Position numbers and translations under genes: made by a program
In this document: positions 1 to 64,000 of the stretch, piece by piece
Layout of the letters: every line of letters starts with the position of its first letter
How positions within the stretch are numbered: the stretch's first letter is position 1
The notes under the pieces: generated by a model
What the model was told of the DNA's origin: nothing
The model's input: the letters and a program-made list of their open reading frames with translations, nothing else
Database searches by the model: none
From: Limisalsivibrio acetivorans
GTDB lineage: Bacteria > Chrysiogenota > Deferribacteres > Deferribacterales > Geovibrionaceae
DNA length: 64,000 nucleotides
Direction: 5' to 3'
Assembly (NCBI RefSeq): GCF_000421105.1
Contig: NZ_ATWF01000001.1
Span: 1,871,407 to 1,935,406 of the forward strand

Positions 1-2
1 TC

Positions 3-773
3 CAGCAGAAGGCCGCAAATGCAACCAAAGATGAGATAGAGGAAGAAGCCCGGGCAGAAGAGGATGCCCTAAGCCGGAACGATGAGCATACCGACACCGG
101 GGAACCTGCTACAGAAGCTCAAGCGGAAGACCCCGCAGATAACAAGACTGAGAAGGACAGGAAGATAGCGGAAAAACTGAGACAAAGGGCCGAGGATCCC
201 GCTTCCCGTGCAAACAGTTTCGTATACATGGCGAACGCCGCCCTGAGTGCCGGCGATACAGCCAAAGGGGTCAAATACTATAGGGAAGCATTTAGGCTCA
301 ACCGTAGCGGAGATATACTCAACAACCTTTTCATAGCCCTCGCAGAGGACGGGCGATACAGAGAGGCTGGGATGCTCTTCACTAAAAATGCCGACCTGCT
401 CACTGAGGATATTACCTCAACAGCCGCCACAGCCCTCGCAGGGCACGGTGGTGACTACAGCGGAGAATCCCTTATACATTTCGCCAAAAAGAACGGAATA
501 AAGGATACCGGCAAGCTGAGCTACACCATGGGCTATATAAAAGAGCAGAGAGGGGATACGGAGAAGGCAGCCGTTCATTACGCAGCAGCCTATGAGCTGA
601 ACCCCGGTGATGAGTACAACGCCTACGCCGCAGCAAGGATGGCAGACATAAACGAGGATTATCAAAAAGCACTCGACCTATACAGGGGATGCGCTTCAAT
701 GAACGGGGAACTCGCCGAAACCGCCGCAAACCGCATATCCGTTTTACACGCCTACATGGAGAGGAACGAATGA
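3..773 (+). CDS. TPR-repeat protein, 5' end outside window
   Basis: The reading frame is open from the first complete codon of the window, so the gene starts upstream; an internal ATG at 228 is not the start. The first ~65 visible residues are charged and low in complexity (rich in Glu, Asp, Ala, Lys), probably a linker. From about residue 70 the sequence forms tetratricopeptide-like helix pairs, for example around KGVKYYREAFRLN, AAVHYAAAYELNPGD and KALDLYRGCASMN. TPR arrays serve as protein-protein docking surfaces; the partner cannot be told from the sequence. The stop overlaps the ATG of the next gene (ATGA at 770-773), so the two are translationally coupled. Confidence 0.75.
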   Translation, partial: QQKAANATKDEIEEEARAEEDALSRNDEHTDTGEPATEAQAEDPADNKTEKDRKIAEKLRQRAEDPASRANSFVYMANAALSAGDTAKGVKYYREAFRLNRSGDILNNLFIALAEDGRYREAGMLFTKNADLLTEDITSTAATALAGHGGDYSGESLIHFAKKNGIKDTGKLSYTMGYIKEQRGDTEKAAVHYAAAYELNPGDEYNAYAAARMADINEDYQKALDLYRGCASMNGELAETAANRISVLHAYMERNE

Positions 774-1357
774 GAAGGCTCGGGCTTGCCCAGGGTCGTT
801 TTCATGTTATCCACAAGGGTCATATGGAGTATCTGCTCGCCTGCGCCGAGCGGTGCGACTTTCTATTCATCGGCATTTCGGACCCCGATCCCTCCCGCGC
901 ATATTTCAGCAGAAGTATCGATTACAAGGATGACCCGGCAGAGGCTGAACCGTATATAACCCTTGAGGAACCGAGGCTCTATGCCCTCACATACTACGAA
1001 AGGGCGATGATGATCCAGGCCGCTTTAGCCGAAGAGGGCATCGGCGCCGAGCGTATTATGACCGTTCCGTTTCCAGTGCATCGAATGAATCTTATAAAGT
1101 ACTACGTACCCAAATCCGCCACCGTATATGTAACCATCTATGATGAATGGGGTGAGCAGAAGGTGGATATATTCCGGAAGGTAGGGTATGAGGTGGAGAT
1201 CCTCTGGCGGAGGAGTATGGCGGAGAGGTTTACAACAGCCACAGAGGTGCGCAGGCTCATAAAGGCCGGCGATGAGAGCTGGAAGGAGCTCGTTCCTCCG
1301 GCCGTTGTGAAGATTGCTGAGGAACTGGGTGTTGCCGAGCGCTACGCCTCGCTCTGA
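770..1357 (+). CDS. Nicotinamide-nucleotide adenylyltransferase-like nucleotidyltransferase
   Basis: 195 residues from the ATG at 770, which overlaps the upstream stop as ATGA; this coupling decides the start, and a longer in-frame extension lies wholly inside the TPR gene. The N-terminus GRFHVIHKGHMEYL carries the HxGH motif of the cytidylyltransferase-like superfamily. Near the C-terminus FTTATEVRRLI resembles the ISGTEIRR nucleotide-binding motif of archaeal-type NMN adenylyltransferase (NadM), followed by a typical W..LVPP.VV segment. By family it would transfer AMP from ATP to NMN to make NAD in the cytoplasm. The substrate is inferred; another small nucleotidyltransferase activity is possible. 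The 3' end overlaps the convergent glycosyltransferase gene by 16 nt. Confidence 0.72.
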   Translation: MRRLGLAQGRFHVIHKGHMEYLLACAERCDFLFIGISDPDPSRAYFSRSIDYKDDPAEAEPYITLEEPRLYALTYYERAMMIQAALAEEGIGAERIMTVPFPVHRMNLIKYYVPKSATVYVTIYDEWGEQKVDIFRKVGYEVEILWRRSMAERFTTATEVRRLIKAGDESWKELVPPAVVKIAEELGVAERYASL

Positions 1358-2292
1358 TCCTTTTCAAAATCCAGAACTTCTCTGATAGTATAAGGCTTTT
1401 TATCCTGAGACTCGTAATACGTTCTCAGTATCGATTCCGCTATAAAACCCGTTGAGATAAGCTGAATGCCCCCAAGTGTGAGCAGAACGCCCAGTATAAG
1501 CAGGGGCCTGCCCCATATGTCGTTTCCGAACAGCTTGAGCACAAACATGTAGAAGTCTATAAGAAGGCCTATGGCAAGGCTGAAGAATCCGAGGGAGCCA
1601 AAGAGGTGCATAGGGCGCTGGCCGTAGCGTTTCAGGAATATCATAAACATCAGATCGCTTATGACCTTGGTGGTTCTGGCTATGCCGTACTTGCTGGTTC
1701 CGTAAAGCCTCGGGGAGTGCTTAACATCCATCTCCTCGATCTTCGCACCCTGCAGGTCCGCAAGAACGGGGATGAAGCGGTGAAGTTCGCCGTATAGCCC
1801 GAGGTTCTTGGCTACCTCGCTCCTGAAAACCTTGAGCGTACAGCCGTAATCACGTATGTAAACACCTGTCATCTTTTGAATAAGGCGGTTCGCTATCTTG
1901 CTGGGTATCTTACGGAGGAGCATGCCGTCCTTTCTTTTGGCACGCCTGCCAGCCACAACGTCCAGATCCTCCTCTTCGAGCTTATTTATCATGAGGGGTA
2001 TGTCCGATGGATCGTTCTGGAGGTCACCATCCAGCGTGGCGATTAGCTCACCCCGGGATTCATCTATCCCTGCAGCCATGGCGGCTGTCTGCCCGAAGTT
2101 TCTGCGGAAGCGGACAAGCCTTGTCCGGCTGTCGGCATACTCTTTAACCATCTGAACGGTTTTATCCACACTGCCGTCATCCACAAGGATAAGCTCGTAG
2201 TCCATCCCGACCAGGGATTCACGAACACGCTCGAAGAGGTGCGGAACACTCTCCTCCTCATTAAACAGGGGTATCACAACCGAAAGCTTCAT
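1342..2292 (-). CDS. Family 2 glycosyltransferase, polyprenyl-phosphate type (ArnC/DPM1-like)
   Basis: 316 residues. The N-terminal ~230 residues form a GT-A fold with DDGSVDKT near residue 40 and the metal-binding DGDLQNDPSD near residue 88. Two membrane helices follow (about 230-255 and 265-290). This is the architecture of enzymes that load a sugar onto undecaprenyl or dolichyl phosphate at the inner membrane, such as ArnC. It starts 4 nt inside the end of the upstream GT39 gene (overlap 2289-2292), so the pair is co-translated. A sensible model is that this enzyme makes the lipid-linked sugar and the GT39 enzyme transfers it on the outer face. The sugar is unknown. Confidence 0.85.
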   Translation of the reverse strand: MKLSVVIPLFNEEESVPHLFERVRESLVGMDYELILVDDGSVDKTVQMVKEYADSRTRLVRFRRNFGQTAAMAAGIDESRGELIATLDGDLQNDPSDIPLMINKLEEEDLDVVAGRRAKRKDGMLLRKIPSKIANRLIQKMTGVYIRDYGCTLKVFRSEVAKNLGLYGELHRFIPVLADLQGAKIEEMDVKHSPRLYGTSKYGIARTTKVISDLMFMIFLKRYGQRPMHLFGSLGFFSLAIGLLIDFYMFVLKLFGNDIWGRPLLILGVLLTLGGIQLISTGFIAESILRTYYESQDKKPYTIREVLDFEKDQSEA

Positions 2293-3827
2293 TCCATCTC
2301 CTCAATCCTGACAAGGCGATATGCAGGCCATTCCTTTATAACTTCATAGGGGTAGTTTATTTTATCCAGCTTATCAACCTTCGTAAAGAAGTACTCCCCC
2401 GGCCTAGGGTATTCCTTTCCAGGGATGTCATCGTAATAGACACTGAAACTGGGCATTCGTGAGCCCCATGTATTCACTCTGATCCCCCTCTCCTTTGCAT
2501 ATATAGCTGCTTCCTTAACACCCCTTTGCCTCGCTTCGCCAAGGATAGGCATTAGAAGAACGTTGGCGCAGAAGAGCATGAAGATGCCGAAGACAACGCC
2601 TCTGGTGCGGATGCTGATGCGTCTTATGAAGAGGGAGACAAAGGTGAAGACGGTCATGGCGCCTACGGTTGCGAAATAGAATATCTCCATCCTGTCTATC
2701 ATCGCTCCGGCAACCGCTCTGGCGAACTCGTCCTCAACTCCGGCAATGAAAGGGGGTAGATAGAGGGGTATCCCCAGCATTATAAGGAGAAACAGAAGTA
2801 TGGGTATAGTGAAGGCAAGGGGGTTCTTCGCATCGATAAACATCTTTGATATAAGGATAAAGAGGGGTGTCATCCCGTAGAGCACATAGTGCGGAAGCTT
2901 TGTTCCGCTGAAGGAGAAGAAGAGGAAGACAAACAGAAACCATATGAGCATATATCGCTCAAGCTCGGTGCTCCAAATCTCCTTAACACGCCGGAACATA
3001 TTGTAAAGCAGGGTGGAAAAGGGCATAAGGGAGACTATGATAACGGGTACGTAATAGCCGATTCCCCCCACATGCCCCTCCATGGGGTCGGAGAAGCGGC
3101 CGATATTGTGCTTGAAGATGAAGCCGTTGATGAAATTCATACCCTGATCGATGTACTCCATCACGTACCATGGTGCGGCGATCCCTATCATCAGAGCAAG
3201 ACCCATGGGGTTAAAAACTGCCACCAGCCATTTCTTCAGATCCTTCACCGAAAGAAAGAAGAGGAAGCTCACCGCAAAGGGTATAAGTATAGCAACAGGC
3301 CCCTTCGTGAGTATGCCGAGGCCGATGGCGGCGTGGGCGGTGTAAATAAATCGTTTGTCGCCGGTGTCCCTGTAAAGGAATATGCTGAACATGGAGGCGG
3401 CCAGCGTCATATTAAGGAGTGCATCCGCTATGGCGAGCTTGGCGACTATGGTAACAAGAAGGGAGCAGGACATAACGATCCCCGCCCAGAAAGCCCTCAC
3501 TTCGCCGTAGTATCTCTTTGTGAAAAGATAAACGAGAGTGAGCCATATCGATGCGGAAATCACTGATGGAAAGCGGAATACGAACTCGTGGATACCGAAG
3601 ATGTTGGCAAAAAGGGCCTGAAACCAGTATATGAGGATAGGCTTATCGAAACGGAGCTTCCCCTCAAGATAGGTGGTAAGGTAGTTTCCGCTTCTGATCA
3701 TCTCACGGGTAGCCTCGGAGAAGGCGCCTTCGTCCAGATCAAACAGCGGAACGGTAAAGATCCCGTATAAAAAACTGAAAGCGGCAACGCATATGAGCAG
3801 GAAAACCCTGCCTCTATTTAGATCCAA
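2289..3827 (-). CDS. Family 39 glycosyltransferase, ArnT/PMT-like membrane protein
   Basis: 512 residues with about a dozen hydrophobic segments. The first periplasmic loop has the DLDEGAFSEATREM motif followed by LRFDKPILIYWFQA, both characteristic of the ArnT/PMT family, in which the acidic pair binds metal and the lipid-phosphate donor. Such proteins transfer a sugar from undecaprenyl phosphate to lipid A or to other acceptors in the periplasm. The gene overlaps the ArnC-like gene by 4 nt. It is 122 nt downstream of the M16-like gene, so it may have its own promoter. Whether the target is lipid A or a glycoprotein cannot be settled here. Confidence 0.85.
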   Translation of the reverse strand: MDLNRGRVFLLICVAAFSFLYGIFTVPLFDLDEGAFSEATREMIRSGNYLTTYLEGKLRFDKPILIYWFQALFANIFGIHEFVFRFPSVISASIWLTLVYLFTKRYYGEVRAFWAGIVMSCSLLVTIVAKLAIADALLNMTLAASMFSIFLYRDTGDKRFIYTAHAAIGLGILTKGPVAILIPFAVSFLFFLSVKDLKKWLVAVFNPMGLALMIGIAAPWYVMEYIDQGMNFINGFIFKHNIGRFSDPMEGHVGGIGYYVPVIIVSLMPFSTLLYNMFRRVKEIWSTELERYMLIWFLFVFLFFSFSGTKLPHYVLYGMTPLFILISKMFIDAKNPLAFTIPILLFLLIMLGIPLYLPPFIAGVEDEFARAVAGAMIDRMEIFYFATVGAMTVFTFVSLFIRRISIRTRGVVFGIFMLFCANVLLMPILGEARQRGVKEAAIYAKERGIRVNTWGSRMPSFSVYYDDIPGKEYPRPGEYFFTKVDKLDKINYPYEVIKEWPAYRLVRIEEME

Positions 3828-3949
3828 AACCGGAACTCCTTTTTTGATGAATGAACCTGAAAAAATAACACATTACATGGCTTTTGAAAACATGTTTAGG
3901 CGAGTGCAACAGGATATACAGTACTCGGCGCTTCCCTTCGGGCGCATAC

Positions 3950-5197
3950 CTATTTGAGGATATACAAGGTCTTCGGCCCCTCAAATATCTTTGCCGCACG
4001 GCGGAGATCGTCCTTCGTAATCTTCTCAATCCTGTCCACATAGCTGGAAAGATAGCTCTCTCCGAGACCTACGTTCATGAAGAAGTTGTTATACCATGCA
4101 ACTTTTCCATTGGTTTGGGATTCGATAAGCACACGGCCGAGTATGTAGTTTTTAACCTTCTCAAGCTCATCCTCGCCGAGGTCATCGATGAAGCCCCTGT
4201 TTATGCTCTCCATTGTCGAAACGGCATCCTCAACGTTCTCGTACTGCAGGCCGATATGCCCGACAAATCTGGAAGGGCATAATCTGGATGCATAGAACGT
4301 ACCCACTGAATAAGCGTACCCCTTCTCCTTCCTGAGAGCTCTGAAGTAACGGGAGCTCATCCCGCCGCCAAGTATGTCGCTCATAACCTTTATAGCAGTG
4401 TAATCCTCATCGGAGGCGGCGGGAGCGGTATAGCCCATGAACATCTTGGCCTGCTGGGTTCGTTCGTCCTCTTCTTCTATGTGACGATCCTTCTCTATGA
4501 CGGTATCATTGCACGATATCTGAAACTCTTCACCGGAGGGTATCTCTGCAAAAACAGCCTCCAGCTTCCTTACCTGCTCTTCTGTAAAGCTGCCAGCCAC
4601 GGTGATGAAAGCGTTTTTACCCTGAATAAGCTTATCTTTATGCTTTTTGAGATCATCTATTTCTAAGGCTGAAACCGCTTCCTCATTACCCTCTGTGGTG
4701 AGGGCGTAGTGAGAAGAGCCGTAGGTCTCACTGAAAAAGCCCCGCATGGCAACAGCATTGGGGTCATCCTTAACGGCCTTAATGGCTGTGAGATGTAGTC
4801 TTTTTTCTCGTTCGAACACATCATCCGGAAACTCCGGATTCATCAGAAAGTTGCGAAGGGATGGGATGAACCGGTCCAGGTTCTCCGCTGTGGAGGAGAA
4901 GGATACCTCGAAGAAATCCGGAGAAACGCCGGCCCCTATCGAGCTTCCGTAGAATTCAGCCTCTTTAAGCAGACGGCTCCCCTTGACCCATACGGATGCT
5001 GTAAGCGAGCCTATGCCGTTATTCGACTCATTCTCCCGGGCGAGCCCCCCTCGAAAGAACATCGATATGGAAACTGTATCGGTGAAATCCCTCTCTATGG
5101 CTGTAAACATCGCTCCATTGTTAAGCATCTTAGTCTCTCCGGCATAGCAAACGGCTGTTATTAAGAAGAATATAAGCAGTGCCGCCCTAATTCTCAT
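3950..5197 (-). CDS. M16-family peptidase homologue lacking the zinc-binding motif
   Basis: 415 residues with an N-terminal signal peptide (RAALLIFFLITAVCYA), so exported. The body shows the two M16 lobes: the N-lobe begins TKMLNNGAMFTAIERDF and the C-lobe carries GGGMSSRYFRALRKEKGYAYSV, the Arg/Tyr substrate-binding signature of M16. Where active enzymes have HxxEH (after FFRGGLARENESNNGIGSL) this protein reads TASVWVKGS, with no His pair. It should therefore be non-catalytic. In known two-subunit M16B proteases one chain has the zinc site and the other contributes Arg/Tyr, so this may be the partner of an active chain encoded elsewhere; none is in the window. Its start overlaps the purN stop by 4 nt. 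Confidence 0.85.
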   Translation of the reverse strand: MRIRAALLIFFLITAVCYAGETKMLNNGAMFTAIERDFTDTVSISMFFRGGLARENESNNGIGSLTASVWVKGSRLLKEAEFYGSSIGAGVSPDFFEVSFSSTAENLDRFIPSLRNFLMNPEFPDDVFEREKRLHLTAIKAVKDDPNAVAMRGFFSETYGSSHYALTTEGNEEAVSALEIDDLKKHKDKLIQGKNAFITVAGSFTEEQVRKLEAVFAEIPSGEEFQISCNDTVIEKDRHIEEEDERTQQAKMFMGYTAPAASDEDYTAIKVMSDILGGGMSSRYFRALRKEKGYAYSVGTFYASRLCPSRFVGHIGLQYENVEDAVSTMESINRGFIDDLGEDELEKVKNYILGRVLIESQTNGKVAWYNNFFMNVGLGESYLSSYVDRIEKITKDDLRRAAKIFEGPKTLYILK

Positions 5198-5799
5198 ATT
5201 ATCTTTACTTTCCTTCCATCAACCCGCAGGCGGTCATCACAGAACAGAGCAACCGCTTCCGGATAGGCTTTATGTTCCTGTTCAAGGATTCTCTCAGCGA
5301 GGCTTTCGGCAGTATCATCCCCTTTTACCTCAACAACCCTCTGGAGTATCACTGGCCCGTTGTCCATCTTCGCATCAACGAAGTGCACTGTGCACCCGGT
5401 GAAGCGTACTCCGTAATCGAAGGCCTGCCTCTGGGCATCGAGCCCGGGGAATGAAGGTAGGAGGGAGGGATGGATGTTGATTATCCTGTTCTCGAACTGC
5501 TCCACGAACCATGGGGATATTATCCGCATAAAGCCCGCAAGGCAGACTAGATCCACGTTACGGCTGTTGAGCTCCTTGACTATCTCCCGGTCGTAGGACT
5601 CTCTATCCGCAAAATCCTGGTGATTTATGAAGACGGTATCAAGCCCCTGCTCTTTTGCAAAGGCTAGCCCTGCGGCGTCCTCTTTATTGCTTATTACAAC
5701 GGCGATCTCCGCATTTTTTATATCATCGTTGTCCACAGCTTTCTTTATAGCCCTGAAGTTGCTGCCCCTTCCGGAGAGTAGTATTCCTATCTTTTTCAA
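5194..5799 (-). CDS. purN: Phosphoribosylglycinamide formyltransferase
   Basis: 201 residues, the usual PurN length. The N-terminus KKIGILLSGRGSNFRAI is the phosphate-binding loop; INIHPSLLPSFPG carries the catalytic Asn and His of the formyltransferase fold, and the catalytic Asp lies in the VDAKMDNGPVILQ region. It transfers a formyl group from 10-formyltetrahydrofolate to GAR, step 3 of purine synthesis, in the cytoplasm. It overlaps purM by 4 nt upstream and the M16-like gene by 4 nt downstream, so all three lie on one transcript. Confidence 0.96.
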   Translation of the reverse strand: MKKIGILLSGRGSNFRAIKKAVDNDDIKNAEIAVVISNKEDAAGLAFAKEQGLDTVFINHQDFADRESYDREIVKELNSRNVDLVCLAGFMRIISPWFVEQFENRIINIHPSLLPSFPGLDAQRQAFDYGVRFTGCTVHFVDAKMDNGPVILQRVVEVKGDDTAESLAERILEQEHKAYPEAVALFCDDRLRVDGRKVKII

Positions 5800-6839
5800 C
5801 AGTCTATCCCTTTAATGAAGACCTCGGATTTCCCTTCGGTTACTTCACCTATGACAAACGCATCCTCACCCAGTTCACCAAGTGCCTTAACAGAGGCCTC
5901 TGCATCCTCGTGTGCGAGAACCATCATGTAGCCGATTCCCATATTAAAAACCCTGTAAAGCTCACGACTTTCAACACCGGAACGTTCCTCGATTACATCG
6001 TATATCTCAGGGCGGCTGAATGATGCGGGATCTATAACCGCAGAGGCATTGATGGGGAGCGTACGGGGGATATTCTCGTAGAATCCGCCCCCAGTAATGT
6101 GGGACATCGCCTTGGGGCGTATACCTTTGTCCAGCAGTGATAAAACCGGCTTAACGTATATGCGTGTGGGCTCAAGGAGCATATCGTATACGGTGGAGGA
6201 GCCTAGCCTGTCCTCCCCCTTGAGTCCGAAATGCTCAAAGAATATCTTTCTTGCGAGCGAGTAACCATTACTGTGCAGACCGCTTGAGGGGAGACCGACT
6301 ATTACATCCCCCGGACGAACTCCACTTCCATCGATAACCTTCGCCTTGTCAAGAAGACCCACAACAAAGCCTGCCACATCGAAGTCGCCGTCCGCATAGA
6401 AGCCGGGCATCTCCGCAGTTTCTCCTCCGATGAGTGCCGCTCCTGCCTGTTTGCACCCTTCGGCTATTCCCTTAACTACCTCAGCCATGCTCTCGGAGCT
6501 TAGCTTCCCCGTTGCGAGATAATCGAGGAAAAAGAGTGGTTTGGCACCTGTTACAATAACATCGTTGGCACACATCGCCACGAGGTCGATACCCACAGTA
6601 TCGAGCCTTCCAGAATCTATGGCTACCTTAAGCTTTGTGCCCACGCCATCAGTACCTGAGACAAGCACAGGCTCCTTCATTCCGGCGGCTTCCTGAAGGC
6701 TGAAAAAGCCCGCAAAGCCTCCAAGTCCGCCAATAACGCCGTCGGTCTTTGTGGAATCGGCAAGTGATTTTATCAGGGAAACAAACCTGTTCCCCTCGTC
6801 TATATCAACTCCGCTGTTTTTATAGTTAAGATCAGACAC
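5796..6839 (-). CDS. purM: Phosphoribosylformylglycinamidine cyclo-ligase
   Basis: 347 residues, typical for PurM (AIR synthase). Visible landmarks are GGFAGFF near the N-terminus, the metal/ATP motif VSGTDGVGTKLKVA, the CANDVIVTGAKPLFFLDY segment and GGETAEMPGFY. It converts FGAM to AIR using ATP, step 5 of the purine pathway. It begins immediately after the stop of the response-regulator gene (no intergenic base) and overlaps purN by 4 nt, so it is almost certainly co-transcribed with both. Confidence 0.97.
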   Translation of the reverse strand: MSDLNYKNSGVDIDEGNRFVSLIKSLADSTKTDGVIGGLGGFAGFFSLQEAAGMKEPVLVSGTDGVGTKLKVAIDSGRLDTVGIDLVAMCANDVIVTGAKPLFFLDYLATGKLSSESMAEVVKGIAEGCKQAGAALIGGETAEMPGFYADGDFDVAGFVVGLLDKAKVIDGSGVRPGDVIVGLPSSGLHSNGYSLARKIFFEHFGLKGEDRLGSSTVYDMLLEPTRIYVKPVLSLLDKGIRPKAMSHITGGGFYENIPRTLPINASAVIDPASFSRPEIYDVIEERSGVESRELYRVFNMGIGYMMVLAHEDAEASVKALGELGEDAFVIGEVTEGKSEVFIKGIDC

Positions 6840-9083
6840 CTATTCTCCTTTCTTGAGCTTTTCTATCTCTTCGCGGATAACCATCTCCGCTATTTCAGGA
6901 AGAACTTCACGCAGAACCTCTTCCAGCTTCTCGGAGAGCACATCCTCTATCACGTTCTTAAGCATATCTGCATCAAGGGAACGTTCTACAACATCCTTTA
7001 TCACATCTTCACTGAGAGCCTCAACAGGCTCCACTTCGCCGACTTCTTCTGCGACTTCCTCCGCCTTCTCATCGGAGAGTTTCTCAACATCCAGAGCGTT
7101 CTCAATGCCTTCCTTGAGCTCATCCGGTGTCATAGGCTGCTCTTCGGGGATCTCCTCCGCTTCGGTATCGAAGGGCTTATCCTCAAGGGCTGTATCCGCT
7201 GCGGATTCATCATCCTCATGGAGCTCACCCTCAAGGGGTCCTGATTCCGCAAGCTCTGTATCCGCATCAATATCAGCCACATCGGACTGTCCAGGAAGAT
7301 CAAGGGCCGTTTCCTCAACGGTCTCTTCGGGGAGGGCATCCTCATCTGGGAGCACCTCTTCCGCAGTATCCTGAGCATCGGCGGCGGTCATATCCTCCTC
7401 CGCCTCCACGTCCTCATCTGGACCTTCATCGGGTAGTGCATCGGGATCGACCTCTTCAAGGTCGTCAAAGGATATCTCGCTCATCTCCTCCTCAGGGGCT
7501 TCCTCAAGGAGATCCTCGTCATCCGTGGCCTCTTCAAGGTCGTCGAAGGAGAGATCGTCACTTCCGCCGAGAACGTCGATATCCTCGTCAGCCGTGTCCG
7601 GAAAATCTATATCGTCCAGACCCTCATCCTCGTCAGCTTCTTCAAGATCATCGAAGGAGATCTCCTCCTCAACGTCAGGCTCGTCTTCCTCTTTCTTATC
7701 ACTCCCCATCAGGCTGGAGGCCGCCTTAGAGAGTTCCTCAAAGTCTGCACTCCGCTCCGAGGGCTTCTCCTCTTCTTCATCAGTATCATCACCGCCAAGC
7801 TCTTTGAGCAGGCTGTCTATATCATCATCCGCCTCGTCATCGCTCGGGGCAGAGGGGACAGGTTCATCGTCAGTACCAAGAAGAGCGCTTAGGTCATCTG
7901 TATCATCGGCATCTTCCTCTGCGGGGAAAAGATCATCTTCGGGTGTTTCCATCTCCTCCGCTGCCGTCTCTTCTTCGGGCTCTTCTCCAGGGGAGTCAGC
8001 CTCCGCCTCGAATTCCTCCGCCGTTTGAGCCGCTTCCTCCAGGCTTTCAGCCTCATCTGCGAAGGGCTCTTCTATGGTATCGGCACCCTCGGGGGCCTCA
8101 TCCTCATCAAGGACTATATCCTCTTCTATATCAACCCCTTCTTCCACAGGAATGTCAGGTTCCACATCGATAACCTGATCCTCCGTTTCCTTCTCCTCCT
8201 CGGTCTCCATGAGCTCCATAACGGACTCATCTATAACCTGATCCGGCGAGGCGGGGGCGGATACATCCGTATCAGTAACTATCTCCTCATCAAGGGGCTC
8301 CGGCTCTTCCTCGGGCTCTTCAGGTGTATCGGCAGTATCTCCCACAGACTCATCAAGCTCTAAAGGCTCATCAATATCCAGAGGCTCTTCTTCACTTTCG
8401 GGAACCTGCTGCTCAAGGTCGGCCTCTTCCGCAGTGTCCTCATCATCTAAACTGAGCTGGATAGTCTCCGGTTCTGTTGAAAGGGGTTCTTCCGGTTCCA
8501 CTTCGGTTTCAGGTTCCTCTTCGGGCTGCTCAGGTGCATCGGCAGTTTCCTCAATAGGCTCATCAAGTTCAACGGGTTCCTCAGAATCCAAAGGCTCTTC
8601 ATCTCCGGGGAGTTCTGCCTCCAAAGGTTCGGGCTGAGTAACCGGCTCCGCCTGGGCAACGGGCTCCTGCGTCTCTTGCGCTTCGTCAACGCCTGCATCT
8701 TCAGGCACTCCGCTTTCCTCCGGCATCATAGAAAGACCGTAGCTTATCTTAGAATCGAGTGACTGGGAGTCAAAGGGCTTAAACAGGTAGTCATCGGCAC
8801 CCGTTTTATCAAGATCCTCATCCTTAAACTGATCGAAAGCTCCTATGAGCAAAACTATCCAGGAGGAGGATGATATTTCCTTAAGTTTGGCTGTGAATTC
8901 AGCCAGGCGCACACCCTCAAGCTTATTGTCCAGCAGGATAATATCGTAGGGAGCGGATTTCAGCTTCATCACAGCATCATCCGCAGAGAAGGTCTTTGCA
9001 ACGTCAAAACTGGCCTTGTCCACGCAGAGGTCTATAACCCTGTGTATGGTAAGGCTGTCGTCGATAAGCATTATCTTTTTCAT
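6840..9083 (-). CDS. Response regulator with giant acidic low-complexity tail
   Basis: 747 residues. Residues 1-118 are a receiver domain: acidic pair D8/D9, phosphoacceptor D52 (IILLDNKL) and a Lys in YLFKPFDS. The usual Thr/Ser after the fourth strand is not seen (VLLIGAFD), so switching may differ. Residues ~120-640 are extremely rich in Glu, Asp, Pro and Ala. They include three ISFDDLEE or LSFDDLEE boxes and repeated EEPLD and EEP runs, and are probably disordered. The last ~110 residues form predicted amphipathic helices ending in PEIAEMVIREEIEKLKKG. No output DNA-binding domain is present, so it probably acts through protein contacts. A weak TTGATT-17-TAACTT promoter may lie in the 206 nt gap after coaD. 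The ribosome site AGAGGGG could be masked by a small hairpin. Confidence 0.82.
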   Translation of the reverse strand: MKKIMLIDDSLTIHRVIDLCVDKASFDVAKTFSADDAVMKLKSAPYDIILLDNKLEGVRLAEFTAKLKEISSSSWIVLLIGAFDQFKDEDLDKTGADDYLFKPFDSQSLDSKISYGLSMMPEESGVPEDAGVDEAQETQEPVAQAEPVTQPEPLEAELPGDEEPLDSEEPVELDEPIEETADAPEQPEEEPETEVEPEEPLSTEPETIQLSLDDEDTAEEADLEQQVPESEEEPLDIDEPLELDESVGDTADTPEEPEEEPEPLDEEIVTDTDVSAPASPDQVIDESVMELMETEEEKETEDQVIDVEPDIPVEEGVDIEEDIVLDEDEAPEGADTIEEPFADEAESLEEAAQTAEEFEAEADSPGEEPEEETAAEEMETPEDDLFPAEEDADDTDDLSALLGTDDEPVPSAPSDDEADDDIDSLLKELGGDDTDEEEEKPSERSADFEELSKAASSLMGSDKKEEDEPDVEEEISFDDLEEADEDEGLDDIDFPDTADEDIDVLGGSDDLSFDDLEEATDDEDLLEEAPEEEMSEISFDDLEEVDPDALPDEGPDEDVEAEEDMTAADAQDTAEEVLPDEDALPEETVEETALDLPGQSDVADIDADTELAESGPLEGELHEDDESAADTALEDKPFDTEAEEIPEEQPMTPDELKEGIENALDVEKLSDEKAEEVAEEVGEVEPVEALSEDVIKDVVERSLDADMLKNVIEDVLSEKLEEVLREVLPEIAEMVIREEIEKLKKGE

Positions 9084-9289
9084 GGATTAATCCCCTCTAT
9101 TTGCCGATGGAGGGCAAAGGACACCAGCGGTTTTAGCTAAAGTTACCACCAAATATACATAAAATCAAACACTATGCCCGCACCCGAAGGGGCACAGCAC
9201 GATTTTAAGCCATTCCGGCAAAAGGGATACAGCAACACGGTTAAATCCGGGATGTTAATACACTAAAAGGGGGGAGTGCTCGGAGTCTC

Positions 9290-9793
9290 CTAGTCGCCCC
9301 AGCAGGGGGTGTTCTCATCCCCGCAGAAGCGTTCCTGCATCTTCTTGAGAACAGGGCCCGGAACAAAGCTTCTTATATCACCACCAAGGGCGCCGATCTC
9401 ACGAACCATGCTGGAACTGAGGAATATATACTGCTTTGTGGGCATAAGAAAAACCGTATCAAGTTCATCGTCAAGCTTCCGGTTCATAAGTGCAAGCTGG
9501 AATTCATACTCGAAATCCGATACCGCTCGAAGCCCTCTGATTACGGTTTTACTCTCCATCTCACTCATAAACTTGACGAGGAGGGAGTTAAAATTTACCA
9601 CACGAATGTTTGAGATATGGCTTACGGATTCACGAACCATCTCGGTTCTTTCATCCACATTGAATAGTGTGTTCTTTTTGCGGCTTTCCGCCACTGCGAC
9701 AACGAGCTCGTCGAAGAGTTTTGCCGCCCGCTCGGCAATATCAAGGTGACCCATGGTCATGGGGTCGAAGGTTCCGGGATAGACTGCTCTCAT
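9290..9793 (-). CDS. coaD: Pantetheine-phosphate adenylyltransferase
   Basis: 167 residues, the normal CoaD size. The N-terminus RAVYPGTFDPMTMGHLDI contains the TxxH and PMTxGH nucleotidyltransferase motif. VIRGLRAVSDFEYEFQLA and FLSSSMVREI are the family signatures, the latter a variant of the ISSS/SRIS phosphate loop. It makes dephospho-CoA from 4'-phosphopantetheine and ATP, the penultimate step of CoA synthesis. It follows rsmD by 7 nt, a pairing common in bacteria. A 206 nt gap separates it from the response-regulator gene downstream. Confidence 0.97.
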   Translation of the reverse strand: MRAVYPGTFDPMTMGHLDIAERAAKLFDELVVAVAESRKKNTLFNVDERTEMVRESVSHISNIRVVNFNSLLVKFMSEMESKTVIRGLRAVSDFEYEFQLALMNRKLDDELDTVFLMPTKQYIFLSSSMVREIGALGGDIRSFVPGPVLKKMQERFCGDENTPCWGD

Positions 9794-9800
9794 AACATAA

Positions 9801-10325
9801 TCATCCGAAGTATCTTATTATAGTTTCGCCGTACTTCTTCTCCTTTAAAAGCTCAAAGCAGGCTTCCTCAGGCTCGAAGGGCGTTCGTACACTCTCTTCA
9901 TATATCAAAACTCCCCCGTTTGCAAGGAGGGCGTTCTCTTTAACATACTCCAGTGTTTTATTTATACCGTAGATGCCGTAGGGGGGATCGATGAATACTA
10001 TATCGTAACCTCCTCCCAGTGCGGAGGCGGTCTTAAAGAAATCCTTTTTTATTGTCCTTACACAGTTTCTCTGAACATCCTTCAGATTTTTCATGAGAAA
10101 CGCAGTGTTTGTATCCACAAATGTACAGCTTTCTGCACCCCGGCTTATCGCCTCTATGCCGAAGGCTCCCGTTCCTGCAAAGCAGTCCAGCACCTTTGCA
10201 CCCTCCACCTTGTCGTAAAGGGTGGAGAACACCGCCTGTCTCGTTTTATCCGTGGTAGGGCGTATTGAGGAGCCTTTGGGTGTAGTAATCGATTTTCCTT
10301 TCAAGCTCCCCGCTGTTATCCTCAC
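9801..10325 (-). CDS. rsmD: 16S rRNA (guanine966-N2)-methyltransferase
   Basis: 174 residues. The start MRITAGSLKGK is the family-typical N-terminus and fixes the first codon. LDCFAGTGAFGIEAISRGA binds S-adenosylmethionine and FIDPPYG is the catalytic NPPY-type motif of base N-methyltransferases. It methylates G966 in the 30S P-site region. The first 80 nt overlap the end of the upstream radical SAM gene in another frame. The two ends look real: RsmD needs these residues for its N-terminal RNA-binding strand. Confidence 0.95.
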   Translation of the reverse strand: MRITAGSLKGKSITTPKGSSIRPTTDKTRQAVFSTLYDKVEGAKVLDCFAGTGAFGIEAISRGAESCTFVDTNTAFLMKNLKDVQRNCVRTIKKDFFKTASALGGGYDIVFIDPPYGIYGINKTLEYVKENALLANGGVLIYEESVRTPFEPEEACFELLKEKKYGETIIRYFG

Positions 10326-11271
10326 AGAATGCCTCCTGTACCTTTTCGCATATCTCTTTTAAGCCCGTTTCCCTGTCGGCAGTTCTTATACTTTCGGGGA
10401 ATATACGTCTGACTGCGCACTTATAACCGAAATAGCCCTGTATCTTTCCCGCCGGAGCCTCTAAGACATAGCCGAGGGAGCAGTATAACAGCATCGCCGC
10501 TGTCTTAACAAGGTCCCCCATCGCCGGGTGATAGAATCCACCCTTTATCCTCTCCTGAAAATCCGCATCACTGTGCAGGCCGGTCCGGATAACCGTAATG
10601 CCTCTGTTCTCGAATGCTGTGTATGCGTAAAGAGCCCGCCGGATTGTCTCTGCCGGGGTGAGCGGTTCATAAGCGCCGGAGCTCATAAGCGTGTACAGCT
10701 CCGTCCCCTCCAGAACAACCGTGGGGTATATCCTCGCATATACAGCACCCGTTGAGCACAGCCTGTCCACGGTATTCCTGAAGTCACCCCACCCCTCCCC
10801 GTACATACCGGTCATGATCTGTACTCCGAGATTAAAACGCTCCTGCACCTTTTCCACGCTCTGCATGATCACCTTGGATGAACAAGGCCTTCTATTGGCG
10901 GCAAGTACAGTATCGGAAAGGCTCTGAACACCTAGCTCAATTGTCTTAACAAAGTTTCCCCTCGCTTCATCGAGGAGTTCATCGTAAATACAGCCGGGGT
11001 CTGTGGATATGCGGACACGCCGGAAGGCGTTTGTATAGGCGAGACGGTAGAGCTGTTTTCTTATATGTTCATCAAGGCAGGTAAAACTGCCGCCGTAAAA
11101 GGCTATTTCGTCCCAGTTTTTTGTGTAGCTGAGGGACATCTTTATCTGTTTCTCTGCGGACTTAACTGCGGACTGGGGGTCAATCCCCGTTATTCCCGCC
11201 TGATCACAGTAGATACAACGGTTTTTACACCCTGCAAAGGGGATGAATACGGGGAGAACCTTAAGCTTCAT
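10246..11271 (-). CDS. Radical SAM protein, Elp3-like, of the rnc-linked family
   Basis: 341 residues. GCKNRCIYCDQ near residue 15 is the CxxxCxxC motif for the [4Fe-4S] cluster. Further landmarks are FYGGSFTCLD, RISTDPG, TIELGVQSL and LGVQIMTGMYGEG, the layout of Elp3/YhcC-like radical SAM proteins. Homologues are often encoded beside rnc, but their reaction is not established, so no function is assigned. It overlaps rnc by 11 nt upstream and rsmD by 80 nt downstream. The C-terminal residues inside the overlap are LERKIDYYTQRLLNTPYHG. Confidence 0.85.
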   Translation of the reverse strand: MKLKVLPVFIPFAGCKNRCIYCDQAGITGIDPQSAVKSAEKQIKMSLSYTKNWDEIAFYGGSFTCLDEHIRKQLYRLAYTNAFRRVRISTDPGCIYDELLDEARGNFVKTIELGVQSLSDTVLAANRRPCSSKVIMQSVEKVQERFNLGVQIMTGMYGEGWGDFRNTVDRLCSTGAVYARIYPTVVLEGTELYTLMSSGAYEPLTPAETIRRALYAYTAFENRGITVIRTGLHSDADFQERIKGGFYHPAMGDLVKTAAMLLYCSLGYVLEAPAGKIQGYFGYKCAVRRIFPESIRTADRETGLKEICEKVQEAFCEDNSGELERKIDYYTQRLLNTPYHG

Positions 11272-11971
11272 CGGGGAATTTCTTCAGCGCCTTAACCGCT
11301 GCATCCTTCTCCGCACTCTTCTTGCTCTTCCCCTCTCCTGTTTCGCAGATGGCATCACCCACCGTAAGCTCCACAACAAAGGTTTTATCGTGCTCCGGTC
11401 CCTGCTCTCGGATAACATTATACTCAGGGAGCATGCCGAGAACCTTCTGGGTTATTTTCTGCAGCTCGCTCTTGGCATCGATGAAGGTGTTGTTAGAGAT
11501 ATCCTCGTCCATCCTGCCGCCAAAAAGCTCAATAACCGTTTTCTCAGCGGTTTCATACCCGCCGTCGATATACACGGCAGCCACTATGGACTCAAAGATG
11601 TCGCACAGGAGCGAATCCTTGTTCCTGCCGCCGCTGGCCATCTCCCCTTTGCCGAGGAAGATGTATTCACCGATGCACATGCTCGTGGCGAGCTCGCTGA
11701 GGAACCCTTCACTCACAAAATGCCCCCTCAGTTTGGAGAGGACACCCTCATCGTAGTCCTTATATTTATCAAGAAGATATTCAGTGATTATAAGCTGAAG
11801 TACGGCATCGCCGAGGAACTCAAGGCGTTCGTAGTTTCGTTTTACCTTCTTCTCATGGGAATAGGAGCGGTGGGTTAATGCTTCGATCAAAACGCTCCTG
11901 TCCTTGAATTCGTAGGACAGGAGCTTTTCTAATTCATTCAGTCGGAGGTTAAGATCCGAGTCTTTTGTCAT
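11261..11971 (-). CDS. rnc: Ribonuclease III
   Basis: 236 residues. The catalytic signature [14 protein letters not shown] lies near residue 44 and the second acidic site [15 protein letters not shown] near residue 118. The C-terminal third is a double-stranded RNA-binding domain ending [18 protein letters not shown]. It cleaves dsRNA in rRNA and mRNA processing. It overlaps the fabF stop by 4 nt (11968-11971), linking it to the fatty acid operon as in many bacteria. Confidence 0.97.
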
Positions 11972-13200
11972 ATTTTCTTAAGAAGAATAGTCGCATTTGT
12001 TCCGCCGAAGCCGAGGGAGTTGCTTATTCCGCAGTTTACTTCCGCCTCAACGGGTTTATTAGGTACATAATCCAGATCGCACCCCTCGTCCGGCTCCTCA
12101 AGGTTGATGGTGGGAGGTATTATGCCGTTTTTGATTGTGAGCGCAAGGAAAGCACCCTCGATACCCCCAGCCGCTCCGAGAAGGTGTCCGGTCATAGACT
12201 TGGTGGAGCTTATCTTCATATTATAAGCGTGCTCGCCGAACACACCCTTGATCGCCTTCGTTTCGATAACGTCATTGTAAGGGGTGGATGTGCCGTGGGC
12301 GTTGACGTAATCCACCTCTTCGGGCTTAACGCCGGCATCATCAATGGCCATCTGCATGGTTCTCATACCACCATCGCCGCTTTCGTCGGGGGCTGTCATG
12401 TGATAGGCATCCCCGGCAAGGCCGTAGCCAGCGATCTCTGCATAGATCTTGGCTCCCCGTGCCTTGGCGTGCTCGTACTCCTCAAGGATAAGGATACCAC
12501 TCCCTTCACCCATAACGAAACCGTCACGCCCTTTGTCGAAGGGTCTGCTGGCTTTCTGGGGGTCATCCACACGTCTGGAAAGAGCCTTCATATTAGTGAA
12601 GCCTCCAACGGCGAGGGGTGTTATAGCTGCCTCTGCACCACCGGCCACCATGCAGTCCGCATCGCCGCGGGCAATTATCTTGAAGGCATCCCCGAGGGCA
12701 TGGGTGGCAGTGGCGCATGCCGTAACAGTGGAAAGATTGGGCCCCTTAAGGCCGTATTTGATGGAAACAGCACCGCTTCCCATGTTTATGATAGCCGCAG
12801 GAATAAAGAAGGGGGAGATCTTTCTGTAACCACCCTTTCTATAGGCCTCGTGGGTTTTCTCGATGGTTTCAAACCCTCCGATTCCGGAGCCGACAATAAC
12901 GCCGAAGCGATCCCTGTTCACCTTTTCAAGATCGATGCCGGAATCCTTCATGGCAAGCTCGCTTGCGGCCAGCGCATAAACGATAAACTGGTCGTATCTC
13001 CTGAGCTCTTTCTTATCTACGAAATCTGTGGGTTCAAACCCAGCCACCTCGCCCGCTATATCAACGGGAAAATCCGAGGTATCAAACCTGGTAATCTTTG
13101 ATATACCGCTCTTGCCGGAAAGCAGGGCGTTCCAGTTGTCCTCAATGCCGACACCAAGCGGGGTCACAAGACCTATTCCTGTAATTACTACTCTTCTCAC
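11968..13200 (-). CDS. fabF: 3-oxoacyl-ACP synthase II
   Basis: 410 residues. The catalytic Cys is in [12 protein letters not shown] and the two His lie in [11 protein letters not shown] and [14 protein letters not shown]. It condenses malonyl-ACP with acyl-ACP in fatty acid elongation. It follows acpP with a 119 nt spacer that contains a strong hairpin, the usual acpP-fabF order. The ribosome site GGAGGA lies just upstream of the start. Confidence 0.97.
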
Positions 13201-13271
13201 AAAATCCTCCGACTATCTGTGCGTTGAATAATTAACAAATTATACAGCCGGTTAAAATAACTGTAAAGGGA

Positions 13272-13290
13272 TCCGGAAACTGTTTCCGGA
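13272..13290 (-). other. Intercistronic hairpin between acpP and fabF
   Basis: A perfect inverted repeat, TCCGGAAA, CTG, TTTCCGGA, sits in the 119 nt spacer between acpP and fabF. No T-run follows on the minus strand, so it is not a canonical terminator. By analogy with acpP transcripts elsewhere, it may stabilise the abundant acpP mRNA or partly attenuate read-through into fabF. The structure is seen; the role is inferred. Confidence 0.55.
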
Positions 13291-13319
13291 CCCCGGTTAT
13301 ACGCATGTAAATTTTTTCG

Positions 13320-13550
13320 TTACTGTGCTTTGGTGATGTAGTTTATTGCATCGCCGACAGTTTTGATCTTCTCAGCTTCCTCATCGGGGATCTCGATACC
13401 GAACTCCTCTTCGAAAGCCATGATAAGCTCCACTGTATCGAGGGAATCTGCGTCGAGGTCATCAATGAAAGATGACTCGGGCTTTATTGCGTCCTCTTCG
13501 GCGTTAAGCTGCTCAGCTATAATCTCTTTTACCTTAGCTTCGATGTCCAT
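13320..13550 (-). CDS. acpP: Acyl carrier protein
   Basis: 76 residues, highly acidic. [20 protein letters not shown] contains the DSL motif whose Ser (residue 36) receives the 4'-phosphopantetheine arm. It carries the growing acyl chain for all Fab enzymes and for PlsX. It lies between fabG (80 nt upstream) and fabF (119 nt downstream), the usual order. The ribosome site AGGAGG precedes the ATG. Confidence 0.98.
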
Positions 13551-13630
13551 GTTTTCCTCCTGGGTTTATGTTTTTCTAAAAATTGTATTTTCTGGACTTT
13601 ATAACATTATCCGGACAGTCCCGGCTTGCT

Positions 13631-14371
13631 TTACATATACATTCCACCGTTAACGTGGATCGTTTCTCCTGTGATGTAATCGGAATCGGATCCTGCAAGG
13701 AAGGCAACCGCCCCTGCCACATCCTCACCGCTTCCGAAGGTCTTCAGAGGAATACGCTCAAGCATCTGATTCTTAACATCCTCATCCAGGCCGCCGGTCA
13801 TATCGGTTTCGATAAAGCCCGGTGCAACGGCGTTTACACGTATACCCCTTGCGGAGAGCTCAAGGGCAGAGGACTTTGTAAGCCCCGTAAGGCCGCTTTT
13901 ACTTGTTACATAGTTTGCCTGGCCGGCGTTGCCCATGAAGCCAACAACGCTTGAAATGTTGATTATCTTACCGTAGCGCTTCTTCATCATACCCTTAACT
14001 GCGAAGCGGGTACAGAGGAATGCGCCCTTGAGGTTGGCATCGATAACTGCGTCCCAGTCCTCTGTTTTCATTCTCATGATAAGGCCGTCTTTGGTTATGC
14101 CCGCATTATTCACAAGGATATCGACCGTGCCGAGCTCCTTTTCTATCGATGCGAACATCTCCTTAACCGAAGGCTCATCGGCGACATTTGCCTTAACCGC
14201 CAGAGCCTTGCCGCCTGATTCTTCTATCTCTTTAACAACCTCTTCAGCCTTTGCTGAGCTGGAGGCGTAGTTAACTGCCACATTTGCACCCAGCGATGCC
14301 AGCTTAAGCGCCACTGTGCGACCGATCCCTCTGGAACCGCCTGTTACGAGGGCTACCTTTCCTTCGAGCAT
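13631..14371 (-). CDS. fabG: 3-oxoacyl-ACP reductase
   Basis: 246 residues. TGGSRGIG binds NADPH, NNAG is present, and the catalytic Ser and YxxxK appear as INISSVVGFMGNAGQANYVTSK. The C-terminus DYITGETIHVNGGMYM is typical of FabG. It reduces 3-oxoacyl-ACP to 3-hydroxyacyl-ACP. It sits 12 nt after fabD and 80 nt before acpP. Confidence 0.97.
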   Translation of the reverse strand: MLEGKVALVTGGSRGIGRTVALKLASLGANVAVNYASSSAKAEEVVKEIEESGGKALAVKANVADEPSVKEMFASIEKELGTVDILVNNAGITKDGLIMRMKTEDWDAVIDANLKGAFLCTRFAVKGMMKKRYGKIINISSVVGFMGNAGQANYVTSKSGLTGLTKSSALELSARGIRVNAVAPGFIETDMTGGLDEDVKNQMLERIPLKTFGSGEDVAGAVAFLAGSDSDYITGETIHVNGGMYM

Positions 14372-14383
14372 ATCAGTATCTCC

Positions 14384-15301
14384 TTAAAGCTTCTCTTCAT
14401 CACCGACAATCCCCACATTGGAACAGTTCAGTGATTTATCGACCTTGCGGACGAGTCCTGTGAGAACCTTTCCGGCTCCCACCTCTATGAAAGTGTCAGC
14501 ACCTGCTGCGGCCATATTCTGGATCGTTTCTGTCCACAGAACGGGGCTTGCAACCTGCTTAACAAGATTGTCGTAAACATGGGAAGCCGATCTTTCGGGC
14601 TCCGCCTTAACATTACTGAACACAGGAGTGCTCAGATCATTTATATCGATATTCTTAAGATACTCCGCCATTTTAACCGCCGCGGGCTTCATGAGCGAGC
14701 AATGGAAGGGTGCACTAACGGGGAGCATAACAGCCCTCTTAGCACCAGCCTCTTTGATCTTCTCGGCAAACTCGGCAACCTTTGCCGTACTCCCCGCAAC
14801 GACTATCTGCCCGGGGGAATTAAAGTTTGCCGGCTCCACAACGCCGTTGTCGTCGGTGAGTTCCAAGCATACCCTGCGCACGGTCTCCTCATCGGAGCCC
14901 ATGACGGCGGCCATGGAACCCGTTCCCACAGGCACAGCCTCCTGCATAAATTTACCACGGTTGTGAACAGCAAGGACTGCGTCCTCGAAGCTCATTCCTC
15001 CGGCTGCCACAAGGGCGGAATACTCGCCGAGGGAGTGCCCGGCGAAGAAATCGGGGCTGAGCTTATCCTTAACAACCTCCCAGAGACCAACACTCATCGT
15101 GAGCAGAGCCGGCTGGGTGTTTGAGGTGAGTTTAAGGTCCTCTTCGGGGCCGTTGAACATGAGTTCTGTAAGGGAGTAGCCGAGAACCTCGTCCGCTTTG
15201 TCGAATATATTCTTTACTTCATCGTATTTTTCGTAGAAATCCTTCCCCATACCCACTGTCTGGGAGCCCTGACCGGGGAAGATTACTGCTGTTTTACCCA
15301 T
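14384..15301 (-). CDS. fabD: Malonyl-CoA:ACP transacylase
   Basis: 305 residues from the ATG at 15301. That start is preceded by AGGAGG with 8 nt spacing and gives the family-typical MGKTAVIFPGQGSQ. A TTG six codons further upstream lies over the Shine-Dalgarno sequence itself and is rejected. GHSLGEYSALVAAG holds the catalytic Ser, VMGSDEETVRRVC the mid-domain, and SAPFHCSLM the catalytic His. It loads malonyl groups onto ACP. It starts 18 nt after the fabH stop. Confidence 0.96.
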   Translation of the reverse strand: MGKTAVIFPGQGSQTVGMGKDFYEKYDEVKNIFDKADEVLGYSLTELMFNGPEEDLKLTSNTQPALLTMSVGLWEVVKDKLSPDFFAGHSLGEYSALVAAGGMSFEDAVLAVHNRGKFMQEAVPVGTGSMAAVMGSDEETVRRVCLELTDDNGVVEPANFNSPGQIVVAGSTAKVAEFAEKIKEAGAKRAVMLPVSAPFHCSLMKPAAVKMAEYLKNIDINDLSTPVFSNVKAEPERSASHVYDNLVKQVASPVLWTETIQNMAAAGADTFIEVGAGKVLTGLVRKVDKSLNCSNVGIVGDEEKL

Positions 15302-15319
15302 GCTTAGTTCCTCCTGCAA

Positions 15320-16297
15320 TCAGAATGTAAAGACCATACCGCCCCATGTAAGTCCGCCTCCAAAGGCGGCGGAGGCGATGTTCATACCCCTCTTGATCCT
15401 ACCCTCACGAACAGCTCCGTCAAGGGCGGTGGGGATGGTTGCGGCGGATGTATTGCCGTATCTGTCCAAATTTATTATTACCCTTTCCTGTGCAAGGTTA
15501 AGCCTTTTCGCTGTGGCATCGATGATTCTGAGGTTCGCCTGATGGGGGATGAGGAAGTCGATATCATCATAGGAGAGTCCGCTCATCTCCACAGCCCTTG
15601 AAGCTACTTCGGCCATGGCCCTTACGGCTATCTTAAAGACCTCATTCCCGCTCATCTTTATCATGCCCGCTTCAATATCCAGCTCATTACGCTTGGCAAG
15701 ATACTCGGTACCGAGGCATGGGAGTGCGAGAAGATCCGCATGGTCGCCGTCCGCATGAACGCTTACGCTTCTTATGCCGGGTTTGTCCGATGCAGAGAGG
15801 ACAGCCGCTCCAGCTCCGTCACCGAAGAGGATGCATGTGCTTCTATCGCTCCAGTCCACAGTGGCGGTGATCTTTTCCGCACCAATGACAAGGATATTCT
15901 TGGCACTTCCCGATTTGATCATCGAATCTGCAACGTTGCAGGCATAGAGAAATCCGGTACATGCCGCAGCAATGTCGAAGGCGAAGGTTCCGGGAATACC
16001 CAGAAGGCTCTGCACACGGCATGCGCAGGAGGGCATCGTAGTATCGGGGGTGAAGGTGGCGAAGATAATTCCGTCAAGATCCTCCGGCTTCATCTCTGCC
16101 ATCTCCAAGGCCTTAAGCCCCGCTTCATAGCCCATATCCGAGCATGAGTGATTCTTGGCTATACGTCTTTCACGTATGCCGGTTCGGGTAATAATCCACT
16201 CATCAGAGGTCTCAAGAAACTTTTCAAAGTCATGGTTCGTCATTACATCCGGCGGGAAAAAAGAGCCCGTACCGGAAATTCTAGAAAATATAGCCAT
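15320..16297 (-). CDS. fabH: 3-oxoacyl-ACP synthase III
   Basis: 325 residues. The catalytic Cys lies in DIAAACTGFLYA, the His in IPHQANLRI and the Asn in DRYGNTSAATIP; ITRTGIRERRIA is the typical N-terminal motif. It starts fatty acid synthesis by condensing an acyl-CoA with malonyl-ACP. It follows plsX and precedes fabD, the widespread plsX-fabH-fabD order. Confidence 0.97.
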   Translation of the reverse strand: MAIFSRISGTGSFFPPDVMTNHDFEKFLETSDEWIITRTGIRERRIAKNHSCSDMGYEAGLKALEMAEMKPEDLDGIIFATFTPDTTMPSCACRVQSLLGIPGTFAFDIAAACTGFLYACNVADSMIKSGSAKNILVIGAEKITATVDWSDRSTCILFGDGAGAAVLSASDKPGIRSVSVHADGDHADLLALPCLGTEYLAKRNELDIEAGMIKMSGNEVFKIAVRAMAEVASRAVEMSGLSYDDIDFLIPHQANLRIIDATAKRLNLAQERVIINLDRYGNTSAATIPTALDGAVREGRIKRGMNIASAAFGGGLTWGGMVFTF

Positions 16298-16323
16298 ATT
16301 GACACCGTCGGGGATGACGGGCG

Positions 16324-17406
16324 TTAACTGCCCTGATTAGATTTTTTCTTAAATTTTCCGAGAATATTATCCAGAAATGACCCGCCTTTGTCAACTTCTA
16401 ATACCTCGAAGGATTCCTTTACCTTCTCCTCTATGAGGCCGTTGAGGTTGTTTTCGGCAAGTTCTTTTGCAACACGTATTCCGTTTTTAACAGCGTTGTG
16501 GTTGCTGCTGCCGTGGCCGATGATGCAGACACCGCCAACACCGAGCAGAGGAGCACCGCCGTATTCGGTATAGTCCGCCCTCTCTTTAACACGCATAAGA
16601 GCCCCTTTGGCGAAAAGAGCACCTATCTTGGCGGGGACTGATTTGGTTATCTCCTCTTTTATCATCTTGGAGACGAACCAGCCGGCGGATTCGGAAACCT
16701 TGAGAGCGACATTGCCTGAGAAACCGTCGCAGACGATTACGTCTGTCGTCCCCCTGAACATATCCTTACCCTCCACGTTGCCGTGGAAGTTGACAACGCC
16801 GGTGGATTCACGAAGGAGCTGATTTACAACCTTGATAACATCGCTCCCCTTCATCTCCTCTTCGCCGATACTGAGCAGACCTGTCTTAGGGTCGTCTATG
16901 CCGAGGGCTATGTGTGCGTATGCACTACCCATAATGGCAAACTGAAGATAATGGAGAGGTTTGCATTCAACGTTCGCCCCTGCATCGAGGAGAACGGTGT
17001 GCCCTTTTATGGTGGGGAGAACTGCGCCGATGGCGGGCCTGTCGATGCCCTCAAGAACCTTGAGAACCATCTTAGCAACGGCCATAACAGCGCCCGTGTT
17101 TCCGGCACTGAAGAACGCATCACCGCTGCCGTCTTTAACGTGGCGCAGGCCTTTGTGTATGGAGGAATTCCTCTTCCCTCTCAGGATTGCAGAGGGGGAA
17201 TCATCCATGGTTACAACATCTTCAGCGTCGCTGATCTCAATACGGGAAAGGGGGTAGGATGAGAGCTTATCAAGCTCCTCTTTGACCTGGGCTTCACGAC
17301 CCACCAGGAGTATATCAGTATCAAGGTCGCGGCAGGCGTCCGCCGCTCCTCTCACAATCTCCACGGGGGCAAAATCACCCCCCATGGCATCAACGACAAT
17401 TCTCAT
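16324..17406 (-). CDS. plsX: Phosphate acyltransferase
   Basis: 360 residues. The N-terminus MRIVVDAMGGDFAPVEIV is the PlsX signature, and GNTGAVMA and DGFSGNVALK are further family motifs. It makes acyl-phosphate from acyl-ACP for phospholipid synthesis, as a soluble enzyme that associates with the membrane. The last ~25 residues are basic (LGKFKKKSNQGS), a tail seen in some homologues. It starts 4 nt after rpmF. Confidence 0.96.
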   Translation of the reverse strand: MRIVVDAMGGDFAPVEIVRGAADACRDLDTDILLVGREAQVKEELDKLSSYPLSRIEISDAEDVVTMDDSPSAILRGKRNSSIHKGLRHVKDGSGDAFFSAGNTGAVMAVAKMVLKVLEGIDRPAIGAVLPTIKGHTVLLDAGANVECKPLHYLQFAIMGSAYAHIALGIDDPKTGLLSIGEEEMKGSDVIKVVNQLLRESTGVVNFHGNVEGKDMFRGTTDVIVCDGFSGNVALKVSESAGWFVSKMIKEEITKSVPAKIGALFAKGALMRVKERADYTEYGGAPLLGVGGVCIIGHGSSNHNAVKNGIRVAKELAENNLNGLIEEKVKESFEVLEVDKGGSFLDNILGKFKKKSNQGS

Positions 17407-17410
17407 GTTC

Positions 17411-17593
17411 TTAGATTTCTGCTTTGTCTACAACCTGCTTCTTGTTGTAATACCCGCAGGAAGGGCAGACTCTGTGGGGCATGGTAAGCTCGCCGCAGTT
17501 GCTGCACTTGTGGAATGCCATGGTCTTGGCGTGATGGTGGCTTCTTCTGTGCCCTTTTTTGGATCTGGTTGTTTTCTTCTTAGGTACTGCCAT
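17411..17593 (-). CDS. rpmF: 50S ribosomal protein L32
   Basis: 60 residues. It begins AVPKKKTTRSKKGHRRSHH and carries the zinc ribbon CSNCGEL...CPSCGYYNKK with four Cys, so it is the zinc-binding (C+) form of L32. It sits between the DUF177 gene and plsX, a conserved arrangement that ties ribosome and membrane lipid synthesis to one transcript. Confidence 0.98.
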   Translation of the reverse strand: MAVPKKKTTRSKKGHRRSHHHAKTMAFHKCSNCGELTMPHRVCPSCGYYNKKQVVDKAEI

Positions 17594-17612
17594 TTTGCAT
17601 TGCTCCTTAGAT

Positions 17613-18101
17613 TTATTCTTTAAGTTTCCGGAGTTTTTCCCATCGGGAATCCTTCTCCGGCTCCGTATTATCCTCTTCCTCCTCTATGGGAAGTTCCTCT
17701 GCGCAATCTTCATCGCAGGTAACTTTCATAGGGAGCAGAAGCAGCGATTCCTGCTTCAGGATTTCATGGAGATCTATATGATCCGCCGCACCCTCATAGG
17801 TTCCGGCGTCCTCATCACTAAGCTCAATCTCTTCCCCCTCAATCTTGAGAGTGCCTGCCAATACTCTGACACGCACCTGCTCGCCAAGGTTCAGTTTTCT
17901 CTTTTTCAGGCATCTGTCGCAGGTTAGCACAACCTCCGAATCAAGACGGCCATCAAGGAAAAATTCCTCGTTTTTGGAGTCCAGGGGATAGATACTTCCG
18001 CTGAAGGCGACCCTTTCGAAGGTGCCTTCGTCAAACTCAAAGGAAAGCTCCGTCTCAAGCTCCTTCCCCTCTTCGTTTATACTCTCGAAATACAGCTTCA
18101 C
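17613..18101 (-). CDS. DUF177 (YceD-like) protein
   Basis: 162 residues and strongly acidic. It contains TCDRCLKKRKL and a second pair CDEDC, the Cys positions typical of bacterial DUF177, followed by an acidic tail and DSRWEKLRKLKE, the conserved C-terminal W..L..L motif. The family is encoded upstream of rpmF in most bacteria. YceD has been linked to rRNA and large-subunit maturation, but the biochemical role is not settled. It is the first gene of the fab operon; a strong promoter lies 26-54 nt upstream of its start. Confidence 0.92.
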   Translation of the reverse strand: MKLYFESINEEGKELETELSFEFDEGTFERVAFSGSIYPLDSKNEEFFLDGRLDSEVVLTCDRCLKKRKLNLGEQVRVRVLAGTLKIEGEEIELSDEDAGTYEGAADHIDLHEILKQESLLLLPMKVTCDEDCAEELPIEEEEDNTEPEKDSRWEKLRKLKE

Positions 18102-18126
18102 CAGTCACCTCGGTCAAAGAGAAAGA

Positions 18127-18155
18127 ATATTATAGAAGGGTCGATGGAAAGTCAA
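18127..18155 (-). promoter_or_regulatory. Sigma70 promoter of the DUF177-rpmF-plsX-fab operon
   Basis: On the minus strand a TTGACT -35 box (18150-18155) and a TAATAT -10 box (18127-18132) are separated by exactly 17 nt. They lie just upstream of the first gene of the operon. The near-consensus match suggests strong constitutive transcription. Confidence 0.75.
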
Positions 18156-18248
18156 GCCTATATAGCATTTCAGTAACATTGATCCGCCACATCTTCAAGG
18201 ACAGATTTCCAAAGCCCCGCAGGTGAGGCTAATTTGTGCAACATTGAA

Positions 18249-18277
18249 TTGACACCCATGGTAAATATCGGTAAAGT
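18249..18277 (+). promoter_or_regulatory. Putative promoter of ugd operon
   Basis: A TTGACA -35 box (18249-18254) and TAAAGT (18272-18277) are 17 nt apart, 40 nt upstream of the ugd start. The -35 is perfect and the -10 is weak, so an activator could be involved. Confidence 0.5.
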
Positions 18278-18317
18278 CCAAACTTGGTAAAAGCGTCAAT
18301 AAAAGAGGTTTTCAAAC

Positions 18318-19625
18318 ATGAAGCTTACAGTCATCGGAGCCGGATATGTGGGCCTCGTAACCGCTGCATGTCTTGCAGATACCGGTAACGAGGTTATGTG
18401 CATCGAAAAGGTGTCATCAAAACTCGAAACCCTCAGAAAAGGGGAATCGCCCATCTACGAACCCGGCCTCTCCGAGGTTCTTAAAAAGAATATCTCAAAT
18501 GGAAACATTACCTTCTCGGATAACATTGATGAAGGGGTACGCTTTGCAGAAGCGATATTCCTCTGCGTGGGCACACCCCAGAGCGATACGGGTAAGGCGG
18601 ATCTCTCCCAGGTTGAGGAAGCCGCAAGACAGATTGCCTCCATAAGCGACGGCTACAAGCTCATAATCGAAAAATCCACCGTTCCCGTTAATACACACAG
18701 GCGTGTCAAGATGACACTAAACAGATACGCCGCACCCGATGCCCAGTTTGATGTTGCATCAAACCCCGAGTTCCTCAGGGAAGGTTCTGCGCTTTACGAC
18801 TTCTCAAATCCCGACCGTATCGTTGTCGGCGTGGAGAGCGAAAGGGCGGAGCAGATATTTAAGGATATATATAAGCCATACACCGATCAGGGCTTCCCTT
18901 TACTGATAACAACACCCGCTGCGGCGGAGCTTATAAAGCATGCCTCAAACTCATTCCTCGCCCTTAAAATATCCTACATTAATATGGTATCCGACCTCTG
19001 CGAAAAGGTTGGTGCAGATATTGAGCTGGTGGCGGACGGCATGGGCTACGACAAGCGTATCGGAAGACCCTTCCTCAATGCCGGCCTCGGCTACGGCGGA
19101 AGCTGCTTCCCCAAGGATATAAAGGCGTTCATCAACATGGCAAACGAAAACGGTGTCGATTTCACCCTCCTCGAAGAGGCGGATATGATAAACGCATCAC
19201 GCCGTAGCAAATACCTCGAGATGATCGAGGATATCCTCTGGATCAACAAGGATAAGCAGATATGCATATGGGGACTTGCCTTTAAACCTAATACAGACGA
19301 CATCCGTGAGGCACCCGCAATTGATATAGTAGGCGAGCTCGGTGAGGCGGGAGCACAACTCAGGCTCTTTGACCCCAAAGCCACTGAAAACTTTAAGAAC
19401 TTCTACCCCGAGGGGGGGAATATCAAATACTTCAACGATAAGTACGAAGCACTTAACGGTGCGGATGCCCTTCTCATCGTTACGGAGTGGTCTGAATTCA
19501 AAGAGGCTGACATCGAAAAGATCAAGTCCCTTATGCAGCTCCCCATTATAATAGACGGCCGCAACATATACGATCCCGCAACAATGAAGGAAGCAGGAGT
19601 TGAATATTACAGCATCGGCAGATAA
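18318..19625 (+). CDS. ugd: UDP-glucose 6-dehydrogenase
   Basis: 435 residues. [20 protein letters not shown] is the NAD-binding Rossmann motif, [12 protein letters not shown] the linker motif, and [16 protein letters not shown] holds the catalytic Cys. [14 protein letters not shown] marks the C-terminal UDP-binding domain. It oxidises UDP-glucose to UDP-glucuronate with two NAD. It is the first gene of a four-gene surface-sugar operon; the next enzyme uses its product directly. Confidence 0.96.
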
Positions 19626-20577
19626 AAAAAGGGTTCTCATAACCGGGGCCGCCGGATTTATCGGCAGTCACCTCACCGACCGATACCTCAAAGAGGGTTG
19701 GCAGGTTATTGGCATGGACAACCTGCTCACAGGGAGCATGGAAAATATCGCCCATAACCTCGGAAATGAGAATTTCACCTTTGTTAAATACAATGTTACA
19801 AACTATATACATGTGGAAGGGAAGGTTGACCTTGTGCTCCATTTCGCCTGCCCAGCTTCACCCGTAGACTACCTTAACTACCCCATCCAGACACTTAAGG
19901 TGGACTCCATAGGAACCATGCACTCTCTAGGCCTCGCCAAGGAGAAGAAGGCTCGCTACGTCTTCGCATCCACCTCCGAGATATACGGGGATCCCGAGGT
20001 TCACCCGCAACCTGAAAGCTACTGGGGGAATGTGAACCCCCTCGGCCCACGTTCCGTATACGATGAGGCGAAGCGGTTCTCCGAATCGATGACGGTGACA
20101 TACCACAGGAAGCATGGTGTCGATGCTCGAATTGTCCGAATATTCAACACCTACGGCCCACGCATGCGTCTCAATGATGGACGTATCATCCCCAACTTCG
20201 TTTATCAGGCCCTCACTGGAAAGCCGATCACCGTGTACGGTGACGGAAGCCAGACAAGGAGCTTCTGCTACATCGAAGATCTCGTTGAGGGTATCTACCG
20301 TGTCTCAACCATGGAAGGCATCTCGGGTGAGGTTTTCAACCTCGGCAACACCGATGAATACACCGTAAAAAGCTTTGCGGAGATAATCACAGATAACCTG
20401 CAGGCTTCCGGAGGACTCGTCTATGAGGATCTTCCACAGGATGATCCCAAGCGCAGATGCCCCGATATTACAAAGGCAAAGAAGGTTCTCGGCTGGGAGC
20501 CAAAAGTCAGCCTTGATGACGGACTACGTGAAACCGTCGACTACTTCCGTGAAGCCATCGAGAAAATCGGGGAGTAG
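19600..20577 (+). CDS. UDP-glucuronate decarboxylase (UDP-xylose synthase)
   Basis: 325 residues from the TTG at 19600, which overlaps the ugd end by 26 nt and has AAGGA about 8 nt upstream. [14 protein letters not shown] is the NAD motif. [19 protein letters not shown] and [22 protein letters not shown] are typical of UXS, and [11 protein letters not shown] carries the catalytic YxxxK. It converts UDP-glucuronate to UDP-xylose, the product of the upstream Ugd. The low similarity expected between UXS and other epimerases makes this assignment fairly safe, although it rests on motif recognition only. Confidence 0.9.
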
Positions 20578-20579
20578 GC

Positions 20580-21341
20580 ATGTCTTCCAATCTACCCCTT
20601 TCCGTTTCCATCATATCCTTTAATGAAGAGGACAACATAGGCCGCACCCTCGAAAGCGTTATGGGCTTTGCGCATGAGATTATCGTCGTTGATTCCCACT
20701 CTACTGATAAAACAGTTGAAATCGCCGAAGCTTTTGGTGCAAAGGTTTATGACGAGGACTGGAAGGGGCATGTAAAGCAGAAGAATTCCGCCATAGAAAA
20801 ATGCACTCAGGAATGGATCCTCTCCCTCGACTGTGATGAGGTAGTAACACCCGAGCTCGAAAACTCCATAAGAGAAACAGTTGCCTCCGGTGAAAAGGAC
20901 GGCTACATCATGAACCGCCGCACCTTCTACGCAGGAAAGATGCTCGCCCATTCATGGCAGCCGGACAACAAGCTCCGCCTCGTGAAACGTTCAGCAAATC
21001 CCCGCTGGGGAGGGTACGACCCCCACGATGTCCTTGAGATAGAAGGAACTAAGGGTAAACTGAACGGCGATCTAATCCACTACTCCTACCGTGATATTAA
21101 CGACCACTTTCAGCGTCTTCTTAAATACGCCAAAACAGCCGCCATGAGCTACCATAAAAACGGACGCAGATTCAGCATGTTTCGCCTTATCTTCAATCCG
21201 CCTGCGGCATTCATCAAGAAGTACATCATCAGAGGCGGATTTCTAGACGGTTTTCACGGCCTCCTTGTTGCCGTAAGCAGCTTTATTTACGTCTTCCTTA
21301 AATATGTGTTCCTATGGGAAATTGAGCGCAATGAGGGCTAA
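20580..21341 (+). CDS. Family 2 glycosyltransferase, KdtX/WaaE-like (LPS inner core)
   Basis: 253 residues. VSIISFNEEDNIGRTLESV starts the GT-A domain; DSHSTDKTVEIA and LSLDCDEVV give the nucleotide-sugar and metal sites. KLRLVKR...W.G.DPHDVL and the hydrophobic C-terminus (RGGFLDGFHGLLVAVSSFIYVFLKY) match the WaaE/KdtX group, which adds a glucose to the LPS inner core at the membrane. It starts 2 nt after the UDP-xylose synthase stop, so UDP-xylose may be its donor; that is an inference. Its last 11 nt overlap the likely lpxK start. Confidence 0.85.
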   Translation: MSSNLPLSVSIISFNEEDNIGRTLESVMGFAHEIIVVDSHSTDKTVEIAEAFGAKVYDEDWKGHVKQKNSAIEKCTQEWILSLDCDEVVTPELENSIRETVASGEKDGYIMNRRTFYAGKMLAHSWQPDNKLRLVKRSANPRWGGYDPHDVLEIEGTKGKLNGDLIHYSYRDINDHFQRLLKYAKTAAMSYHKNGRRFSMFRLIFNPPAAFIKKYIIRGGFLDGFHGLLVAVSSFIYVFLKYVFLWEIERNEG

Positions 21342-22230
21342 GGTAATCTCAGTAGGGAATATCTCCCTCGGCGGAACGGGTAAAACACCCTTCACCATAA
21401 TGCTCACACGCCACTTCCTCGAACAGAACAAAAAGGTCTGCATACTCTCCAGAGGCTACAGAGGCAAGGCGGGACTCGATACCACAGTGATCTCAGACGG
21501 CAGCGAGATCAAGCTCTCGCCCCCAGAAGCGGCGGATGAGCCATACATGATGGCAAAGGCCTGCCCAGGAGCTGTTGTAATCACAGGTAAAGAGAGGCTC
21601 AAGTCTGCACAGGTTGCCGAGGAACGATTCGACCCCGATATAATAATACTGGACGATGGATTCCAGCATAAGCGTATGCCCAGAGATGTGGACATCCTGC
21701 TCATGGACCAGAAACGCCCCGTATCCACAGGACTCATATTCCCCTTCGGCTACCTGAGAGAGTTTCCCCGGGGTATTCAGCGTGCAGATATAGTTGTTTT
21801 CACCCGAGCCATAGATGAAAACATAGAGAAAAATATCAGGCACCTAGTAAAGGATAAACCGATATTCTTCAGCAAGATCCGGTTCAAGGGGATTTACCAG
21901 AACGGCAAAGAAGTAGACCTTCAGGAGTTTGGACGCAAAAAGATCTTCGCCTTCGCAGGAATAGCCTCACCAATGAAGTTCTTTCGATTTATGAAGGATC
22001 AAAACCTCAATATCGGAAGAACACGCCCATTTCGCGACCATGCGGACTATACAGACAAGGTGCTGAACAGTATCGAAGAAGCGGCAGAAAGAATTAACGC
22101 CGAAATGATACTCACGACTGAAAAAGACTACGTAAAACTACCCGATGAAAGAAAACATAAGTACGCCTACGCCGCCATTGATGTCGAACTCAACGACCTC
22201 AACGGCTTCCTAAACGCACTGAATATTTAA
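21331..22230 (+). CDS. lpxK: Tetraacyldisaccharide 4'-kinase, short N-terminus
   Basis: 299 residues from the ATG at 21331 (an ATG at 21304 would add nine residues). VISVGNISLGGTGKTPFTIML is the Walker A loop, and DIIILDDGFQHKRMPRDVDILL contains the metal-binding DDGFQH signature. RADIVVFTRA and TTEKDYVKLP are the usual later motifs. It phosphorylates the lipid A precursor at the inner membrane. Family members normally have ~30-50 residues before the P-loop, including a membrane helix; here the P-loop begins about residue 7, and the reading frame upstream has a stop at 21274. The missing anchor may be supplied by the overlapping WaaE-like protein. Confidence 0.9.
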   Translation: MRAKVISVGNISLGGTGKTPFTIMLTRHFLEQNKKVCILSRGYRGKAGLDTTVISDGSEIKLSPPEAADEPYMMAKACPGAVVITGKERLKSAQVAEERFDPDIIILDDGFQHKRMPRDVDILLMDQKRPVSTGLIFPFGYLREFPRGIQRADIVVFTRAIDENIEKNIRHLVKDKPIFFSKIRFKGIYQNGKEVDLQEFGRKKIFAFAGIASPMKFFRFMKDQNLNIGRTRPFRDHADYTDKVLNSIEEAAERINAEMILTTEKDYVKLPDERKHKYAYAAIDVELNDLNGFLNALNI

Positions 22231-22284
22231 CCAAGAAATCTCCCAGCATACTTACTAATTTTCAGCTATTCACTAAAGAATTAA

Positions 22285-22426
22285 GACTGATACGCAACAG
22301 ACTTCCATGGATGGAAGCCCTGAAGTATGCAGCATAAAGGCTTTGCCAAGCGTAGCGCCAGGGAAATTCTCAGGATGATGAATTTCCCAGGTTATATGGA
22401 TGGTAAATTCCATAGATTAAATCAGA
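22285..22426 (+). repeat. GGATG-hairpin repeat, truncated unit (M4-M6b-M7 plus M6a fragment)
   Basis: This is the left part of the convergent gap between lpxK and the 22807 gene. Modules seen: an M4 hairpin CTTCCATGGATGGAAG (22302-22317); a shortened M6b (AAAGGCTTTGCCAAGCGTAG); a full M7 hairpin with arms GGGAAATTC and GAATTTCCC and loop TCAGGATGAT (22361-22388); then the right arm of M6a (ATGGATGGTAAATTCCAT) and the linker ATTAAATCAGAC. M1-M3 are missing. The module nomenclature is defined in the next repeat entry. There is no ORF. Confidence 0.85.
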
Positions 22427-22795
22427 CTAAGGGGAAATTTTTAGGGAAAACTTTCCCCTTAGAATCCCCTTAAAAACCCCTTTATCTGTCTGAATAATTT
22501 CCCGTCCATGGAAATTATTCTGCCGTTCGAAGAAAGAAGCTGCCTTCTCACTTACGCAAGCGAGCTTTCATCCATGAAAGCTTATGCTAATCACACGTTT
22601 GAGGTTGATAGGTAACAGGCTTCCATGGATGGAAGCCCCTGAAGGCGTAGCTGAATTGGGCTTTGCTCAATTCACGAAGCCGGAAGTGCGAGAGGGCAAG
22701 GTTTCCTTGCCCGAACAACAATGGAATTTCCATGGATGGTAAATTCCATACATAAAATCAGACCAGGGAAATTCTCAGGATGATGAATTTCCCAA
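22427..22795 (+). repeat. GGATG-hairpin repeat, complete reference unit (M1 to M7)
   Basis: The most complete unit. M1: AAGGGGAAA (22429-22437) pairs with TTTCCCCTT (22452-22460), loop containing TTTTAGGG. M2: GAATAATTTCC (22492-22502) with GGAAATTATTC (22510-22520). M3: AGCTTTCATCCATGAAAGCT (22563-22582). M4: GGCTTCCATGGATGGAAGCC (22618-22637). M5: GAATTG (22653) with CAATTC (22668). M6a: GGGCAAGG (22694-22701) with CCTTGCCC (22705-22712), then ATGGAATTT (22721) with AAATTCCAT (22741). M7: GGGAAATTC (22766-22774) with GAATTTCCC (22785-22793). The apices of M3, M4, M6a and M7 contain GGATG or CATCC. The 22231-22806 gap holds no gene. Confidence 0.9.
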
Positions 22796-22806
22796 ATATA
22801 CTAAGG

Positions 22807-23415
22807 TTAGTCCCCTTCGTTTATCTCCACACTGTTGAGCACCTTCTCCATAAGCGATACAAGCTTGGGCATATTCTCATCATACCGGGTGTAGATGTGC
22901 CACAGATCCTTGCCCTCGGTGAAAACAATGGAATCGGTACTAACTTCAAGACCCTTGGTGTTCGCTGTTCCCTTGACGAAATACCCCTTTCGTCCGTTTA
23001 TTTCTACAGGATAGAGGTCATACTTATAGCGGCTTATACCTTTGGTTTTCTTAACGGTCTTTGCGAAGCCCTTGGAGTACTCCTCTGCATCCGGTTCGGA
23101 ATCTTTGGCTGTGAGTTCGATCAAAGTGAACTCAAAATAACCCGAACGGTAGGTGTACATCTCATAGCCGTCCAGCCTGTCCTTTGCATTCTCATAGGAG
23201 GGGAGCTTGACCTCTTCAAGGCTTGAGGGGGCGATTATGGAAATCCCTGTATCCCCTATGGAGCGGAACTGCCACTCCTCTGCCAAAACCTGATCCGTTG
23301 TTAGCTGGGATTCTGCACTGGTATCTTTGCTCACATACTTATAAACAAATGTGCCGACCACTAGGGCAAATACAGCAACTGCGAAAATGATAAGAGCGAC
23401 TTTAAGTTTACTCAT
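22807..23415 (-). CDS. Membrane-anchored protein of unknown function
   Basis: 202 residues. One N-terminal hydrophobic segment (VALIIFAVAVFALVVGTFVY, residues 6-25) anchors a ~175-residue domain that should face the periplasm. The soluble part has alternating strand-like stretches (ISIIAPSSLEEVKLP, YFEFTLIEL, GRKGYFVKG, DSIVFTEGKDLWHIY) and a C-terminal helix (LVSLMEKVLNSVEI). This pattern resembles small lipoprotein-like beta domains, but I do not recognise the family. It is transcribed divergently from the SAM-riboswitch operon and convergently with lpxK across a repeat cluster. Confidence 0.75.
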   Translation of the reverse strand: MSKLKVALIIFAVAVFALVVGTFVYKYVSKDTSAESQLTTDQVLAEEWQFRSIGDTGISIIAPSSLEEVKLPSYENAKDRLDGYEMYTYRSGYFEFTLIELTAKDSEPDAEEYSKGFAKTVKKTKGISRYKYDLYPVEINGRKGYFVKGTANTKGLEVSTDSIVFTEGKDLWHIYTRYDENMPKLVSLMEKVLNSVEINEGD

Positions 23416-23545
23416 TATTAAAAACCTTCGGTGATTTATTTAAAACAGTGTAACAGAACAGATAGTTTATATCAGTCAAAAGGATATTGAGCAACCGTAA
23501 TCACAGTCCTAGATGGGTTATGTAACTAAAACAGGATGAAAACTG

Positions 23546-23575
23546 TTGACTTTTCAAAAAAATGGGTATTATATT
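23546..23575 (+). promoter_or_regulatory. Promoter of the metYX operon
   Basis: TTGACT (23546-23551) is followed by an AT-rich TATTATATTT stretch. The best -10 is TATATT (23570-23575, 18 nt spacing) or TATTAT (23567-23572, 15 nt). Transcription would begin just before the SAM-I aptamer at 23587, as expected for riboswitch control. Confidence 0.65.
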
Positions 23576-23586
23576 TAATACTTGAA

Positions 23587-23746
23587 CTTATCAAGAGTGG
23601 TGGAGGGATAAGGCCCTGCGAAACCACAGCAACCGCCCGATACCCGGGAAAGGTGCTAAATCCTTCCCTGGGCGGGGGAGATAAGTTACCATAACGAATT
23701 GGAACTTATACAGCCTCTTTCCATCCCGGGAAGAGGCTTTTTTTTT
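23587..23746 (+). ncRNA. SAM-I (S box) riboswitch with intrinsic terminator
   Basis: The aptamer (23587-23685) has P1 arms CTTATC and GATAAG closing the structure. Conserved elements are in order: AAGAG.GG.GGAGGGA, GGCCCTGCGAAACC, CAGCAACC and AAGGTGCTAAATCC. Downstream, AGCCTCTT (23712-23719) pairs with AAGAGGCT (23731-23738) and is followed by a T-run to 23746, an intrinsic terminator. High S-adenosylmethionine would stabilise the aptamer and stop transcription before metY. The class is known for control of Met genes; the match here is seen directly and is strong. Confidence 0.97.
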
Positions 23747-23758
23747 GGAGGAACTCAT

Positions 23759-25045
23759 ATGAAGTATCAAAGCATTGACACCATCGCCGTTCACGGCGGA
23801 CACACACCCGACCCTGTTACGGGTGCCAGAGCTGTACCAATCTATCAGACCACAGCTTACCAATTCAAGGACGCAGACCATGCGGCAAGGCTTTTTGACC
23901 TTGCAGAACCGGGCTATATCTACACTCGCCTGAACAACCCAACTGTTGAAGTTCTTGAGAACCGAATGTCAATGCTTGAAGGCGGCACAGGAGCTGTCGC
24001 CACATCCTCCGGTCAATTTGCTGAATTCATGGTTTTCACTTCCATCGCCGAGGCGGGGGATGAGATTATCACAACAAACAGGCTATATGGAGGTACCAAC
24101 AATCTCTTTTTCAGCACATTCAAGAAGCTCGGTATCAAGTTTATCGGCATCGATCACGATGACTTCGAGGCTATCGAAGGTGCGATTACAGATAAAACAA
24201 AGGGGATATACCTAGAAACGGTATCAAACCCCGGCAACGATATACCGAATATGGAGAAGGTGGCAGAGATAGCCCATAGGAACGGACTACCGCTCATCGT
24301 AGACAATACGTACCCAACACCGTATCTTTGCAGACCGAAGGATTTCGGAGCAGATGTGGTTATCCATTCCGTCACAAAGTTTCTCGGCGGGCACGGCAAC
24401 TCCATGGGCGGCGTTGCGGTGGACCTCGGAACCTTTGACTGGGCGGCTTCGGGCAGATTCCCCGGCTTCACCGAACCGGACCCCAGCTACCACGGTGTGG
24501 TCTATTCCGAAACCTTCGGGAACATGGCGCTGGCCGTTAAGATGAGGGTTCAGATCATGAGGGATATCGGCGGATGCATGACACCTATGAACGCATTCCT
24601 GCTCCTGCAGGGGATTGAAACTCTGCATCTGCGCATGGAGCGCCATGTGGAGAACGCAGGTAGGGTTGCGAGGTTCCTTGAAGGGCATCCCGCTGTGGAG
24701 CGTGTAAGCTATCCTGATCTTGATGGAAACAAAAACGCTGAACGGCTTAAAAAGTATCTCCCCAAAGGATCCGGTGCGATGCTCTCCTTCGAATTAAAGG
24801 GCGGATACGAGTCTGGCAAGGCATTCATCGAGGGTGTTGAGCTTGCAACCCACCTGACAAACCTCGGGGACACCAGAACTCTCGTAACCCATCCCGCAAG
24901 CACCACCCATCGCCAGCTCTCCACTGAGCAGAAGCAGGCGGCGGGCATCGGAGAGGGGCTTATCAGGATGTCCATCGGCATCGAAGGGAGCGAAGATATC
25001 CTTGCGGATCTCGAACAGGCACTCGCAAAGGCGGAGCAGGTTTAA
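23759..25045 (+). CDS. metY: O-acetylhomoserine aminocarboxypropyltransferase
   Basis: 428 residues from the ATG at 23759, which has GGAGGA just after the riboswitch terminator; an upstream in-frame start would lie inside the terminator. It is a Cys/Met-metabolism PLP enzyme: YIYTRLNNPTVEVLENRM binds substrate, and HSVTKFLGGHGNSMGG holds the PLP Lys. The ~430-residue length and LEGGTGAVATSSG motif fit MetY rather than the shorter MetB/MetC. It makes homocysteine from O-acetylhomoserine and sulfide in the cytoplasm. It is followed at 1 nt by metX, which makes its substrate. Confidence 0.95.
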   Translation: MKYQSIDTIAVHGGHTPDPVTGARAVPIYQTTAYQFKDADHAARLFDLAEPGYIYTRLNNPTVEVLENRMSMLEGGTGAVATSSGQFAEFMVFTSIAEAGDEIITTNRLYGGTNNLFFSTFKKLGIKFIGIDHDDFEAIEGAITDKTKGIYLETVSNPGNDIPNMEKVAEIAHRNGLPLIVDNTYPTPYLCRPKDFGADVVIHSVTKFLGGHGNSMGGVAVDLGTFDWAASGRFPGFTEPDPSYHGVVYSETFGNMALAVKMRVQIMRDIGGCMTPMNAFLLLQGIETLHLRMERHVENAGRVARFLEGHPAVERVSYPDLDGNKNAERLKKYLPKGSGAMLSFELKGGYESGKAFIEGVELATHLTNLGDTRTLVTHPASTTHRQLSTEQKQAAGIGEGLIRMSIGIEGSEDILADLEQALAKAEQV

Positions 25046-25046
25046 G

Positions 25047-26165
25047 ATGGAGCAGGGATCCGTCGGAATAGTTAAAACTCAATATGTCACATTCAAGAAG
25101 GATTTCTTTCTTGAAAGTGGACGGGTTATATCCCCCGTCACTGTGGCATATGAAACATATGGTGAATTGAACGAGGACGGCAGTAATGCCGTCCTCGTCT
25201 GTCACGCCTTAACGGGAAGCGCCCACGCTGCTGGCTATCACAGGGAAGATGAACAGAAACCCGGATGGTGGGACTCCATGATAGGCCCCGGAAAGGCTTT
25301 TGATACGGATAAATACTTCGTTATCAGCTCAAACTTCCTCGGTAGCTGCTTTGGCACCACAGGTCCCTCATCGGTGGATCCTGCCACAAAGAAACGATAC
25401 GGTCTAAAATTCCCCGTAATAACTGTACGGGACATGGTTAAGCTCCAGAAGATGCTTGTGGACCACCTTGGCATCGAGAAACTGCTTAGCGTGTGCGGCG
25501 GAAGCATGGGGGGAATGCAGGCACTTGAGTGGGCGTGCACCTTTCCTTACATGTGCGAAAGCGTTATCCCTATCGCAACAACCCATGCCATAACCCCCAT
25601 GGCCATCGCCTTCAACAGTATCGCAAGGTTCTCCATTCAAAAGGATCCCCGCTGGAACGGGGGGGATTACTACGACAGCGAATACCCGACGGACGGTCTC
25701 GCCATCGCAAGGATGGCTGGGCACATTACATACCTATCCGATCAGGCGTTTCACAATAAATTCGGCAGACGCTTCGCCGCCTTTGAGGGTATCTACGATT
25801 TCAGCGGCTTCTTTGAGGTTGAGAATTATCTAAGGTACAACGGATACAAGTTTACCGAGTTCTTCGACCCGAACACATATCTTTACATACTGAAGGCAAT
25901 GGATATTTTTGACCTTTCATACGGCAGAATAACCCTTAAGGATGCGTTGAACCTGATTCAATCCGACACATTTCTTATATCGTTCACCTCAGATATTCTC
26001 TTTCCCCCCTACCAAACTGAGGAAATTTACAATATAATGAAGAAACATGGTAAAAATGTACGGTGGGAAAATATCGAATCTGATTACGGGCACGATGCAT
26101 TCCTCCTCGAATTTGAGGAGCAGACCAAACTTATTAGTGATTTTCTCGCCGAAAAGGCAGGGTGA
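25047..26165 (+). CDS. metX: Homoserine O-acetyltransferase
   Basis: 372 residues from the ATG at 25047, one base after the metY stop. It has the alpha/beta-hydrolase fold: CHALTGSAHAAG near residue 52, the nucleophile elbow CGGSMGGMQALEWA (Ser), and the C-terminal Asp and His (FTSDILFPPYQ and DYGHDAFLLE). Such enzymes are called MetX; acetyl versus succinyl specificity cannot be told with certainty from sequence, but the downstream MetY partner favours acetyl. It lies under the same SAM-I control. Confidence 0.95.
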   Translation: MEQGSVGIVKTQYVTFKKDFFLESGRVISPVTVAYETYGELNEDGSNAVLVCHALTGSAHAAGYHREDEQKPGWWDSMIGPGKAFDTDKYFVISSNFLGSCFGTTGPSSVDPATKKRYGLKFPVITVRDMVKLQKMLVDHLGIEKLLSVCGGSMGGMQALEWACTFPYMCESVIPIATTHAITPMAIAFNSIARFSIQKDPRWNGGDYYDSEYPTDGLAIARMAGHITYLSDQAFHNKFGRRFAAFEGIYDFSGFFEVENYLRYNGYKFTEFFDPNTYLYILKAMDIFDLSYGRITLKDALNLIQSDTFLISFTSDILFPPYQTEEIYNIMKKHGKNVRWENIESDYGHDAFLLEFEEQTKLISDFLAEKAG

Positions 26166-26879
26166 ATGGGTTTTAATGAATCAGCCTTCAGTTATTACAT
26201 AAGCGGGGACCATATTAAAGGGGATGATCTTGATATCATCCGCAGGCGTTACGAAGGGATTGAGTTTGAAAACATGCTGGATGTTGCTACTGGTGCCGGA
26301 CACTGTGCGGCGGCTGTATCTGCTTCCATGCGTGTCTGTTGCGACATATCCGAGCAGATGCTGAGAACGGCCGGGGAGAAGAATTCCCACGGCAATCTTG
26401 TTCTCACTCCGGCAGAGAAGCTCCCCTTTAAAGATAACTCCTTCGATGTTGCTACATGCCGACTGGCCCTGCATCATTTCCAATCCCCGGTGGACTTCTT
26501 CTCCGAAGTAGCCCGGGTGCTTAGGCCTTGCGGACAGTTTGTTTTGATCGACAGTGTTGTAGATGTTGAGGATGCATGCCTCAACGTCATTGAATATATC
26601 AGGGATAATTCCCACAGACGCAGTTACAGGGTTGAAGAGATACTCTCCTTTGGTGCTGAAAAGTTGCGTCTGCTTTATTTCACCTCTATCTTTAAGAGGC
26701 ACGACTTCTATGAATGGGCCGGAAGGCTGGGAGCGGATTCCGACGGGATAAAACGTATCGAGGAAGCATTCGAAAGGCTTCCTGAGAATATCCAGAAAGA
26801 ACTGCGCATTGAGAGGAAGTCGGGCGGGATATCCGCATATACCGATAAAAAAGGTATCTATATTTTTCAGAAAATCTAA
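26166..26879 (+). CDS. Class I SAM-dependent methyltransferase in the met operon
   Basis: 237 residues, starting at the base after the metX stop. MLDVATGAGHCAAAV is motif I for S-adenosylmethionine; LTPAEKLPFKDNSFDVATCRLALHH and VARVLRPCGQFVLID are motifs II-III of the UbiE/Methyltransf_11 group. In many bacteria metX is followed by metW; this protein is longer and lacks the MetW N-terminus, so it is not called MetW. It could be a demethylmenaquinone-like or small-molecule methyltransferase; the substrate is unknown. Its place behind a SAM riboswitch makes a link to methionine/SAM use plausible. Confidence 0.82.
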   Translation: MGFNESAFSYYISGDHIKGDDLDIIRRRYEGIEFENMLDVATGAGHCAAAVSASMRVCCDISEQMLRTAGEKNSHGNLVLTPAEKLPFKDNSFDVATCRLALHHFQSPVDFFSEVARVLRPCGQFVLIDSVVDVEDACLNVIEYIRDNSHRRSYRVEEILSFGAEKLRLLYFTSIFKRHDFYEWAGRLGADSDGIKRIEEAFERLPENIQKELRIERKSGGISAYTDKKGIYIFQKI

Positions 26880-26923
26880 TCTGTAAGCGAGTTGAGTGAT
26901 TGTTTCGTAACAGGATTCAAAGA

Positions 26924-28693
26924 ATGAATCTCCCCTCTATCGGGAGATGGTTCATCCTAGGCACCGCCGTGGGCATCGTTGCCGGTATCGGCGCTATCTT
27001 ATTCTTTCTGCTTCTTCAAGGCTGTTCATATATCATGCTGGACCTAATAGTTGGTATGCGTGTCGAGGAAACCGCCGGCGAACCTGCAATATTCGGCCAT
27101 GCAACAACGGAGCTCAAACGATGGATGCTTATTATAATGCCTGCACTGGGGGGATTGATAAGCGCAATTCTAGTTTGCCGTTTTGCCCCGGAGGCGGCAG
27201 GGCACGGTACCGATGCAGCCATCGATTCAATACATAAAAAGAACGGCTATATCAGATGGCAGGTACCAATCGTTAAGACCATAGCCAGTGCTGTAACCAT
27301 AGGCTCCGGAGGCTCAGGCGGTCGGGAGGGCCCCATAGCACAGATCGGTGCAGGGTTCGGCTCCTTCCTTGGACGTGCACTCAAGCTTACGGACAGGGAG
27401 AAGCGTATTCTCACAGCTGCTGGTATGGGTGCAGGTGTGGGCGCAATATTCCGAAGCCCTCTGGCTGGCGCAATCTTCGCCGCAGAGGTTCTCTACTCCA
27501 GCTCTGACATGGAATATGAGGTACTCCTCCCCTCTACCATAACATCGATTATCGCCTATTCCATTTTCTGTAGTTTTTTCGGCTGGGATCCTCTGTTTGC
27601 GACACCTGATTTCGTTTTCAGGAGTCCTATGGAGCTCCTGGGCTACACTGTGCTGGGATTCGCATGTGCACTCTTCGGGTGGATTTACGTCAGAACCTTC
27701 TACCGTATCCATGAAGCCTTCAGCGTCCTCAAGATCTCACCCTATTTCAAGCCAGCCATCGGCGGACTGCTCACTGGTATCATAGGCTACTTCATACCGC
27801 AGGCACTCGGCGGCGGATATGCACAGATAGAGCTTGCCATGCATCGGGAGCTGGCCCTAGGCTTTCTCCTCGTGCTCATTTTCGCAAAGATTCTAACGAC
27901 GTCATTCAGTATCGGTTCCGGCGGCTCAGCTGGAATATTCGGCCCCTCTATGGTTGTTGGTGCGGCGGTTGGTGGTTTTATCGGTCTTGCACTCAACATG
28001 TTCATACCGATGATTGCACCCGAGCCAGGCGCATATGTTATTGTAGGGATGGCAGGCTTCTTCTCAGGCATAGCCAGTGCGCCCCTTTCAACGATTATAA
28101 TGGTTAGCGAGATGACGGGGAATTACCATCTTCTGGTGCCTTCGATGTGGGTTAGTACGCTCAGTTTCCTACTACTCAGAAAAACTACAATGTATGTGAA
28201 CCAGGTTGAGATGCGCAGTGATTCACCCATACATAAAGGTGAGTTCTTCCTGCAGGTTCTCCAGGACATCAAGGTTCGTGACATCATGCGCCCTGACCCC
28301 ATAGTTATCCATGAAAGCACCAGCTTTTACGACTTTATGCATTTCATTCCCACCACGAAACACAACAACTTTCCCGTAGTCAAGGATGATAATACCCTCG
28401 TCGGCGTCCTACTCTTTGAAGAGATTCGTGAATTTGTTTTTGAAGAGGGACTGGAAAATATTGTTGTTGCAGGGGAGATATGCGAAAAGGACATCCCCAC
28501 CATCAAATGCGAGAACACACTGGCAAACGCCATCGAGCTCATCGGCTTCCGCAGTGTGGAGCTTCTACCCATTGTCGACTCCGAAGATGAAACAAAACTC
28601 GTGGGAATCATTACCCGAAGAGATATTATATCCACTTATAACAAGGTCTTGCGAAAACGTAAGGAAGACCGGCTTAAAGAAGGCGAGTTCTAG
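26924..28693 (+). CDS. ClC-type chloride channel with two CBS domains (copy 1)
   Basis: 589 residues from the ATG at 26924 with AGGA 8 nt upstream; a TTG at 26900 would add eight residues. Ten or more membrane helices fill residues ~10-430. GSGGSGGREGPIAQIGAG holds the gating Glu, and GSGGSAGIFGPSMVVG is the later filter segment. At the site of E. coli ClC Glu202-Glu203 it reads FAAEVL, with Val at 203 as in animal channels. The Ser of GSGIP is replaced (AGHGTDAAI). Residues ~445-585 are two CBS domains (IMRPDPIVIHESTSF and ITRRDIISTYN), which may sense nucleotides. It is a gene of its own, just after the methyltransferase. Confidence 0.92.
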   Translation: MNLPSIGRWFILGTAVGIVAGIGAILFFLLLQGCSYIMLDLIVGMRVEETAGEPAIFGHATTELKRWMLIIMPALGGLISAILVCRFAPEAAGHGTDAAIDSIHKKNGYIRWQVPIVKTIASAVTIGSGGSGGREGPIAQIGAGFGSFLGRALKLTDREKRILTAAGMGAGVGAIFRSPLAGAIFAAEVLYSSSDMEYEVLLPSTITSIIAYSIFCSFFGWDPLFATPDFVFRSPMELLGYTVLGFACALFGWIYVRTFYRIHEAFSVLKISPYFKPAIGGLLTGIIGYFIPQALGGGYAQIELAMHRELALGFLLVLIFAKILTTSFSIGSGGSAGIFGPSMVVGAAVGGFIGLALNMFIPMIAPEPGAYVIVGMAGFFSGIASAPLSTIIMVSEMTGNYHLLVPSMWVSTLSFLLLRKTTMYVNQVEMRSDSPIHKGEFFLQVLQDIKVRDIMRPDPIVIHESTSFYDFMHFIPTTKHNNFPVVKDDNTLVGVLLFEEIREFVFEEGLENIVVAGEICEKDIPTIKCENTLANAIELIGFRSVELLPIVDSEDETKLVGIITRRDIISTYNKVLRKRKEDRLKEGEF

Positions 28694-28767
28694 AAAGTAA
28701 GTCTTGCTTTAGCACGAAAATACAGTATTTATGGTTAATTTCGAGTGTGATTATGTTTGGAAAAGAC
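28694..28767 (+). other. Short spacer with an element shared with 56334-56360
   Basis: This 74 nt stretch between the ClC gene and the first repeat module contains TGCTTTAGCACGAAAA. Its reverse complement, TTTCGTGCTAAAGCA, recurs at 56343-56357 inside the fourth cluster, in both cases beside M1 modules. No ORF or terminator with a T-run is seen. Confidence 0.5.
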
Positions 28768-28990
28768 TTAAGGGGTGCTTTTTAGGAACAAACCACCCCT
28801 TAACAACCCTTCAAAAACTCACGTTGTAGATAACTATTAAGGTTGATACGTAATAAGCCAACACGGATGTTGGCTCTGAAGGTGTAGGAGAATTGGGCTC
28901 AGCTCAATTCACGTAGCCGGAAGTAAGCGGAGCGAAGGCTTTGCCAAGCGTAGCGGCAGGGAAATTCTCAGGATGACGAATTTCCCAGAT
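28768..28990 (+). repeat. GGATG-hairpin repeat, unit 2.1 (M1-M4-M5-M6b-M7)
   Basis: M1 here has a different stem: TTAAGGGGTG (28768-28777) pairs with CACCCCTTAA (28794-28803), while the loop TTTTTAGGAACAAA keeps the M1 pattern. M4 has stem GCCAAC (28857-28862) and GTTGGC (28869-28874) with apex CACGGATG. M5 is GAATTG with CAATTC (28890-28910). M6b reads AAGCGGAGCGAAGGC (28925-28939) and then CCAAGCGTAGCGGC. M7 is at 28959-28986. M2 and M3 are absent. Confidence 0.85.
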
Positions 28991-28999
28991 ATTAATAGT

Positions 29000-29104
29000 A
29001 ACCTCCTTCTCACTTACGCAAGCGAGCTTTCATCCATGAAAGCTTATGCTAATCATACTAGCAATCTTTAAATGCAACAGGCTTCAATGGATTAGTAAAC
29101 CTAA
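29000..29104 (+). repeat. GGATG-hairpin repeat, M3 plus decayed M4
   Basis: A full M3 (AGCTTTCATCCATGAAAGCT, 29025-29044) is preceded by the conserved CCTTCTCACTTACGCAAGCG and followed by TATGCTAATCATAC. A decayed M4 follows (AACAGGCTTCAATGGATTAG), in which the right arm and GGATG apex are lost. Confidence 0.75.
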
Positions 29105-29107
29105 GAA

Positions 29108-29395
29108 TGCAGGGAACTTTTTAGGGAACAAAGTTCCCCGCACCCCTCAAAAACCCATCTAGAAGATAATAATTAAGGCTGATACATAATCAGCCAACAT
29201 GGATGTTGGCTCTGAAGGCGTAGCTGAATTGGGCTCTGCTCAATTCACGTAGCCGGAAGTGCTAGAGAGCAGGGTTTCCCTGCTCGAACAACAATGGAAT
29301 TTCCATGGATGGTAAATTCCATAGATTACATCAGACCAGGGAAATTCTCAGGATGACGAATTTCCCAGATTAATGTAAGGGAAATTCCATACATA
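29108..29395 (+). repeat. GGATG-hairpin repeat, unit 2.2 (M1-M4-M5-M6a-M7)
   Basis: M1 has a third stem type: GGGAACTT (29112-29119) with AAGTTCCC (29131-29138). M4 is GCCAACATGGATGTTGGC (29193-29210). M5 spans 29226-29246. M6a has stem GAGCAGGG (29267-29274) with CCCTGCTC (29278-29285), base-pair-preserving against GGGCAAGG in the reference unit, then ATGGAATTT with AAATTCCAT around CATGGATG. M7 is at 29339-29366. A trailing fragment GGGAAATTCCATACATAAAA ends the cluster. No gene lies in 28694-29410. Confidence 0.88.
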
Positions 29396-29410
29396 AAATC
29401 AGGCCTACCC

Positions 29411-31234
29411 CTACTCCACCGTTACGCTCTTTGCGAGGTTTCGGGGCTGGTCGACGTCGAGACCGAGCAGGTTTGCGCAGTGGTATGCGAATATCTGCGT
29501 TGCGGTTACTGTGAGAAATACGGAGAGCTCCTCACACGACTCGGGCACTGTAATAACATGGTCGCAGATTTTCGGCAGGTTTTTATCCCCTTCTGTACAA
29601 ACAGCGATAACGATTCCATCCCTCGCCTTCACCTCTTCGATGTTGGAAACCGCCTTTTCATAAACGGAGCCTTTTACGGCTATTACAAATACGGGCAGAT
29701 CCTTATCTATCAGCGCGATGGGTCCATGCTTCATCTCTCCAGCAGGGTAGCCTTCGGCGTGGATGTATGAAATTTCCTTTAGCTTGAGCGCACCTTCCAA
29801 GGCGATCGGGTAATTCACATTACGCCCAAGGTAGAGAAAGTCTTTGCTGTCTTTATATGTCTTCGCCAGTTCTTCAATATCATCGTCCTGACTGAGAACC
29901 TTCTCAAGCTTCTCTGGTATAGCTATAAGCTCTTCGATATATTTCCTCGCCTGATCCTCACCCATAAGCCCTCTAATCCTTGCCATATATAGTGCGAACA
30001 CGAAGAGTGAGGCCAGCTGGGTTGTAAACGCCTTTGTGGATGCAACCCCAATCTCCGGGCCAGCATGGGTATAAATGACAGAGTGGGATTCTCTGGCAAT
30101 GGTGGAGCCCACAACATTGCATATGGAGAGGACGCTTGAGCCCATCTTCTTGACGATCCTGAGCGCAGAGAGTGTATCCGCTGTTTCGCCGGACTGGCTG
30201 ATGGTTATGAGCAGTACACGCTCATTCATCACAAGGTCCCTGTACCTGAACTCAGAGGCGATATCCACCTCAACGGGGAGTTTTGCGAAACGTTCCAGAT
30301 AGAATTTGCCTATGAGCCCTGCATGCCAGCTTGTTCCGCAGGCAACTATTACGATGCGGTCTATCTTTTCCAGGGAGTCTCTCATTTCATCGGTTATATC
30401 GAGATACACATCCCCCGTTTCGAGGCGGTATTTCCCCCTAATAGTATCGATTATGGAGCGGGGCTGCTCGAAGATCTCTTTCTGCATGAAGTGCCTGTAG
30501 CCGGACTTCTCCGCCATTACAGGGTTCCAGTCGATACGCTTTATCTCACGCTCGGCAAGGATACCGTTTTCATCGTATATCTCGTAGCTGTCTTTTGTGA
30601 GAACAGCCACATCACCTTCCTCAAGAAATACAAAATTGCGTGTACGGCTGAGAACCGCAGGGATATCGCTGGCGGCCATCATCTCGCCGTTTCCTACCCC
30701 TATTACAAGGGGACTGTCCTTTCTTGCGAACACGAGCTTATCCGGTTCCTTCTCGCTGATTACAGCAATGGCATAGGAGCCTTCAAGGCGTTTGACAGCA
30801 CCCTGAACCGCACCTTTGAGATCACCGTCATACGACACGTCAATAAGATGTGCGATAACCTCTGTATCCGTCTCTGAATGGAACTCATACCCTTTGCCCA
30901 TGAGCTCTTCCTTAAGGGAAAGGTAGTTTTCGATAATACCGTTATGCACGATGGATAGTGAATTCGACTTATGGGGATGTGCATTAACGAAGGAGGGCTT
31001 GCCGTGGGTTGCCCAGCGGGTGTGCCCGATGCCTGCGGTGGCGGTAAAATCATACTCCTTGATGCTCTCCTGAAGGTTTACGAGTTTGCCCACACTGCGG
31101 ACTATCTCGATCTTACCCTTCTCAAGCAGGGATATACCGGCGGAATCATATCCTCTGTACTCAAGCCTTGTAAGGCCGTCCATTATAACGCTTGAGGCAC
31201 TGCTGTCCCCTATGAAGCCGACTATTCCGCACAT
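29411..31234 (-). CDS. glmS: Glutamine-fructose-6-phosphate aminotransferase (isomerizing)
   Basis: 607 residues, normal length. The N-terminus MCGIVGFIGD exposes the catalytic Cys after Met removal, in the glutaminase domain (RLEYRGYDSAGI, GHTRWATHG). Two SIS domains follow (ACGTSWHAGLIGKF, TISQSGETADTL), and the C-terminus is PRNLAKSVTVE. It makes glucosamine-6-phosphate for peptidoglycan and LPS. Its start touches the glmU stop with no gap, so the pair is one operon; no glmS ribozyme is possible in that layout. Confidence 0.97.
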   Translation of the reverse strand: MCGIVGFIGDSSASSVIMDGLTRLEYRGYDSAGISLLEKGKIEIVRSVGKLVNLQESIKEYDFTATAGIGHTRWATHGKPSFVNAHPHKSNSLSIVHNGIIENYLSLKEELMGKGYEFHSETDTEVIAHLIDVSYDGDLKGAVQGAVKRLEGSYAIAVISEKEPDKLVFARKDSPLVIGVGNGEMMAASDIPAVLSRTRNFVFLEEGDVAVLTKDSYEIYDENGILAEREIKRIDWNPVMAEKSGYRHFMQKEIFEQPRSIIDTIRGKYRLETGDVYLDITDEMRDSLEKIDRIVIVACGTSWHAGLIGKFYLERFAKLPVEVDIASEFRYRDLVMNERVLLITISQSGETADTLSALRIVKKMGSSVLSICNVVGSTIARESHSVIYTHAGPEIGVASTKAFTTQLASLFVFALYMARIRGLMGEDQARKYIEELIAIPEKLEKVLSQDDDIEELAKTYKDSKDFLYLGRNVNYPIALEGALKLKEISYIHAEGYPAGEMKHGPIALIDKDLPVFVIAVKGSVYEKAVSNIEEVKARDGIVIAVCTEGDKNLPKICDHVITVPESCEELSVFLTVTATQIFAYHCANLLGLDVDQPRNLAKSVTVE

Positions 31235-32593
31235 CTATTTCTTCTCCTTGGACTTCTTCCAGGATGAAACCCATCCTTCCTTTATGAGCTGTTTTGCCCT
31301 TGTTATGGCCAGAGAATCCTCCGGCACGTCTTTGGTTATGGTAGAACCAGCCCCGATAAGGGCTCCTTTTCCGATATTAACAGGAGCTACAAACTGAACA
31401 TCACTCCCCACAAAAACGCCGTCGCCTATGGTGGTTACATGCTTGTTGATGCCGTCGTAGTTACAGGTAATGGTTCCGCACCCCACATTAACATCCTTCC
31501 CGATATCCGCATCGCCGAGGTAGGTGAGATGGCTCGCCTTGCTCCCCTCTCCAAAGCTGATCTTCTTTGTCTCCACAAAGTTGCCTATCTTATTCTCACC
31601 AAGGAGCTTTGTACCAGGGCGAAGCTGTGCCATCGGCCCAACTGATGAGCCTTTACCGACGAAGCTGTCCTGAATAAGCGTGTTGTCCTTGATCTCGCAG
31701 TTCTCTTCGATGACAGAGTCCTTAATGCGGCTTCCGGGATAGATTGTGGTTCCGGAATGGATAATGGTCTCACCCTCGATGTAAACATTCGGGTAGATAA
31801 CAGCATCCTTTTTTATCTCAACATCGGCCCCTGCATAGAAGGTATCGGGATCCAATATGCTCACACCCTCTTCCATAAAACGCTCAGCTCTTCTCCGCCA
31901 GATCATTTTAGAGGCGGCGGCAAGGTGGGCTCTGGTATTTACACCCATGAACTCGTCCTCGTCTTCCGCTTTATAGGCGTAGGCACCCTCGGATACTATG
32001 TCGGTGAGATAGAACTCACCCTGAGCGTTCTTTGTATCGATGCGGGAAAGCCTGTCAAGCAGGGTATCACCGTCGCAGAGGTATATGCCTGTATTTATCT
32101 CTTTTATCCGTTTTTCGTTCTCGTTTGCGTCCTTCTGCTCAACGATCCTGAGCACATTGCCGTTGGTACCTCTAACGACACGGCCGTAGCCGAATGGTTT
32201 TTCCACATCAACGGTGATAAAGCTCACCGGATGATGCTCTGCCTCTTCGACAAAATTCCGAAGCGTCGCTCCGCTTACAAGGGGCATATCACCGCAAAGG
32301 ATAAGGACTCGGCATTTCTTATCTTTAATAATCTCTTCGGCGGCCATAACGGCATCGCCAGTTCCTCTTTGTTCTTTTTGTACAGAATAGGTTACGGAAT
32401 TGCCGAGATGTGCCTTAACCAACTCCGCACCGCTACCCACAACGACATTTATCTCATTCGCACCAGCCTCTCTGGCGGCGGAAACGGCATAGTCCACCAT
32501 CGGTCTGCCGGCTGCTTCGAAAAGTACCTTTGGATTTTCGGATTTCATTCTGGTTCCCTTACCAGCGGCAAGGATTATGGTAAGAAGTGACAT
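31235..32593 (-). CDS. glmU: Bifunctional GlmU uridyltransferase/acetyltransferase
   Basis: 452 residues. The N-terminal uridyltransferase domain begins LLTIILAAGKGTRMKSENPK (residues 3-22) with GDMPLVSG further on. The C-terminal left-handed beta-helix shows hexapeptide repeats (IYPNVYIEG, IGNFVETKK, VNVGCGTITCNYDG, VGSDVQFVAPV). It acetylates glucosamine-1-phosphate and couples it to UTP to give UDP-GlcNAc. Directly adjacent to glmS, it provides the next two activities of the same pathway. Confidence 0.97.
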   Translation of the reverse strand: MSLLTIILAAGKGTRMKSENPKVLFEAAGRPMVDYAVSAAREAGANEINVVVGSGAELVKAHLGNSVTYSVQKEQRGTGDAVMAAEEIIKDKKCRVLILCGDMPLVSGATLRNFVEEAEHHPVSFITVDVEKPFGYGRVVRGTNGNVLRIVEQKDANENEKRIKEINTGIYLCDGDTLLDRLSRIDTKNAQGEFYLTDIVSEGAYAYKAEDEDEFMGVNTRAHLAAASKMIWRRRAERFMEEGVSILDPDTFYAGADVEIKKDAVIYPNVYIEGETIIHSGTTIYPGSRIKDSVIEENCEIKDNTLIQDSFVGKGSSVGPMAQLRPGTKLLGENKIGNFVETKKISFGEGSKASHLTYLGDADIGKDVNVGCGTITCNYDGINKHVTTIGDGVFVGSDVQFVAPVNIGKGALIGAGSTITKDVPEDSLAITRAKQLIKEGWVSSWKKSKEKK

Positions 32594-32671
32594 ATCAAAC
32601 CCCTAATAGAATCAGTACATTTAACCTAGCTATGATAGCCAAACAGACTTAGAGGTTCAAGAATGAAATGC

Positions 32672-33088
32672 TCAGCTTGAGAAATCTTCCAGATAGCCGA
32701 ACTCCACAATGGATTTTTCCTGATTGGCTCCCCTGTTCACCTCAATGGTGAAGATATAGAGTTCCTTCTCATCATTATCGAAACTTTTGCATTCGTAGTT
32801 GGTAACTGATATGTCATGGGTGGTTGTTTCGTTGTCGTATCGGCTTATGAACGTGGTTACCTTGGTTATATTGTCTGCGCAGCCAACCTGATTATCCCGC
32901 ACACCTGCAATGAGAAAATCCGCAGTACCCTTGGCAACATCCAATGATGACTTATAGGAGCCGAGTGAGGCTGTTGTCTGGGAGCCGGACTGCACGAAGT
33001 AAGCAAGGGTGGAGATGAAGGCAAGTGCCACCATGGAGAGAACCAGAGTAGTAACAAGCGAAAAACCTTTATTGTTTCTGATGTTCAT
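32672..33088 (-). CDS. Minor pilin, PilX-like
   Basis: 138 residues. The N-terminus NNKGFSLVTTLVLSMVALAF is a class III prepilin signal: cleavage after Gly, then a hydrophobic helix. The usual Glu at +5 is replaced by Thr, as is common for PilX/GspK-type pilins at the pilus tip. The rest is a small globular domain with two Cys (VGCADN and YECKSF) that may form a disulfide. It is the last gene of the pilY1-minor pilin operon, 4 nt after the PilW-like gene. Confidence 0.82.
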   Translation of the reverse strand: MNIRNNKGFSLVTTLVLSMVALAFISTLAYFVQSGSQTTASLGSYKSSLDVAKGTADFLIAGVRDNQVGCADNITKVTTFISRYDNETTTHDISVTNYECKSFDNDEKELYIFTIEVNRGANQEKSIVEFGYLEDFSS

Positions 33089-33092
33089 GTTC

Positions 33093-34070
33093 TCACCTTA
33101 TATTAAGCGTTTTGACGTCCACGTTTATTATATTCCAGCGGTAGTTCTCTCCCCCATCAGGAAGATCGAGGCTTACGCTGTCGCTGATGTTGTCGCCGGA
33201 GAAGTTAAACTGCCCCACCATGGTATCACGGCCGAAATCGAAATCGTTATCCCTCTGCCCCTCCTGAACCAGAACATAGAGCATGAATCTATGGACATCG
33301 TTTAGATCGCTGTTTCCGATATTGGAGAATTCATCGTAAATAATATCACCGGTGGCGTTATCGATATATCCCGCAAAAGCTCTCACATCGGCAACACAGT
33401 CCACCAGGGGAACGGTTCCTCTGCAGAGAACGTCGGTATTCGGGTTGCACCTTGCGGCCAGATCAGAAACATCATCACCGTTGCAGTCCTTTGAGAGGAA
33501 GTACGGAATTGCTACATACTTATCAGGGTTAACACCCGAATCATCATAGGGGAAACCAAGGGCATAGAAATCTGGACTTGTGACGGTTCCCAGAACGTAG
33601 CTTATCTCATTATCGTTGATAGTGCTTATAACCTTAAGGCCGTCGTAGTGAGCCGGATCACGCTTATCGCTTTCTATCTCGCAGATGTCGTTGGTTACAT
33701 TGTCTATACATTTGAGCAGTGCGTAGCCGTGGGTTTTGTTATCCAGCCTGTTGTATGTGGAGTATATGGTCAGATTCGTTCCGTCCCACTCTATCGGGTA
33801 GAGTGGGTTGGTAGTTCCTGTCTTGGTTTCTCCATCTCCGATGCCGAAGCCGGCATTCTGAATGTCTGTACGGATTATTTCGGAATTTATAATACCCTCG
33901 ACCTGGCTTTCCACAATCTTAGTACCCTGCTTATAGCCGGAGTAGAGCTTTATATATGTGGTATAAAGAGCCGTTATAAGTATACCGGAGATACCAAGCA
34001 CCACCAGAAGCTCAACCAGCGAAAACCCCTTTATACCCTTTCTGATTATGGAGGGATAGTCTCTCATCAA
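33093..34070 (-). CDS. Minor pilin, PilW-like
   Basis: 325 residues. KGFSLVELLVVLGISGILITA is a perfect prepilin motif with Glu +5. The large C-terminal domain (~280 residues) and the pairing with PilV and PilX fit PilW. Several Cys lie in the middle (DNVTNDICEIE, LSKDCNGD, AARCNPNTDVLCRGTVPLVDC), suggesting disulfides in the periplasm. It overlaps the PilV-like gene by 4 nt. Confidence 0.85.
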   Translation of the reverse strand: MMRDYPSIIRKGIKGFSLVELLVVLGISGILITALYTTYIKLYSGYKQGTKIVESQVEGIINSEIIRTDIQNAGFGIGDGETKTGTTNPLYPIEWDGTNLTIYSTYNRLDNKTHGYALLKCIDNVTNDICEIESDKRDPAHYDGLKVISTINDNEISYVLGTVTSPDFYALGFPYDDSGVNPDKYVAIPYFLSKDCNGDDVSDLAARCNPNTDVLCRGTVPLVDCVADVRAFAGYIDNATGDIIYDEFSNIGNSDLNDVHRFMLYVLVQEGQRDNDFDFGRDTMVGQFNFSGDNISDSVSLDLPDGGENYRWNIINVDVKTLNIR

Positions 34071-34597
34071 AGCCCCCCTTCCTGAATAACTGTTTTTTTG
34101 CTGATGGACATAAGCTTATCCCTGTATCGCCAGCAGATTGTTAACACAACGGTCTTTGTACCGGGAAGGTCCACTCCGTAGCCGGAGGTTGTATCGAAAA
34201 CCTTGTACACAGTCTCCCAGTTCACAGCACTTGCAATGCCCAACTGGGAGCTTCCGCCGCTTCTATAGACAAACTGACCGCTATTTTCCGGATCATCAGG
34301 AGTAGTTCCATCGGCAGGGTCGCAGTAGTCACGCAGGTGCTGGGTATCCTCCACATCCATGGAGGGGAGTGAGGAGGGCTCATCTGTTACGTTATCAAAG
34401 GGGATACTCCTGAGCCTCTCCATTGTTGCCGAAACGGTTTCCTCCCCCTTTTGTCGAAGGAGATCCGCATAATTCCGCTGTGCCGTAACGATATAGGCAT
34501 AGGCAAGCCCCAGCATGACCACAGCCATAACCACGATACTTACCAGCACCTCAACCAGGGTGAAACCCTTCTTATTTGATATCACAGTTTCCGCCAT
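34067..34597 (-). CDS. Minor pilin, PilV-like
   Basis: 176 residues. KKGFTLVEVLVSIVVMAVVM is a prepilin peptidase site with Glu +5, followed by the hydrophobic helix. The size and the placement between FimU-like and PilW-like genes fit PilV. ICWRYRDKLMSISKKTVI near the C-terminus is typical of PilV-type ends. It overlaps FimU-like by 26 nt and PilW-like by 4 nt. Confidence 0.84.
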   Translation of the reverse strand: MAETVISNKKGFTLVEVLVSIVVMAVVMLGLAYAYIVTAQRNYADLLRQKGEETVSATMERLRSIPFDNVTDEPSSLPSMDVEDTQHLRDYCDPADGTTPDDPENSGQFVYRSGGSSQLGIASAVNWETVYKVFDTTSGYGVDLPGTKTVVLTICWRYRDKLMSISKKTVIQEGGL

Positions 34598-35015
34598 CTA
34601 ATTTACCCAGTTTAATCCTGCTTGCCTGAAACAGGACACAGTCATATTCTGCGCCGGTATCCGAACCGGCAGTGGTGACCGACCCCGTAATAACCACAAA
34701 ACCGTCCTTAAAGGTTATGTCGCCGTTCTTTGCAAAGGTTGTATCAAGCTCTGCGTTAAGCCCCGAGGCCACATTTCCGTTATCGGCATAAACAACCGAC
34801 GCCTCACCGCTGGCTATATTCAGCTTAAGGGTATCCTTCCAAGTGAAGGAAAACTGCCTCGCCTTATTACTTAGCGCATATATCCTCTTGGCATCGTTCT
34901 CCACCATAGCCTTGCGGCGTATGCTGGAATAGTTCACCGTTGCCAGTGTAACGAGTATGCCGATAATGGATACTGTCACAATCATTTCAACGAGGGTCAT
35001 CCCTTTACTGTTCAT
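34572..35015 (-). CDS. Minor pilin, FimU/GspH-like
   Basis: 147 residues. SKGMTLVEMIVTVSIIGILV is the prepilin motif; residue +1 is Met rather than Phe, and Glu +5 is present. NYSSIRRKAMVENDAKRIYALSNKARQFSF resembles the FimU/GspH helix extension. The gene starts one base after the pilY1 stop. In Pseudomonas the order is fimU-pilV-pilW-pilX-pilY1; here pilY1 is first. Confidence 0.83.
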   Translation of the reverse strand: MNSKGMTLVEMIVTVSIIGILVTLATVNYSSIRRKAMVENDAKRIYALSNKARQFSFTWKDTLKLNIASGEASVVYADNGNVASGLNAELDTTFAKNGDITFKDGFVVITGSVTTAGSDTGAEYDCVLFQASRIKLGKLDGGNCDIK

Positions 35016-35016
35016 G

Positions 35017-38000
35017 TTACCTCTCTATCCAGAAGAGCAGCCTGCCGCCACCACCGCCCTGATAACCTGGGGGTATAACGGGGGGCGTCTCCGGTGTTAT
35101 ACCTGTGTACCAGTCCGTGGTGTAGTTGTCCGCCTCAGTTAGATTATCCGCTGTAATGTCCTCAATGTTACCCCTGGAGAGCTGAAGGAAAACGGTGCTT
35201 GTGAAATCCTCCGACTTGTATGAGCCGTCATCACAGCTGTCGAAGATAGCCCTTCCACTTGCGCAGTTCATTCCCCAGAGCCTTGAACGGCCGCCGAAGG
35301 CGCAGACATCCGAAGAGGGCTCCGTTGTGGAGAAGAATACTACATTCATATCCTCCGCAGCAGCTGGATCGGATATAAGCCTCTCCATGATGTAGCTTCC
35401 GCTCTTCGGTTCCAGATCCTTCTTCCATGTGAACTTACCCTTTCCGGCAACGAGATCATCACAAACCTCGTCATTTGCATGGGCGGCGTTCAGGTTGCAT
35501 GATCCGTCTTTACAGTCCTCAATATTAACTCCGTAGAGGAAGTTATTGTCGTTGGCGTTCTGCCCTTCCTCGTCCATCTTAAAGAACCATCGTCCGGTTC
35601 CGAAGTATATATAGTTCATGTTGAAGCAGTCCATATGAACAACACTGGATGTAATGGGCTTCCCTGCACTGTTGAATACGTTCCCCACATCCCAGTCCGC
35701 AGGGTCATCGGCATCGATGGATACTCCCACAACGTTTCCGGACCATGTGCTTCCTGAGAGCTGGTTAACGCCGAAGAATACGGTATCCGTATTTCCGTCT
35801 CCGCCGAAGTCAACCCCTTCGGTGAAGAGCCTTCCGCCGAAGGCGTTGTTGTATGAACTGAGTGCAGATTTTGCCACTGCGCCATCCACATAACCCAGCT
35901 TGGTAACGGTGTCTATGCCGTAGTTGGAATCGAGCTTGAGCGCGTATATTGTGAGCTCCATCCCGGCACTTCCCTCGGGATCCGAAGGACCGGAGGTGAA
36001 CATAACGTACCGGTTGCTTCCTCTGGTTATGAATGCGGGACCTGAGTAGCTGTAACCGAGGTCTTTATCGGTGTATTCCCAGAGAAGCTGCGGGCTTGCC
36101 GGATCTGTTACGTCAAAGGCGTAGTATGCAGAGCGACCTACGCATCCGTCATCATCAACATCGGGGCATGTGTCCGATGGGGGGTTGGTGCAATCGGTAC
36201 CTGTACACCCGCATACACCGCCGCCTAGCCGCATTCCGGCTATAAGTATGCGCTTGTCCACATAGCCGTCGTTGTTGGTGTCAAGCTCCGCTATGTACGG
36301 GGAGAGGTCGGAGTAATAGAGGTGGCAGTAGTCCTCATCGGGGAGATAGCGCAGGTATGGAAGGGCATTCTTAGGCACAAACGCCCATTCCTCTTTACCA
36401 AGACCGGAATGGCTGCAGTCCCCTCTGCTTGAGCAAAGCCTGCCCGCCTGGAATGAGTTGAGCCCGGTCTCCAGAACCTTCCCCACACGGAACGCATGGA
36501 GCATACCGTCGTTTGCACCTGTATAGACCATTGTGTAGTCGTTATAGTCCACGATGAGCGGCGTTGAATAGATTATATCCCCAAGCTTATATATATTGCC
36601 GTTCAGGAGCGTTCTGCTCCGGCATCCGGAAACATCGTATCCGTTTATGTAGTCCACCAGTGTGGACGGGCTTGAACCGAGGCATGCCGGGAAGGTGGAT
36701 GTATCACCCAGCAGATCCTCAAAGGCGGCCACGGATGAGTTATCGAAGTTTATAAGTGTGGAGTTATCCACGTTTGTATAGATACTCCTTGTGGAAACCG
36801 ACCTTGAGGAAAGAACCTCTCCAGCCTCCCACAGGTAGTTCGTATCATCCAGTGAGCTGTCCGAAGTGGCGGAAGTTCCATCTATCTCACCGTTGCAGTC
36901 GGAGGTGAATTTATCAATCTGCAGTGAACCGGCTTCATCGATGCGGAAGTCGAGGATGTAGTCACCCTGCCCCCCTGCAGCACCGCAGATGTCCAGGCTC
37001 TTATTGTTAATCGTATCTTCACGTATATTCTGCACGGTCTCTGTATTAAAGAACCAGTAAGAAAAGAGCTGGCCCACCCAGTTCAGGCTGTTGGACTGCT
37101 GGGCATCGCCGAAGTCCTTCTCGGGGTAGAACACAGCCTGGTTGAGGATAGATCCCTTGCTCTTTCTTTCCGAAAGGATAGAAACCGACGTACCGGAGGA
37201 GGTCTCCTTCATGATATCTGTAAACACGCGTGAGAGCTGCTCCTCCATCTCAAGGGGGTTCGTAATGTAGTAGTAGTTATCGGGAACGCCGTCTAAATCC
37301 TCGTCCCACTCGTTGTCGAGATCAGGTGTTCCACTGCCGTTCTTATCGCTGAAACCGCCGTACTTTGCGGCATACCAGAGGGGATCCTTAAGGAGGCTCG
37401 CCGTCGAGTCACCGGTATTAACCGTAAAGGTCTTCTCCCATGAAAGGGGCATACCTAGGTTTGTGAGGGTACTGCCGGCATCCACATCACGTACGGGGAG
37501 GTAAACGCCGTCATCAGTAGTTCCGGAGATAACAAAACCCATAACCTGGTCTATGGAGCCTGCGGCATAGGTCGATTCAAGGGAGATCTTCACATGGGAG
37601 TTATCCAGAACTTCGTAGGTGAACTCCACAATGGCGTCCATATCATGGTCTGCACCCTGCTCAACGTCCTCAAAATTGATCCGGAATTTTCCGGCGGAAT
37701 CAGATATCGATTCTGCGTAGAAGTCCACGATGGTATCCGAAGGGCAGTATGCATCGCTGGAGCAGTTTGATATTGTAAGGCCGTATCCGTTTGCATTGTA
37801 GCTTAGGTCACACCTGCCTGCACAGTAAGTGCCCAGGTCATAGGAACCGCTGGTGGACTTTCCGATGGGAACAAGACTCACCGCCTGTCCGGCAACGTTG
37901 ATCTTGATCTCCGGCACAGGAGAGGCCATGGCCACGGAGTAGTTCTCGATATTCTTAGTGTTGTCGCTTGCTATATTCGAGGCAAACTCGGTGTTTGCGT

Positions 38001-40233
38001 AGTACGCCAGGGCAGAGGTGTTGTATGTACCCATCTTTGTGGGCTCTTCGGGGCAGAGACCTTCTGCGCTGTCCAGATTACTGAGGGTCTTGGAGGAGCA
38101 GATGAAGTCCTCTATCACACCGTTCGTTCCGATGAAGTAGTTGCCTGAGACACTCTCCGTTGAGGACATGTTGCTGTAAAGTGTAGAGAGGTTATAGTTA
38201 CTGAGATCCGCAGATGTTCCGGGGACTCCGTCTGCATCGTAGCTCGGATAAACATCGCTCAAAATGATTGTATAAGGCTTTGCGCATGAGGGAAATATAT
38301 CGTAGGGCTGATCCGTCCAACCGGGGTTTGGGAGAGACAGGCCGCCGTCTGTATCAGAAGGGTTACTACTGTACGAAAAGTCCGACGTGGGGCTGGTTTC
38401 GCCGGCGAAATACCTTAGTGCCTCAAAGTACATCTCACCGATGGGGTTACCCCACATAAGGCATTCACCCTCACTAAGGGGCCTTGTGGTTATCCAGCCG
38501 CAGTTTGAATAGCTGTTTCCGCTATAGCTGAAATCAACGGTTCTCAGCCTGTCTATGGTCTGGATAATGCTCCCTTCTGTGGGTATGGATGAAACAAAGG
38601 TACCATCAGCATTTATTTCGTTGCCAACGGAGGTGATATTCTTTCTCACAACACCGCCGCTGAGGTTGTTGGTGTAGCTTCCTGTGATGAGACCGAAGTA
38701 CATTGAAGCAGCCTCTATAGGGTTACCCTCTCCGCTTCCACAGGTTCCGTCACTGTCACCCATGCTCTTGGAACAGATGAGACTGCCGTCACCGTCACCG
38801 AAACGCTGAAGGAGGCCGGTGGGCTTATGTCCGCCGGAATATTCCGTACAGCTCTCCTCAAGACCTATACCTGAGTCACATACCTTAACCCTGCTGTAGA
38901 GCTTAGCATCGGGGGTTCCAAGAGTGGAGTCATCACAAACGGGACGTTCCTTGGAGGCCCATTCCCACACCCTTGCGGTTTCATCGAGCTGAACCTTTAT
39001 GAGATGGGGATCGCCGGCGGAATCGGAGGTTACACAGAAGAGATGCCTCTCCGATGAGCCGTAGGTCACATCCCCTCCGCCGCCGGAGGGTGTTCCTGTA
39101 TTTATGAATTCGCTTGTCTTAAGACGGCATATGCCGCTGGACGTATCCTCAATATTCGGTGCGTACATGGTTACACTGTCCGAATCGAGGTTTGTTTTAT
39201 TGAAGATCTTGTAGTTTGTATCCTGGGGGGATTTGTAGTGGAGCTGTGCTCCATCCTGCCCTGTGGCTTCACGCACACGGACTATTACTCTATGCTCACC
39301 CTCGGTGAGGTTAATCGTTATACCATCGTTGACATCAGGACTACCTGCATAGCCCTGACATCCGTAGTCGGAGCTTATCACCGTTCCGTCCACCTCAACC
39401 TCGCCGCCGTCATCGGAGATTATGGAGAAGTTCCAAACACCCGCCTCGGAGGAGGGAACATCTATCTTAACAACATACATATAGTTACCGTGATCAACCA
39501 TGTTCCCCTGGCCGTCGCTGTAGTCTATGCTCTCATAGTAATCGTGATCATCATACTCAACGGGGTCGAAGGTGTTGAGAAGATTCGCATGATCCGTTCC
39601 GCATCCTTTGTTGACTCCGTCCTCATAGGTAACCATAAGGACCTTACCTTCAACATCCCATGCAGCTTGGTCTATGGGGGTTGTACACTGTCCGAAATCG
39701 GGGGCAGCGTAGGGAGTGAGGTCACGGGTATCTGCTCCGTAGTATTCCTTTCCCCAGCTGTGGGCGTCTCTGGGTATATAAACTCCCTCAAGCACCGTTT
39801 CCGATGCGGTATCCGTACTCCTGTGCCCTCCGTAGAGGACCTTGCGCAGAACATCCATACGGGACATGGAGAGCCAGTTCAAAAAGTTTCCGCTCCATTC
39901 CCCGGTTCCACCGCAGTATTTATCACCTGTTTCGCTCACGGGGTTGAAACGGTTGTCCGAGGTGCTGTAGGTATAGCATTTGTAGGAATCGAAGTAGCCG
40001 TAGTAGTCTATGGAATGCTTGTAGCCTATGTCGACATTTCCGTCCTCGTCCAGATCCTGAGCATCGTTATAGGCTTCGTAGTAGAGCTTGTGGTCACGCC
40101 CCATAACCATCATGACAAGGGGGGAGGCCTGGGCGGAAATGAAGGGGGGCATGGAACAGTAGTCCTCCATCGCTGCCTGCGAGGTGCCGATAAAGAGCAT
40201 AAATACTACAGTAATATATAAAAACTTTTTCAT
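35017..40233 (-). CDS. pilY1: PilY1/PilC-family pilus tip adhesin, with PA14-like insert
   Basis: 1738 residues from the ATG at 40233, which has GGAGGA 8 nt upstream; this Met begins the signal peptide (residues 1-21, KKFLYITVVFMLFIGTSQA). Near residue 45 DLDEDGNVD is a calcium-type loop. Residues ~250-340 resemble a PA14 domain (SDDGGEVEVDGTVI, EGEHRVIVRVREATG). The C-terminal ~550 residues match the PilY1 beta-propeller (VYTGANDGMLHAF at ~1230), with the calcium loop DTNNDGYVD at ~1318. PilY1 sits at the pilus tip, aids extension and adhesion, and binds calcium to control retraction. The N-terminal von Willebrand A metal site is not obvious here. Confidence 0.92.
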   Translation of the reverse strand: MKKFLYITVVFMLFIGTSQAAMEDYCSMPPFISAQASPLVMMVMGRDHKLYYEAYNDAQDLDEDGNVDIGYKHSIDYYGYFDSYKCYTYSTSDNRFNPVSETGDKYCGGTGEWSGNFLNWLSMSRMDVLRKVLYGGHRSTDTASETVLEGVYIPRDAHSWGKEYYGADTRDLTPYAAPDFGQCTTPIDQAAWDVEGKVLMVTYEDGVNKGCGTDHANLLNTFDPVEYDDHDYYESIDYSDGQGNMVDHGNYMYVVKIDVPSSEAGVWNFSIISDDGGEVEVDGTVISSDYGCQGYAGSPDVNDGITINLTEGEHRVIVRVREATGQDGAQLHYKSPQDTNYKIFNKTNLDSDSVTMYAPNIEDTSSGICRLKTSEFINTGTPSGGGGDVTYGSSERHLFCVTSDSAGDPHLIKVQLDETARVWEWASKERPVCDDSTLGTPDAKLYSRVKVCDSGIGLEESCTEYSGGHKPTGLLQRFGDGDGSLICSKSMGDSDGTCGSGEGNPIEAASMYFGLITGSYTNNLSGGVVRKNITSVGNEINADGTFVSSIPTEGSIIQTIDRLRTVDFSYSGNSYSNCGWITTRPLSEGECLMWGNPIGEMYFEALRYFAGETSPTSDFSYSSNPSDTDGGLSLPNPGWTDQPYDIFPSCAKPYTIILSDVYPSYDADGVPGTSADLSNYNLSTLYSNMSSTESVSGNYFIGTNGVIEDFICSSKTLSNLDSAEGLCPEEPTKMGTYNTSALAYYANTEFASNIASDNTKNIENYSVAMASPVPEIKINVAGQAVSLVPIGKSTSGSYDLGTYCAGRCDLSYNANGYGLTISNCSSDAYCPSDTIVDFYAESISDSAGKFRINFEDVEQGADHDMDAIVEFTYEVLDNSHVKISLESTYAAGSIDQVMGFVISGTTDDGVYLPVRDVDAGSTLTNLGMPLSWEKTFTVNTGDSTASLLKDPLWYAAKYGGFSDKNGSGTPDLDNEWDEDLDGVPDNYYYITNPLEMEEQLSRVFTDIMKETSSGTSVSILSERKSKGSILNQAVFYPEKDFGDAQQSNSLNWVGQLFSYWFFNTETVQNIREDTINNKSLDICGAAGGQGDYILDFRIDEAGSLQIDKFTSDCNGEIDGTSATSDSSLDDTNYLWEAGEVLSSRSVSTRSIYTNVDNSTLINFDNSSVAAFEDLLGDTSTFPACLGSSPSTLVDYINGYDVSGCRSRTLLNGNIYKLGDIIYSTPLIVDYNDYTMVYTGANDGMLHAFRVGKVLETGLNSFQAGRLCSSRGDCSHSGLGKEEWAFVPKNALPYLRYLPDEDYCHLYYSDLSPYIAELDTNNDGYVDKRILIAGMRLGGGVCGCTGTDCTNPPSDTCPDVDDDGCVGRSAYYAFDVTDPASPQLLWEYTDKDLGYSYSGPAFITRGSNRYVMFTSGPSDPEGSAGMELTIYALKLDSNYGIDTVTKLGYVDGAVAKSALSSYNNAFGGRLFTEGVDFGGDGNTDTVFFGVNQLSGSTWSGNVVGVSIDADDPADWDVGNVFNSAGKPITSSVVHMDCFNMNYIYFGTGRWFFKMDEEGQNANDNNFLYGVNIEDCKDGSCNLNAAHANDEVCDDLVAGKGKFTWKKDLEPKSGSYIMERLISDPAAAEDMNVVFFSTTEPSSDVCAFGGRSRLWGMNCASGRAIFDSCDDGSYKSEDFTSTVFLQLSRGNIEDITADNLTEADNYTTDWYTGITPETPPVIPPGYQGGGGGRLLFWIER

Positions 40234-40234
40234 T

Positions 40235-40525
40235 CTAGTAATCCTCCACAGCAATCTCATAGACAATCTTACCGATAACCTTCAGCCTGACACTGTCACC
40301 CCTGTCCACATTTCTCAAAGAGATAACCTTCTCCTCGAAACGTCCGTCTTTATTAGACACCTTGACGATTAGCGCTTTTTCATCAACGCTGTATGTGACA
40401 CCGCCGACCTGCAGGGTGTTTCTCCCCTGGTCCTGAACATTTCCGGTAATATATGAATGCCCCGAGGCGAAAGCCCCAACGGCTAATAGAAGTGACCCTA
40501 GAAGGATAATGATTGTACGTTTCAT
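40235..40525 (-). CDS. Small secreted protein heading the pilY1 operon
   Basis: 96 residues with a signal peptide (TIIILLGSLLLAVGAFAS), leaving a ~75-residue periplasmic beta-rich domain (YITGNVQDQGRNTLQVGGVTYSV...). It ends one base before the pilY1 start, and the pilY1 ribosome site lies inside its last codons, so translation is coupled. I do not recognise the family. By position it may assist PilY1 folding or export. A possible promoter with TATAAT lies upstream near 40555. Confidence 0.78.
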   Translation of the reverse strand: MKRTIIILLGSLLLAVGAFASGHSYITGNVQDQGRNTLQVGGVTYSVDEKALIVKVSNKDGRFEEKVISLRNVDRGDSVRLKVIGKIVYEIAVEDY

Positions 40526-40672
40526 TGAAACCCCCGCCTGTCGATACTTCGAGTATTATACTATAGCCCATACTTCAAATGAATGCGAGGCGAACAGACT
40601 ATTACCCCACAATATAAAGATTAAGCATGAGAGGAAGAAAAAACAGGTATTTTTTACATAGGGGGAAAAGTT

Positions 40673-41959
40673 TTATCCCTGAGACCTGAAAAGACCGCTG
40701 TAGGCTGATGGAAGAAAAGCTGTCTTCCCTGATATTCCGATATCTTCCAGGGAAGCAAGGTGGCTGAAGCCCATCCTCAAGCAGTCCTCTTCGGCAAAGT
40801 TGGAGTAGAGACTGACCCTGCACCCCTCATTTATACTCTTCAAGTTGAAGGCGGTCTGTCTGTTTATCTGGTATTCAATAAAAAGCGACTCAAGCATGGA
40901 CGAGGCTGAGGCGTGGTCAAAAAAGTCCTTGAAGAAGCTGTTTCCATAACCGTCCGGACACTGTGCAAAGAAGTATATATCAGCTCCATCCTTTGCCACT
41001 GCCGCCGCTTTATCAAGGGATTTCTGCGCCTGCACCATATTGATATCCTTGGGGAATCCTCCACAAGACACGATGAGTGTGTCGTATTTCTCAGGTACGG
41101 ACACAACGGCACGCTCGTCCAGCATCTCGCAAGCCTTGTGGTGGGCCATGAATAGATCGCCGCAGACCATCTCTACTATGTTTCCTGCATCATCAAGGAT
41201 AGTATTCACAGAGAAGAAGGTGTGCCCTGCCCTGCTTATCATAACGGCATCGACGATATCATCGTGGACAGGGTTGCCCCGCAGATTGCCGTTTCTACAG
41301 TCCTTATGCCTGCTTCTCGCCACAGGATCCAGAACAAGCTGGTGGTTCCTTAGGATGCTCTTCTTTGCGGCTATCCCGGGGAATATGAGCTTGCGCCCTC
41401 CGCCGTATCCGGCGAAGTAGTGGTAGCTCACGGAGCCTATGGGTATGATAAGGTCATGCTCGCGGTAGGCCTTGTTTATAAGGACTGGGGTTTTACCCTT
41501 GGATATGCCGTAGAAGTCGTTCATATCCATATCTTCACAGTCGTGGGGGAGGATGCGGTCCTTGACCTTTTCGTATATTTCAGGTGTCAGAACCCCGCTC
41601 ATCTCCTCTTCGGTCATGGGGCGGTGGGTTCCGATGGCGAAGATGAAGGAATAATCACGCCCCGCCTGCTCGAGGATACCTATCATACGCTCAATAAAGC
41701 GCTCAAGGCCGGACTTGCGGGTGACATCGGGCACTATAAACAGAGCCCTTTCGCAGGATGCGGCCATCTCCGTAAAACCTTCGGAGTAGATGCATTTCTC
41801 CATGCGCTCAATTATCCCCTCATCGCTGAGAGGCCCACCCATGGAAGAGGGTGCAAGTATATCTATCTTTTTATCAAGATTCAGGGAAAGCTTTTGCTTC
41901 CCCCAGGGGATTTCTATCCTATCCGCCGATTCCGGACATTGTGCGCTTATATCTTTCAT
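40673..41959 (-). CDS. LarA-like nickel-pincer enzyme (lactate racemase family)
   Basis: 428 residues. PDVTRK (near residue 73) and IGTHRPMTEEE match the DxTR and GxHR motifs of LarA (DUF2088). GSVSYHYFAGYGGGRKLIFPG holds the conserved His and the Lys that carries the nickel-pincer cofactor, and ILRNHQLV follows with a further metal His. The family racemises or epimerises 2-hydroxyacids; the exact substrate is not clear. The cofactor is made by LarB, LarC and LarE, none of which are in the window. The start overlaps the moaA 3' end by 41 nt, and MoaA ends in the family-typical GG, so both ends look correct. Confidence 0.82.
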   Translation of the reverse strand: MKDISAQCPESADRIEIPWGKQKLSLNLDKKIDILAPSSMGGPLSDEGIIERMEKCIYSEGFTEMAASCERALFIVPDVTRKSGLERFIERMIGILEQAGRDYSFIFAIGTHRPMTEEEMSGVLTPEIYEKVKDRILPHDCEDMDMNDFYGISKGKTPVLINKAYREHDLIIPIGSVSYHYFAGYGGGRKLIFPGIAAKKSILRNHQLVLDPVARSRHKDCRNGNLRGNPVHDDIVDAVMISRAGHTFFSVNTILDDAGNIVEMVCGDLFMAHHKACEMLDERAVVSVPEKYDTLIVSCGGFPKDINMVQAQKSLDKAAAVAKDGADIYFFAQCPDGYGNSFFKDFFDHASASSMLESLFIEYQINRQTAFNLKSINEGCRVSLYSNFAEEDCLRMGFSHLASLEDIGISGKTAFLPSAYSGLFRSQG

Positions 41960-42908
41960 TCCTCTTATCCGCCACCACGTGGTGTTCCTTTTCCTTCTTG
42001 CAGAGAGCGCCGGAGATAGCCTCTATAAGACCCTCACGGTCACGCTTTCTTATGGGTTCCTTGAGGTCGTATTCCTCCTCTGTGAGGAGGCAGGGGCGGA
42101 GCTTTCCGTCCGCTGTGAGCCTCAGTTTATCGCATTCGGAGCAGAAATGGTTCGATATGGGGGTTATGATGCCAACCCTGCCGCCGTTGGAGAGGCGGTA
42201 GTTTTTGGCGGGCCCGGCATGGTGCTCCTTCTTTATCTCTTCGTAGTCGTATTTTTCGCCGATTATCTTAAGCATTTCGCTTCCGAGGACGATATTCTCC
42301 TGCTTCCAATCTGGGGAGTTGCCGATGGGCATAAACTCTATAAAACGTGCTACAACACCGGAGCGAACGGAGAAATCGCAGAAGTCATGGATCTCATCGG
42401 CGTTAAAACCTCTAATGACAACGGTATTCGTCTTTATCGGATCAAGACCCGCCTTCTTTGCGATGTAGAGGCTCTTAAGGAGTCTGTCCAGATCAAAGCC
42501 CCCCGTTATGTCACGGTATCTTTCGGGGCGGAGGGAATCCAGACTGATGTTCACCCTTCTGATGCCAGCGGCAACTATCTCATCGGCGAACTTTTCCAGC
42601 AGGGAACCGTTTGTGGTGAGGGTAACCTCTTCGATCCCCTTTACGTCGGTAAGCATGTGCATGAAGTCGGTAACACCCTTACGTACAAGGGGCTCACCGC
42701 CGGTTACACGTATCTTCTCAACGCCCATCTCGGCAAATACACTGCAGGCGAAGAGCATATCCTCAAAGCTGAGGATACAGGAATGGGAGAGGTGCTCGAA
42801 CTCACCCTCCGGCATGCAGTATTTGCAGTGGAAGTTGCATCTGTCCGTCACGGAAACACGCAGGTAGCGTATCCTCCGGCCGAACTTGTCCGCAAGGCTT
42901 TTACTCAT
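41919..42908 (-). CDS. moaA: GTP 3',8-cyclase (molybdenum cofactor)
   Basis: 329 residues. The N-terminal radical SAM motif is CNFHCKYCMPEG; the C-terminal [4Fe-4S] cluster Cys lie in HFCSECDKLRLTADGKLRPCL. The protein ends GIGG, the Gly-Gly tail required in MoaA. It makes the cyclic pyranopterin precursor from GTP with MoaC. It overlaps tatC by 8 nt and larA by 41 nt. The Tat link is sensible, as many molybdoenzymes are Tat substrates. Confidence 0.96.
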   Translation of the reverse strand: MSKSLADKFGRRIRYLRVSVTDRCNFHCKYCMPEGEFEHLSHSCILSFEDMLFACSVFAEMGVEKIRVTGGEPLVRKGVTDFMHMLTDVKGIEEVTLTTNGSLLEKFADEIVAAGIRRVNISLDSLRPERYRDITGGFDLDRLLKSLYIAKKAGLDPIKTNTVVIRGFNADEIHDFCDFSVRSGVVARFIEFMPIGNSPDWKQENIVLGSEMLKIIGEKYDYEEIKKEHHAGPAKNYRLSNGGRVGIITPISNHFCSECDKLRLTADGKLRPCLLTEEEYDLKEPIRKRDREGLIEAISGALCKKEKEHHVVADKRNERYKRTMSGIGG

Positions 42909-43668
42909 AGATATCCTCTTCCTTTATCTCACGCTTGCGCCCGAAGATAGAGGCTATAAGAATGCTTATCTCGTAAAGGATGATAAGGGGTCCTGCCATC
43001 ATCATCTGAGTAAAAACATCGGGCGGAGTGATTATAGCCGCAACCACAAATATGCCGAAGAGGGAATAGCGCCTGTTTCTGCGCATCATATCGGCTGTGA
43101 GAAGACCCATCTTCGCAAAGAAGAATGTAAAAACGGGGAGCTCGAAAACGATGCCAAAGCCGAGGATAAGCCTTACAACGAAGCTGAGGTACCATTGTAT
43201 GGAGAGGTTTGCCGTAACATCACCCTGCGCATATGTCAGGAAGAAACGGAAACCGAAGGGGAAAACAAGGTAATAAGCAAACGCCGCACCGAGAAAGAAG
43301 AGGAGCGATGAACTGAATACAAAGCCCACCACAAACTTCTTCTCATGGACATAAAGCCCGGGAGCGATAAACTTCCACCCCTGATAGAATATAAAGGGCA
43401 TGGAGAAGAACAGCGCCGCCATGAGCGAAAGCTTAAGCTGGGTGAAGAAACCTTCTGTAAGCTTAAGCATCGACATTGTCGAAGCCTGCGGCAGCACCTC
43501 AATGAGCGGTGCAGTTACGAAGTTGAAAAAGAACTCCCTCTGCCAGTAGCAGACACAGAAGATTGCTATCAGCAGAATGAGTACATATATGATACGTTTA
43601 CGCAGTTCTTCCAGATGGTCCATCAGCGGACTTTGTGCTTCAATTCCGCTTTGCTCTGTTTTAGCCAT
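42901..43668 (-). CDS. tatC: Sec-independent protein translocase TatC
   Basis: 255 residues with six membrane segments. The N-terminus PLMDHLEELRKRIIYVLI is the TatC signature that binds the twin-Arg signal; the periplasmic loop with FVTAPLIEVLP and LPVFTFFFAKMGL are further conserved parts. It is the receptor of the Tat export complex in the inner membrane. It follows tatA by 28 nt and overlaps moaA by 8 nt. Confidence 0.97.
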   Translation of the reverse strand: MAKTEQSGIEAQSPLMDHLEELRKRIIYVLILLIAIFCVCYWQREFFFNFVTAPLIEVLPQASTMSMLKLTEGFFTQLKLSLMAALFFSMPFIFYQGWKFIAPGLYVHEKKFVVGFVFSSSLLFFLGAAFAYYLVFPFGFRFFLTYAQGDVTANLSIQWYLSFVVRLILGFGIVFELPVFTFFFAKMGLLTADMMRRNRRYSLFGIFVVAAIITPPDVFTQMMMAGPLIILYEISILIASIFGRKREIKEEDIYE

Positions 43669-43696
43669 TTAGATTTATATCCTTTGTATAGTTATA

Positions 43697-44089
43697 TTAA
43701 TTCTGTACCTGCTGTTTTTTGCCTTCCTCTTCCTCTACGGAAGAGCTCTCCTCAGTCCTGTTCTGCTCAGCCTTGGGAGCCTCGCTCTTAGCCTCGGAGT
43801 TTTCATCCACTGGCTCTGCCTCCACCGTTTCCACGGTTTTCGCCGAAGTATCCTCACGCCTGCGGGTCTCTCTATGCTGTTCCTTGTAGCTGTCCCTGCT
43901 TACACCGCCGGAGGTCTTGGAGGGCTCGTCATCAATATTAACGGCCTCCTTGAGATCGCTCAGGGAACGCTTAAACTCCGCATATCCTTTACCGAGGGAT
44001 TTTGCAAGCTCAGGCAATTTTTTAGGACCGACAACCAGAAGACCAATAATCAATATAAGCGAAACTTCCGCCATTCCGAGTCCAAACAT
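43697..44089 (-). CDS. Twin-arginine translocase subunit TatA/TatB
   Basis: 130 residues from the ATG at 44089 (AGAGGT upstream), which gives the typical start MFGLGMAEVSLILIIGLLVVG; six upstream codons are left out. After the single helix comes GPKKLPELAKSLGKGYAEFK, the amphipathic helix with FG/GPKKLPEL hinge. A Glu at residue 8 supports TatB, while the long charged tail (~85 residues, Lys/Glu/Ser-rich) also fits TatB. The two cannot be told apart with certainty. It is the first gene of the tat-moaA-larA operon. Confidence 0.88.
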   Translation of the reverse strand: MFGLGMAEVSLILIIGLLVVGPKKLPELAKSLGKGYAEFKRSLSDLKEAVNIDDEPSKTSGGVSRDSYKEQHRETRRREDTSAKTVETVEAEPVDENSEAKSEAPKAEQNRTEESSSVEEEEGKKQQVQN

Positions 44090-44105
44090 CGCACACCTCT
44101 GTTGC

Positions 44106-44133
44106 ATAATATTTATTTGTGTACAAAAATCAA
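44106..44133 (-). promoter_or_regulatory. Putative promoter of the tat-moaA-larA operon
   Basis: On the minus strand TTGATT (44128-44133) and TATTAT (44106-44111) are spaced by 16 nt, just upstream of the tatA ribosome site. The gap to the divergent radC gene is short, so the promoters for both directions must lie here. Confidence 0.5.
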
Positions 44134-44183
44134 GATGGTTTCACCATATTTACATAGCGGCATCCAGGTGATAACATTAACAG

Positions 44184-44849
44184 ATGGAAAACCACTATAA
44201 GGGCCACAGGCAAAGACTCAGGGAGAAATTCCTTAAAAACCCCTCCGGGATGTTCGATTACGAGATAATCGAGCTCCTGCTCGGCTATGTTATACCTAGG
44301 CGGGATGTGAAACCCCTTGCCAAGGATATGGTACAGTATGCCGAAGGTCTGAGCGGCCTGCTCAAAACCGATTACAAGGAAATAGACGGTGCGGGCCCCG
44401 AAGTCCAGCGTTTTTTTGCGATCATACGGGAATTTATTTTCCGAATAGAGTACGAAACCGCAAGGGAGGAACGCTTAGCCCTCGAAAATGCTGAGGACGT
44501 ATACCGCTTTCTCCGCTATCTCATCGGCATGTCCGAGAAGGAAAACTTCATCACAATATTTCTGGACCGAAACAAAAAGCTCCTCGGTCACGAGAATATC
44601 TCCAGAGGAACTGTGGACAGAACCGCTGTCTTCCCGAGAGAGGTTGCCGAAGCCTCCCTGAAGTACAGAGCCTCCTTCGTAATTATAGCCCATAACCACC
44701 CCTCCGGCAGCCTTACACCGAGCAAAGAGGATATAGACATAACATCACGGGTACAGATGGCCCTTGAAACCCTTGATATAGCACTCCTTGATCATATTAT
44801 AGTCACAGAGGAGGCTTATTTGAGTCTCAGACAGCACGATCTTATATGA
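44184..44849 (+). CDS. radC: RadC-family JAB-domain protein
   Basis: 221 residues. The N-terminal helix-hairpin-helix region (RQRLREKFLKN, FDYEIIELLLGYVIPRRDVKPLAK) is followed by the JAB/MPN domain with metal site IIAHNHPSGSLTPSKEDI. Despite its name, a direct role in repair is doubtful in this family; its function is not settled. It is divergent from tatA. Confidence 0.93.
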   Translation: MENHYKGHRQRLREKFLKNPSGMFDYEIIELLLGYVIPRRDVKPLAKDMVQYAEGLSGLLKTDYKEIDGAGPEVQRFFAIIREFIFRIEYETAREERLALENAEDVYRFLRYLIGMSEKENFITIFLDRNKKLLGHENISRGTVDRTAVFPREVAEASLKYRASFVIIAHNHPSGSLTPSKEDIDITSRVQMALETLDIALLDHIIVTEEAYLSLRQHDLI

Positions 44850-44872
44850 ATGATTGTTAAGCGGAGGGAAAG

Positions 44873-45745
44873 ATGAAGGTTTTTCTTACAGGTTCCACAG
44901 GATTTGTCGGAAGCAGAGTTATGCAGGAGCTCCTTGATCAGGGATACGAGGTTAAGGCTCTTGTGCGTGACAAAGAGGTGCCCGAAGGTGTTGAGGCTGT
45001 GCGGGGGGATATTTTAGAACCCGAAAGCTTTGAGGGTGCCCTCGGAGATGTTGATGCTGTTATCCACCTCATCGGCATTATCAGAGAGTTCCCTGCAAAA
45101 GGTGTAACCTTCGAAAAACTCCATTATCAGGCATCTGTGAACATAATCGATGCCGCTGAGAGGGCTGGTATAAAGAGATTCATACACATGTCCGCAAACG
45201 GCTCCCGAGCAGATGCGGTGAGCGATTACCATAAAACGAAGTACAAGGCCGAGGAGCATCTTAGAAACTCATCCCTCGAATGGACCATTATGCGTCCCTC
45301 ACTTATATACGGCCCCGGAGACTCCTTTATAAACATGCTTGCAGGATACATGCGCAAAGCCCCTGCTTTCACCTATTTCGGTGATGGAAGCTATCCCATG
45401 CAGCCGGTGAGCGTACACGAGGTTGCGGAGATCTTCGTGAACTCCATCAAAACACCCGAAACCGTAGGGAAGCTCTACCCCGTTTGCGGAAACAGAGTGT
45501 TCACCTATAAACACCTTCTAAAGAAGATAATGCACGCCATCGACCGCGGCATGCCCCTACTACCAGTTCCGGAATTTGCAGTCAGCTTCGGCATCACACT
45601 ATTCGGCGGCCTTTCCTTCTTCCCCATTACAAGGGACCAGTTCATAATGCTCACCGAAGGGAACACCTGCGAGGATAGAGAAGTTTTTGATACTGTGGAT
45701 GTAACAGAAAGAAACTTCGACGAAGAGATAAAGACTTATCTCTGA
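44873..45745 (+). CDS. NAD(P)-binding SDR-type protein, NDUFA9-like
   Basis: 290 residues from an ATG with GGAGGGAAAG upstream. VFLTGSTGFVGSRVMQELLD is the Rossmann nucleotide motif, and ALVRDKEVPEGVEAVRGDI and HMSANGSRADAVSDYHKTKYKAE fit the atypical SDR group that includes the complex I subunit NDUFA9. The catalytic Tyr region YHKTKYKAE is present. In bacteria these proteins are often called NAD-dependent epimerases; the substrate is unknown. It follows radC by 23 nt. Confidence 0.85.
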   Translation: MKVFLTGSTGFVGSRVMQELLDQGYEVKALVRDKEVPEGVEAVRGDILEPESFEGALGDVDAVIHLIGIIREFPAKGVTFEKLHYQASVNIIDAAERAGIKRFIHMSANGSRADAVSDYHKTKYKAEEHLRNSSLEWTIMRPSLIYGPGDSFINMLAGYMRKAPAFTYFGDGSYPMQPVSVHEVAEIFVNSIKTPETVGKLYPVCGNRVFTYKHLLKKIMHAIDRGMPLLPVPEFAVSFGITLFGGLSFFPITRDQFIMLTEGNTCEDREVFDTVDVTERNFDEEIKTYL

Positions 45746-45835
45746 GACTTGAAAAATTGTCATATTTGAATATTATTAGAAAGTCTTCGAAATGAAGAAT
45801 ACCATAGGAGCTATCCTAGTAATTGTGGAGCAGAT

Positions 45836-46339
45836 ATGAAATCACTGGTTCTTAGAACTGTTGTCGCGGTAATGCTTATATTCGCCTTCATCGGCTGTGA
45901 AAGAAAGGGTGCAGACTCTGATGTCGATGTTTCCGATGTTAACCTTGAAAAGGTATCCTCAGGAGTTGTCTCCAGATTTAAAAAGGAAAACAAGGGTAAG
46001 GTTCTCCTTGTGAACTTCTTCGCCTCTTGGTGTCCGCCATGCAGAGGGGAAACCCCCGATTTTGTTGAGACCTATAATGAAATGAGCGACCGCCTCACCA
46101 TCATAGGCCTGTCTACGGACGCAAAGCCTAATGATGCAAAGAAGTACATAAAAGAGTTTAACGTCACTTACCCCGTCTATCTTGCGGACAGGTCACTCAG
46201 TGCGGAATACGGGATTAACACCATACCAACCAACATTATATACAAACCGGACGGAACGCTTCTCGATATAATTGTCGGGCCCATAACAAAAAAGGACCTC
46301 ATTTACATCGTTGAGAAGTACACTGACTCCGGAAGCTAA
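45836..46339 (+). CDS. TlpA/ResA-like thiol-disulfide lipoprotein
   Basis: 167 residues. The N-terminal hydrophobic segment ends in FAFIGC, a lipobox, so it should be a lipoprotein. The thioredoxin fold carries VNFFASWCPPCRGETPDF with CPPC. The cis-Pro strand is INTIPTNIIYKPDGTLLD. Such proteins reduce disulfides in the periplasm, often for cytochrome c maturation; the partner is not visible here. The gene lies 90 nt after the NDUFA9-like gene. Confidence 0.9.
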   Translation: MKSLVLRTVVAVMLIFAFIGCERKGADSDVDVSDVNLEKVSSGVVSRFKKENKGKVLLVNFFASWCPPCRGETPDFVETYNEMSDRLTIIGLSTDAKPNDAKKYIKEFNVTYPVYLADRSLSAEYGINTIPTNIIYKPDGTLLDIIVGPITKKDLIYIVEKYTDSGS

Positions 46340-46425
46340 AAGGTAGGAATTAATTTGTTGTTGAATTTTAATAAGTCCGTTCTATCTTTGAAAGGGTGAA
46401 GGCAAATATGCCGGAGGACATGAAC

Positions 46426-46905
46426 ATGTATGAAATTGGCGTGAAGTGCGTTATCAAAGAACCGCTCACCTCCCGCTATCTCCTCATGATGGAGACTATC
46501 TGCGGTGACTACCTTCTCCCCATCACAATCGGATCTTTTGAGGCAGAGGCTATCTACAGCGAACTTAACAAGATTCCCTCGCCAAGACCTATGACCTATG
46601 ACTTCATATCTGGAATACTTTCAAGCATCGATAAAGTAAGGGTCCTCAGCCTCGTTATCGACGATGTGAAAGAAGGTGTCTATACAGCGAAGATGGAGCT
46701 CGACTGCGGCGGTGAACAGAAAACCATGGACTGCAGACCATCGGACGGAATCGCCATAGCCCTCAGACTGAGCACACCAATATTCATAGATGAAGAGGTT
46801 CTCGCAAAAAGCAGCTGTATCGACAGAACATGCCTCAGCGAGCAGGAGGAGAGAACGCTATTCAACATAGTAGACGATCAGGGGACAACCTTCTGGAATG
46901 TCTGA
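46426..46905 (+). CDS. Bifunctional nuclease (DUF151) family protein
   Basis: 160 residues from the ATG at 46426 (MYEIGVKCVIKEP), chosen because GGAGG lies 8 nt upstream. Earlier candidate starts (GTG 46396, ATG 46408, ATG 46420) have poorer spacing. The conserved PITIGSFEAEAIYSEL and CRPSDGIAIALRL are the BFN/DUF151 signatures. In plants and mycobacteria some members have RNase/DNase activity; here the activity is unproven. Its TGA overlaps the start of the nitrilase gene (ATGTCTGA). Confidence 0.85.
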   Translation: MYEIGVKCVIKEPLTSRYLLMMETICGDYLLPITIGSFEAEAIYSELNKIPSPRPMTYDFISGILSSIDKVRVLSLVIDDVKEGVYTAKMELDCGGEQKTMDCRPSDGIAIALRLSTPIFIDEEVLAKSSCIDRTCLSEQEERTLFNIVDDQGTTFWNV

Positions 46906-47629
46906 GATGAAGATAGCGGTCCTCCAAATGAACGTCACCGAGGACCCGAACGAGAACATTGAGAAAGCCACCAAGCTCACAGAGCACCTTGAAGGCTACA
47001 CCATACTACTACCCGAACTCTTTACCACAGGATTCCGCTATCCCCTGATACGCTCACTCGAGCAAAACCATCATGACATAGTCGACAAGCTCCCATCATC
47101 AAACAGATACATGGGGAGCGTAGTGCGCAACAACGGGGATGAGCGTTTCAATTCTTTCTTCATAAAGGACTCAAAAGGAACCAGGTTCCCCTATGATAAA
47201 AAGCACCTCTTCCCACTTATGGATGAAGATAAAAACTTCGCACCGGGAAACCGTAAGGGCATAGTCAACCTTGACGGGATTAAGTGCGGAACCTCCATAT
47301 GCTTCGATCTACGCTACCCGGACAGAGACCACTTCTGCGAAGCTCCCCAGATCATCTTCGCCGCTGCACAATGGCCCGCTGTGCGCAAAAAGCACCTCAG
47401 AGCTCTTGTGAGCGCAAGGGCTGTGGAAAACCAGTGCTGGTTTGTTCTCTGCAACGCCGCAGGAAACATAGGTGGTGCACTATTCGGCGGCGGCTCCATA
47501 ATACTCACACCATGGGGCGAAACAGCCGTTGATGCCCACGATACAGAGGATGCGCTCCTCACCTTCGATGCCGATCTCGACTCCGTTACCGAAGTAAGAA
47601 AAACCATACCCATCGACCGTAAGCCGTAA
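46898..47629 (+). CDS. Carbon-nitrogen hydrolase (nitrilase superfamily, omega-amidase-like)
   Basis: 243 residues. The catalytic triad is visible: Glu in ILLPELFTTGF, Lys in PYDKKHLFPL and Cys in GTSICFDLRYPD. The size and the CFDLRYPD motif resemble the omega-amidase/YafV branch, which hydrolyses alpha-keto amides such as alpha-ketoglutaramate. The substrate is inferred. It overlaps the nuclease gene by 8 nt. A repeat cluster follows directly. Confidence 0.88.
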   Translation: MSEMKIAVLQMNVTEDPNENIEKATKLTEHLEGYTILLPELFTTGFRYPLIRSLEQNHHDIVDKLPSSNRYMGSVVRNNGDERFNSFFIKDSKGTRFPYDKKHLFPLMDEDKNFAPGNRKGIVNLDGIKCGTSICFDLRYPDRDHFCEAPQIIFAAAQWPAVRKKHLRALVSARAVENQCWFVLCNAAGNIGGALFGGGSIILTPWGETAVDAHDTEDALLTFDADLDSVTEVRKTIPIDRKP

Positions 47630-47682
47630 ACACCATATCCGGCTAAACTTGTCAAATAATCTCATTATTCATTAATAAGGCT

Positions 47683-47976
47683 AAGGGGAAATTTTTAGGG
47701 AAAACTTTCCCCTTAGAATCCCCTCAAAAACCCCTTTATCTGTCTGAAGACTTTCCCATCCATGGAAATTATTCTGCCGTTCGAAGAAAGAAGCTTCCTT
47801 CTCACTTACGCAAGCGAGCTTTCATCCATGAAAGCTCATGCAAATCATACGTTTAAAGGTTGATATGTAACAGGCTTCCATGGATGGAAGCCCTGAAGGC
47901 GAAACTAAATTGAATTGTATTCAATTTATGTAGCCGGAAGTACAAGAGGGCAAGGTCTCCTTGCTCGAACAACAAT
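47683..47976 (+). repeat. GGATG-hairpin repeat, unit 3 (M1-M2-M3-M4-M5-M6a left half)
   Basis: M1: AAGGGGAAA (47683-47691) with TTTCCCCTT (47706-47714). M2 is partly decayed (GAAGACTTTCC with GGAAATTATTC) and has apex CATCCATG. M3: 47817-47836. M4: GGCTTCCATGGATGGAAGCC (47873-47892). M5 has a different stem: AAATTGAAT (47907-47915) with ATTCAATTT (47919-47927), fully paired. M6a is only its first half, GGGCAAGG (47948-47955) with CCTTGCTC (47959-47966), and M7 is missing. It fills the convergent gap 47630-47982, which has no gene. Confidence 0.88.
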
Positions 47977-47982
47977 AATCAA

Positions 47983-48402
47983 CTAATCCAGATACAACCT
48001 TCGTATCTCTTCATACCTTTTCCTGTTAACGCCGAAATCGTAGTAACCGATCCTCGCCTTTGAAAAGTAGCCGAGTGCGCCGTTCATGGGAATTATGATA
48101 ATATCATCCTTATATTTGAAGAATCTCGATTTGGCCAGCGCCCTTAACTCGTTTTCAGTAAGCTTTGTTACCTCTGTACGGGGGAGGGCATCGATTATAC
48201 CTGCAAGCTCCTTTAGAGAACTCTCTACACTCTCTTTAACTGGGAGCGGCTCGACATAAAACTTGTCCCTTTCATCCGCACTAGAGACGCATAGCGGTCT
48301 GCTGTCGCATTTAGGCAGTCCGTCCTTTACTGAATAAGATACCGAGGAGCAACCGCCCATTAGTACGGCACTCAAAAGTATTGAAGCTGTGAAATATTTC
48401 AT
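47983..48402 (-). CDS. Putative lipoprotein of unknown function
   Basis: 139 residues. The N-terminus ends in SAVLMGGCSSV, a lipobox with Cys-19, so it is expected to be a membrane lipoprotein. The rest is helix-rich (LKELAGIIDAL, ELRALAKSRFFKYKDD) and carries a strand-like IIIIPMNGALGYFSK. I do not recognise the family. It is convergent with the nitrilase across a repeat cluster and divergent from the 48559 membrane gene. Confidence 0.72.
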   Translation of the reverse strand: MKYFTASILLSAVLMGGCSSVSYSVKDGLPKCDSRPLCVSSADERDKFYVEPLPVKESVESSLKELAGIIDALPRTEVTKLTENELRALAKSRFFKYKDDIIIIPMNGALGYFSKARIGYYDFGVNRKRYEEIRRLYLD

Positions 48403-48558
48403 GTTGATCCCCCCTTCATATAAGAACTTAACAGAGATATATCCTAGTGACTATAAAATACTTAAGCTTGTTTCAATTATCCACTTACAGATAAAATTAC
48501 AAGTAATTTACAAAACACTAGTTTAATACTGTTAACATTTATGAAAAGGGGGTTTGTT

Positions 48559-48885
48559 ATGGGAAGAAGTATCACGACTAATTTTACGATGTTCGAAGCT
48601 TTGGGTCATGCGGTGATCTGGATAATTCTGAGCGTTATAACCTTTGGGATCGCAGCATTCTTCGCTCCGTATTCGATAGCTAAGTTTTTTATTAACCGTA
48701 CAGAGATAACTGTAGATGGTAAAAGGTACATACAGCAGTGCAACGTTGAGCTTTTAGGGAATCTGGGACATCTGCTCCTTTGGGTTCTTATTGTTATTGT
48801 TACCTTTGGTTTAGGCTATTTCCTTTATATCTATCATGTCTGGGTATACTGCATCTCTAAGACGGAGCTTATCCCTGCACAATAA
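48559..48885 (+). CDS. Small membrane protein with internal duplication
   Basis: 108 residues from the ATG at 48559, which has AGGGGG 6-7 nt upstream; an ATG at 48541 lacks a ribosome site. Two similar halves of ~45 residues are seen: LGHAVIWIILSVITFGIAAFF with INRTEI, and LGHLLLWVLIVIVTFGLGYFL with ISKTEL. Each holds a hydrophobic segment, so the protein should span the membrane two or more times. It resembles short DUF898-like membrane proteins, but the function is unknown. Confidence 0.72.
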   Translation: MGRSITTNFTMFEALGHAVIWIILSVITFGIAAFFAPYSIAKFFINRTEITVDGKRYIQQCNVELLGNLGHLLLWVLIVIVTFGLGYFLYIYHVWVYCISKTELIPAQ

Positions 48886-48962
48886 GGTGTGGGGTACATT
48901 AATGTGGTAGTATAACTGGTAAGGTGTACTTTACAGCTACAATCATTTGACCGGGATGTGCT

Positions 48963-51242
48963 ATGCAGGCAATTAAAGAGAAAATCTGGTATTTATTTTA
49001 TATCGTTTTAATTTTTGGTTTAATCATTCTGTGCTTTGTGTCATATAGCCTCAAAAATGATATAACCAGCGACTATAAAAAGCTTAATATCCAACAAACT
49101 GATCTCATCTATAATGTTATACATTCCCTGCTGGCCACAAACGAAAACATGCTCGATATGCTCGGAAAAGAGATTGCCGAGAAGCACAGGGGGAATGAGT
49201 CTGTAAAGAACCCTGAAATCTTCCAAAGCTACCTTGAGCTTGATACTTCCGTTATAGCTCTCGGGCTTCTACGCCCTGACGGCAGGTATACCGCTGTTAG
49301 CAATAATCTTAACCCAGATGACCTCCCTAACCTTCTGGAGCAGGAAGAGAGCAGAAACACTTTCCTGAAAACATTGAACTGGGACAAGATGATACTTGGG
49401 CGGACCTATTATTTTAAGCCTTTGAATGAGTACGTTATTCCCATCAGAAAGGCTGTGCGTGATAATAAGGATAGTAATAAGGTTATTGCTGTGATAGCCG
49501 CCGCACTCACACTCGGCGACTCGGCAAAGCTCTTCAACAACAATCTTCATTTCGGTAATGAAAACAACATCATTATCCATCGTGAGTTTGACGGCTATAT
49601 CCAGTATGCCTCCCAAAGTTACATCAGGGAGGGTATATACGATGAACCTATCTCTGAAGAGATACTCGAAAGAGGGAAATCTCTGATTGAAAAGAAAACA
49701 GGGCTCCCGATAGATGAGGTGATGAGAAATGGGGAAATCGTTACCATAGAGCAGACTGAAGGAGTAAGCGTGCCAATGATTATCTCTGCCCGGTACGATC
49801 CCAGGTATGAGATATGGATATCATCAACCATACAGAAATCTTTCATCGTAAGAGAGTGGTTAAGGCTCACTGCCATTATATTTGCATCCGGGGCTGCCTT
49901 TTATATTGTCCTGTTCTTCATGTTTCTTAAGGTTGCCCGTACGGATAAGGAGCTGAAGAAATCACTTCAGAAGCAGGCAAACAGGGATTACCTCACAGGG
50001 CTTTACAACAGAAATTACCTGAGATACCGCATAGGAGAATGGATAAACGATGATAAGCAACCCTTTACGCTCCTTTATCTTGATATGGATAATTTCAAGG
50101 ATGTAAACGACAGCTTTGGGCATGTCTTCGGGGATAAGGTTCTTATTGAGATATCGGCAAGGATCAAATCTGAGCTTGAGAAAACATCTATGTTGATCAG
50201 GCAGGGTGGTGATGAATTCCTCATATTCAGCAGGGTAATTGATGATGAAACAATCGTCAGGGATTCACGCAAGCTACTTGATCACATCTCCAAGCCTTAC
50301 ACCATAGATGGACAGACTTTTTTACTTGGTGGAAGTGTTGGGCTTGCAAAGTATCCCGAACACGGAGAAACGCTTGATGATCTCATACGCTCGGCAGATG
50401 TTGCGATGTATGAGGCCAAGAAGCGTAAGGGCAACATAAGCATGTTTGCCCCGGGTATGGAGGCTAAGGAGCTCAAACGTATCCACATGCATCAGGAGTT
50501 GAAGGGGGCTGTTGAAAGGGGCGAGCTGTTCATGGTATATCAGCCCCAGGTCGACAGGGATGAGAAGGTGTGCGGCATAGAGTCGCTGGCCAGATGGAGC
50601 AACAGGGAGCTCGGTTTTGTGCCTCCTGACAAGTTTATTGCTGTAGCTGAATCATCCGGCATCATAGAAGAGATTGGTGAATTCATTATCAACAGTGTTC
50701 TTACAGACATTAAGGATATTCATTCGGTTTTTGGCTGCCCCTCGGTTTCGATAAATATTTCAGTTAAGCAGTTTATGCAGGCAGATTTTGTGGATAAGCT
50801 CCAGCAGGCGATTAATGATTCACTTAAAAATGAGTGCGGAAACATAAAGATTATACTGGAGATAACAGAAAACCTCTTTATAGAGGATCTGGACCATGTT
50901 CTCCCTGTACTGCATAGCCTGCGTGATTCAGGTATTATGATATCACTTGATGATTTCGGTACCGGCTATTCATCCCTGAGCCTCCTCAAGGCGCTCCCCA
51001 TTAATGAGCTCAAGATAGACAAATGCTTCGTTGATGACATGCTTACTAACGAGACATCCAGTCAGATGGTTAAAAATATTATTGATATTGGCAAAAACAT
51101 GGGCTTTGCAGTTTTGGCAGAGGGCGTCGAAAGCCGAGAACAGATGGAGAAGCTCAAGGAATATGGCTGTGATTCATTCCAAGGCTACTACTTCTCAAGG
51201 CCTATCCCGAAGGATGAGCTTATAAAGTATCTGAGAAAATAA
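48963..51242 (+). CDS. Membrane sensor GGDEF-EAL protein (c-di-GMP turnover)
   Basis: 759 residues. Membrane helix 1 (residues ~10-31) and helix 2 (~300-323) flank a ~265-residue periplasmic sensor region that resembles a Cache-type domain. The GGDEF motif is intact (RQGGDEFL, residues 415-419); no RxxD inhibitory site is seen before it. The EAL domain has ESLARW in place of EALxRW, DDFGTGYSSL, LKIDKCFV, AEGVE and FQGYYFSRP, so it should be an active phosphodiesterase. It is probably bifunctional or substrate-gated. A bidirectional terminator follows. Confidence 0.93.
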   Translation: MQAIKEKIWYLFYIVLIFGLIILCFVSYSLKNDITSDYKKLNIQQTDLIYNVIHSLLATNENMLDMLGKEIAEKHRGNESVKNPEIFQSYLELDTSVIALGLLRPDGRYTAVSNNLNPDDLPNLLEQEESRNTFLKTLNWDKMILGRTYYFKPLNEYVIPIRKAVRDNKDSNKVIAVIAAALTLGDSAKLFNNNLHFGNENNIIIHREFDGYIQYASQSYIREGIYDEPISEEILERGKSLIEKKTGLPIDEVMRNGEIVTIEQTEGVSVPMIISARYDPRYEIWISSTIQKSFIVREWLRLTAIIFASGAAFYIVLFFMFLKVARTDKELKKSLQKQANRDYLTGLYNRNYLRYRIGEWINDDKQPFTLLYLDMDNFKDVNDSFGHVFGDKVLIEISARIKSELEKTSMLIRQGGDEFLIFSRVIDDETIVRDSRKLLDHISKPYTIDGQTFLLGGSVGLAKYPEHGETLDDLIRSADVAMYEAKKRKGNISMFAPGMEAKELKRIHMHQELKGAVERGELFMVYQPQVDRDEKVCGIESLARWSNRELGFVPPDKFIAVAESSGIIEEIGEFIINSVLTDIKDIHSVFGCPSVSINISVKQFMQADFVDKLQQAINDSLKNECGNIKIILEITENLFIEDLDHVLPVLHSLRDSGIMISLDDFGTGYSSLSLLKALPINELKIDKCFVDDMLTNETSSQMVKNIIDIGKNMGFAVLAEGVESREQMEKLKEYGCDSFQGYYFSRPIPKDELIKYLRK

Positions 51243-51278
51243 AAAAACCCCGCTGAATTAACAGCAGGGCTTTTAAAA
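51243..51278. terminator. Bidirectional terminator between the GGDEF-EAL gene and the tRNA operon
   Basis: CCCCGCTG (51248-51255), loop AATTAA, CAGC-A-GGG with a bulged A, flanked by T-run on the right and A-run on the left. On the minus strand it reads CCCTGCTG, loop, CAGCGGGG, seven T, so it is stronger for the tRNA operon. The convergent gap is only about 40 nt, and no repeat module lies in it. Confidence 0.75.
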
Positions 51279-51280
51279 AG

Positions 51281-51355
51281 CGGGGACGAAGGGACTCGAA
51301 CCCTCGACCTCTGGCGTGACAGGCCAGCGTTCTAACCAAACTGAACTACGCCCCC
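51281..51355 (-). tRNA. tRNA-Asp (GTC)
   Basis: 75 nt without an encoded CCA. Acceptor GGGGGCG pairs with CGTCCCC; the anticodon stem CTGGC/GCCAG closes the loop CTGTCAC, giving anticodon GTC. The T arm is GAGGG TTCGAGT CCCTT and the discriminator is G. Confidence 0.96.
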
Positions 51356-51380
51356 AAAGGGATCTTCGATTTAAAAGTAA

Positions 51381-51453
51381 TGGGCGGTGCAGGGATCGAA
51401 CCTGCGACCCTCGGCTTGTAAGGCCGATGCTCTCCCAGCTGAGCTAACCGCCC
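51381..51453 (-). tRNA. tRNA-Val (TAC)
   Basis: 73 nt without CCA. Acceptor GGGCGGT pairs with ACCGCCC; anticodon loop CTTACAA closed by TCGGC/GCCGA gives anticodon TAC. T loop TTCGATC, discriminator A. Confidence 0.96.
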
Positions 51454-51490
51454 GGTTTCTCCTTTAAAAAGAAGATATTTAATTGTAAAG

Positions 51491-51565
51491 CGTCCCATAG
51501 GGGATTCGAACCCCTGCTGCCGCCTCGAAAGGGCGGTGTCCTAGGCCAGGCTAGACGAATGGGAC
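51491..51565 (-). tRNA. tRNA-Glu (TTC)
   Basis: 75 nt without CCA. Acceptor GTCCCAT pairs with ATGGGAC; anticodon loop CTTTCGA closed by CCGCC/GGCGG gives TTC. T loop TTCGAAT, discriminator G. Confidence 0.96.
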
Positions 51566-51568
51566 CTA

Positions 51569-51641
51569 TGAGCCATGTTGGGCTCGAACCAACGACCCAC
51601 TGCTTAAAAGGCAGTTGCTCTACCGACTGAGCTAATGGCTC
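51569..51641 (-). tRNA. tRNA-Lys (TTT)
   Basis: 73 nt without CCA. Acceptor GAGCCAT pairs with ATGGCTC; anticodon loop CTTTTAA closed by ACTGC/GCAGT gives TTT. T loop TTCGAGC, discriminator A. It is the first tRNA of the operon (order Lys, Glu, Val, Asp). Confidence 0.96.
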
Positions 51642-51683
51642 ATTCTAAATCCGCCAAGATGTTTTCTTCTAAGCGGGAATTGG

Positions 51684-51713
51684 TTTATAGCAAAATACGA
51701 AGCTCTTTGTCAA
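51684..51713 (-). promoter_or_regulatory. Promoter of the tRNA operon
   Basis: On the minus strand TTGACA (51708-51713) and TATAAA (51684-51689) are 18 nt apart, about 42 nt upstream of tRNA-Lys. This is a near-consensus sigma70 promoter and fits a stable RNA operon. Confidence 0.75.
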
Positions 51714-51854
51714 TTACTTTTTTGAAAAAAATATTAAATAATCCATATACGTTCTGAAACCCCTAACGCAGGGGTGGTGGCATCAGGCTAACTATCTTTT
51801 GAGAGTGGATAAAAACCCGGCTGGCCATCACATAAAAACGGCAGGATTTATCCA

Positions 51855-51892
51855 TAAAAAAAGCCCTGCACAAAAAAATGTCCAGGGCTTCT
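51855..51892 (-). terminator. Intrinsic terminator of the purA operon
   Basis: On the minus strand AAGCCCTG pairs with CAGGGCTT around an AT-rich loop (GACATTTTTTTGTG), followed by a T-run. It lies 24 nt after the purA stop. The remaining 51714-51854 stretch has a small hairpin CCCCTAACGCAGGGG but nothing assignable. Confidence 0.85.
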
Positions 51893-51915
51893 CAATATTT
51901 TTATGATTAAGTTAT

Positions 51916-53217
<1,302 letters not shown>

Positions 53218-54324
53218 CTAAAGGATTTCCTTTATATTGTAGTAGTCGGTGAAGCTATCCTGCTCACCTTCATTTTCTATAAACATTACGGATTTACCTT
53301 CGCTTCTAAGTTCTTCTGCTTTGGCAAGATCCCCTTTTACGATATAATCGAATTCAGCCGTTTCACCCACGGGTTTATCTATGTGGATTATCTCCTCAAC
53401 ATTGAAGGCCATTCCGCATGCGGATACGTTGAAGCCGAACTTTCCTGCGAGGTTGTCGTATCTTCCGCCTGATCCTACCCTTCCGCCAACGCTGTCGTGG
53501 AGGATTTCAAAGGCAAGGCCAGTGTAATAATCGTGTCCGGTGGTTTCTGCGGCGTCGAATACAAGCATGCTTTCATCAACACCGAGGGAGATGAGCTGGC
53601 TGAATAATGATTTAATGTACTCAAGCCTCTCCTTGGCGATACCTGCAGGTGCGGTCCGGATAAGCTCATCAATAACATCCATGCCGCCGTATGCGAAGGG
53701 GAGGGAGGCAAGGAAAGCGGTGTCGCCATCAGTCAATCCTGCATTTGAGGCAAAGTCCTTGATACCCTGAACGTTCTTTGCACTCAGGAGTCCAAGGAGC
53801 TCCTCACGCCCACCCCCTGCCATTTCGAGGATGGTTTCTGTAAATCGTATGTCGCCGGCAACGAACCTGTAGCCGCTTAGTCCAAGAGCCTTCATTCCTC
53901 TATCCGCAATGAGGATGAGCTCTGTATCGCCTGCCAGCTCACTCATACCGAAAAGCTCGCAACCCACTTGAAGTTTCTCCGCTTTAACACCCTTATCTAG
54001 ATTTACATTGCGGAACACCCTTCCTCGATAGCCGAGACGAAGGGGGAGGGGGAAGCCCTCCATATAGTTTGCCGCATATCTGCACACCTGGGGTGTGAAA
54101 TCGGGGCGGAGCACTAGAGACTTACCCGTGTTACGGTCGATGAACCGGATGATGTTCTCGTCCTTAAAGTCCATGGCTGTGCGGGAGAGCATGTCGTAAT
54201 AGTCGTATATGGGAAGGAATATCTCCATATACCCGTAGGAGTTGAGAACTCCCCGCAGTGATTTTTCAATGTCGTTCAGTTTTTTTGCACGCATGGGTGC
54301 AATGTTTGTAATACCCTGGGTCAT
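53218..54324 (-). CDS. hisZ: ATP phosphoribosyltransferase regulatory subunit
   Basis: 368 residues. It resembles the class II histidyl-tRNA synthetase core: LVLRPDFTPQVCRYAA is motif 2-like, and YYTGLAFEILHDSVGGRVGSGGRYDNL the His-binding region, but it lacks the anticodon-binding domain. By family it is HisZ, which works with the short catalytic HisG in the first step of histidine synthesis. hisG is not in the window. It is encoded upstream of purA, an order known from several bacteria. Confidence 0.92.
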   Translation of the reverse strand: MTQGITNIAPMRAKKLNDIEKSLRGVLNSYGYMEIFLPIYDYYDMLSRTAMDFKDENIIRFIDRNTGKSLVLRPDFTPQVCRYAANYMEGFPLPLRLGYRGRVFRNVNLDKGVKAEKLQVGCELFGMSELAGDTELILIADRGMKALGLSGYRFVAGDIRFTETILEMAGGGREELLGLLSAKNVQGIKDFASNAGLTDGDTAFLASLPFAYGGMDVIDELIRTAPAGIAKERLEYIKSLFSQLISLGVDESMLVFDAAETTGHDYYTGLAFEILHDSVGGRVGSGGRYDNLAGKFGFNVSACGMAFNVEEIIHIDKPVGETAEFDYIVKGDLAKAEELRSEGKSVMFIENEGEQDSFTDYYNIKEIL

Positions 54325-54327
54325 AAC

Positions 54328-55476
54328 CTATCCGATGTAATCCTTAAGTATATTTTGTGCCGCTGAAACCCCTTTGCCGAGCTCAATATCCGCACCGAAG
54401 CGGACAAGCCCCATCTCCAGAGCGGAAACGGCTGTTATTGTATCAAAAACGTCGTGGTAGCCTAGTGTGGAAATCCGCAGGATCCTCCCCTTAAGGTGAT
54501 CCTGCCCCCCTGCATAGGTCACACCGACCTTCTCACGCATGAATTTCACAAATGCGCCTCCATCAAGTTCAGAGGGGAGATAAAAGCCAGTCGCCGCATT
54601 GGATGGATTATCCTTCGCAAGCATCTCAAAGCCAAGGGCTTTGACTGCTGCACGTGTGGCATCTCCATTTACCTGATGCCGCCTGTAGACATTCTCAAGA
54701 CCCTCTTCGAAGAGCATATCAAGAACCTTGTTAAGCCCGATGATAAGGGTGAGAGCCGGTGTATAAGCGGTGGTAGATTTCTGCTGAGTCTTACGCTCTT
54801 TGCGCAGATCGAAGTAGTATCTCGGAATAGATGCGTTCTCAGCTCTGGCCCATGCCCTGTCGCTCAGTGCAATAAAAGCGAGTCCCGGAGGGAGCATAAA
54901 GGCTTTCTGGGAGCCAGTTACAAGGACATCGATACCCCATTCATCCATACGTGTGTCATAAACACCAACAGAAGTAATCCCGTCAACTATGAGGAGCGTA
55001 TCGTCTGTGGCAGAGGTTACAGAGGCGATCTCTTTAACAGGGTGGCAGGCTGTTGTGGAGGTCTCGCTACCCTGCAGAAGGACAGCTTTAGTATCGGGAT
55101 TCTCCTTAATAAACTCCTCGATCTGTTCCGCCTTGACGGATTCGCCCCATTCAAGATCTATTGTGGAAACGGTCATGCCGAATACATTGCATATGTCACG
55201 CCACCGTTGGCCGAATTTTCCTGCATTGACCACAAGTACATGGTCGCCTGGAGAGAGAGTGTTTACAACAGCAGCCTCCATGGCGGCTGTACCGCTTCCG
55301 GCAAGCATAAGAACCTCTCCCTCAGTGCCGAAAAGCTTCGGTAGCCTTTCTGCGGCGCTGTCGAAAATAGAGGAGAATTCATCTGTACGGTGGTGAAGTA
55401 TCGGTTTGGCCATTTCAAGAAGAACGCTTTCAGGCACTGGAGTAGGCCCGGGAGCGAGAAGGTATTTCTTGAGCAT
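54328..55476 (-). CDS. Class V aminotransferase (alanine/serine-glyoxylate type)
   Basis: 382 residues from the ATG at 55476, which has GAGGTG about 9 nt upstream and gives the typical start KKYLLAPGPTPVPESVL; an earlier start adds 16 residues. LTGSGTAAMEAAV-like sequence (LAGSGTAAMEAAVVN), VDGITSVG and the PLP Lys in TGSQKAFMLPPGLAFI are visible. Such enzymes are annotated as alanine- or serine-glyoxylate transaminases, or as soluble hydrogenase 42 kDa subunit. The true substrate is not clear. It is the first gene of the hisZ-purA operon (3 nt to hisZ). Confidence 0.85.
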   Translation of the reverse strand: MLKKYLLAPGPTPVPESVLLEMAKPILHHRTDEFSSIFDSAAERLPKLFGTEGEVLMLAGSGTAAMEAAVVNTLSPGDHVLVVNAGKFGQRWRDICNVFGMTVSTIDLEWGESVKAEQIEEFIKENPDTKAVLLQGSETSTTACHPVKEIASVTSATDDTLLIVDGITSVGVYDTRMDEWGIDVLVTGSQKAFMLPPGLAFIALSDRAWARAENASIPRYYFDLRKERKTQQKSTTAYTPALTLIIGLNKVLDMLFEEGLENVYRRHQVNGDATRAAVKALGFEMLAKDNPSNAATGFYLPSELDGGAFVKFMREKVGVTYAGGQDHLKGRILRISTLGYHDVFDTITAVSALEMGLVRFGADIELGKGVSAAQNILKDYIG

Positions 55477-55651
55477 ATTCTCATTCACCTCGTGGAAGTC
55501 AAAGTTAGAGAATACTACAGCCAAGGGGCATAGTCAATAAAGGCAATTGTCAGATGGATTAAACTGGAAAATCGGGTCATTGGGGCTTATTATTAATAGC
55601 AGTAGTTACTTAATACCAACGGAACCTGTTAATGCTGAAAAGGAGGGAAAA

Positions 55652-55891
55652 ATGCTCATAGAAATACTCTACGACGGCGATCTCGACAAGGAAACACCGG
55701 AACTCGCAGAAGAGATAAAGTATAAGTACGGCTCTAAGGTAGAAGTTAAGCTCATTGATACCTCCGAGGAGGGTGTGCCCTCGAAATACGGAATAGTTAA
55801 TCCGCCGGCAGTTGTACTGGGTGGTGAGAGGATTGTTAAGCTTGATACTCTGGAAAGTCTCAAGAACATTGTGACTAAGGCAATATTTTGA
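55652..55891 (+). CDS. Small thioredoxin-fold-like protein without cysteines
   Basis: 79 residues from the ATG at 55652, which has AGGAGG upstream; an in-frame start at 55547 lacks one. The strand-helix-strand pattern (LIEILYDGDLD, ELAEEIKYKYG, VEVKLIDTSEEG) followed by PPAVVLGGERIVKLDTLESL resembles the glutaredoxin-like small thioredoxins, including the cis-Pro PPAV. The usual CxxC is absent (DGDLDKE), and no Cys is encoded anywhere. A redox role is therefore unlikely; the fold assignment is an inference. Confidence 0.7.
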   Translation: MLIEILYDGDLDKETPELAEEIKYKYGSKVEVKLIDTSEEGVPSKYGIVNPPAVVLGGERIVKLDTLESLKNIVTKAIF

Positions 55892-55929
55892 CCTACAAAT
55901 CTACGGAATTTGCCTTGGTCTTTATTAAT

Positions 55930-56064
55930 CTGGGAAATTCATCATCCTGAGAATTTCCCTGCCGCTACGCTTGGCAGAGCCTTCGCTCCGCTTACTTCCG
56001 GCTACATAAATTGAATACAATTCAATTTAGTTTTGCCTACAGGGCTTCCATCCATGGAAGCCAG
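55930..56064 (-). repeat. GGATG-hairpin repeat, unit 4.1 (M4-M5-M6b-M7)
   Basis: First unit of the large cluster, in reverse orientation. M7: GGGAAATTC (55932-55940) with GAATTTCCC (55951-55959), apex CATCC. M6b: GCTACGCTTGGCAGAGCC to CGCTTAC. M5 has stem AAATTGAAT (56008-56016) with ATTCAATTT (56020-56028). M4: GGCTTCCATCCATGGAAGCC (56043-56062). Confidence 0.88.
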
Positions 56065-56075
56065 ACTGATCCTAT

Positions 56076-56297
56076 CTGGGAAATTCTTCATCCTGAGAAT
56101 TTCCCTGCCGCTACGCTCGGCAAAGCCTTCGCTCCGCTTACTTCCGGTTGCGTGAATTGAGCAGAGCCCAATTCAGCTACGCCTTCAGGGCTTCCATCCA
56201 TGGAAGCCTGTTGCGTATCAACCTTTATAAAAATCCCAAAATGGGTTTTTAAGGGGATTCTAAGGGGAAAGTTTTCCCTAAAATTTTCCCCTTAGTC
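56076..56297 (-). repeat. GGATG-hairpin repeat, unit 4.2 (M1-M4-M5-M6b-M7)
   Basis: M7 at 56078-56105 (apex CATCC). M5 here has GAATTG (56154-56159) with CAATTC (56169-56174), the stem of the reference unit. M4 at 56189-56208. After ATCAACC, an extra hairpin AAATCCC...GGGTTTTT lies at 56231-56250, then M1 with AAGGGGAAA (56262-56270) and TTTCCCCTT (56285-56293). Confidence 0.88.
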
Positions 56298-56744
56298 TTA
56301 TTTTTACTTAATTTAATGCGAAATTAGTCACTAATTTATGTGTTTCGTGCTAAAGCACGCCATACTTTTGGCGCAAAAGTATGCAAAACTATTCCCTCAG
56401 GGTTTTCCAGCCCCCATTATTACTCATTTATTATCATAAATTCGTAAGAGATGGTGGTTCCCTCATTTCACTCCTTTTTCACCTGAAGTTTTGCTGATGC
56501 TGAGGAGTGTAGCCGCTATTCACACATTCCAGTATTCAATATTTAGAACTACCTCACCTGTCACGTGCGGCCAAAACTTCCGGGCGGTTCCAAAAGAGCT
56601 CATTCGGCTGCAAAACATTCGGGGAAGATTAAGAGCTTTTAAGGCCAAATGAGTCGTTGGCTACTAGTCTTCCAATTTATGAAATACCTTTTCACGTCTC
56701 ACGTTGTTTTCTCTTGGGTGTAAACGTTAGAGCTACCGATTAAA
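56298..56744. other. Unique island inside the repeat cluster, no gene seen
   Basis: About 450 nt that do not match the repeat modules. It contains a palindrome CGTGCTAAAGCACG (56347-56360) and a perfect hairpin CATACTTTTG, GCG, CAAAAGTATG (56361-56383). A further stretch has two related boxes, AAAAGAGCTCATTCGGC (56590-56606) and, on the other side, AGAGCTTTTAAGGCCAAATGAGTC (given in parts: AGAGCTTTTAAGG and CCAAATGAGTC), which are partly complementary. No ORF of convincing length or ribosome site is present. It may be the remnant of an inserted element or an RNA; I cannot say more. Confidence 0.5.
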
Positions 56745-56818
56745 TATATGGAATTTGCCATTCATGGAAATTCCATTGTTGTTCGAGCGGGGGAGACCCG
56801 CTCTCTCGCACTTCCGGC
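56745..56818 (-). repeat. GGATG-hairpin repeat, isolated M6a with part of M5 linker
   Basis: ATGGAATTT (56749) with AAATTCCAT (56767-56775) around CATTCATG, the only full M6a in which the GGATG apex has changed (to GAATG). Then GTTGTTCGAGCGGGGGAGA: stem GAGCGGG (56785-56791) with CCCGCTC (56797-56803), a third stem type for M6a. The linker CACTTCCGGCTACG follows and stops. Confidence 0.82.
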
Positions 56819-56828
56819 TACGATATAT

Positions 56829-57048
56829 CTGGGAAATTCTTCATCCTGAGAATTTCCCTGCCTCTACACTCGGCAAAGCCTTCGTTCCGCTTACTTCCGT
56901 TACAGAATATGAAGCATAGCTCCATATTCTTCACTTCAGAGCCAACATCCATGTTGGCTTTATCCGCTTCAACCTTTATAAAAAACCCAAAATGGGTTTT
57001 TAAGGGGATTCTAAGGGGAAAGTTTTCCCTAAAATTTTCCCCTTAAAC
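56829..57048 (-). repeat. GGATG-hairpin repeat, unit 4.4 (M1-M4-M5-M6b-M7)
   Basis: M7 at 56831-56858. M5 has a third stem type: GAATATG (56905-56911) with CATATTC (56923-56929). M4 has the GCCAAC/GTTGGC stem with apex CATCCATG (56941-56958). An extra hairpin AAAAACCC, AAAAT, GGGTTTTT lies at 56981-57001. M1: AAGGGGAAA (57013-57021) with TTTCCCCTT (57036-57044). Confidence 0.88.
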
Positions 57049-57052
57049 TAAT

Positions 57053-57262
57053 CTGGGAAATTCATCATCCTGATAATTTCCCTGCCGCTACGCTCGGCAA
57101 AGCCTTCGCTCCGCTTACTTCCGGCTACATGAATTGAATACAATTCAATTTAGTTTCGCCTTCAGGGCTTCCATCCATGGAAGCCTGTTACATATCAACC
57201 TTTAAACGTATGATTTGCATTAGCTTTCATGGATGAAAGCTCGCTTGCGTAAGTGAGAAGGA
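57053..57262 (-). repeat. GGATG-hairpin repeat, unit 4.5 (M3-M4-M5-M6b-M7)
   Basis: M7 at 57055-57082 with one arm change (GATAATTTCCC). M5: AATTGAAT (57132-57139) with ATTCAATT (57143-57150). M4: GGCTTCCATCCATGGAAGCC (57166-57185). M3: AGCTTTCATGGATGAAAGCT (57222-57241), followed by CGCTTGCGTAAGTGAGAAGG, the reverse of the M3 leader in the reference unit. Confidence 0.88.
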
Positions 57263-57278
57263 AGCTGCTAATTAATAT

Positions 57279-57590
57279 CAGGGAAATTCATCATCCTGAG
57301 AATTTCCCTGCCGCTACACTCGGCAAAGCCTTCGCTCCGCTTACTTCCGTTACAGAATATGAAGCATAGCTCCATATTCTTCACTTCAGGGCTTCCATCC
57401 TTGGAAGCCTTTTACGTATCAACCTCAAATGTGTTATTAGCATAAGCTTTCATGGATTAAAGCGTACTACACATCAATCATTATATTTATCTTCAAAATG
57501 GGTTTTTGAGGGGTGCGGGGAACTTTGTTCCCTAAAAAGTTCCCTGCGTTCTTAGTTTTACTAATCTATGGAATATTCCATGGATGGGAA
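57279..57590 (-). repeat. GGATG-hairpin repeat, unit 4.6 (M1-M3 decayed-M4-M5-M6b-M7)
   Basis: M7 at 57281-57308. M5 has the GAATATG/CATATTC stem (57355-57379). M4: GGCTTCCATCCTTGGAAGCC (57389-57408), with one loop change that keeps CATCC. M3 is decayed (AGCTTTCATGGATTAAAGC near 57445). M1 has the GGGAACTT (57518-57525) with AAGTTCCC (57537-57544) stem. A fragment TATGGAATATTCCATGGATG follows to 57590. The rest up to uvrD at 57662 shows nothing recognisable. Confidence 0.86.
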
Positions 57591-57661
57591 TGTATTCAGA
57601 TAGATTGTGGGTGGTTTGTTCCCAAAAAAGCATCCCTTACGTATATCCTAATACTGCAATT

Positions 57662-59791
57662 TCAATCTAGAAAAGTAAGAAATGAAGTGACGATTTTCTT
57701 AAGTCCGCCTGCGTCTTTGAAGAAAACCTCCGCCTTTTCGCTGGCTCCATCTCCTGACACGGAGATAATAATACCTTCGCCGAATTTCTCATGCTGGACC
57801 CTTTTCCCCGCTTTACCTGTACTTCCACCCGATTTTTTGTTGCCTGGCTTTTTAACATTAACTTTGCTATTTGCGAAGGACGGCGATTTTGCACGGAACC
57901 ATTCGGGTTCTTTGAATCCCATTTCATCAAGAAAATAGGAGCGGGTGGTCATATTACGCTTACCGTAAATGATACGGTTTTCTGCATTAGTGACATAGAG
58001 ATGCTTTTTGGCTCTGGTAACACCGACATAGCACAGTCTTCGCTCCTCCTCCATCTGCTCCGGCTCGTCTATACTGGAATGTAGAGGAAAAAGCCCGTTT
58101 TCCAGCCCTGTGAGGAAGACAACATCAAACTCAAGCCCCTTTGCGGAGTGTATTGTCATAAGGCTGACCCTATCGCCGGTATCCTCATCCGTTGATGTTG
58201 TGAGCGATGTTGTGGCGAGGAAGTCGGTGAGTGTTCCATCGGGGTTTGCCTCTTCGAAGGCGACGGCGGCGTTGAAAAGTTCGTCTATGTTTCCTGCCCT
58301 CTTCTCTGCCTCCTCCTTACTCTCGAACTTTTTGAGGTACTCCTTATATTCTGTCATCTCTATGATATCGTTCACCATATCGCTTACCTTCCCGAGGCCT
58401 GCGAGATGGTCCATAAGCCTGACATAGCCTTCTAGCCCTCTACGCATATTTGCGCTGAGTGAGCCCCCCATGTTCTTAGTTCCCTCGAGAAGATTCATTC
58501 CATTCGATATGGAGTAACGGCGGAGTTTCTCTATGGTTCCATCCCCTATTCCCCTGCCGGGGAATTTGAGGCTTCGTGCGAAGGAGACGGTATCGTATGC
58601 GTTATCAAAGAAGCGGAGATAGCTGAGGATATCCTTGATCTCCCGCCTCTGGTAGAATGCTGTGCCGCCGATCACCTTATACGGTATCCCCTTTTTATTC
58701 AGGTTTACCTCGAAGTTACGTGACTGGGCGTTGGTCCTGTAAAGAACTGCCGTATCCTTGAGGGAGTGTCCCTCCTCCATGTATTTCTCGATGGTGGACG
58801 TAACAAACTCCGCCTCTGCGGCTTCGTTCATGGCGGAACGGTACTCAACGGTCCCCTCTTCCTTAACAAAGGGGACAAGCTCCTTCCCTTTACGCATCCT
58901 GTTGTTGTTTATGAGTGAATTAGCTCTTGCGAGGATATCCGCTGTGCTTCGGTAGTTGTCTGTGAGCTTAACGGTTTCAACACCGCTGAAATGCTTATCG
59001 AACTCAAGGATATTTCGAATATCCGCACCACGCCAGCCGTAGATAGACTGGTCGTCATCCCCTACCACACAGATCTTTCCGTTCTCTCCGGAAAGAAGCT
59101 GCAGGAACAGGAACTGTATTCCGTTCGTATCCTGATACTCATCCACAAGGATATACTTGAATATACTCCGGTAGTGGTCCCTTGTCTGCGGGTTAGCCTG
59201 CAGCATGCGTATGGTCAGGGCGAGCATATCGTCGAAATCTATGAGATATTGCTGGTCCAGCCTGTGCTGATACTCATTAAAAACCTCGTCCAGCCTGTGG
59301 AAGGTAGCCGCATCGGGTGGCATGGAATCAACATAGGGCTTGGTGTTCTTAAACCAGCTTATTCGGTGCATATACTGTTTTGGCGGATATTTCTTGTGGT
59401 CGATCTTGAGATCTTTCACCACTGAACGCATGAGCGAGAGCCTGTCGTCCTGATCGATGACACCAAAGCCCCCCTGCAAACCAACCAGATGGCCATCTCG
59501 CCGGAGAAGGCGGAGGCATATGGAGTGGAACGTGCCCATCCAGACGCTATACGCCGAAGGGCCCACAAGGCCGAAAAGCCTTGTTTTCATCTCCTCCGCC
59601 GCCTTGTTTGTGAATGTTACGGCGAGGATGTTGTCCGGTTGTATCCCACAGACCTTTATAAGGTATGCGATCCTGTATGTGATAACCCTTGTTTTCCCCG
59701 TTCCGGCTCCTGCCAGAACGAGCAGAGGGCATTCTGTGCTGGTTACTGCGGCGTATTGTCCGTCGTTAAGTTCGTTCTTAAAATCTATCAT
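57662..59791 (-). CDS. UvrD/PcrA-type superfamily 1 DNA helicase
   Basis: 709 residues. Helicase motifs are visible in order: LVLAGAGTGKTRVITYRIAYL (motif I; shown from residue ~25), AVTFTNKAAEEMKTR (Ia), YILVDEYQDTN (II), VVGDDDQSIYGWRGA (III), LTDNYRST (IV), SLMTIHSAKGLEFDVVF (V) and EERRLCYVGVTRAK (VI). A Tudor-like C-terminal domain of the PcrA type follows (VQHEKFGEGIIISVSG). It unwinds DNA 3' to 5' in nucleotide excision and mismatch repair. It overlaps the upstream ClC gene by 4 nt. Confidence 0.95.
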   Translation of the reverse strand: MIDFKNELNDGQYAAVTSTECPLLVLAGAGTGKTRVITYRIAYLIKVCGIQPDNILAVTFTNKAAEEMKTRLFGLVGPSAYSVWMGTFHSICLRLLRRDGHLVGLQGGFGVIDQDDRLSLMRSVVKDLKIDHKKYPPKQYMHRISWFKNTKPYVDSMPPDAATFHRLDEVFNEYQHRLDQQYLIDFDDMLALTIRMLQANPQTRDHYRSIFKYILVDEYQDTNGIQFLFLQLLSGENGKICVVGDDDQSIYGWRGADIRNILEFDKHFSGVETVKLTDNYRSTADILARANSLINNNRMRKGKELVPFVKEEGTVEYRSAMNEAAEAEFVTSTIEKYMEEGHSLKDTAVLYRTNAQSRNFEVNLNKKGIPYKVIGGTAFYQRREIKDILSYLRFFDNAYDTVSFARSLKFPGRGIGDGTIEKLRRYSISNGMNLLEGTKNMGGSLSANMRRGLEGYVRLMDHLAGLGKVSDMVNDIIEMTEYKEYLKKFESKEEAEKRAGNIDELFNAAVAFEEANPDGTLTDFLATTSLTTSTDEDTGDRVSLMTIHSAKGLEFDVVFLTGLENGLFPLHSSIDEPEQMEEERRLCYVGVTRAKKHLYVTNAENRIIYGKRNMTTRSYFLDEMGFKEPEWFRAKSPSFANSKVNVKKPGNKKSGGSTGKAGKRVQHEKFGEGIIISVSGDGASEKAEVFFKDAGGLKKIVTSFLTFLD

Positions 59792-61557
59792 TCTCTCATC
59801 GCTGCTATTCTTTTATTGTAGGCAAGTATCAGGTCGCTTCTACGCAGAAGGCCTGTGACCCTGTAGCCCTCGCCATCCTCTTCCACAACGGGGAGTGCAC
59901 CCAGATCCTTGCGTCCCATCTTTTCCATGGCAACCGTAAGTGTATCATCCGGATAAAGATAAATCACCCCCTGTTTCGTACATATCTCTCCTGCAACAAC
60001 AATATCCTCAAGCCCCTCCTCAAAGATCACTCCCCTGATGTCGTCCAGAGAAAGCATGCCGACAAGGTGTTCGCTGTTGTCAAGAACGGGGAAGTAGCTC
60101 TGGGGTGCCGTCTGTATACCCTCCATCACTTCTCGAAAGGGGGTGTTTTCATGGAAGGAGGTAACATCGGTGAACTGAACATCACGAACATATATGGAAT
60201 CGAGTACCTGTTCCTCAAGCCCCCGCTTGATGCGTATCCCCTGCTTCGTTAGTATCCATGAGAATATGGACTCCTTCTCGATCCAGTTTGCAGCGATGTT
60301 GGCTATTATCGCTGTGAGCATGAGGGGGAGAATGATGGTATAGCTCTGGGTTATCTCGAATATGATAAGTATCGCTGTGAGAGGCGCCCGCATGGTTGCG
60401 GCAAGCATGGCACTCATTGCAACGAGGGCGTAGGCTCCGCTGTCCGCTGTCATCCCTGGCATGAGTGAGTGCATAAGCCAGCCGAAAAAACCTCCGGTCA
60501 CCGCACCGATGAAAAGTGAGGGAACGAAAAGACCGCCGGAGCCTCCAGAGCCCAGCGTGAAGGAGGTGGCCAGTATCTTGAGAAAGACTATGACGAGGAG
60601 GATCATACCCACCTCGCCATGGAGGACCTTTATAATCGTGTCGTAGCCGACACCCATGATATCTCGGGAAAAAACGGCCAGTGTACCCATAAGCAGACCA
60701 CCGAGAGCCGGCTTGCTCCATGAGGGTATGTCGAGGCTCTCGAAGCGTTCCTCAAAGAAATAGAAGGTTCTTATGAAGAATACCCCCACCACTGCGCATA
60801 GAAGACCTAGAAGCGCATAAAGAGGGAGCTCAAAGGCGCTTTCGAGGTGATAAACTGGGGCTTCGAAGGTTACCTCATGACCCAGATACGCCCTGGAAAC
60901 GGCGGTTGCTATAACCGATGCGATGATGATTGGACTGAATGTTTTGAGTCCGAACTCCCCGAGAAGAACCTCGGCAGCAAACATCGCACCCCCTATGGGG
61001 GCATTGAATGTCGCCGCTAGTCCGCCTGCGGCACCGCATGCAACGGAGGCCTTCATCCGGCTGGTGGAGAACCGGAAGAAACGCCCTACCCCGGAACCGA
61101 TGGCCGCACCGATCTGCACGATGGGCCCCTCTCTACCCGCAGAACCTCCTGAACCGAGGGTTATGGCTGATGAGAGCGACTTAATGATGGCGATGGCGGG
61201 GGATATGCTCCGGTTCATTGCTATCGCCTTCATAACGTCCGGAACACCATGCCCCTTGGCAAACTTGAACATGATGGAGATAAGCCCCACCATAAGCCCG
61301 CCGATGGCCGGTATCAGGATAATCTTATAAAAGGGTGTGTTGTTGAGTGTTTCGAGGATAAACTCCGAGCGGCTTCCGTAGAAAAGCCCCTGAAAGAAGC
61401 CTATCATCCAACGGAAGATGATATTGCCGTATCCGGCCAGCAGGCCGATTATTACAGCGATGATCACCATATATAGGTCCTCGTGACCATCAAGAAATCT
61501 GCCGAACCGCCGCCTCTTTGAGTGCGGTCCGCCTAATAGCTCTCTTCTTATGTCCAT
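59788..61557 (-). CDS. ClC-type chloride channel with two CBS domains (copy 2)
   Basis: 589 residues. It has the same plan as the copy at 26924: membrane part ~30-440, then two CBS domains (SIYVRDVQFTDVTSF and LRRSDLILAYN). GSGGSAGREGPIVQIGAAIG holds the gating Glu and GSGGSGGLFVPSLFIG the later filter. GGAMFAAEVLLGEFG has Val where exchangers have Glu203, and KGHGVPDVMKAI has His in place of the GSGIP Ser. It is predicted to conduct chloride (or another anion) passively. It is encoded upstream of and overlapping uvrD. Confidence 0.92.
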   Translation of the reverse strand: MDIRRELLGGPHSKRRRFGRFLDGHEDLYMVIIAVIIGLLAGYGNIIFRWMIGFFQGLFYGSRSEFILETLNNTPFYKIILIPAIGGLMVGLISIMFKFAKGHGVPDVMKAIAMNRSISPAIAIIKSLSSAITLGSGGSAGREGPIVQIGAAIGSGVGRFFRFSTSRMKASVACGAAGGLAATFNAPIGGAMFAAEVLLGEFGLKTFSPIIIASVIATAVSRAYLGHEVTFEAPVYHLESAFELPLYALLGLLCAVVGVFFIRTFYFFEERFESLDIPSWSKPALGGLLMGTLAVFSRDIMGVGYDTIIKVLHGEVGMILLVIVFLKILATSFTLGSGGSGGLFVPSLFIGAVTGGFFGWLMHSLMPGMTADSGAYALVAMSAMLAATMRAPLTAILIIFEITQSYTIILPLMLTAIIANIAANWIEKESIFSWILTKQGIRIKRGLEEQVLDSIYVRDVQFTDVTSFHENTPFREVMEGIQTAPQSYFPVLDNSEHLVGMLSLDDIRGVIFEEGLEDIVVAGEICTKQGVIYLYPDDTLTVAMEKMGRKDLGALPVVEEDGEGYRVTGLLRRSDLILAYNKRIAAMRE

Positions 61558-61724
61558 AACTGCACCATGGAACGCCTTACTTTAATGCTCAGGCTCTGAA
61601 CACTACTCCCTTGTGATGGAGATTTCAAGGGGTATATGACCACAATCTGACTTTTATGTACCAAACAGCTTTTAGCGTTCTATTTTCGAACCAAAGATCT
61701 AACATTTCGATAACACTAATAATA

Positions 61725-61758
61725 TTGCATTAATCATTATTTCTATTATTATAGAAAT
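61725..61758 (+). promoter_or_regulatory. Promoter with overlapping operator-like palindrome of the ars operon
   Basis: TTGCAT (61725-61730) and TATTAT (61747-61752) are spaced by 16 nt. A perfect inverted repeat ATTTCTAT, TATT, ATAGAAAT (61739-61758) covers the -10 box. This layout fits repression by a dimeric regulator such as ArsR. No arsR gene lies next to it. The rest of 61558-61724 has no gene. Confidence 0.6.
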
Positions 61759-61776
61759 ATAAAAAAGGAGGTCACC

Positions 61777-62205
61777 ATGACTAAGATACTTTTTGTGTGC
61801 GTACACAACTCGGCCAGAAGCCAGATGGCAGAAGCATATGCTAATGAATTAGGCTCGGATGTTATTGATGCTGAGAGTGCCGGATTGACACCGGGTAACC
61901 TTAACCCCTTCGCCGTTGAGGCGATGAAGCTCGATGGCATAGATATCAGCGGCAACCCGACAAAGTCCGTTTTCGACTTTTTCAAGGAGGGTCGTCAATA
62001 CAGCTATGTTATAACAGTTTGCGATGAGCTGACCGCACAGAGATGCCCCATATTCCCCACTATCAAGGACAAGCTTGTATGGAGCATTGAGGACCCATCC
62101 GCAGCTGAAGGAACGGATGAACAGAAGCTGGAAAAAACTATCGCTGTACGGGACACAATTAAGATGCGTGTTCTTGATCTTATCGAGAGGATAAAGGGTG
62201 AGTAG
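61777..62205 (+). CDS. arsC: Arsenate reductase, thioredoxin-coupled (low-MW phosphatase fold)
   Basis: 142 residues with AAAGGAGG 7 nt upstream of the ATG. The active loop is VCVHNSARSQMAEA with Cys-8, and the redox pair is Cys-82 and Cys-90 in VITVCDELTAQRCPIFP, the three-Cys mechanism of the Staphylococcus/Bacillus ArsC class. In Bacillus the second and third Cys are separated by one residue fewer. It reduces arsenate to arsenite using thioredoxin. It ends one base before the acr3 start. Confidence 0.92.
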   Translation: MTKILFVCVHNSARSQMAEAYANELGSDVIDAESAGLTPGNLNPFAVEAMKLDGIDISGNPTKSVFDFFKEGRQYSYVITVCDELTAQRCPIFPTIKDKLVWSIEDPSAAEGTDEQKLEKTIAVRDTIKMRVLDLIERIKGE

Positions 62206-63246
62206 ATGGGACTTTTCGGCAAATATTTGACACTATGGGTGGCTCTATCCATGGGGGCAGGCGTCTTCATTGGCGAGATGTTCCCAGGGTTTACAGATAC
62301 GATGCGTTCTCTAGAGATAGGCGGAGGCATAAACCTCGCCATCGCCGTTTTGATGTGGTTCATGATCTTCCCGATGATGCTCAAGGTGGACTTTGCCTCT
62401 GTTAAGGATGCGGGAAAGAACCCTGCGGGTCTGCTGATTACTCTGGCGGTGAACTGGCTGGTTAAGCCCTTCAGCATGGCATTATTCGGCTATCTCTTCG
62501 TTAAGGTCCTTTTTGTTCCATTTATTGGAGAGGAGCTGGCCAATCAATATATGGCAGGTCTCATAATCCTTGCTGCGGCACCCTGCACCGCCATGGTTTT
62601 CGTGTGGAGCAGTCTAACAAAGGGTGATCCCGGCTATACCCTTGTTCAGGTGTCGGTGAACGATCTTATCATGCTTTTTGCATTTGCCCCCATAGTTAAG
62701 TTTCTAGTTTCCGGAACCTCTGATCTCAGTGTTCCCTATAACGTGCTGTTTCTCTCTGTGACTGTATTCGTAGCGGTTCCGCTTATCAGTGCTGTGGCGG
62801 CAAAGGGTGCAGTAATAAAGACAAAGGGTAAGGAATGGTTCGAGAACAGCTTCGTCCCTTTCTTTCAGCCCCTCTCAATCTCCGCACTGCTGGCAACGCT
62901 TGTATTCATCTTTGCCTTTCAATCGGAAAATATCACAAGCCGCTTATTCCATGTTCTTCTGCTTAGTATACCTATACTGCTGCAGGTTTACTTCAATTCC
63001 GGGCTTATATATTGGCTGATGCGCAGGTTTAGAATACGACACAACGTGGCTTCACCGGGTGCCCTCATCGGTGCGAGTAACTTTTTCGAGCTCGCTGTGG
63101 CTACAGCTATATCTCTGTACGGACCGGAATCCGGCGCCGCACTGGCAACGGTGGTAGGCGTTCTTGTGGAGGTTCCTGTAATGCTTTCCGTATGCTCGAT
63201 ATGCGTCAGAAGTGCTGGATGGTACAAAGCCGCTGGTACGGGATAG
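62206..63246 (+). CDS. acr3: Arsenite efflux permease, ACR3 family
   Basis: 346 residues with ten predicted membrane segments. The conserved Cys of the fourth helix lies in LAAAPCTAMVFVWSSLTKGDP (Cys-127; motif shown in part) and the conserved Glu in GASNFFELAVA. It exports arsenite made by ArsC across the inner membrane. It begins at the base after the arsC stop, so the two are coupled. No arsR or arsA is seen nearby. Confidence 0.94.
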   Translation: MGLFGKYLTLWVALSMGAGVFIGEMFPGFTDTMRSLEIGGGINLAIAVLMWFMIFPMMLKVDFASVKDAGKNPAGLLITLAVNWLVKPFSMALFGYLFVKVLFVPFIGEELANQYMAGLIILAAAPCTAMVFVWSSLTKGDPGYTLVQVSVNDLIMLFAFAPIVKFLVSGTSDLSVPYNVLFLSVTVFVAVPLISAVAAKGAVIKTKGKEWFENSFVPFFQPLSISALLATLVFIFAFQSENITSRLFHVLLLSIPILLQVYFNSGLIYWLMRRFRIRHNVASPGALIGASNFFELAVATAISLYGPESGAALATVVGVLVEVPVMLSVCSICVRSAGWYKAAGTG

Positions 63247-63274
63247 GTCTTATAAGTTAGCTCCGTGAAGAGGC

Positions 63275-64000
63275 TCAGGCTATGGAGCTTTGCACACCCT
63301 TAACGATGGTAATCTCCTTCTGGCCCATGCTGGCGATAGCGATCTTGTCATCGCTGGCCTTAGCCTGCTTTTTAAGGTCGGCGAGGATATTGGAGATCTG
63401 GTCGGGTGTGTGGGCACGGTCGCCCGGGGGGAGCTCGATTATCGCTGCAGAAACACTCAGAAGGTTAAAGCTCTGGATGTTTCCAGACCTGTCTTTTGCG
63501 GTATAGTGGCCAGTGTCCACCTCATCCTCGGTGTAAAAAGATACCACGGAATCGGTGAATTTACGGATAGTTTTCTTTATCTTAGCAACGATGTTGCTGC
63601 ACTCCATGCCGGAACAGGACATCCCACCGAAAAAATCATCACCGCCGACGTGTCCTATGAACTCATTCTTACCGCTGAAATCTTTCTTAAGTATATCAGA
63701 GAAAAGGATAATGGCCCTGTCACCCTGACGAAAACCGAAGCGGTCATTGAAAGGCTTGAAGTTGTCGAAATCGAAGTATATGAGAAAATACTGCGTATTC
63801 CCGTCTTTGAAAGCATCGTTAAGGTAAGCATTGATAAGGTTGTTTCCGGGGAGCTTGGTAAGCGGGTTCATATCCCTCGCAAAGGCGAGGTTCTTCTCGT
63901 TAAGGGTATTAAGGAGTGACTGAGCGGTGAGAAAGCCAAAGTATTTAAGGCCTTTCGTGATAATCACGCCATCCGCATCCTTGTTGGAAACAAAAAGCTC
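63275..64000 (-). CDS. CBS-GGDEF protein, N-terminal part outside window
   Basis: At least 241 codons are open to the right edge of the window; an internal GTG at 63967 is not the start. The first visible residues (ELFVSNKDADGVIITKGLKYFGFLT) look like the end of a CBS domain. The GGDEF domain follows (FARDMNPLTKLPGNNLI, LIYFDFDNFKPFND), with HVGGDDFFGG in place of GGDEF. The layout resembles the EAL-CBS-GGDEF proteins, in which the GGDEF part is often regulatory, so an EAL domain may lie outside. The Asp replacing Glu probably weakens or abolishes cyclase activity. Confidence 0.82.
   Translation of the reverse strand, partial: ELFVSNKDADGVIITKGLKYFGFLTAQSLLNTLNEKNLAFARDMNPLTKLPGNNLINAYLNDAFKDGNTQYFLIYFDFDNFKPFNDRFGFRQGDRAIILFSDILKKDFSGKNEFIGHVGGDDFFGGMSCSGMECSNIVAKIKKTIRKFTDSVVSFYTEDEVDTGHYTAKDRSGNIQSFNLLSVSAAIIELPPGDRAHTPDQISNILADLKKQAKASDDKIAIASMGQKEITIVKGVQSSIA

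Follow-up and report, generated by a model that had tools for sequence, protein, structure and literature searches.

A probable 2-hydroxyglutarate racemase gene that starts inside moaA in Limisalsivibrio acetivorans, and a related family that keeps the gene in its place without the active site

Why should a gene for a LarA-like nickel-pincer enzyme begin inside moaA, at the end of an operon for Tat export and molybdenum cofactor synthesis, and which reaction would its product catalyze? The question arises from a stretch of 64,000 nucleotides (the window) of the L. acetivorans genome (2.97 Mb in 3 contigs), in which four genes on the minus strand follow one another: tatA (43697-44107), tatC (42901-43668), moaA, encoding GTP 3',8-cyclase (41919-42908), and a larA-family gene of 428 amino acids with an ATG start (40673-41959), which probably encodes a 2-hydroxyglutarate racemase (Hgr) according to its Pfam domains, a residue check, a tree, and a structure model with fold search. 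There is a gap of 28 nt between tatA and tatC, while tatC and moaA overlap by 8 nt, and the end of moaA and the start of larA overlap by 41 nt (41919-41959, minus strand), a segment that encodes the N-terminal 13-14 amino acids of LarA. MoaA and TatC were identified by NCBIfam models (TIGR02666, 363.5 bits, cut-off 284; TIGR00945, 230 bits, cut-off 133) and TatA by Pfam (TatA_B_E, PF02416, 49.1 bits, cut-off 21), its score of 45.0 bits with the NCBIfam model tatAE being under the cut-off of 53.9. The operon tatA-tatC-moaA-larA of the original prediction was thus confirmed, as was the start of larA 41 nt inside moaA, which follows from the ORF coordinates. Upstream of tatA lies a divergent radC, and downstream of larA a gap of 147 nt is followed by a 96-aa ORF and then by a long ORF.

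A misplaced LarA start can be rejected, as the ATG within moaA is kept in 12/12 genomes of the same family despite differing moaA residues at this place (NE, DD, ND, and DE). The third codon base at the overlapping ATG is T, compared with 29-54% of moaA N/D codons that end in T, which is modest support, the genomes being related. Through this overlapping start, translation of larA is probably coupled to that of moaA.

The window protein was originally taken to be a LarA-family nickel-pincer enzyme, and domains, fold, tree, and active site all agree with this. It matches Pfam Lar_N at 145.0 bits (cut-off 23.3) and LarA_C at 39.8 bits (cut-off 25), its AlphaFold model has a pLDDT of 91.5 and a pTM of 0.88, and all 19 PDB chains retrieved by the fold search at E <= 0.001 are LarA-family structures. 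In the tree, which had been suggested as a check, it falls within the LarA family, beside homologs with the residues kept. According to the available text of PMC7583248, R75, K184, and H200 of LarA bind the nickel-pincer nucleotide (NPN) and D72, H108, H174, and K298 act in catalysis. In the alignment, all eight catalytic and nickel-pincer residues (D72, R75, H108, H174, K184, H200, Q295, and K298 in LarA numbering) are present in the window protein: D78, R81, H112, H180, K190, and H206 correspond to the first six and are encoded, together with the loop residues Y181-F182, within 41342-41728, and Q310 and K313 correspond to Q295 and K298 (codons within 41021-41032), all on the minus strand. 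The same eight residues are kept in 25/25 racemase-type orthologs of the order. The original prediction had singled out the pincer lysine in close relatives as decisive, and here the outcome is divided: the lysine is kept in all 25 of these orthologs, and it is lost in 14/14 positional homologs of another family of the order, f6, which is discussed below. As a separate observation, three LarA homologs (L046, L047, and L048) carry Asn where the pincer Lys would be and Leu at the position of Q295, with the remaining six residues kept.

A LarA enzyme needs its cofactor, and the original prediction was right that larB, larC, and larE are missing from the window. Their absence from the genome can be rejected, however, since the suggested genome search placed all of them outside the window: larB lies 21 kb before the window start (260 bits, cut-off 175), larC 1.8 kb past the window end (385 bits, cut-off 22), and, at a greater distance, a larE-like gene with a score (146 bits) just under the curated cut-off of 150. 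The LarE-like protein keeps the PP-loop, the CxxC motif, and the third Cys; PMC9283937 describes LarE with three cysteines as the [4Fe-4S] type. Across the loci compared (L128-L157), LarE is shorter and lower-scoring in the racemase families, and full-length and over the cut-off in families f4 and f6. A ubiD-like gene is a neighbor of larC in the window genome (G000:C1:1937178-1938290, L109) and in two f6 genomes (L122 and L117), with an endonuclease III-like gene between them in two of these three cases (names assigned by eye from the sequence).

The arrangement was compared across 45 genomes of the order (G000-G044). Racemase-type LarA was found in 25, a degenerate form in 14 (f6), and none in four (f4); in one genome (G025) the place is masked, and the remaining one, without LarA, is 57% complete. 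moaA lies directly upstream of the racemase-type larA in 24/24 testable cases, the contig of the 25th ending at the gene. The start of larA varies: in the window's family its ATG precedes the end of moaA by 38 or 41 nt (12/12), in f5 the start is probably 32-50 nt inside moaA, and in f2, f7, and f8 the start codon of larA is an ATG or TTG located at the moaA stop. In f3 (L028, L030, and L031; 3/3), the expected start near the moaA stop is without ATG, GTG, or TTG, and an ATC after a GGAGG- or GGGGG-like stretch by the moaA stop may be the larA start codon. In the masked genome (L083), 1500 consecutive N start partway through moaA and extend over the expected place of larA; tatA, tatC, and the beginning of moaA are in place. 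Because it is conserved across the order, the arrangement is not a matter of chance.

The original prediction knew of no link between LarA and moaA, and this did not stand. The available text of PMC7583248 already notes that Hgr of Deferribacter desulfuricans tends to cluster with MoaA, for which reason its role is called intriguing, and suggests a dual use of 2-hydroxyglutarate enantiomers as carbon source. Besides that paper, our literature search, which left supplementary tables aside, found none tying together Deferribacter, 2-hydroxyglutarate, and MoaA. The window gene is therefore an ordinary Hgr ortholog, as far as its residues and kinship indicate, of a known enzyme type, its link to moaA is not new, and by itself it adds one member to a known racemase group.

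What the link means is a separate matter. We give about even chances to a frozen accident, in which a housekeeping racemase gene was inserted behind moaA a single time, in the order's common ancestor, and has remained there without a functional tie, an account of the link only and compatible with the Hgr identity. The adjacency of larA and moaA was seen only within this order; the genes before tatA and after larA vary among families, while tatC-moaA-larA is constant; and the only genome covered in the last whole-genome search outside the order (G050) has one racemase-like protein with no moaA beside it. Against an accident, the slot, in which start codon and overlap vary, survives in seven racemase families as well as in f6, where the ORF has outlived the loss of its own active site.

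Regarding the reaction, we consider it highly probable that the window gene encodes an NPN-dependent cytoplasmic 2-hydroxyglutarate racemase, the ortholog of D. desulfuricans Hgr (LarAH7), because it carries the signature of 2-hydroxyglutarate racemases (HGRs) and belongs to the same order as D. desulfuricans. The signature, as given in the accessible text of two papers, comprises an NQT motif (PMC7583248) and the residues Y, F, H/Q, and T, the last two at positions 358-359 (PMC11770544). In the window protein, Y181 and F182 follow the second catalytic His, and N366, Q368, and T369 lie in helix 14 (codons within 40853-40864, minus strand); 25/25 racemase-type orthologs of the order have Y-F following H174 and, in helix 14, N-Q-T-A. 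The relative with 58% LarA identity to the window protein is a Deferribacterales MAG, and a further genome (G018, of the same genus as the masked one) has an ortholog with 51% identity behind moaA. HGR activity has been assayed for D. desulfuricans Hgr (PMC7583248) and for LarAH32 of Geobacter metallireducens (PMC11770544), according to the available text of these papers. Judged by the published description, D. desulfuricans Hgr shares with the window gene the order, the signature residues, and the moaA neighbor, with activity measured there only; LarAH32 has, by its description, a Q-T type active site in common with it. 2-hydroxyglutarate as the substrate is thus predicted from signature and kinship.

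Alternatively, the protein might depend on NPN to racemize or epimerize a different acid (malate, an aldarate, or other), with the 2-hydroxyglutarate signature matching only approximately, which we regard as unlikely. The best NCBIfam score of the window protein is with the malate racemase family LarAH6 (275 bits, cut-off 500), its nearest solved sequence is the malate racemase Mar2, and LarAH32 also epimerizes D-arabinarate, weakly (PMC11770544, available text). Yet the malate racemase equivalogs NF052593 and NF052595 gave 274.9 and 231.7 bits, under their cut-offs of 500 and 462, and malate racemases are described as having K at the position of T359 (PMC11770544), where the window protein has T and the order has T preceded by Q in 25/25 orthologs. 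Further, no malate, aldarate, or sugar genes were recognized beside the racemase-type larA, whose constant neighbors are tat and moaA. Fold and all NPN and catalytic residues are shared with the structures of Mar2 (PDB 6d6z and 7s91) and of LarA lactate racemases (PDB 2yjg and 5huq), but identity in the structural alignments is 24-27%, and residues of the substrate loop and helix 14 differ. The LarAH10 hydroxyacid racemase equivalog (NF052525, 262.7 bits, cut-off 540) and the lactate racemase equivalog (NF033504, 227.3 bits, cut-off 460) can be set aside by their scores. The earlier suggestion of a 2-hydroxyacid other than lactate thus probably holds, given the low lactate racemase score (227 bits against 460) and the HGR signature.

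For the racemase so predicted, a mechanism can be sketched from the family chemistry (PMC7583248, accessible text) and the kept residues, both of which lead to proton-coupled hydride transfer on NPN. LarB, LarE, and LarC would make NPN, which K190 and H206 would hold, and hydride transfer between substrate and NPN, with H112 and H180 as acid and base, would invert C2 of D- or L-2-hydroxyglutarate. As for its role, L-2-hydroxyglutarate is reported to arise from side activity of malate and lactate dehydrogenases in mammals (PMC7041631, available text). It is conceivable that the racemase merges L- and D-2-hydroxyglutarate, which dehydrogenases form from 2-oxoglutarate in side reactions, and that one dehydrogenase could then return both to 2-oxoglutarate. 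The slot behind tatC-moaA would in this case serve joint expression with the respiratory molybdoenzyme machinery and would not reflect a common pathway; nothing found here points to a pathway that the racemase shares with MoaA or Tat. This metabolite-repair role is a guess, weaker than the enzyme identity. The model NF008726 (PRK11728.1), which we take to be that of L-2-hydroxyglutarate oxidase, found no protein over its cut-off in any of the 45 genomes of the order, which fits the guess but is not proof, and the oxidase is equally missing from f6, with its racemase residues lost, and from f4, with the gene absent, so that its absence does not track the racemase.

The degenerate family is the part worth a second look. 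In all 14 f6 genomes that hold the gene, an intact LarA-like ORF of 356-413 aa occupies the tatC-moaA slot, starting with an ATG 38 or 41 nt before the end of moaA, and all eight NPN and catalytic residues are lost in every one of them (0/8 kept in 14/14; L116, L121, L123, L125, L081, L038, L039, and L161-L167). Homology to the window protein is detectable in all 14 (E 8.6e-33 to 1.2e-10), two of the four f6 proteins scanned pass the Lar_N cut-off, and the four f6 sequences used in the tree fall inside the clade of the order, on long branches that leave their exact place unsure. Pairwise dN/dS is 0.10-0.29 in six f6 pairs compared with 0.05-0.09 in seven f1 pairs, ratios that are rough as dS is high in most pairs; the f6 protein is under purifying selection, less so than that of f1. 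The cofactor genes persist: of the 14 genomes, LarB is over the cut-off in 12, LarC in 13, LarE in 13, and all three in 12, and LarE keeps its three cysteines at 13/13 loci read. Some f6 proteins of about 360 aa that match Lar_N weakly are, by eye, presumably DUF362 proteins. A response-regulator gene directly follows the f6 larA-like ORF in the four regions read with long flanks, one of which was scanned.

Retention of an ORF without its active site raises a further reading, that the protein, besides or instead of catalysis, has a role in structure or regulation connected with MoaA or the operon, which would explain why ORF and overlap were kept after the residues were lost. The intact ORFs, the constrained dN/dS, and the place within the order's clade speak for this role; on the other side, the rough ratios weaken the dN/dS comparison, the f6 genes have a higher rate of evolution, as would be the case once function is lost, and f4 no longer has the gene in the slot (in 3/3 testable genomes another sequence follows moaA), so that moaA does not need larA. 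On balance we find such a role distinctly improbable. Its fullest form is similarly doubtful: LarA of the Deferribacterales in the moaA operon would have a second, non-catalytic job tied to molybdenum-cofactor or Tat genes, and f6 would be a racemase stripped to that job, a pseudoenzyme translated from inside moaA while NPN is still made for another protein.

Returning to the predicted racemase and its slot, the order offers a natural experiment, in which the published racemase-moaA link occurs with a full active site in 25 genomes and with none in 14, and is gone in f4, and the meaning of the link therefore becomes testable. What is added here is the firmness and the oddity of the moaA link, and the f6 pseudoenzyme in the coupled slot. 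That f6 keeps the gene in its slot after losing all active-site residues is new to us, and we call it so because the literature searches, which left supplementary tables aside, were empty, with no paper joining Mucispirillum and lactate racemase and none on Deferribacter, 2-hydroxyglutarate, and MoaA beyond the one cited. Orphan NPN synthesis as such is already known, since about 15% of genomes are reported to have larB, larE, and larC without larA (PMC11796402, accessible text). The f4 genomes, in 4/4 of which LarA was not found, include two with LarB, LarC, and LarE (G014 and G021) that fit this description, whereas f6 differs from it in that its original slot still holds an ORF of LarA fold, one that has lost the NPN site; with f4 and f6 there are thus further well-defined cases in which NPN is made but no NPN enzyme can be recognized. 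Elsewhere in the sample, one genome (G015; L115, 4106-6901) has, next to a gene for an altronate/galactarate dehydratase, a second LarA-like gene that is very divergent.

Follow-up and report, generated by a model that had tools for sequence, protein, structure and literature searches.

The question raised by this locus is what the repeat array at 55932-57639 of the window represents, the window being the whole stretch of 64,000 nucleotides that was analysed (C1:1871407-1935406 of G000, the genome of Limisalsivibrio acetivorans). An earlier note on this DNA had pictured the array as a hot spot for insertion or a nested set of insertions, interrupted by about 450 nt that match no repeat module. 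From our point of view, it is likely that the array belongs to a species-wide family of modular intergenic mosaic repeats, non-coding and rich in hairpins, of which it forms one cluster; in this reading we include the model of spread and exchange set out below.

Units of the array

The array consists of six units on the same strand, five led by module A and one of the H-h type, which are followed by terminal fragments. Unit 1 (A a B1 C1; 55932-56062, plus strand, as for all that follow) has the usual AATCT just before it. Unit 2 (A a B3 C1 E1 F f g i j k; 56078-56737) is nearly full length and, running from A through k, is the longest unit of the array. Behind it lie unit 3 (H h; 56748-56821), which carries the variable-stem hairpin GAGCGGG..CCCGCTC, unit 4 (A a B2 C2 E1; 56831-57042), unit 5 (A a B1 C1 D d; 57055-57265) and unit 6 (A a B2 C1 D e E2; 57281-57547), the last of which is chimeric with a switch at about 57384-57389. 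A terminal H fragment (57568-57591) and then an E3-like fragment, which ends at 57639, complete the array.

The head-to-tail arrangement of six units on one strand, as described in the earlier note, is thus correct, but its label of minus orientation came from using the opposite strand for naming, since the units read from H or A to k on the plus strand. That the other three clusters of the window (at 22.3, 28.7 and 47.7 kb) are oriented oppositely to the array was borne out: they lie on the minus strand at 22288-22793 (A H h B3 C1 D d Hx E1 H A a C1), 28694-29366 (A H h B3 C2 E2 C1 D d A a B3 C2 E3 f) and 47685-47973 (h B1 C1 D d Hx E1). A SAM riboswitch (Rfam RF00162) is also found in the window, at 23585-23687.

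The reported alternation of alleles along the array (AAATTGAAT, GAATTG, GAATATG, GAATTGAAT, GAATATG) is confirmed as well and corresponds to the slot B series B1, B3, B2, B1, B2. The claim that the units are not simple recent tandem copies holds for most of them, as neighbouring units share only 62-90% identity. It does not hold for the two units with allele B2 (at 56.83 and 57.28 kb), which are 97% alike over about 120 nt and therefore point to one fairly recent copy within the array.

A genome-wide family with a fixed slot order

For the 2.97 Mb genome, which is assembled in three contigs, the loci around matches were fetched and their modules marked by BLAST with a hand-built library of the repeats seen in the data. 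This yielded at least 59 intergenic clusters that span about 69 kb including inserted IS copies, or about 2% of the genome, with cluster lengths of about 0.2-1.7 kb when the IS are left aside. The 28-nt A hairpin occurs nine times in the window, where none is expected. Genome-wide there are 77 copies, and the reversed control has none.

The modules follow the rule [A or H]-[a or h]-[B1-5]-[C1 or C2]-[D, then d-Hx, e or e2]-[E1-4]-[F-f-g-i-j-k], after which the next unit starts again from A or H. Each slot is optional and most have several alleles. This order is kept in 1012 of 1027 same-strand neighbour pairs, namely 867 forward steps and 145 A/H restarts, and only 15 pairs violate it, whereas shuffling the tokens within clusters left a minimum of 315 violations.

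It is this rule that settles the nature of the supposed unique core. A query from 56298-56744 matched many loci of the same genome at 84-92% identity, and the stretch can be assigned to the block F-f-g-i-j-k of unit 2, whose modules have between 23 and 41 copies genome-wide (F 41, g 38, i 31, j 29, k 23). As these modules are recurrent and stand in their normal place, after E1 and ahead of the next H/A start, the stretch neither lacks module matches nor interrupts the array, and the two statements to that effect have to be withdrawn. At three other loci (L034, L043, L053) a separate allele of the F-k block (g-i-j) was observed, in which the stems are rewritten yet complementary. Two contig ends (L014 and L054; C1:1-770 and C2:584900-585535 of G000) furthermore have one and the same mosaic cluster in common, so that the repeats of this family appear to break the genome assembly.

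Exchange of module blocks between loci

Alleles of adjacent slots are associated, with V falling from 0.77 (slots 1-2) to 0.59 (slots 2-3) and 0.44 (slots 3-4), values that are somewhat inflated because tandem copies were counted among the units; for distant slots the association is non-significant. Different loci have 367 blocks in common (at least 80 nt, at least 96% identity), which tend to end where slot B, C or D begins. Two units of the array are themselves chimeric. In unit 5, B1-C1-D-d (57116-57266) is 98.7% identical to 47792-47942, while the preceding module is a here and h there. Unit 6 is 99.1% identical to L049 to the left of its switch and 97% identical to L041 in the right part, of which 57436-57548 is 99.1% identical to L047. 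The chimeric units and the blocks common to several loci demonstrate that module blocks have been exchanged between loci, and the presumed route of this exchange leads through the constant linkers between slots, by either homologous recombination or gene conversion.

Some clusters also show plain tandem amplification. Internal repeats of at least 95% identity are present in 18 clusters, for example 416 nt repeated three times in L047 and 249 nt repeated four times in L065. One could therefore think of a degraded tandem satellite, in which an ancestral full-length unit was amplified at many loci, the copies were then eroded by deletions, and the loci no longer exchange sequence with one another. 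The fixed order with missing slots and the amplification just described would be in line with such a history, but the two halves of a single unit can be closest to different loci, with identities of 97-99%, and the alleles of distant slots are independent of each other. The chimeric units in particular make a degraded satellite quite improbable.

Conserved loops, variable stems and gene context

Hairpin A has the form GGGAAATTC-N-TCATCCTGAG-AATTTCCC, and the module can also be written as GGGAAATTC-loop-GAATTTCCC. Among 37 distinct copies of module h, 95.9% of the pairs are kept, with low scores when the pairing was slid, and cells with changes on both sides are more numerous than in shuffles (45 vs 16; 0/500). 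Likewise, hairpins with a GGATG/CATCC loop come with many unrelated, self-matching stems, both in this genome and in the sister genus. The loops are hence conserved, whereas the stems vary in such a way that a change in one arm is matched in the other. In the F-k block a long-range helix holds its pairing through three double changes, which may represent a single event (n=3), because the copies that carry them are related.

Such covariation alone cannot distinguish selection on a hairpin from mutational correction of one arm by the other. Structured non-coding RNAs, or 3' UTR or terminator modules under selection for RNA structure, might produce it too, and the location of the clusters 3' of genes and between convergent pairs would suit them. 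Of 56 clusters, 27 have convergent genes on either side, compared with 14 among 136 other gaps that measure 60 nt or more (p 3e-8), and the clusters avoid divergent gaps (p 9e-4). This placement is in line with the mosaic-repeat reading as well. Several clusters adjoin intrinsic terminators, as judged by eye. Module E, moreover, resembles a bidirectional terminator. Against this reading, however, terminator-like sites were no more frequent than in shuffles, the search of the array against Rfam returned no family at gathering score, and the slot content varies among copies to an extreme degree, which speaks against a single RNA function. Also, the mismatched cells show no excess of G-U wobble and so lend no support to a constraint at the RNA level; in these small counts, 11 of 66 are GT and 20 AC in this genome, and 0 vs 3 in the sister genus. 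DNA hairpins or mutational palindrome correction fit these few cells as well or better, and we regard an RNA or terminator function as an unlikely explanation for the arrays. Most likely, the present array serves neither pcrA nor the neighbouring gene in any specific way, except that it may reinforce the termination of transcription.

Borders and insertion sequences

The left borders of the units are uniform, with ..TTAATCT followed by GGGAAATTC or ..TGATTTAATCT followed by ATGGAATTT. On the right, many borders consist of an inverted A or H hairpin (A!/H!), which resembles a terminal inverted repeat, and many other right ends are without one. Short target duplications, which the earlier note had considered as a possible sign of insertion, were not evident by eye in the listed cluster flanks.

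Two IS30-type elements are present in the genome with 11 and 5 copies, of which 6 and 4, respectively, lie inside mosaic clusters. With 10 of 16 copies on about 2% of the genome (binomial ~3e-13), the family is a hot spot for IS30-type insertion. The insertions are found at the f/g junction (L041, L049, L050, L026) and in specific palindromes of the modules (L016, L022, L034, L049, L053, L068), and one of the two elements splits the f/g palindrome in every copy within a cluster. The idea of an insertion hot spot thus proved right for the family but not for the array itself, as no IS copy resides within 55932-57639. A hot spot at which independent mobile elements landed one after another or inside each other, as originally envisaged, could account for the attraction of the two IS30-type elements and for the fixed border at unit starts. 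Yet the slots are collinear, with 15 violations in 1027 pairs, the supposedly foreign core is made up of slots that are usual for the family, and the array is devoid of IS, so that nested insertions are contradicted for this array and we consider an origin of this kind very unlikely.

The ends of the IS30-type elements differ from those of the repeat units, and no transposase with ends matching the units was found. RAYT/Y1 transposases (PF01797) were detected in control genomes but in none of the genomes of this species and the sister genus, and the enzyme that moves the units is probably not a RAYT.

Relation to known repeats and proposed mechanism

Mosaic arrays of short intergenic repeats are known from several bacteria. 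The Neisseria intergenic mosaic elements (NIMEs), composed of alternating dRS3 and RS repeats, are intergenic arrays of mixed short palindromes of 200-2700 bp that occur many times per genome, in a genome that also holds IS30-family elements (PMC3898611). The clusters described here are likewise intergenic mosaic arrays within the range of 0.2-2.7 kb, but they differ in having a left border that is fixed and as many as 14 slots, with alleles, in a set order. Also in contrast to NIMEs, the dRS3 sequence ATTCCC-N8-GGGAAT is not the module here, module A being GGGAAATTC-loop-GAATTTCCC, and no link to a phage integrase is known here.

The BOX elements of Streptococcus pneumoniae are modular composites whose end modules are defined and whose interior varies, and they are predicted to fold strongly (PMC3049150). 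They comprise three modules (A, Bn, C) and show target duplications and an end like that of ISSpn2. With BOX, the present family has in common a fixed left end, here A or H, and a variable interior, as reflected in 145 A/H restarts against 15 violations. It is unlike BOX in having many more ordered slots with alternative alleles, and neither a target duplication (by eye) nor an IS match was found.

BIMEs and REPs of the GTAG and CGTC superfamilies are extragenic palindromes 3' of genes that form mosaic clusters, and the CGTC REPs are without a dedicated transposase (PMC3733652). Extragenic palindromes in mosaic clusters are also what we find, but in contrast to REP/RAYT systems there is no Y1/RAYT gene, the ordered units measure hundreds of nucleotides and what stays constant is the loop (CATCC/GGATG) rather than an unpaired tag. 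CGTC REPs have a stem of 8-9 bp, a loop of 4-5 nt and an unpaired terminal CGTC, whereas hairpin A has CATCC inside a loop region of 8-10 nt, with the variants ATCA, GTCA and TTCA and no terminal CGTC tag. Since at least one tested defining feature failed for REP/RAYT, CGTC-REP and NIME alike, we assign the repeats to none of these. They are a new, unusually well-ordered family of mosaic intergenic repeats of the BIME/NIME/BOX type. While such repeats are usually described as loose mixtures, the order here is strict and can be scored slot by slot, and because the sites of exchange are visible, the family offers a clean system for measuring array formation, recombination and the attraction of IS. 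In the open-access literature, no description of such repeats in this host group was found.

We imagine that a unit with a fixed left end (an AATCT-type border plus hairpin A or H) and up to about 12 further ordered, optional modules would behave as non-autonomous mobile DNA. Its landing or survival may be favoured downstream of genes and beside terminators. Once established, a cluster would grow through duplication, swap modules by recombination in the linkers and lose 3' modules via deletion between similar hairpins.

Distribution in relatives

The genus is represented by a single genome, and the nearest relatives compared belong to other genera of the same family; on this basis, neither an empty site nor a fresh insertion came to light. 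A DNA search in these relatives did not recover the repeats, save for one solitary A-like hairpin in G001. The A core was present in only three other records of genome_contigs, two of them apparently by chance and one a MAG of the sister genus. Exact matches to the A hairpin in viral contigs numbered zero, and a phage origin was therefore rejected.

The closest sister genus (G001, G004, G007) has a family of its own, with about 51-89 matches per genome that are often in tandem (L094 4196-4666, 5270-5475 and 10768-11126, L096 1171-1635, including tandem arrays). Its plan comprises a hairpin with a CATCC-type loop, a core with a variable, matched stem and a second hairpin. The two families cannot be aligned overall, as the repeats of the sister genus have no DNA match in G000, and the sister-genus family has far fewer slots, yet a common ancestry is plausible. 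With this divergent counterpart it becomes possible to examine what selection or mutation retains, namely loops and complementarity rather than sequence. One could go further and speculate that loop, complementarity and slot order are kept and stems freely rewritten in at least two genera, either by a machine other than Y1/RAYT that reads the loop or shape of single-stranded DNA hairpins or by palindrome correction through template switching, and that combinatorial module swapping is the normal way of evolution for these repeats; at present, we rate this full scenario as doubtful.

Gene order at the pcrA locus differs in all relatives. In two of the three sister-genus species an E-like hairpin module is located 3' of pcrA, before gatC (L074, L076), and the third species is without it. 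Orthologues of the flavodoxin locus are lacking in the sister genus. Finally, a conserved tail, TATCAACCTTA, is common to this species and the sister genus at one locus only.
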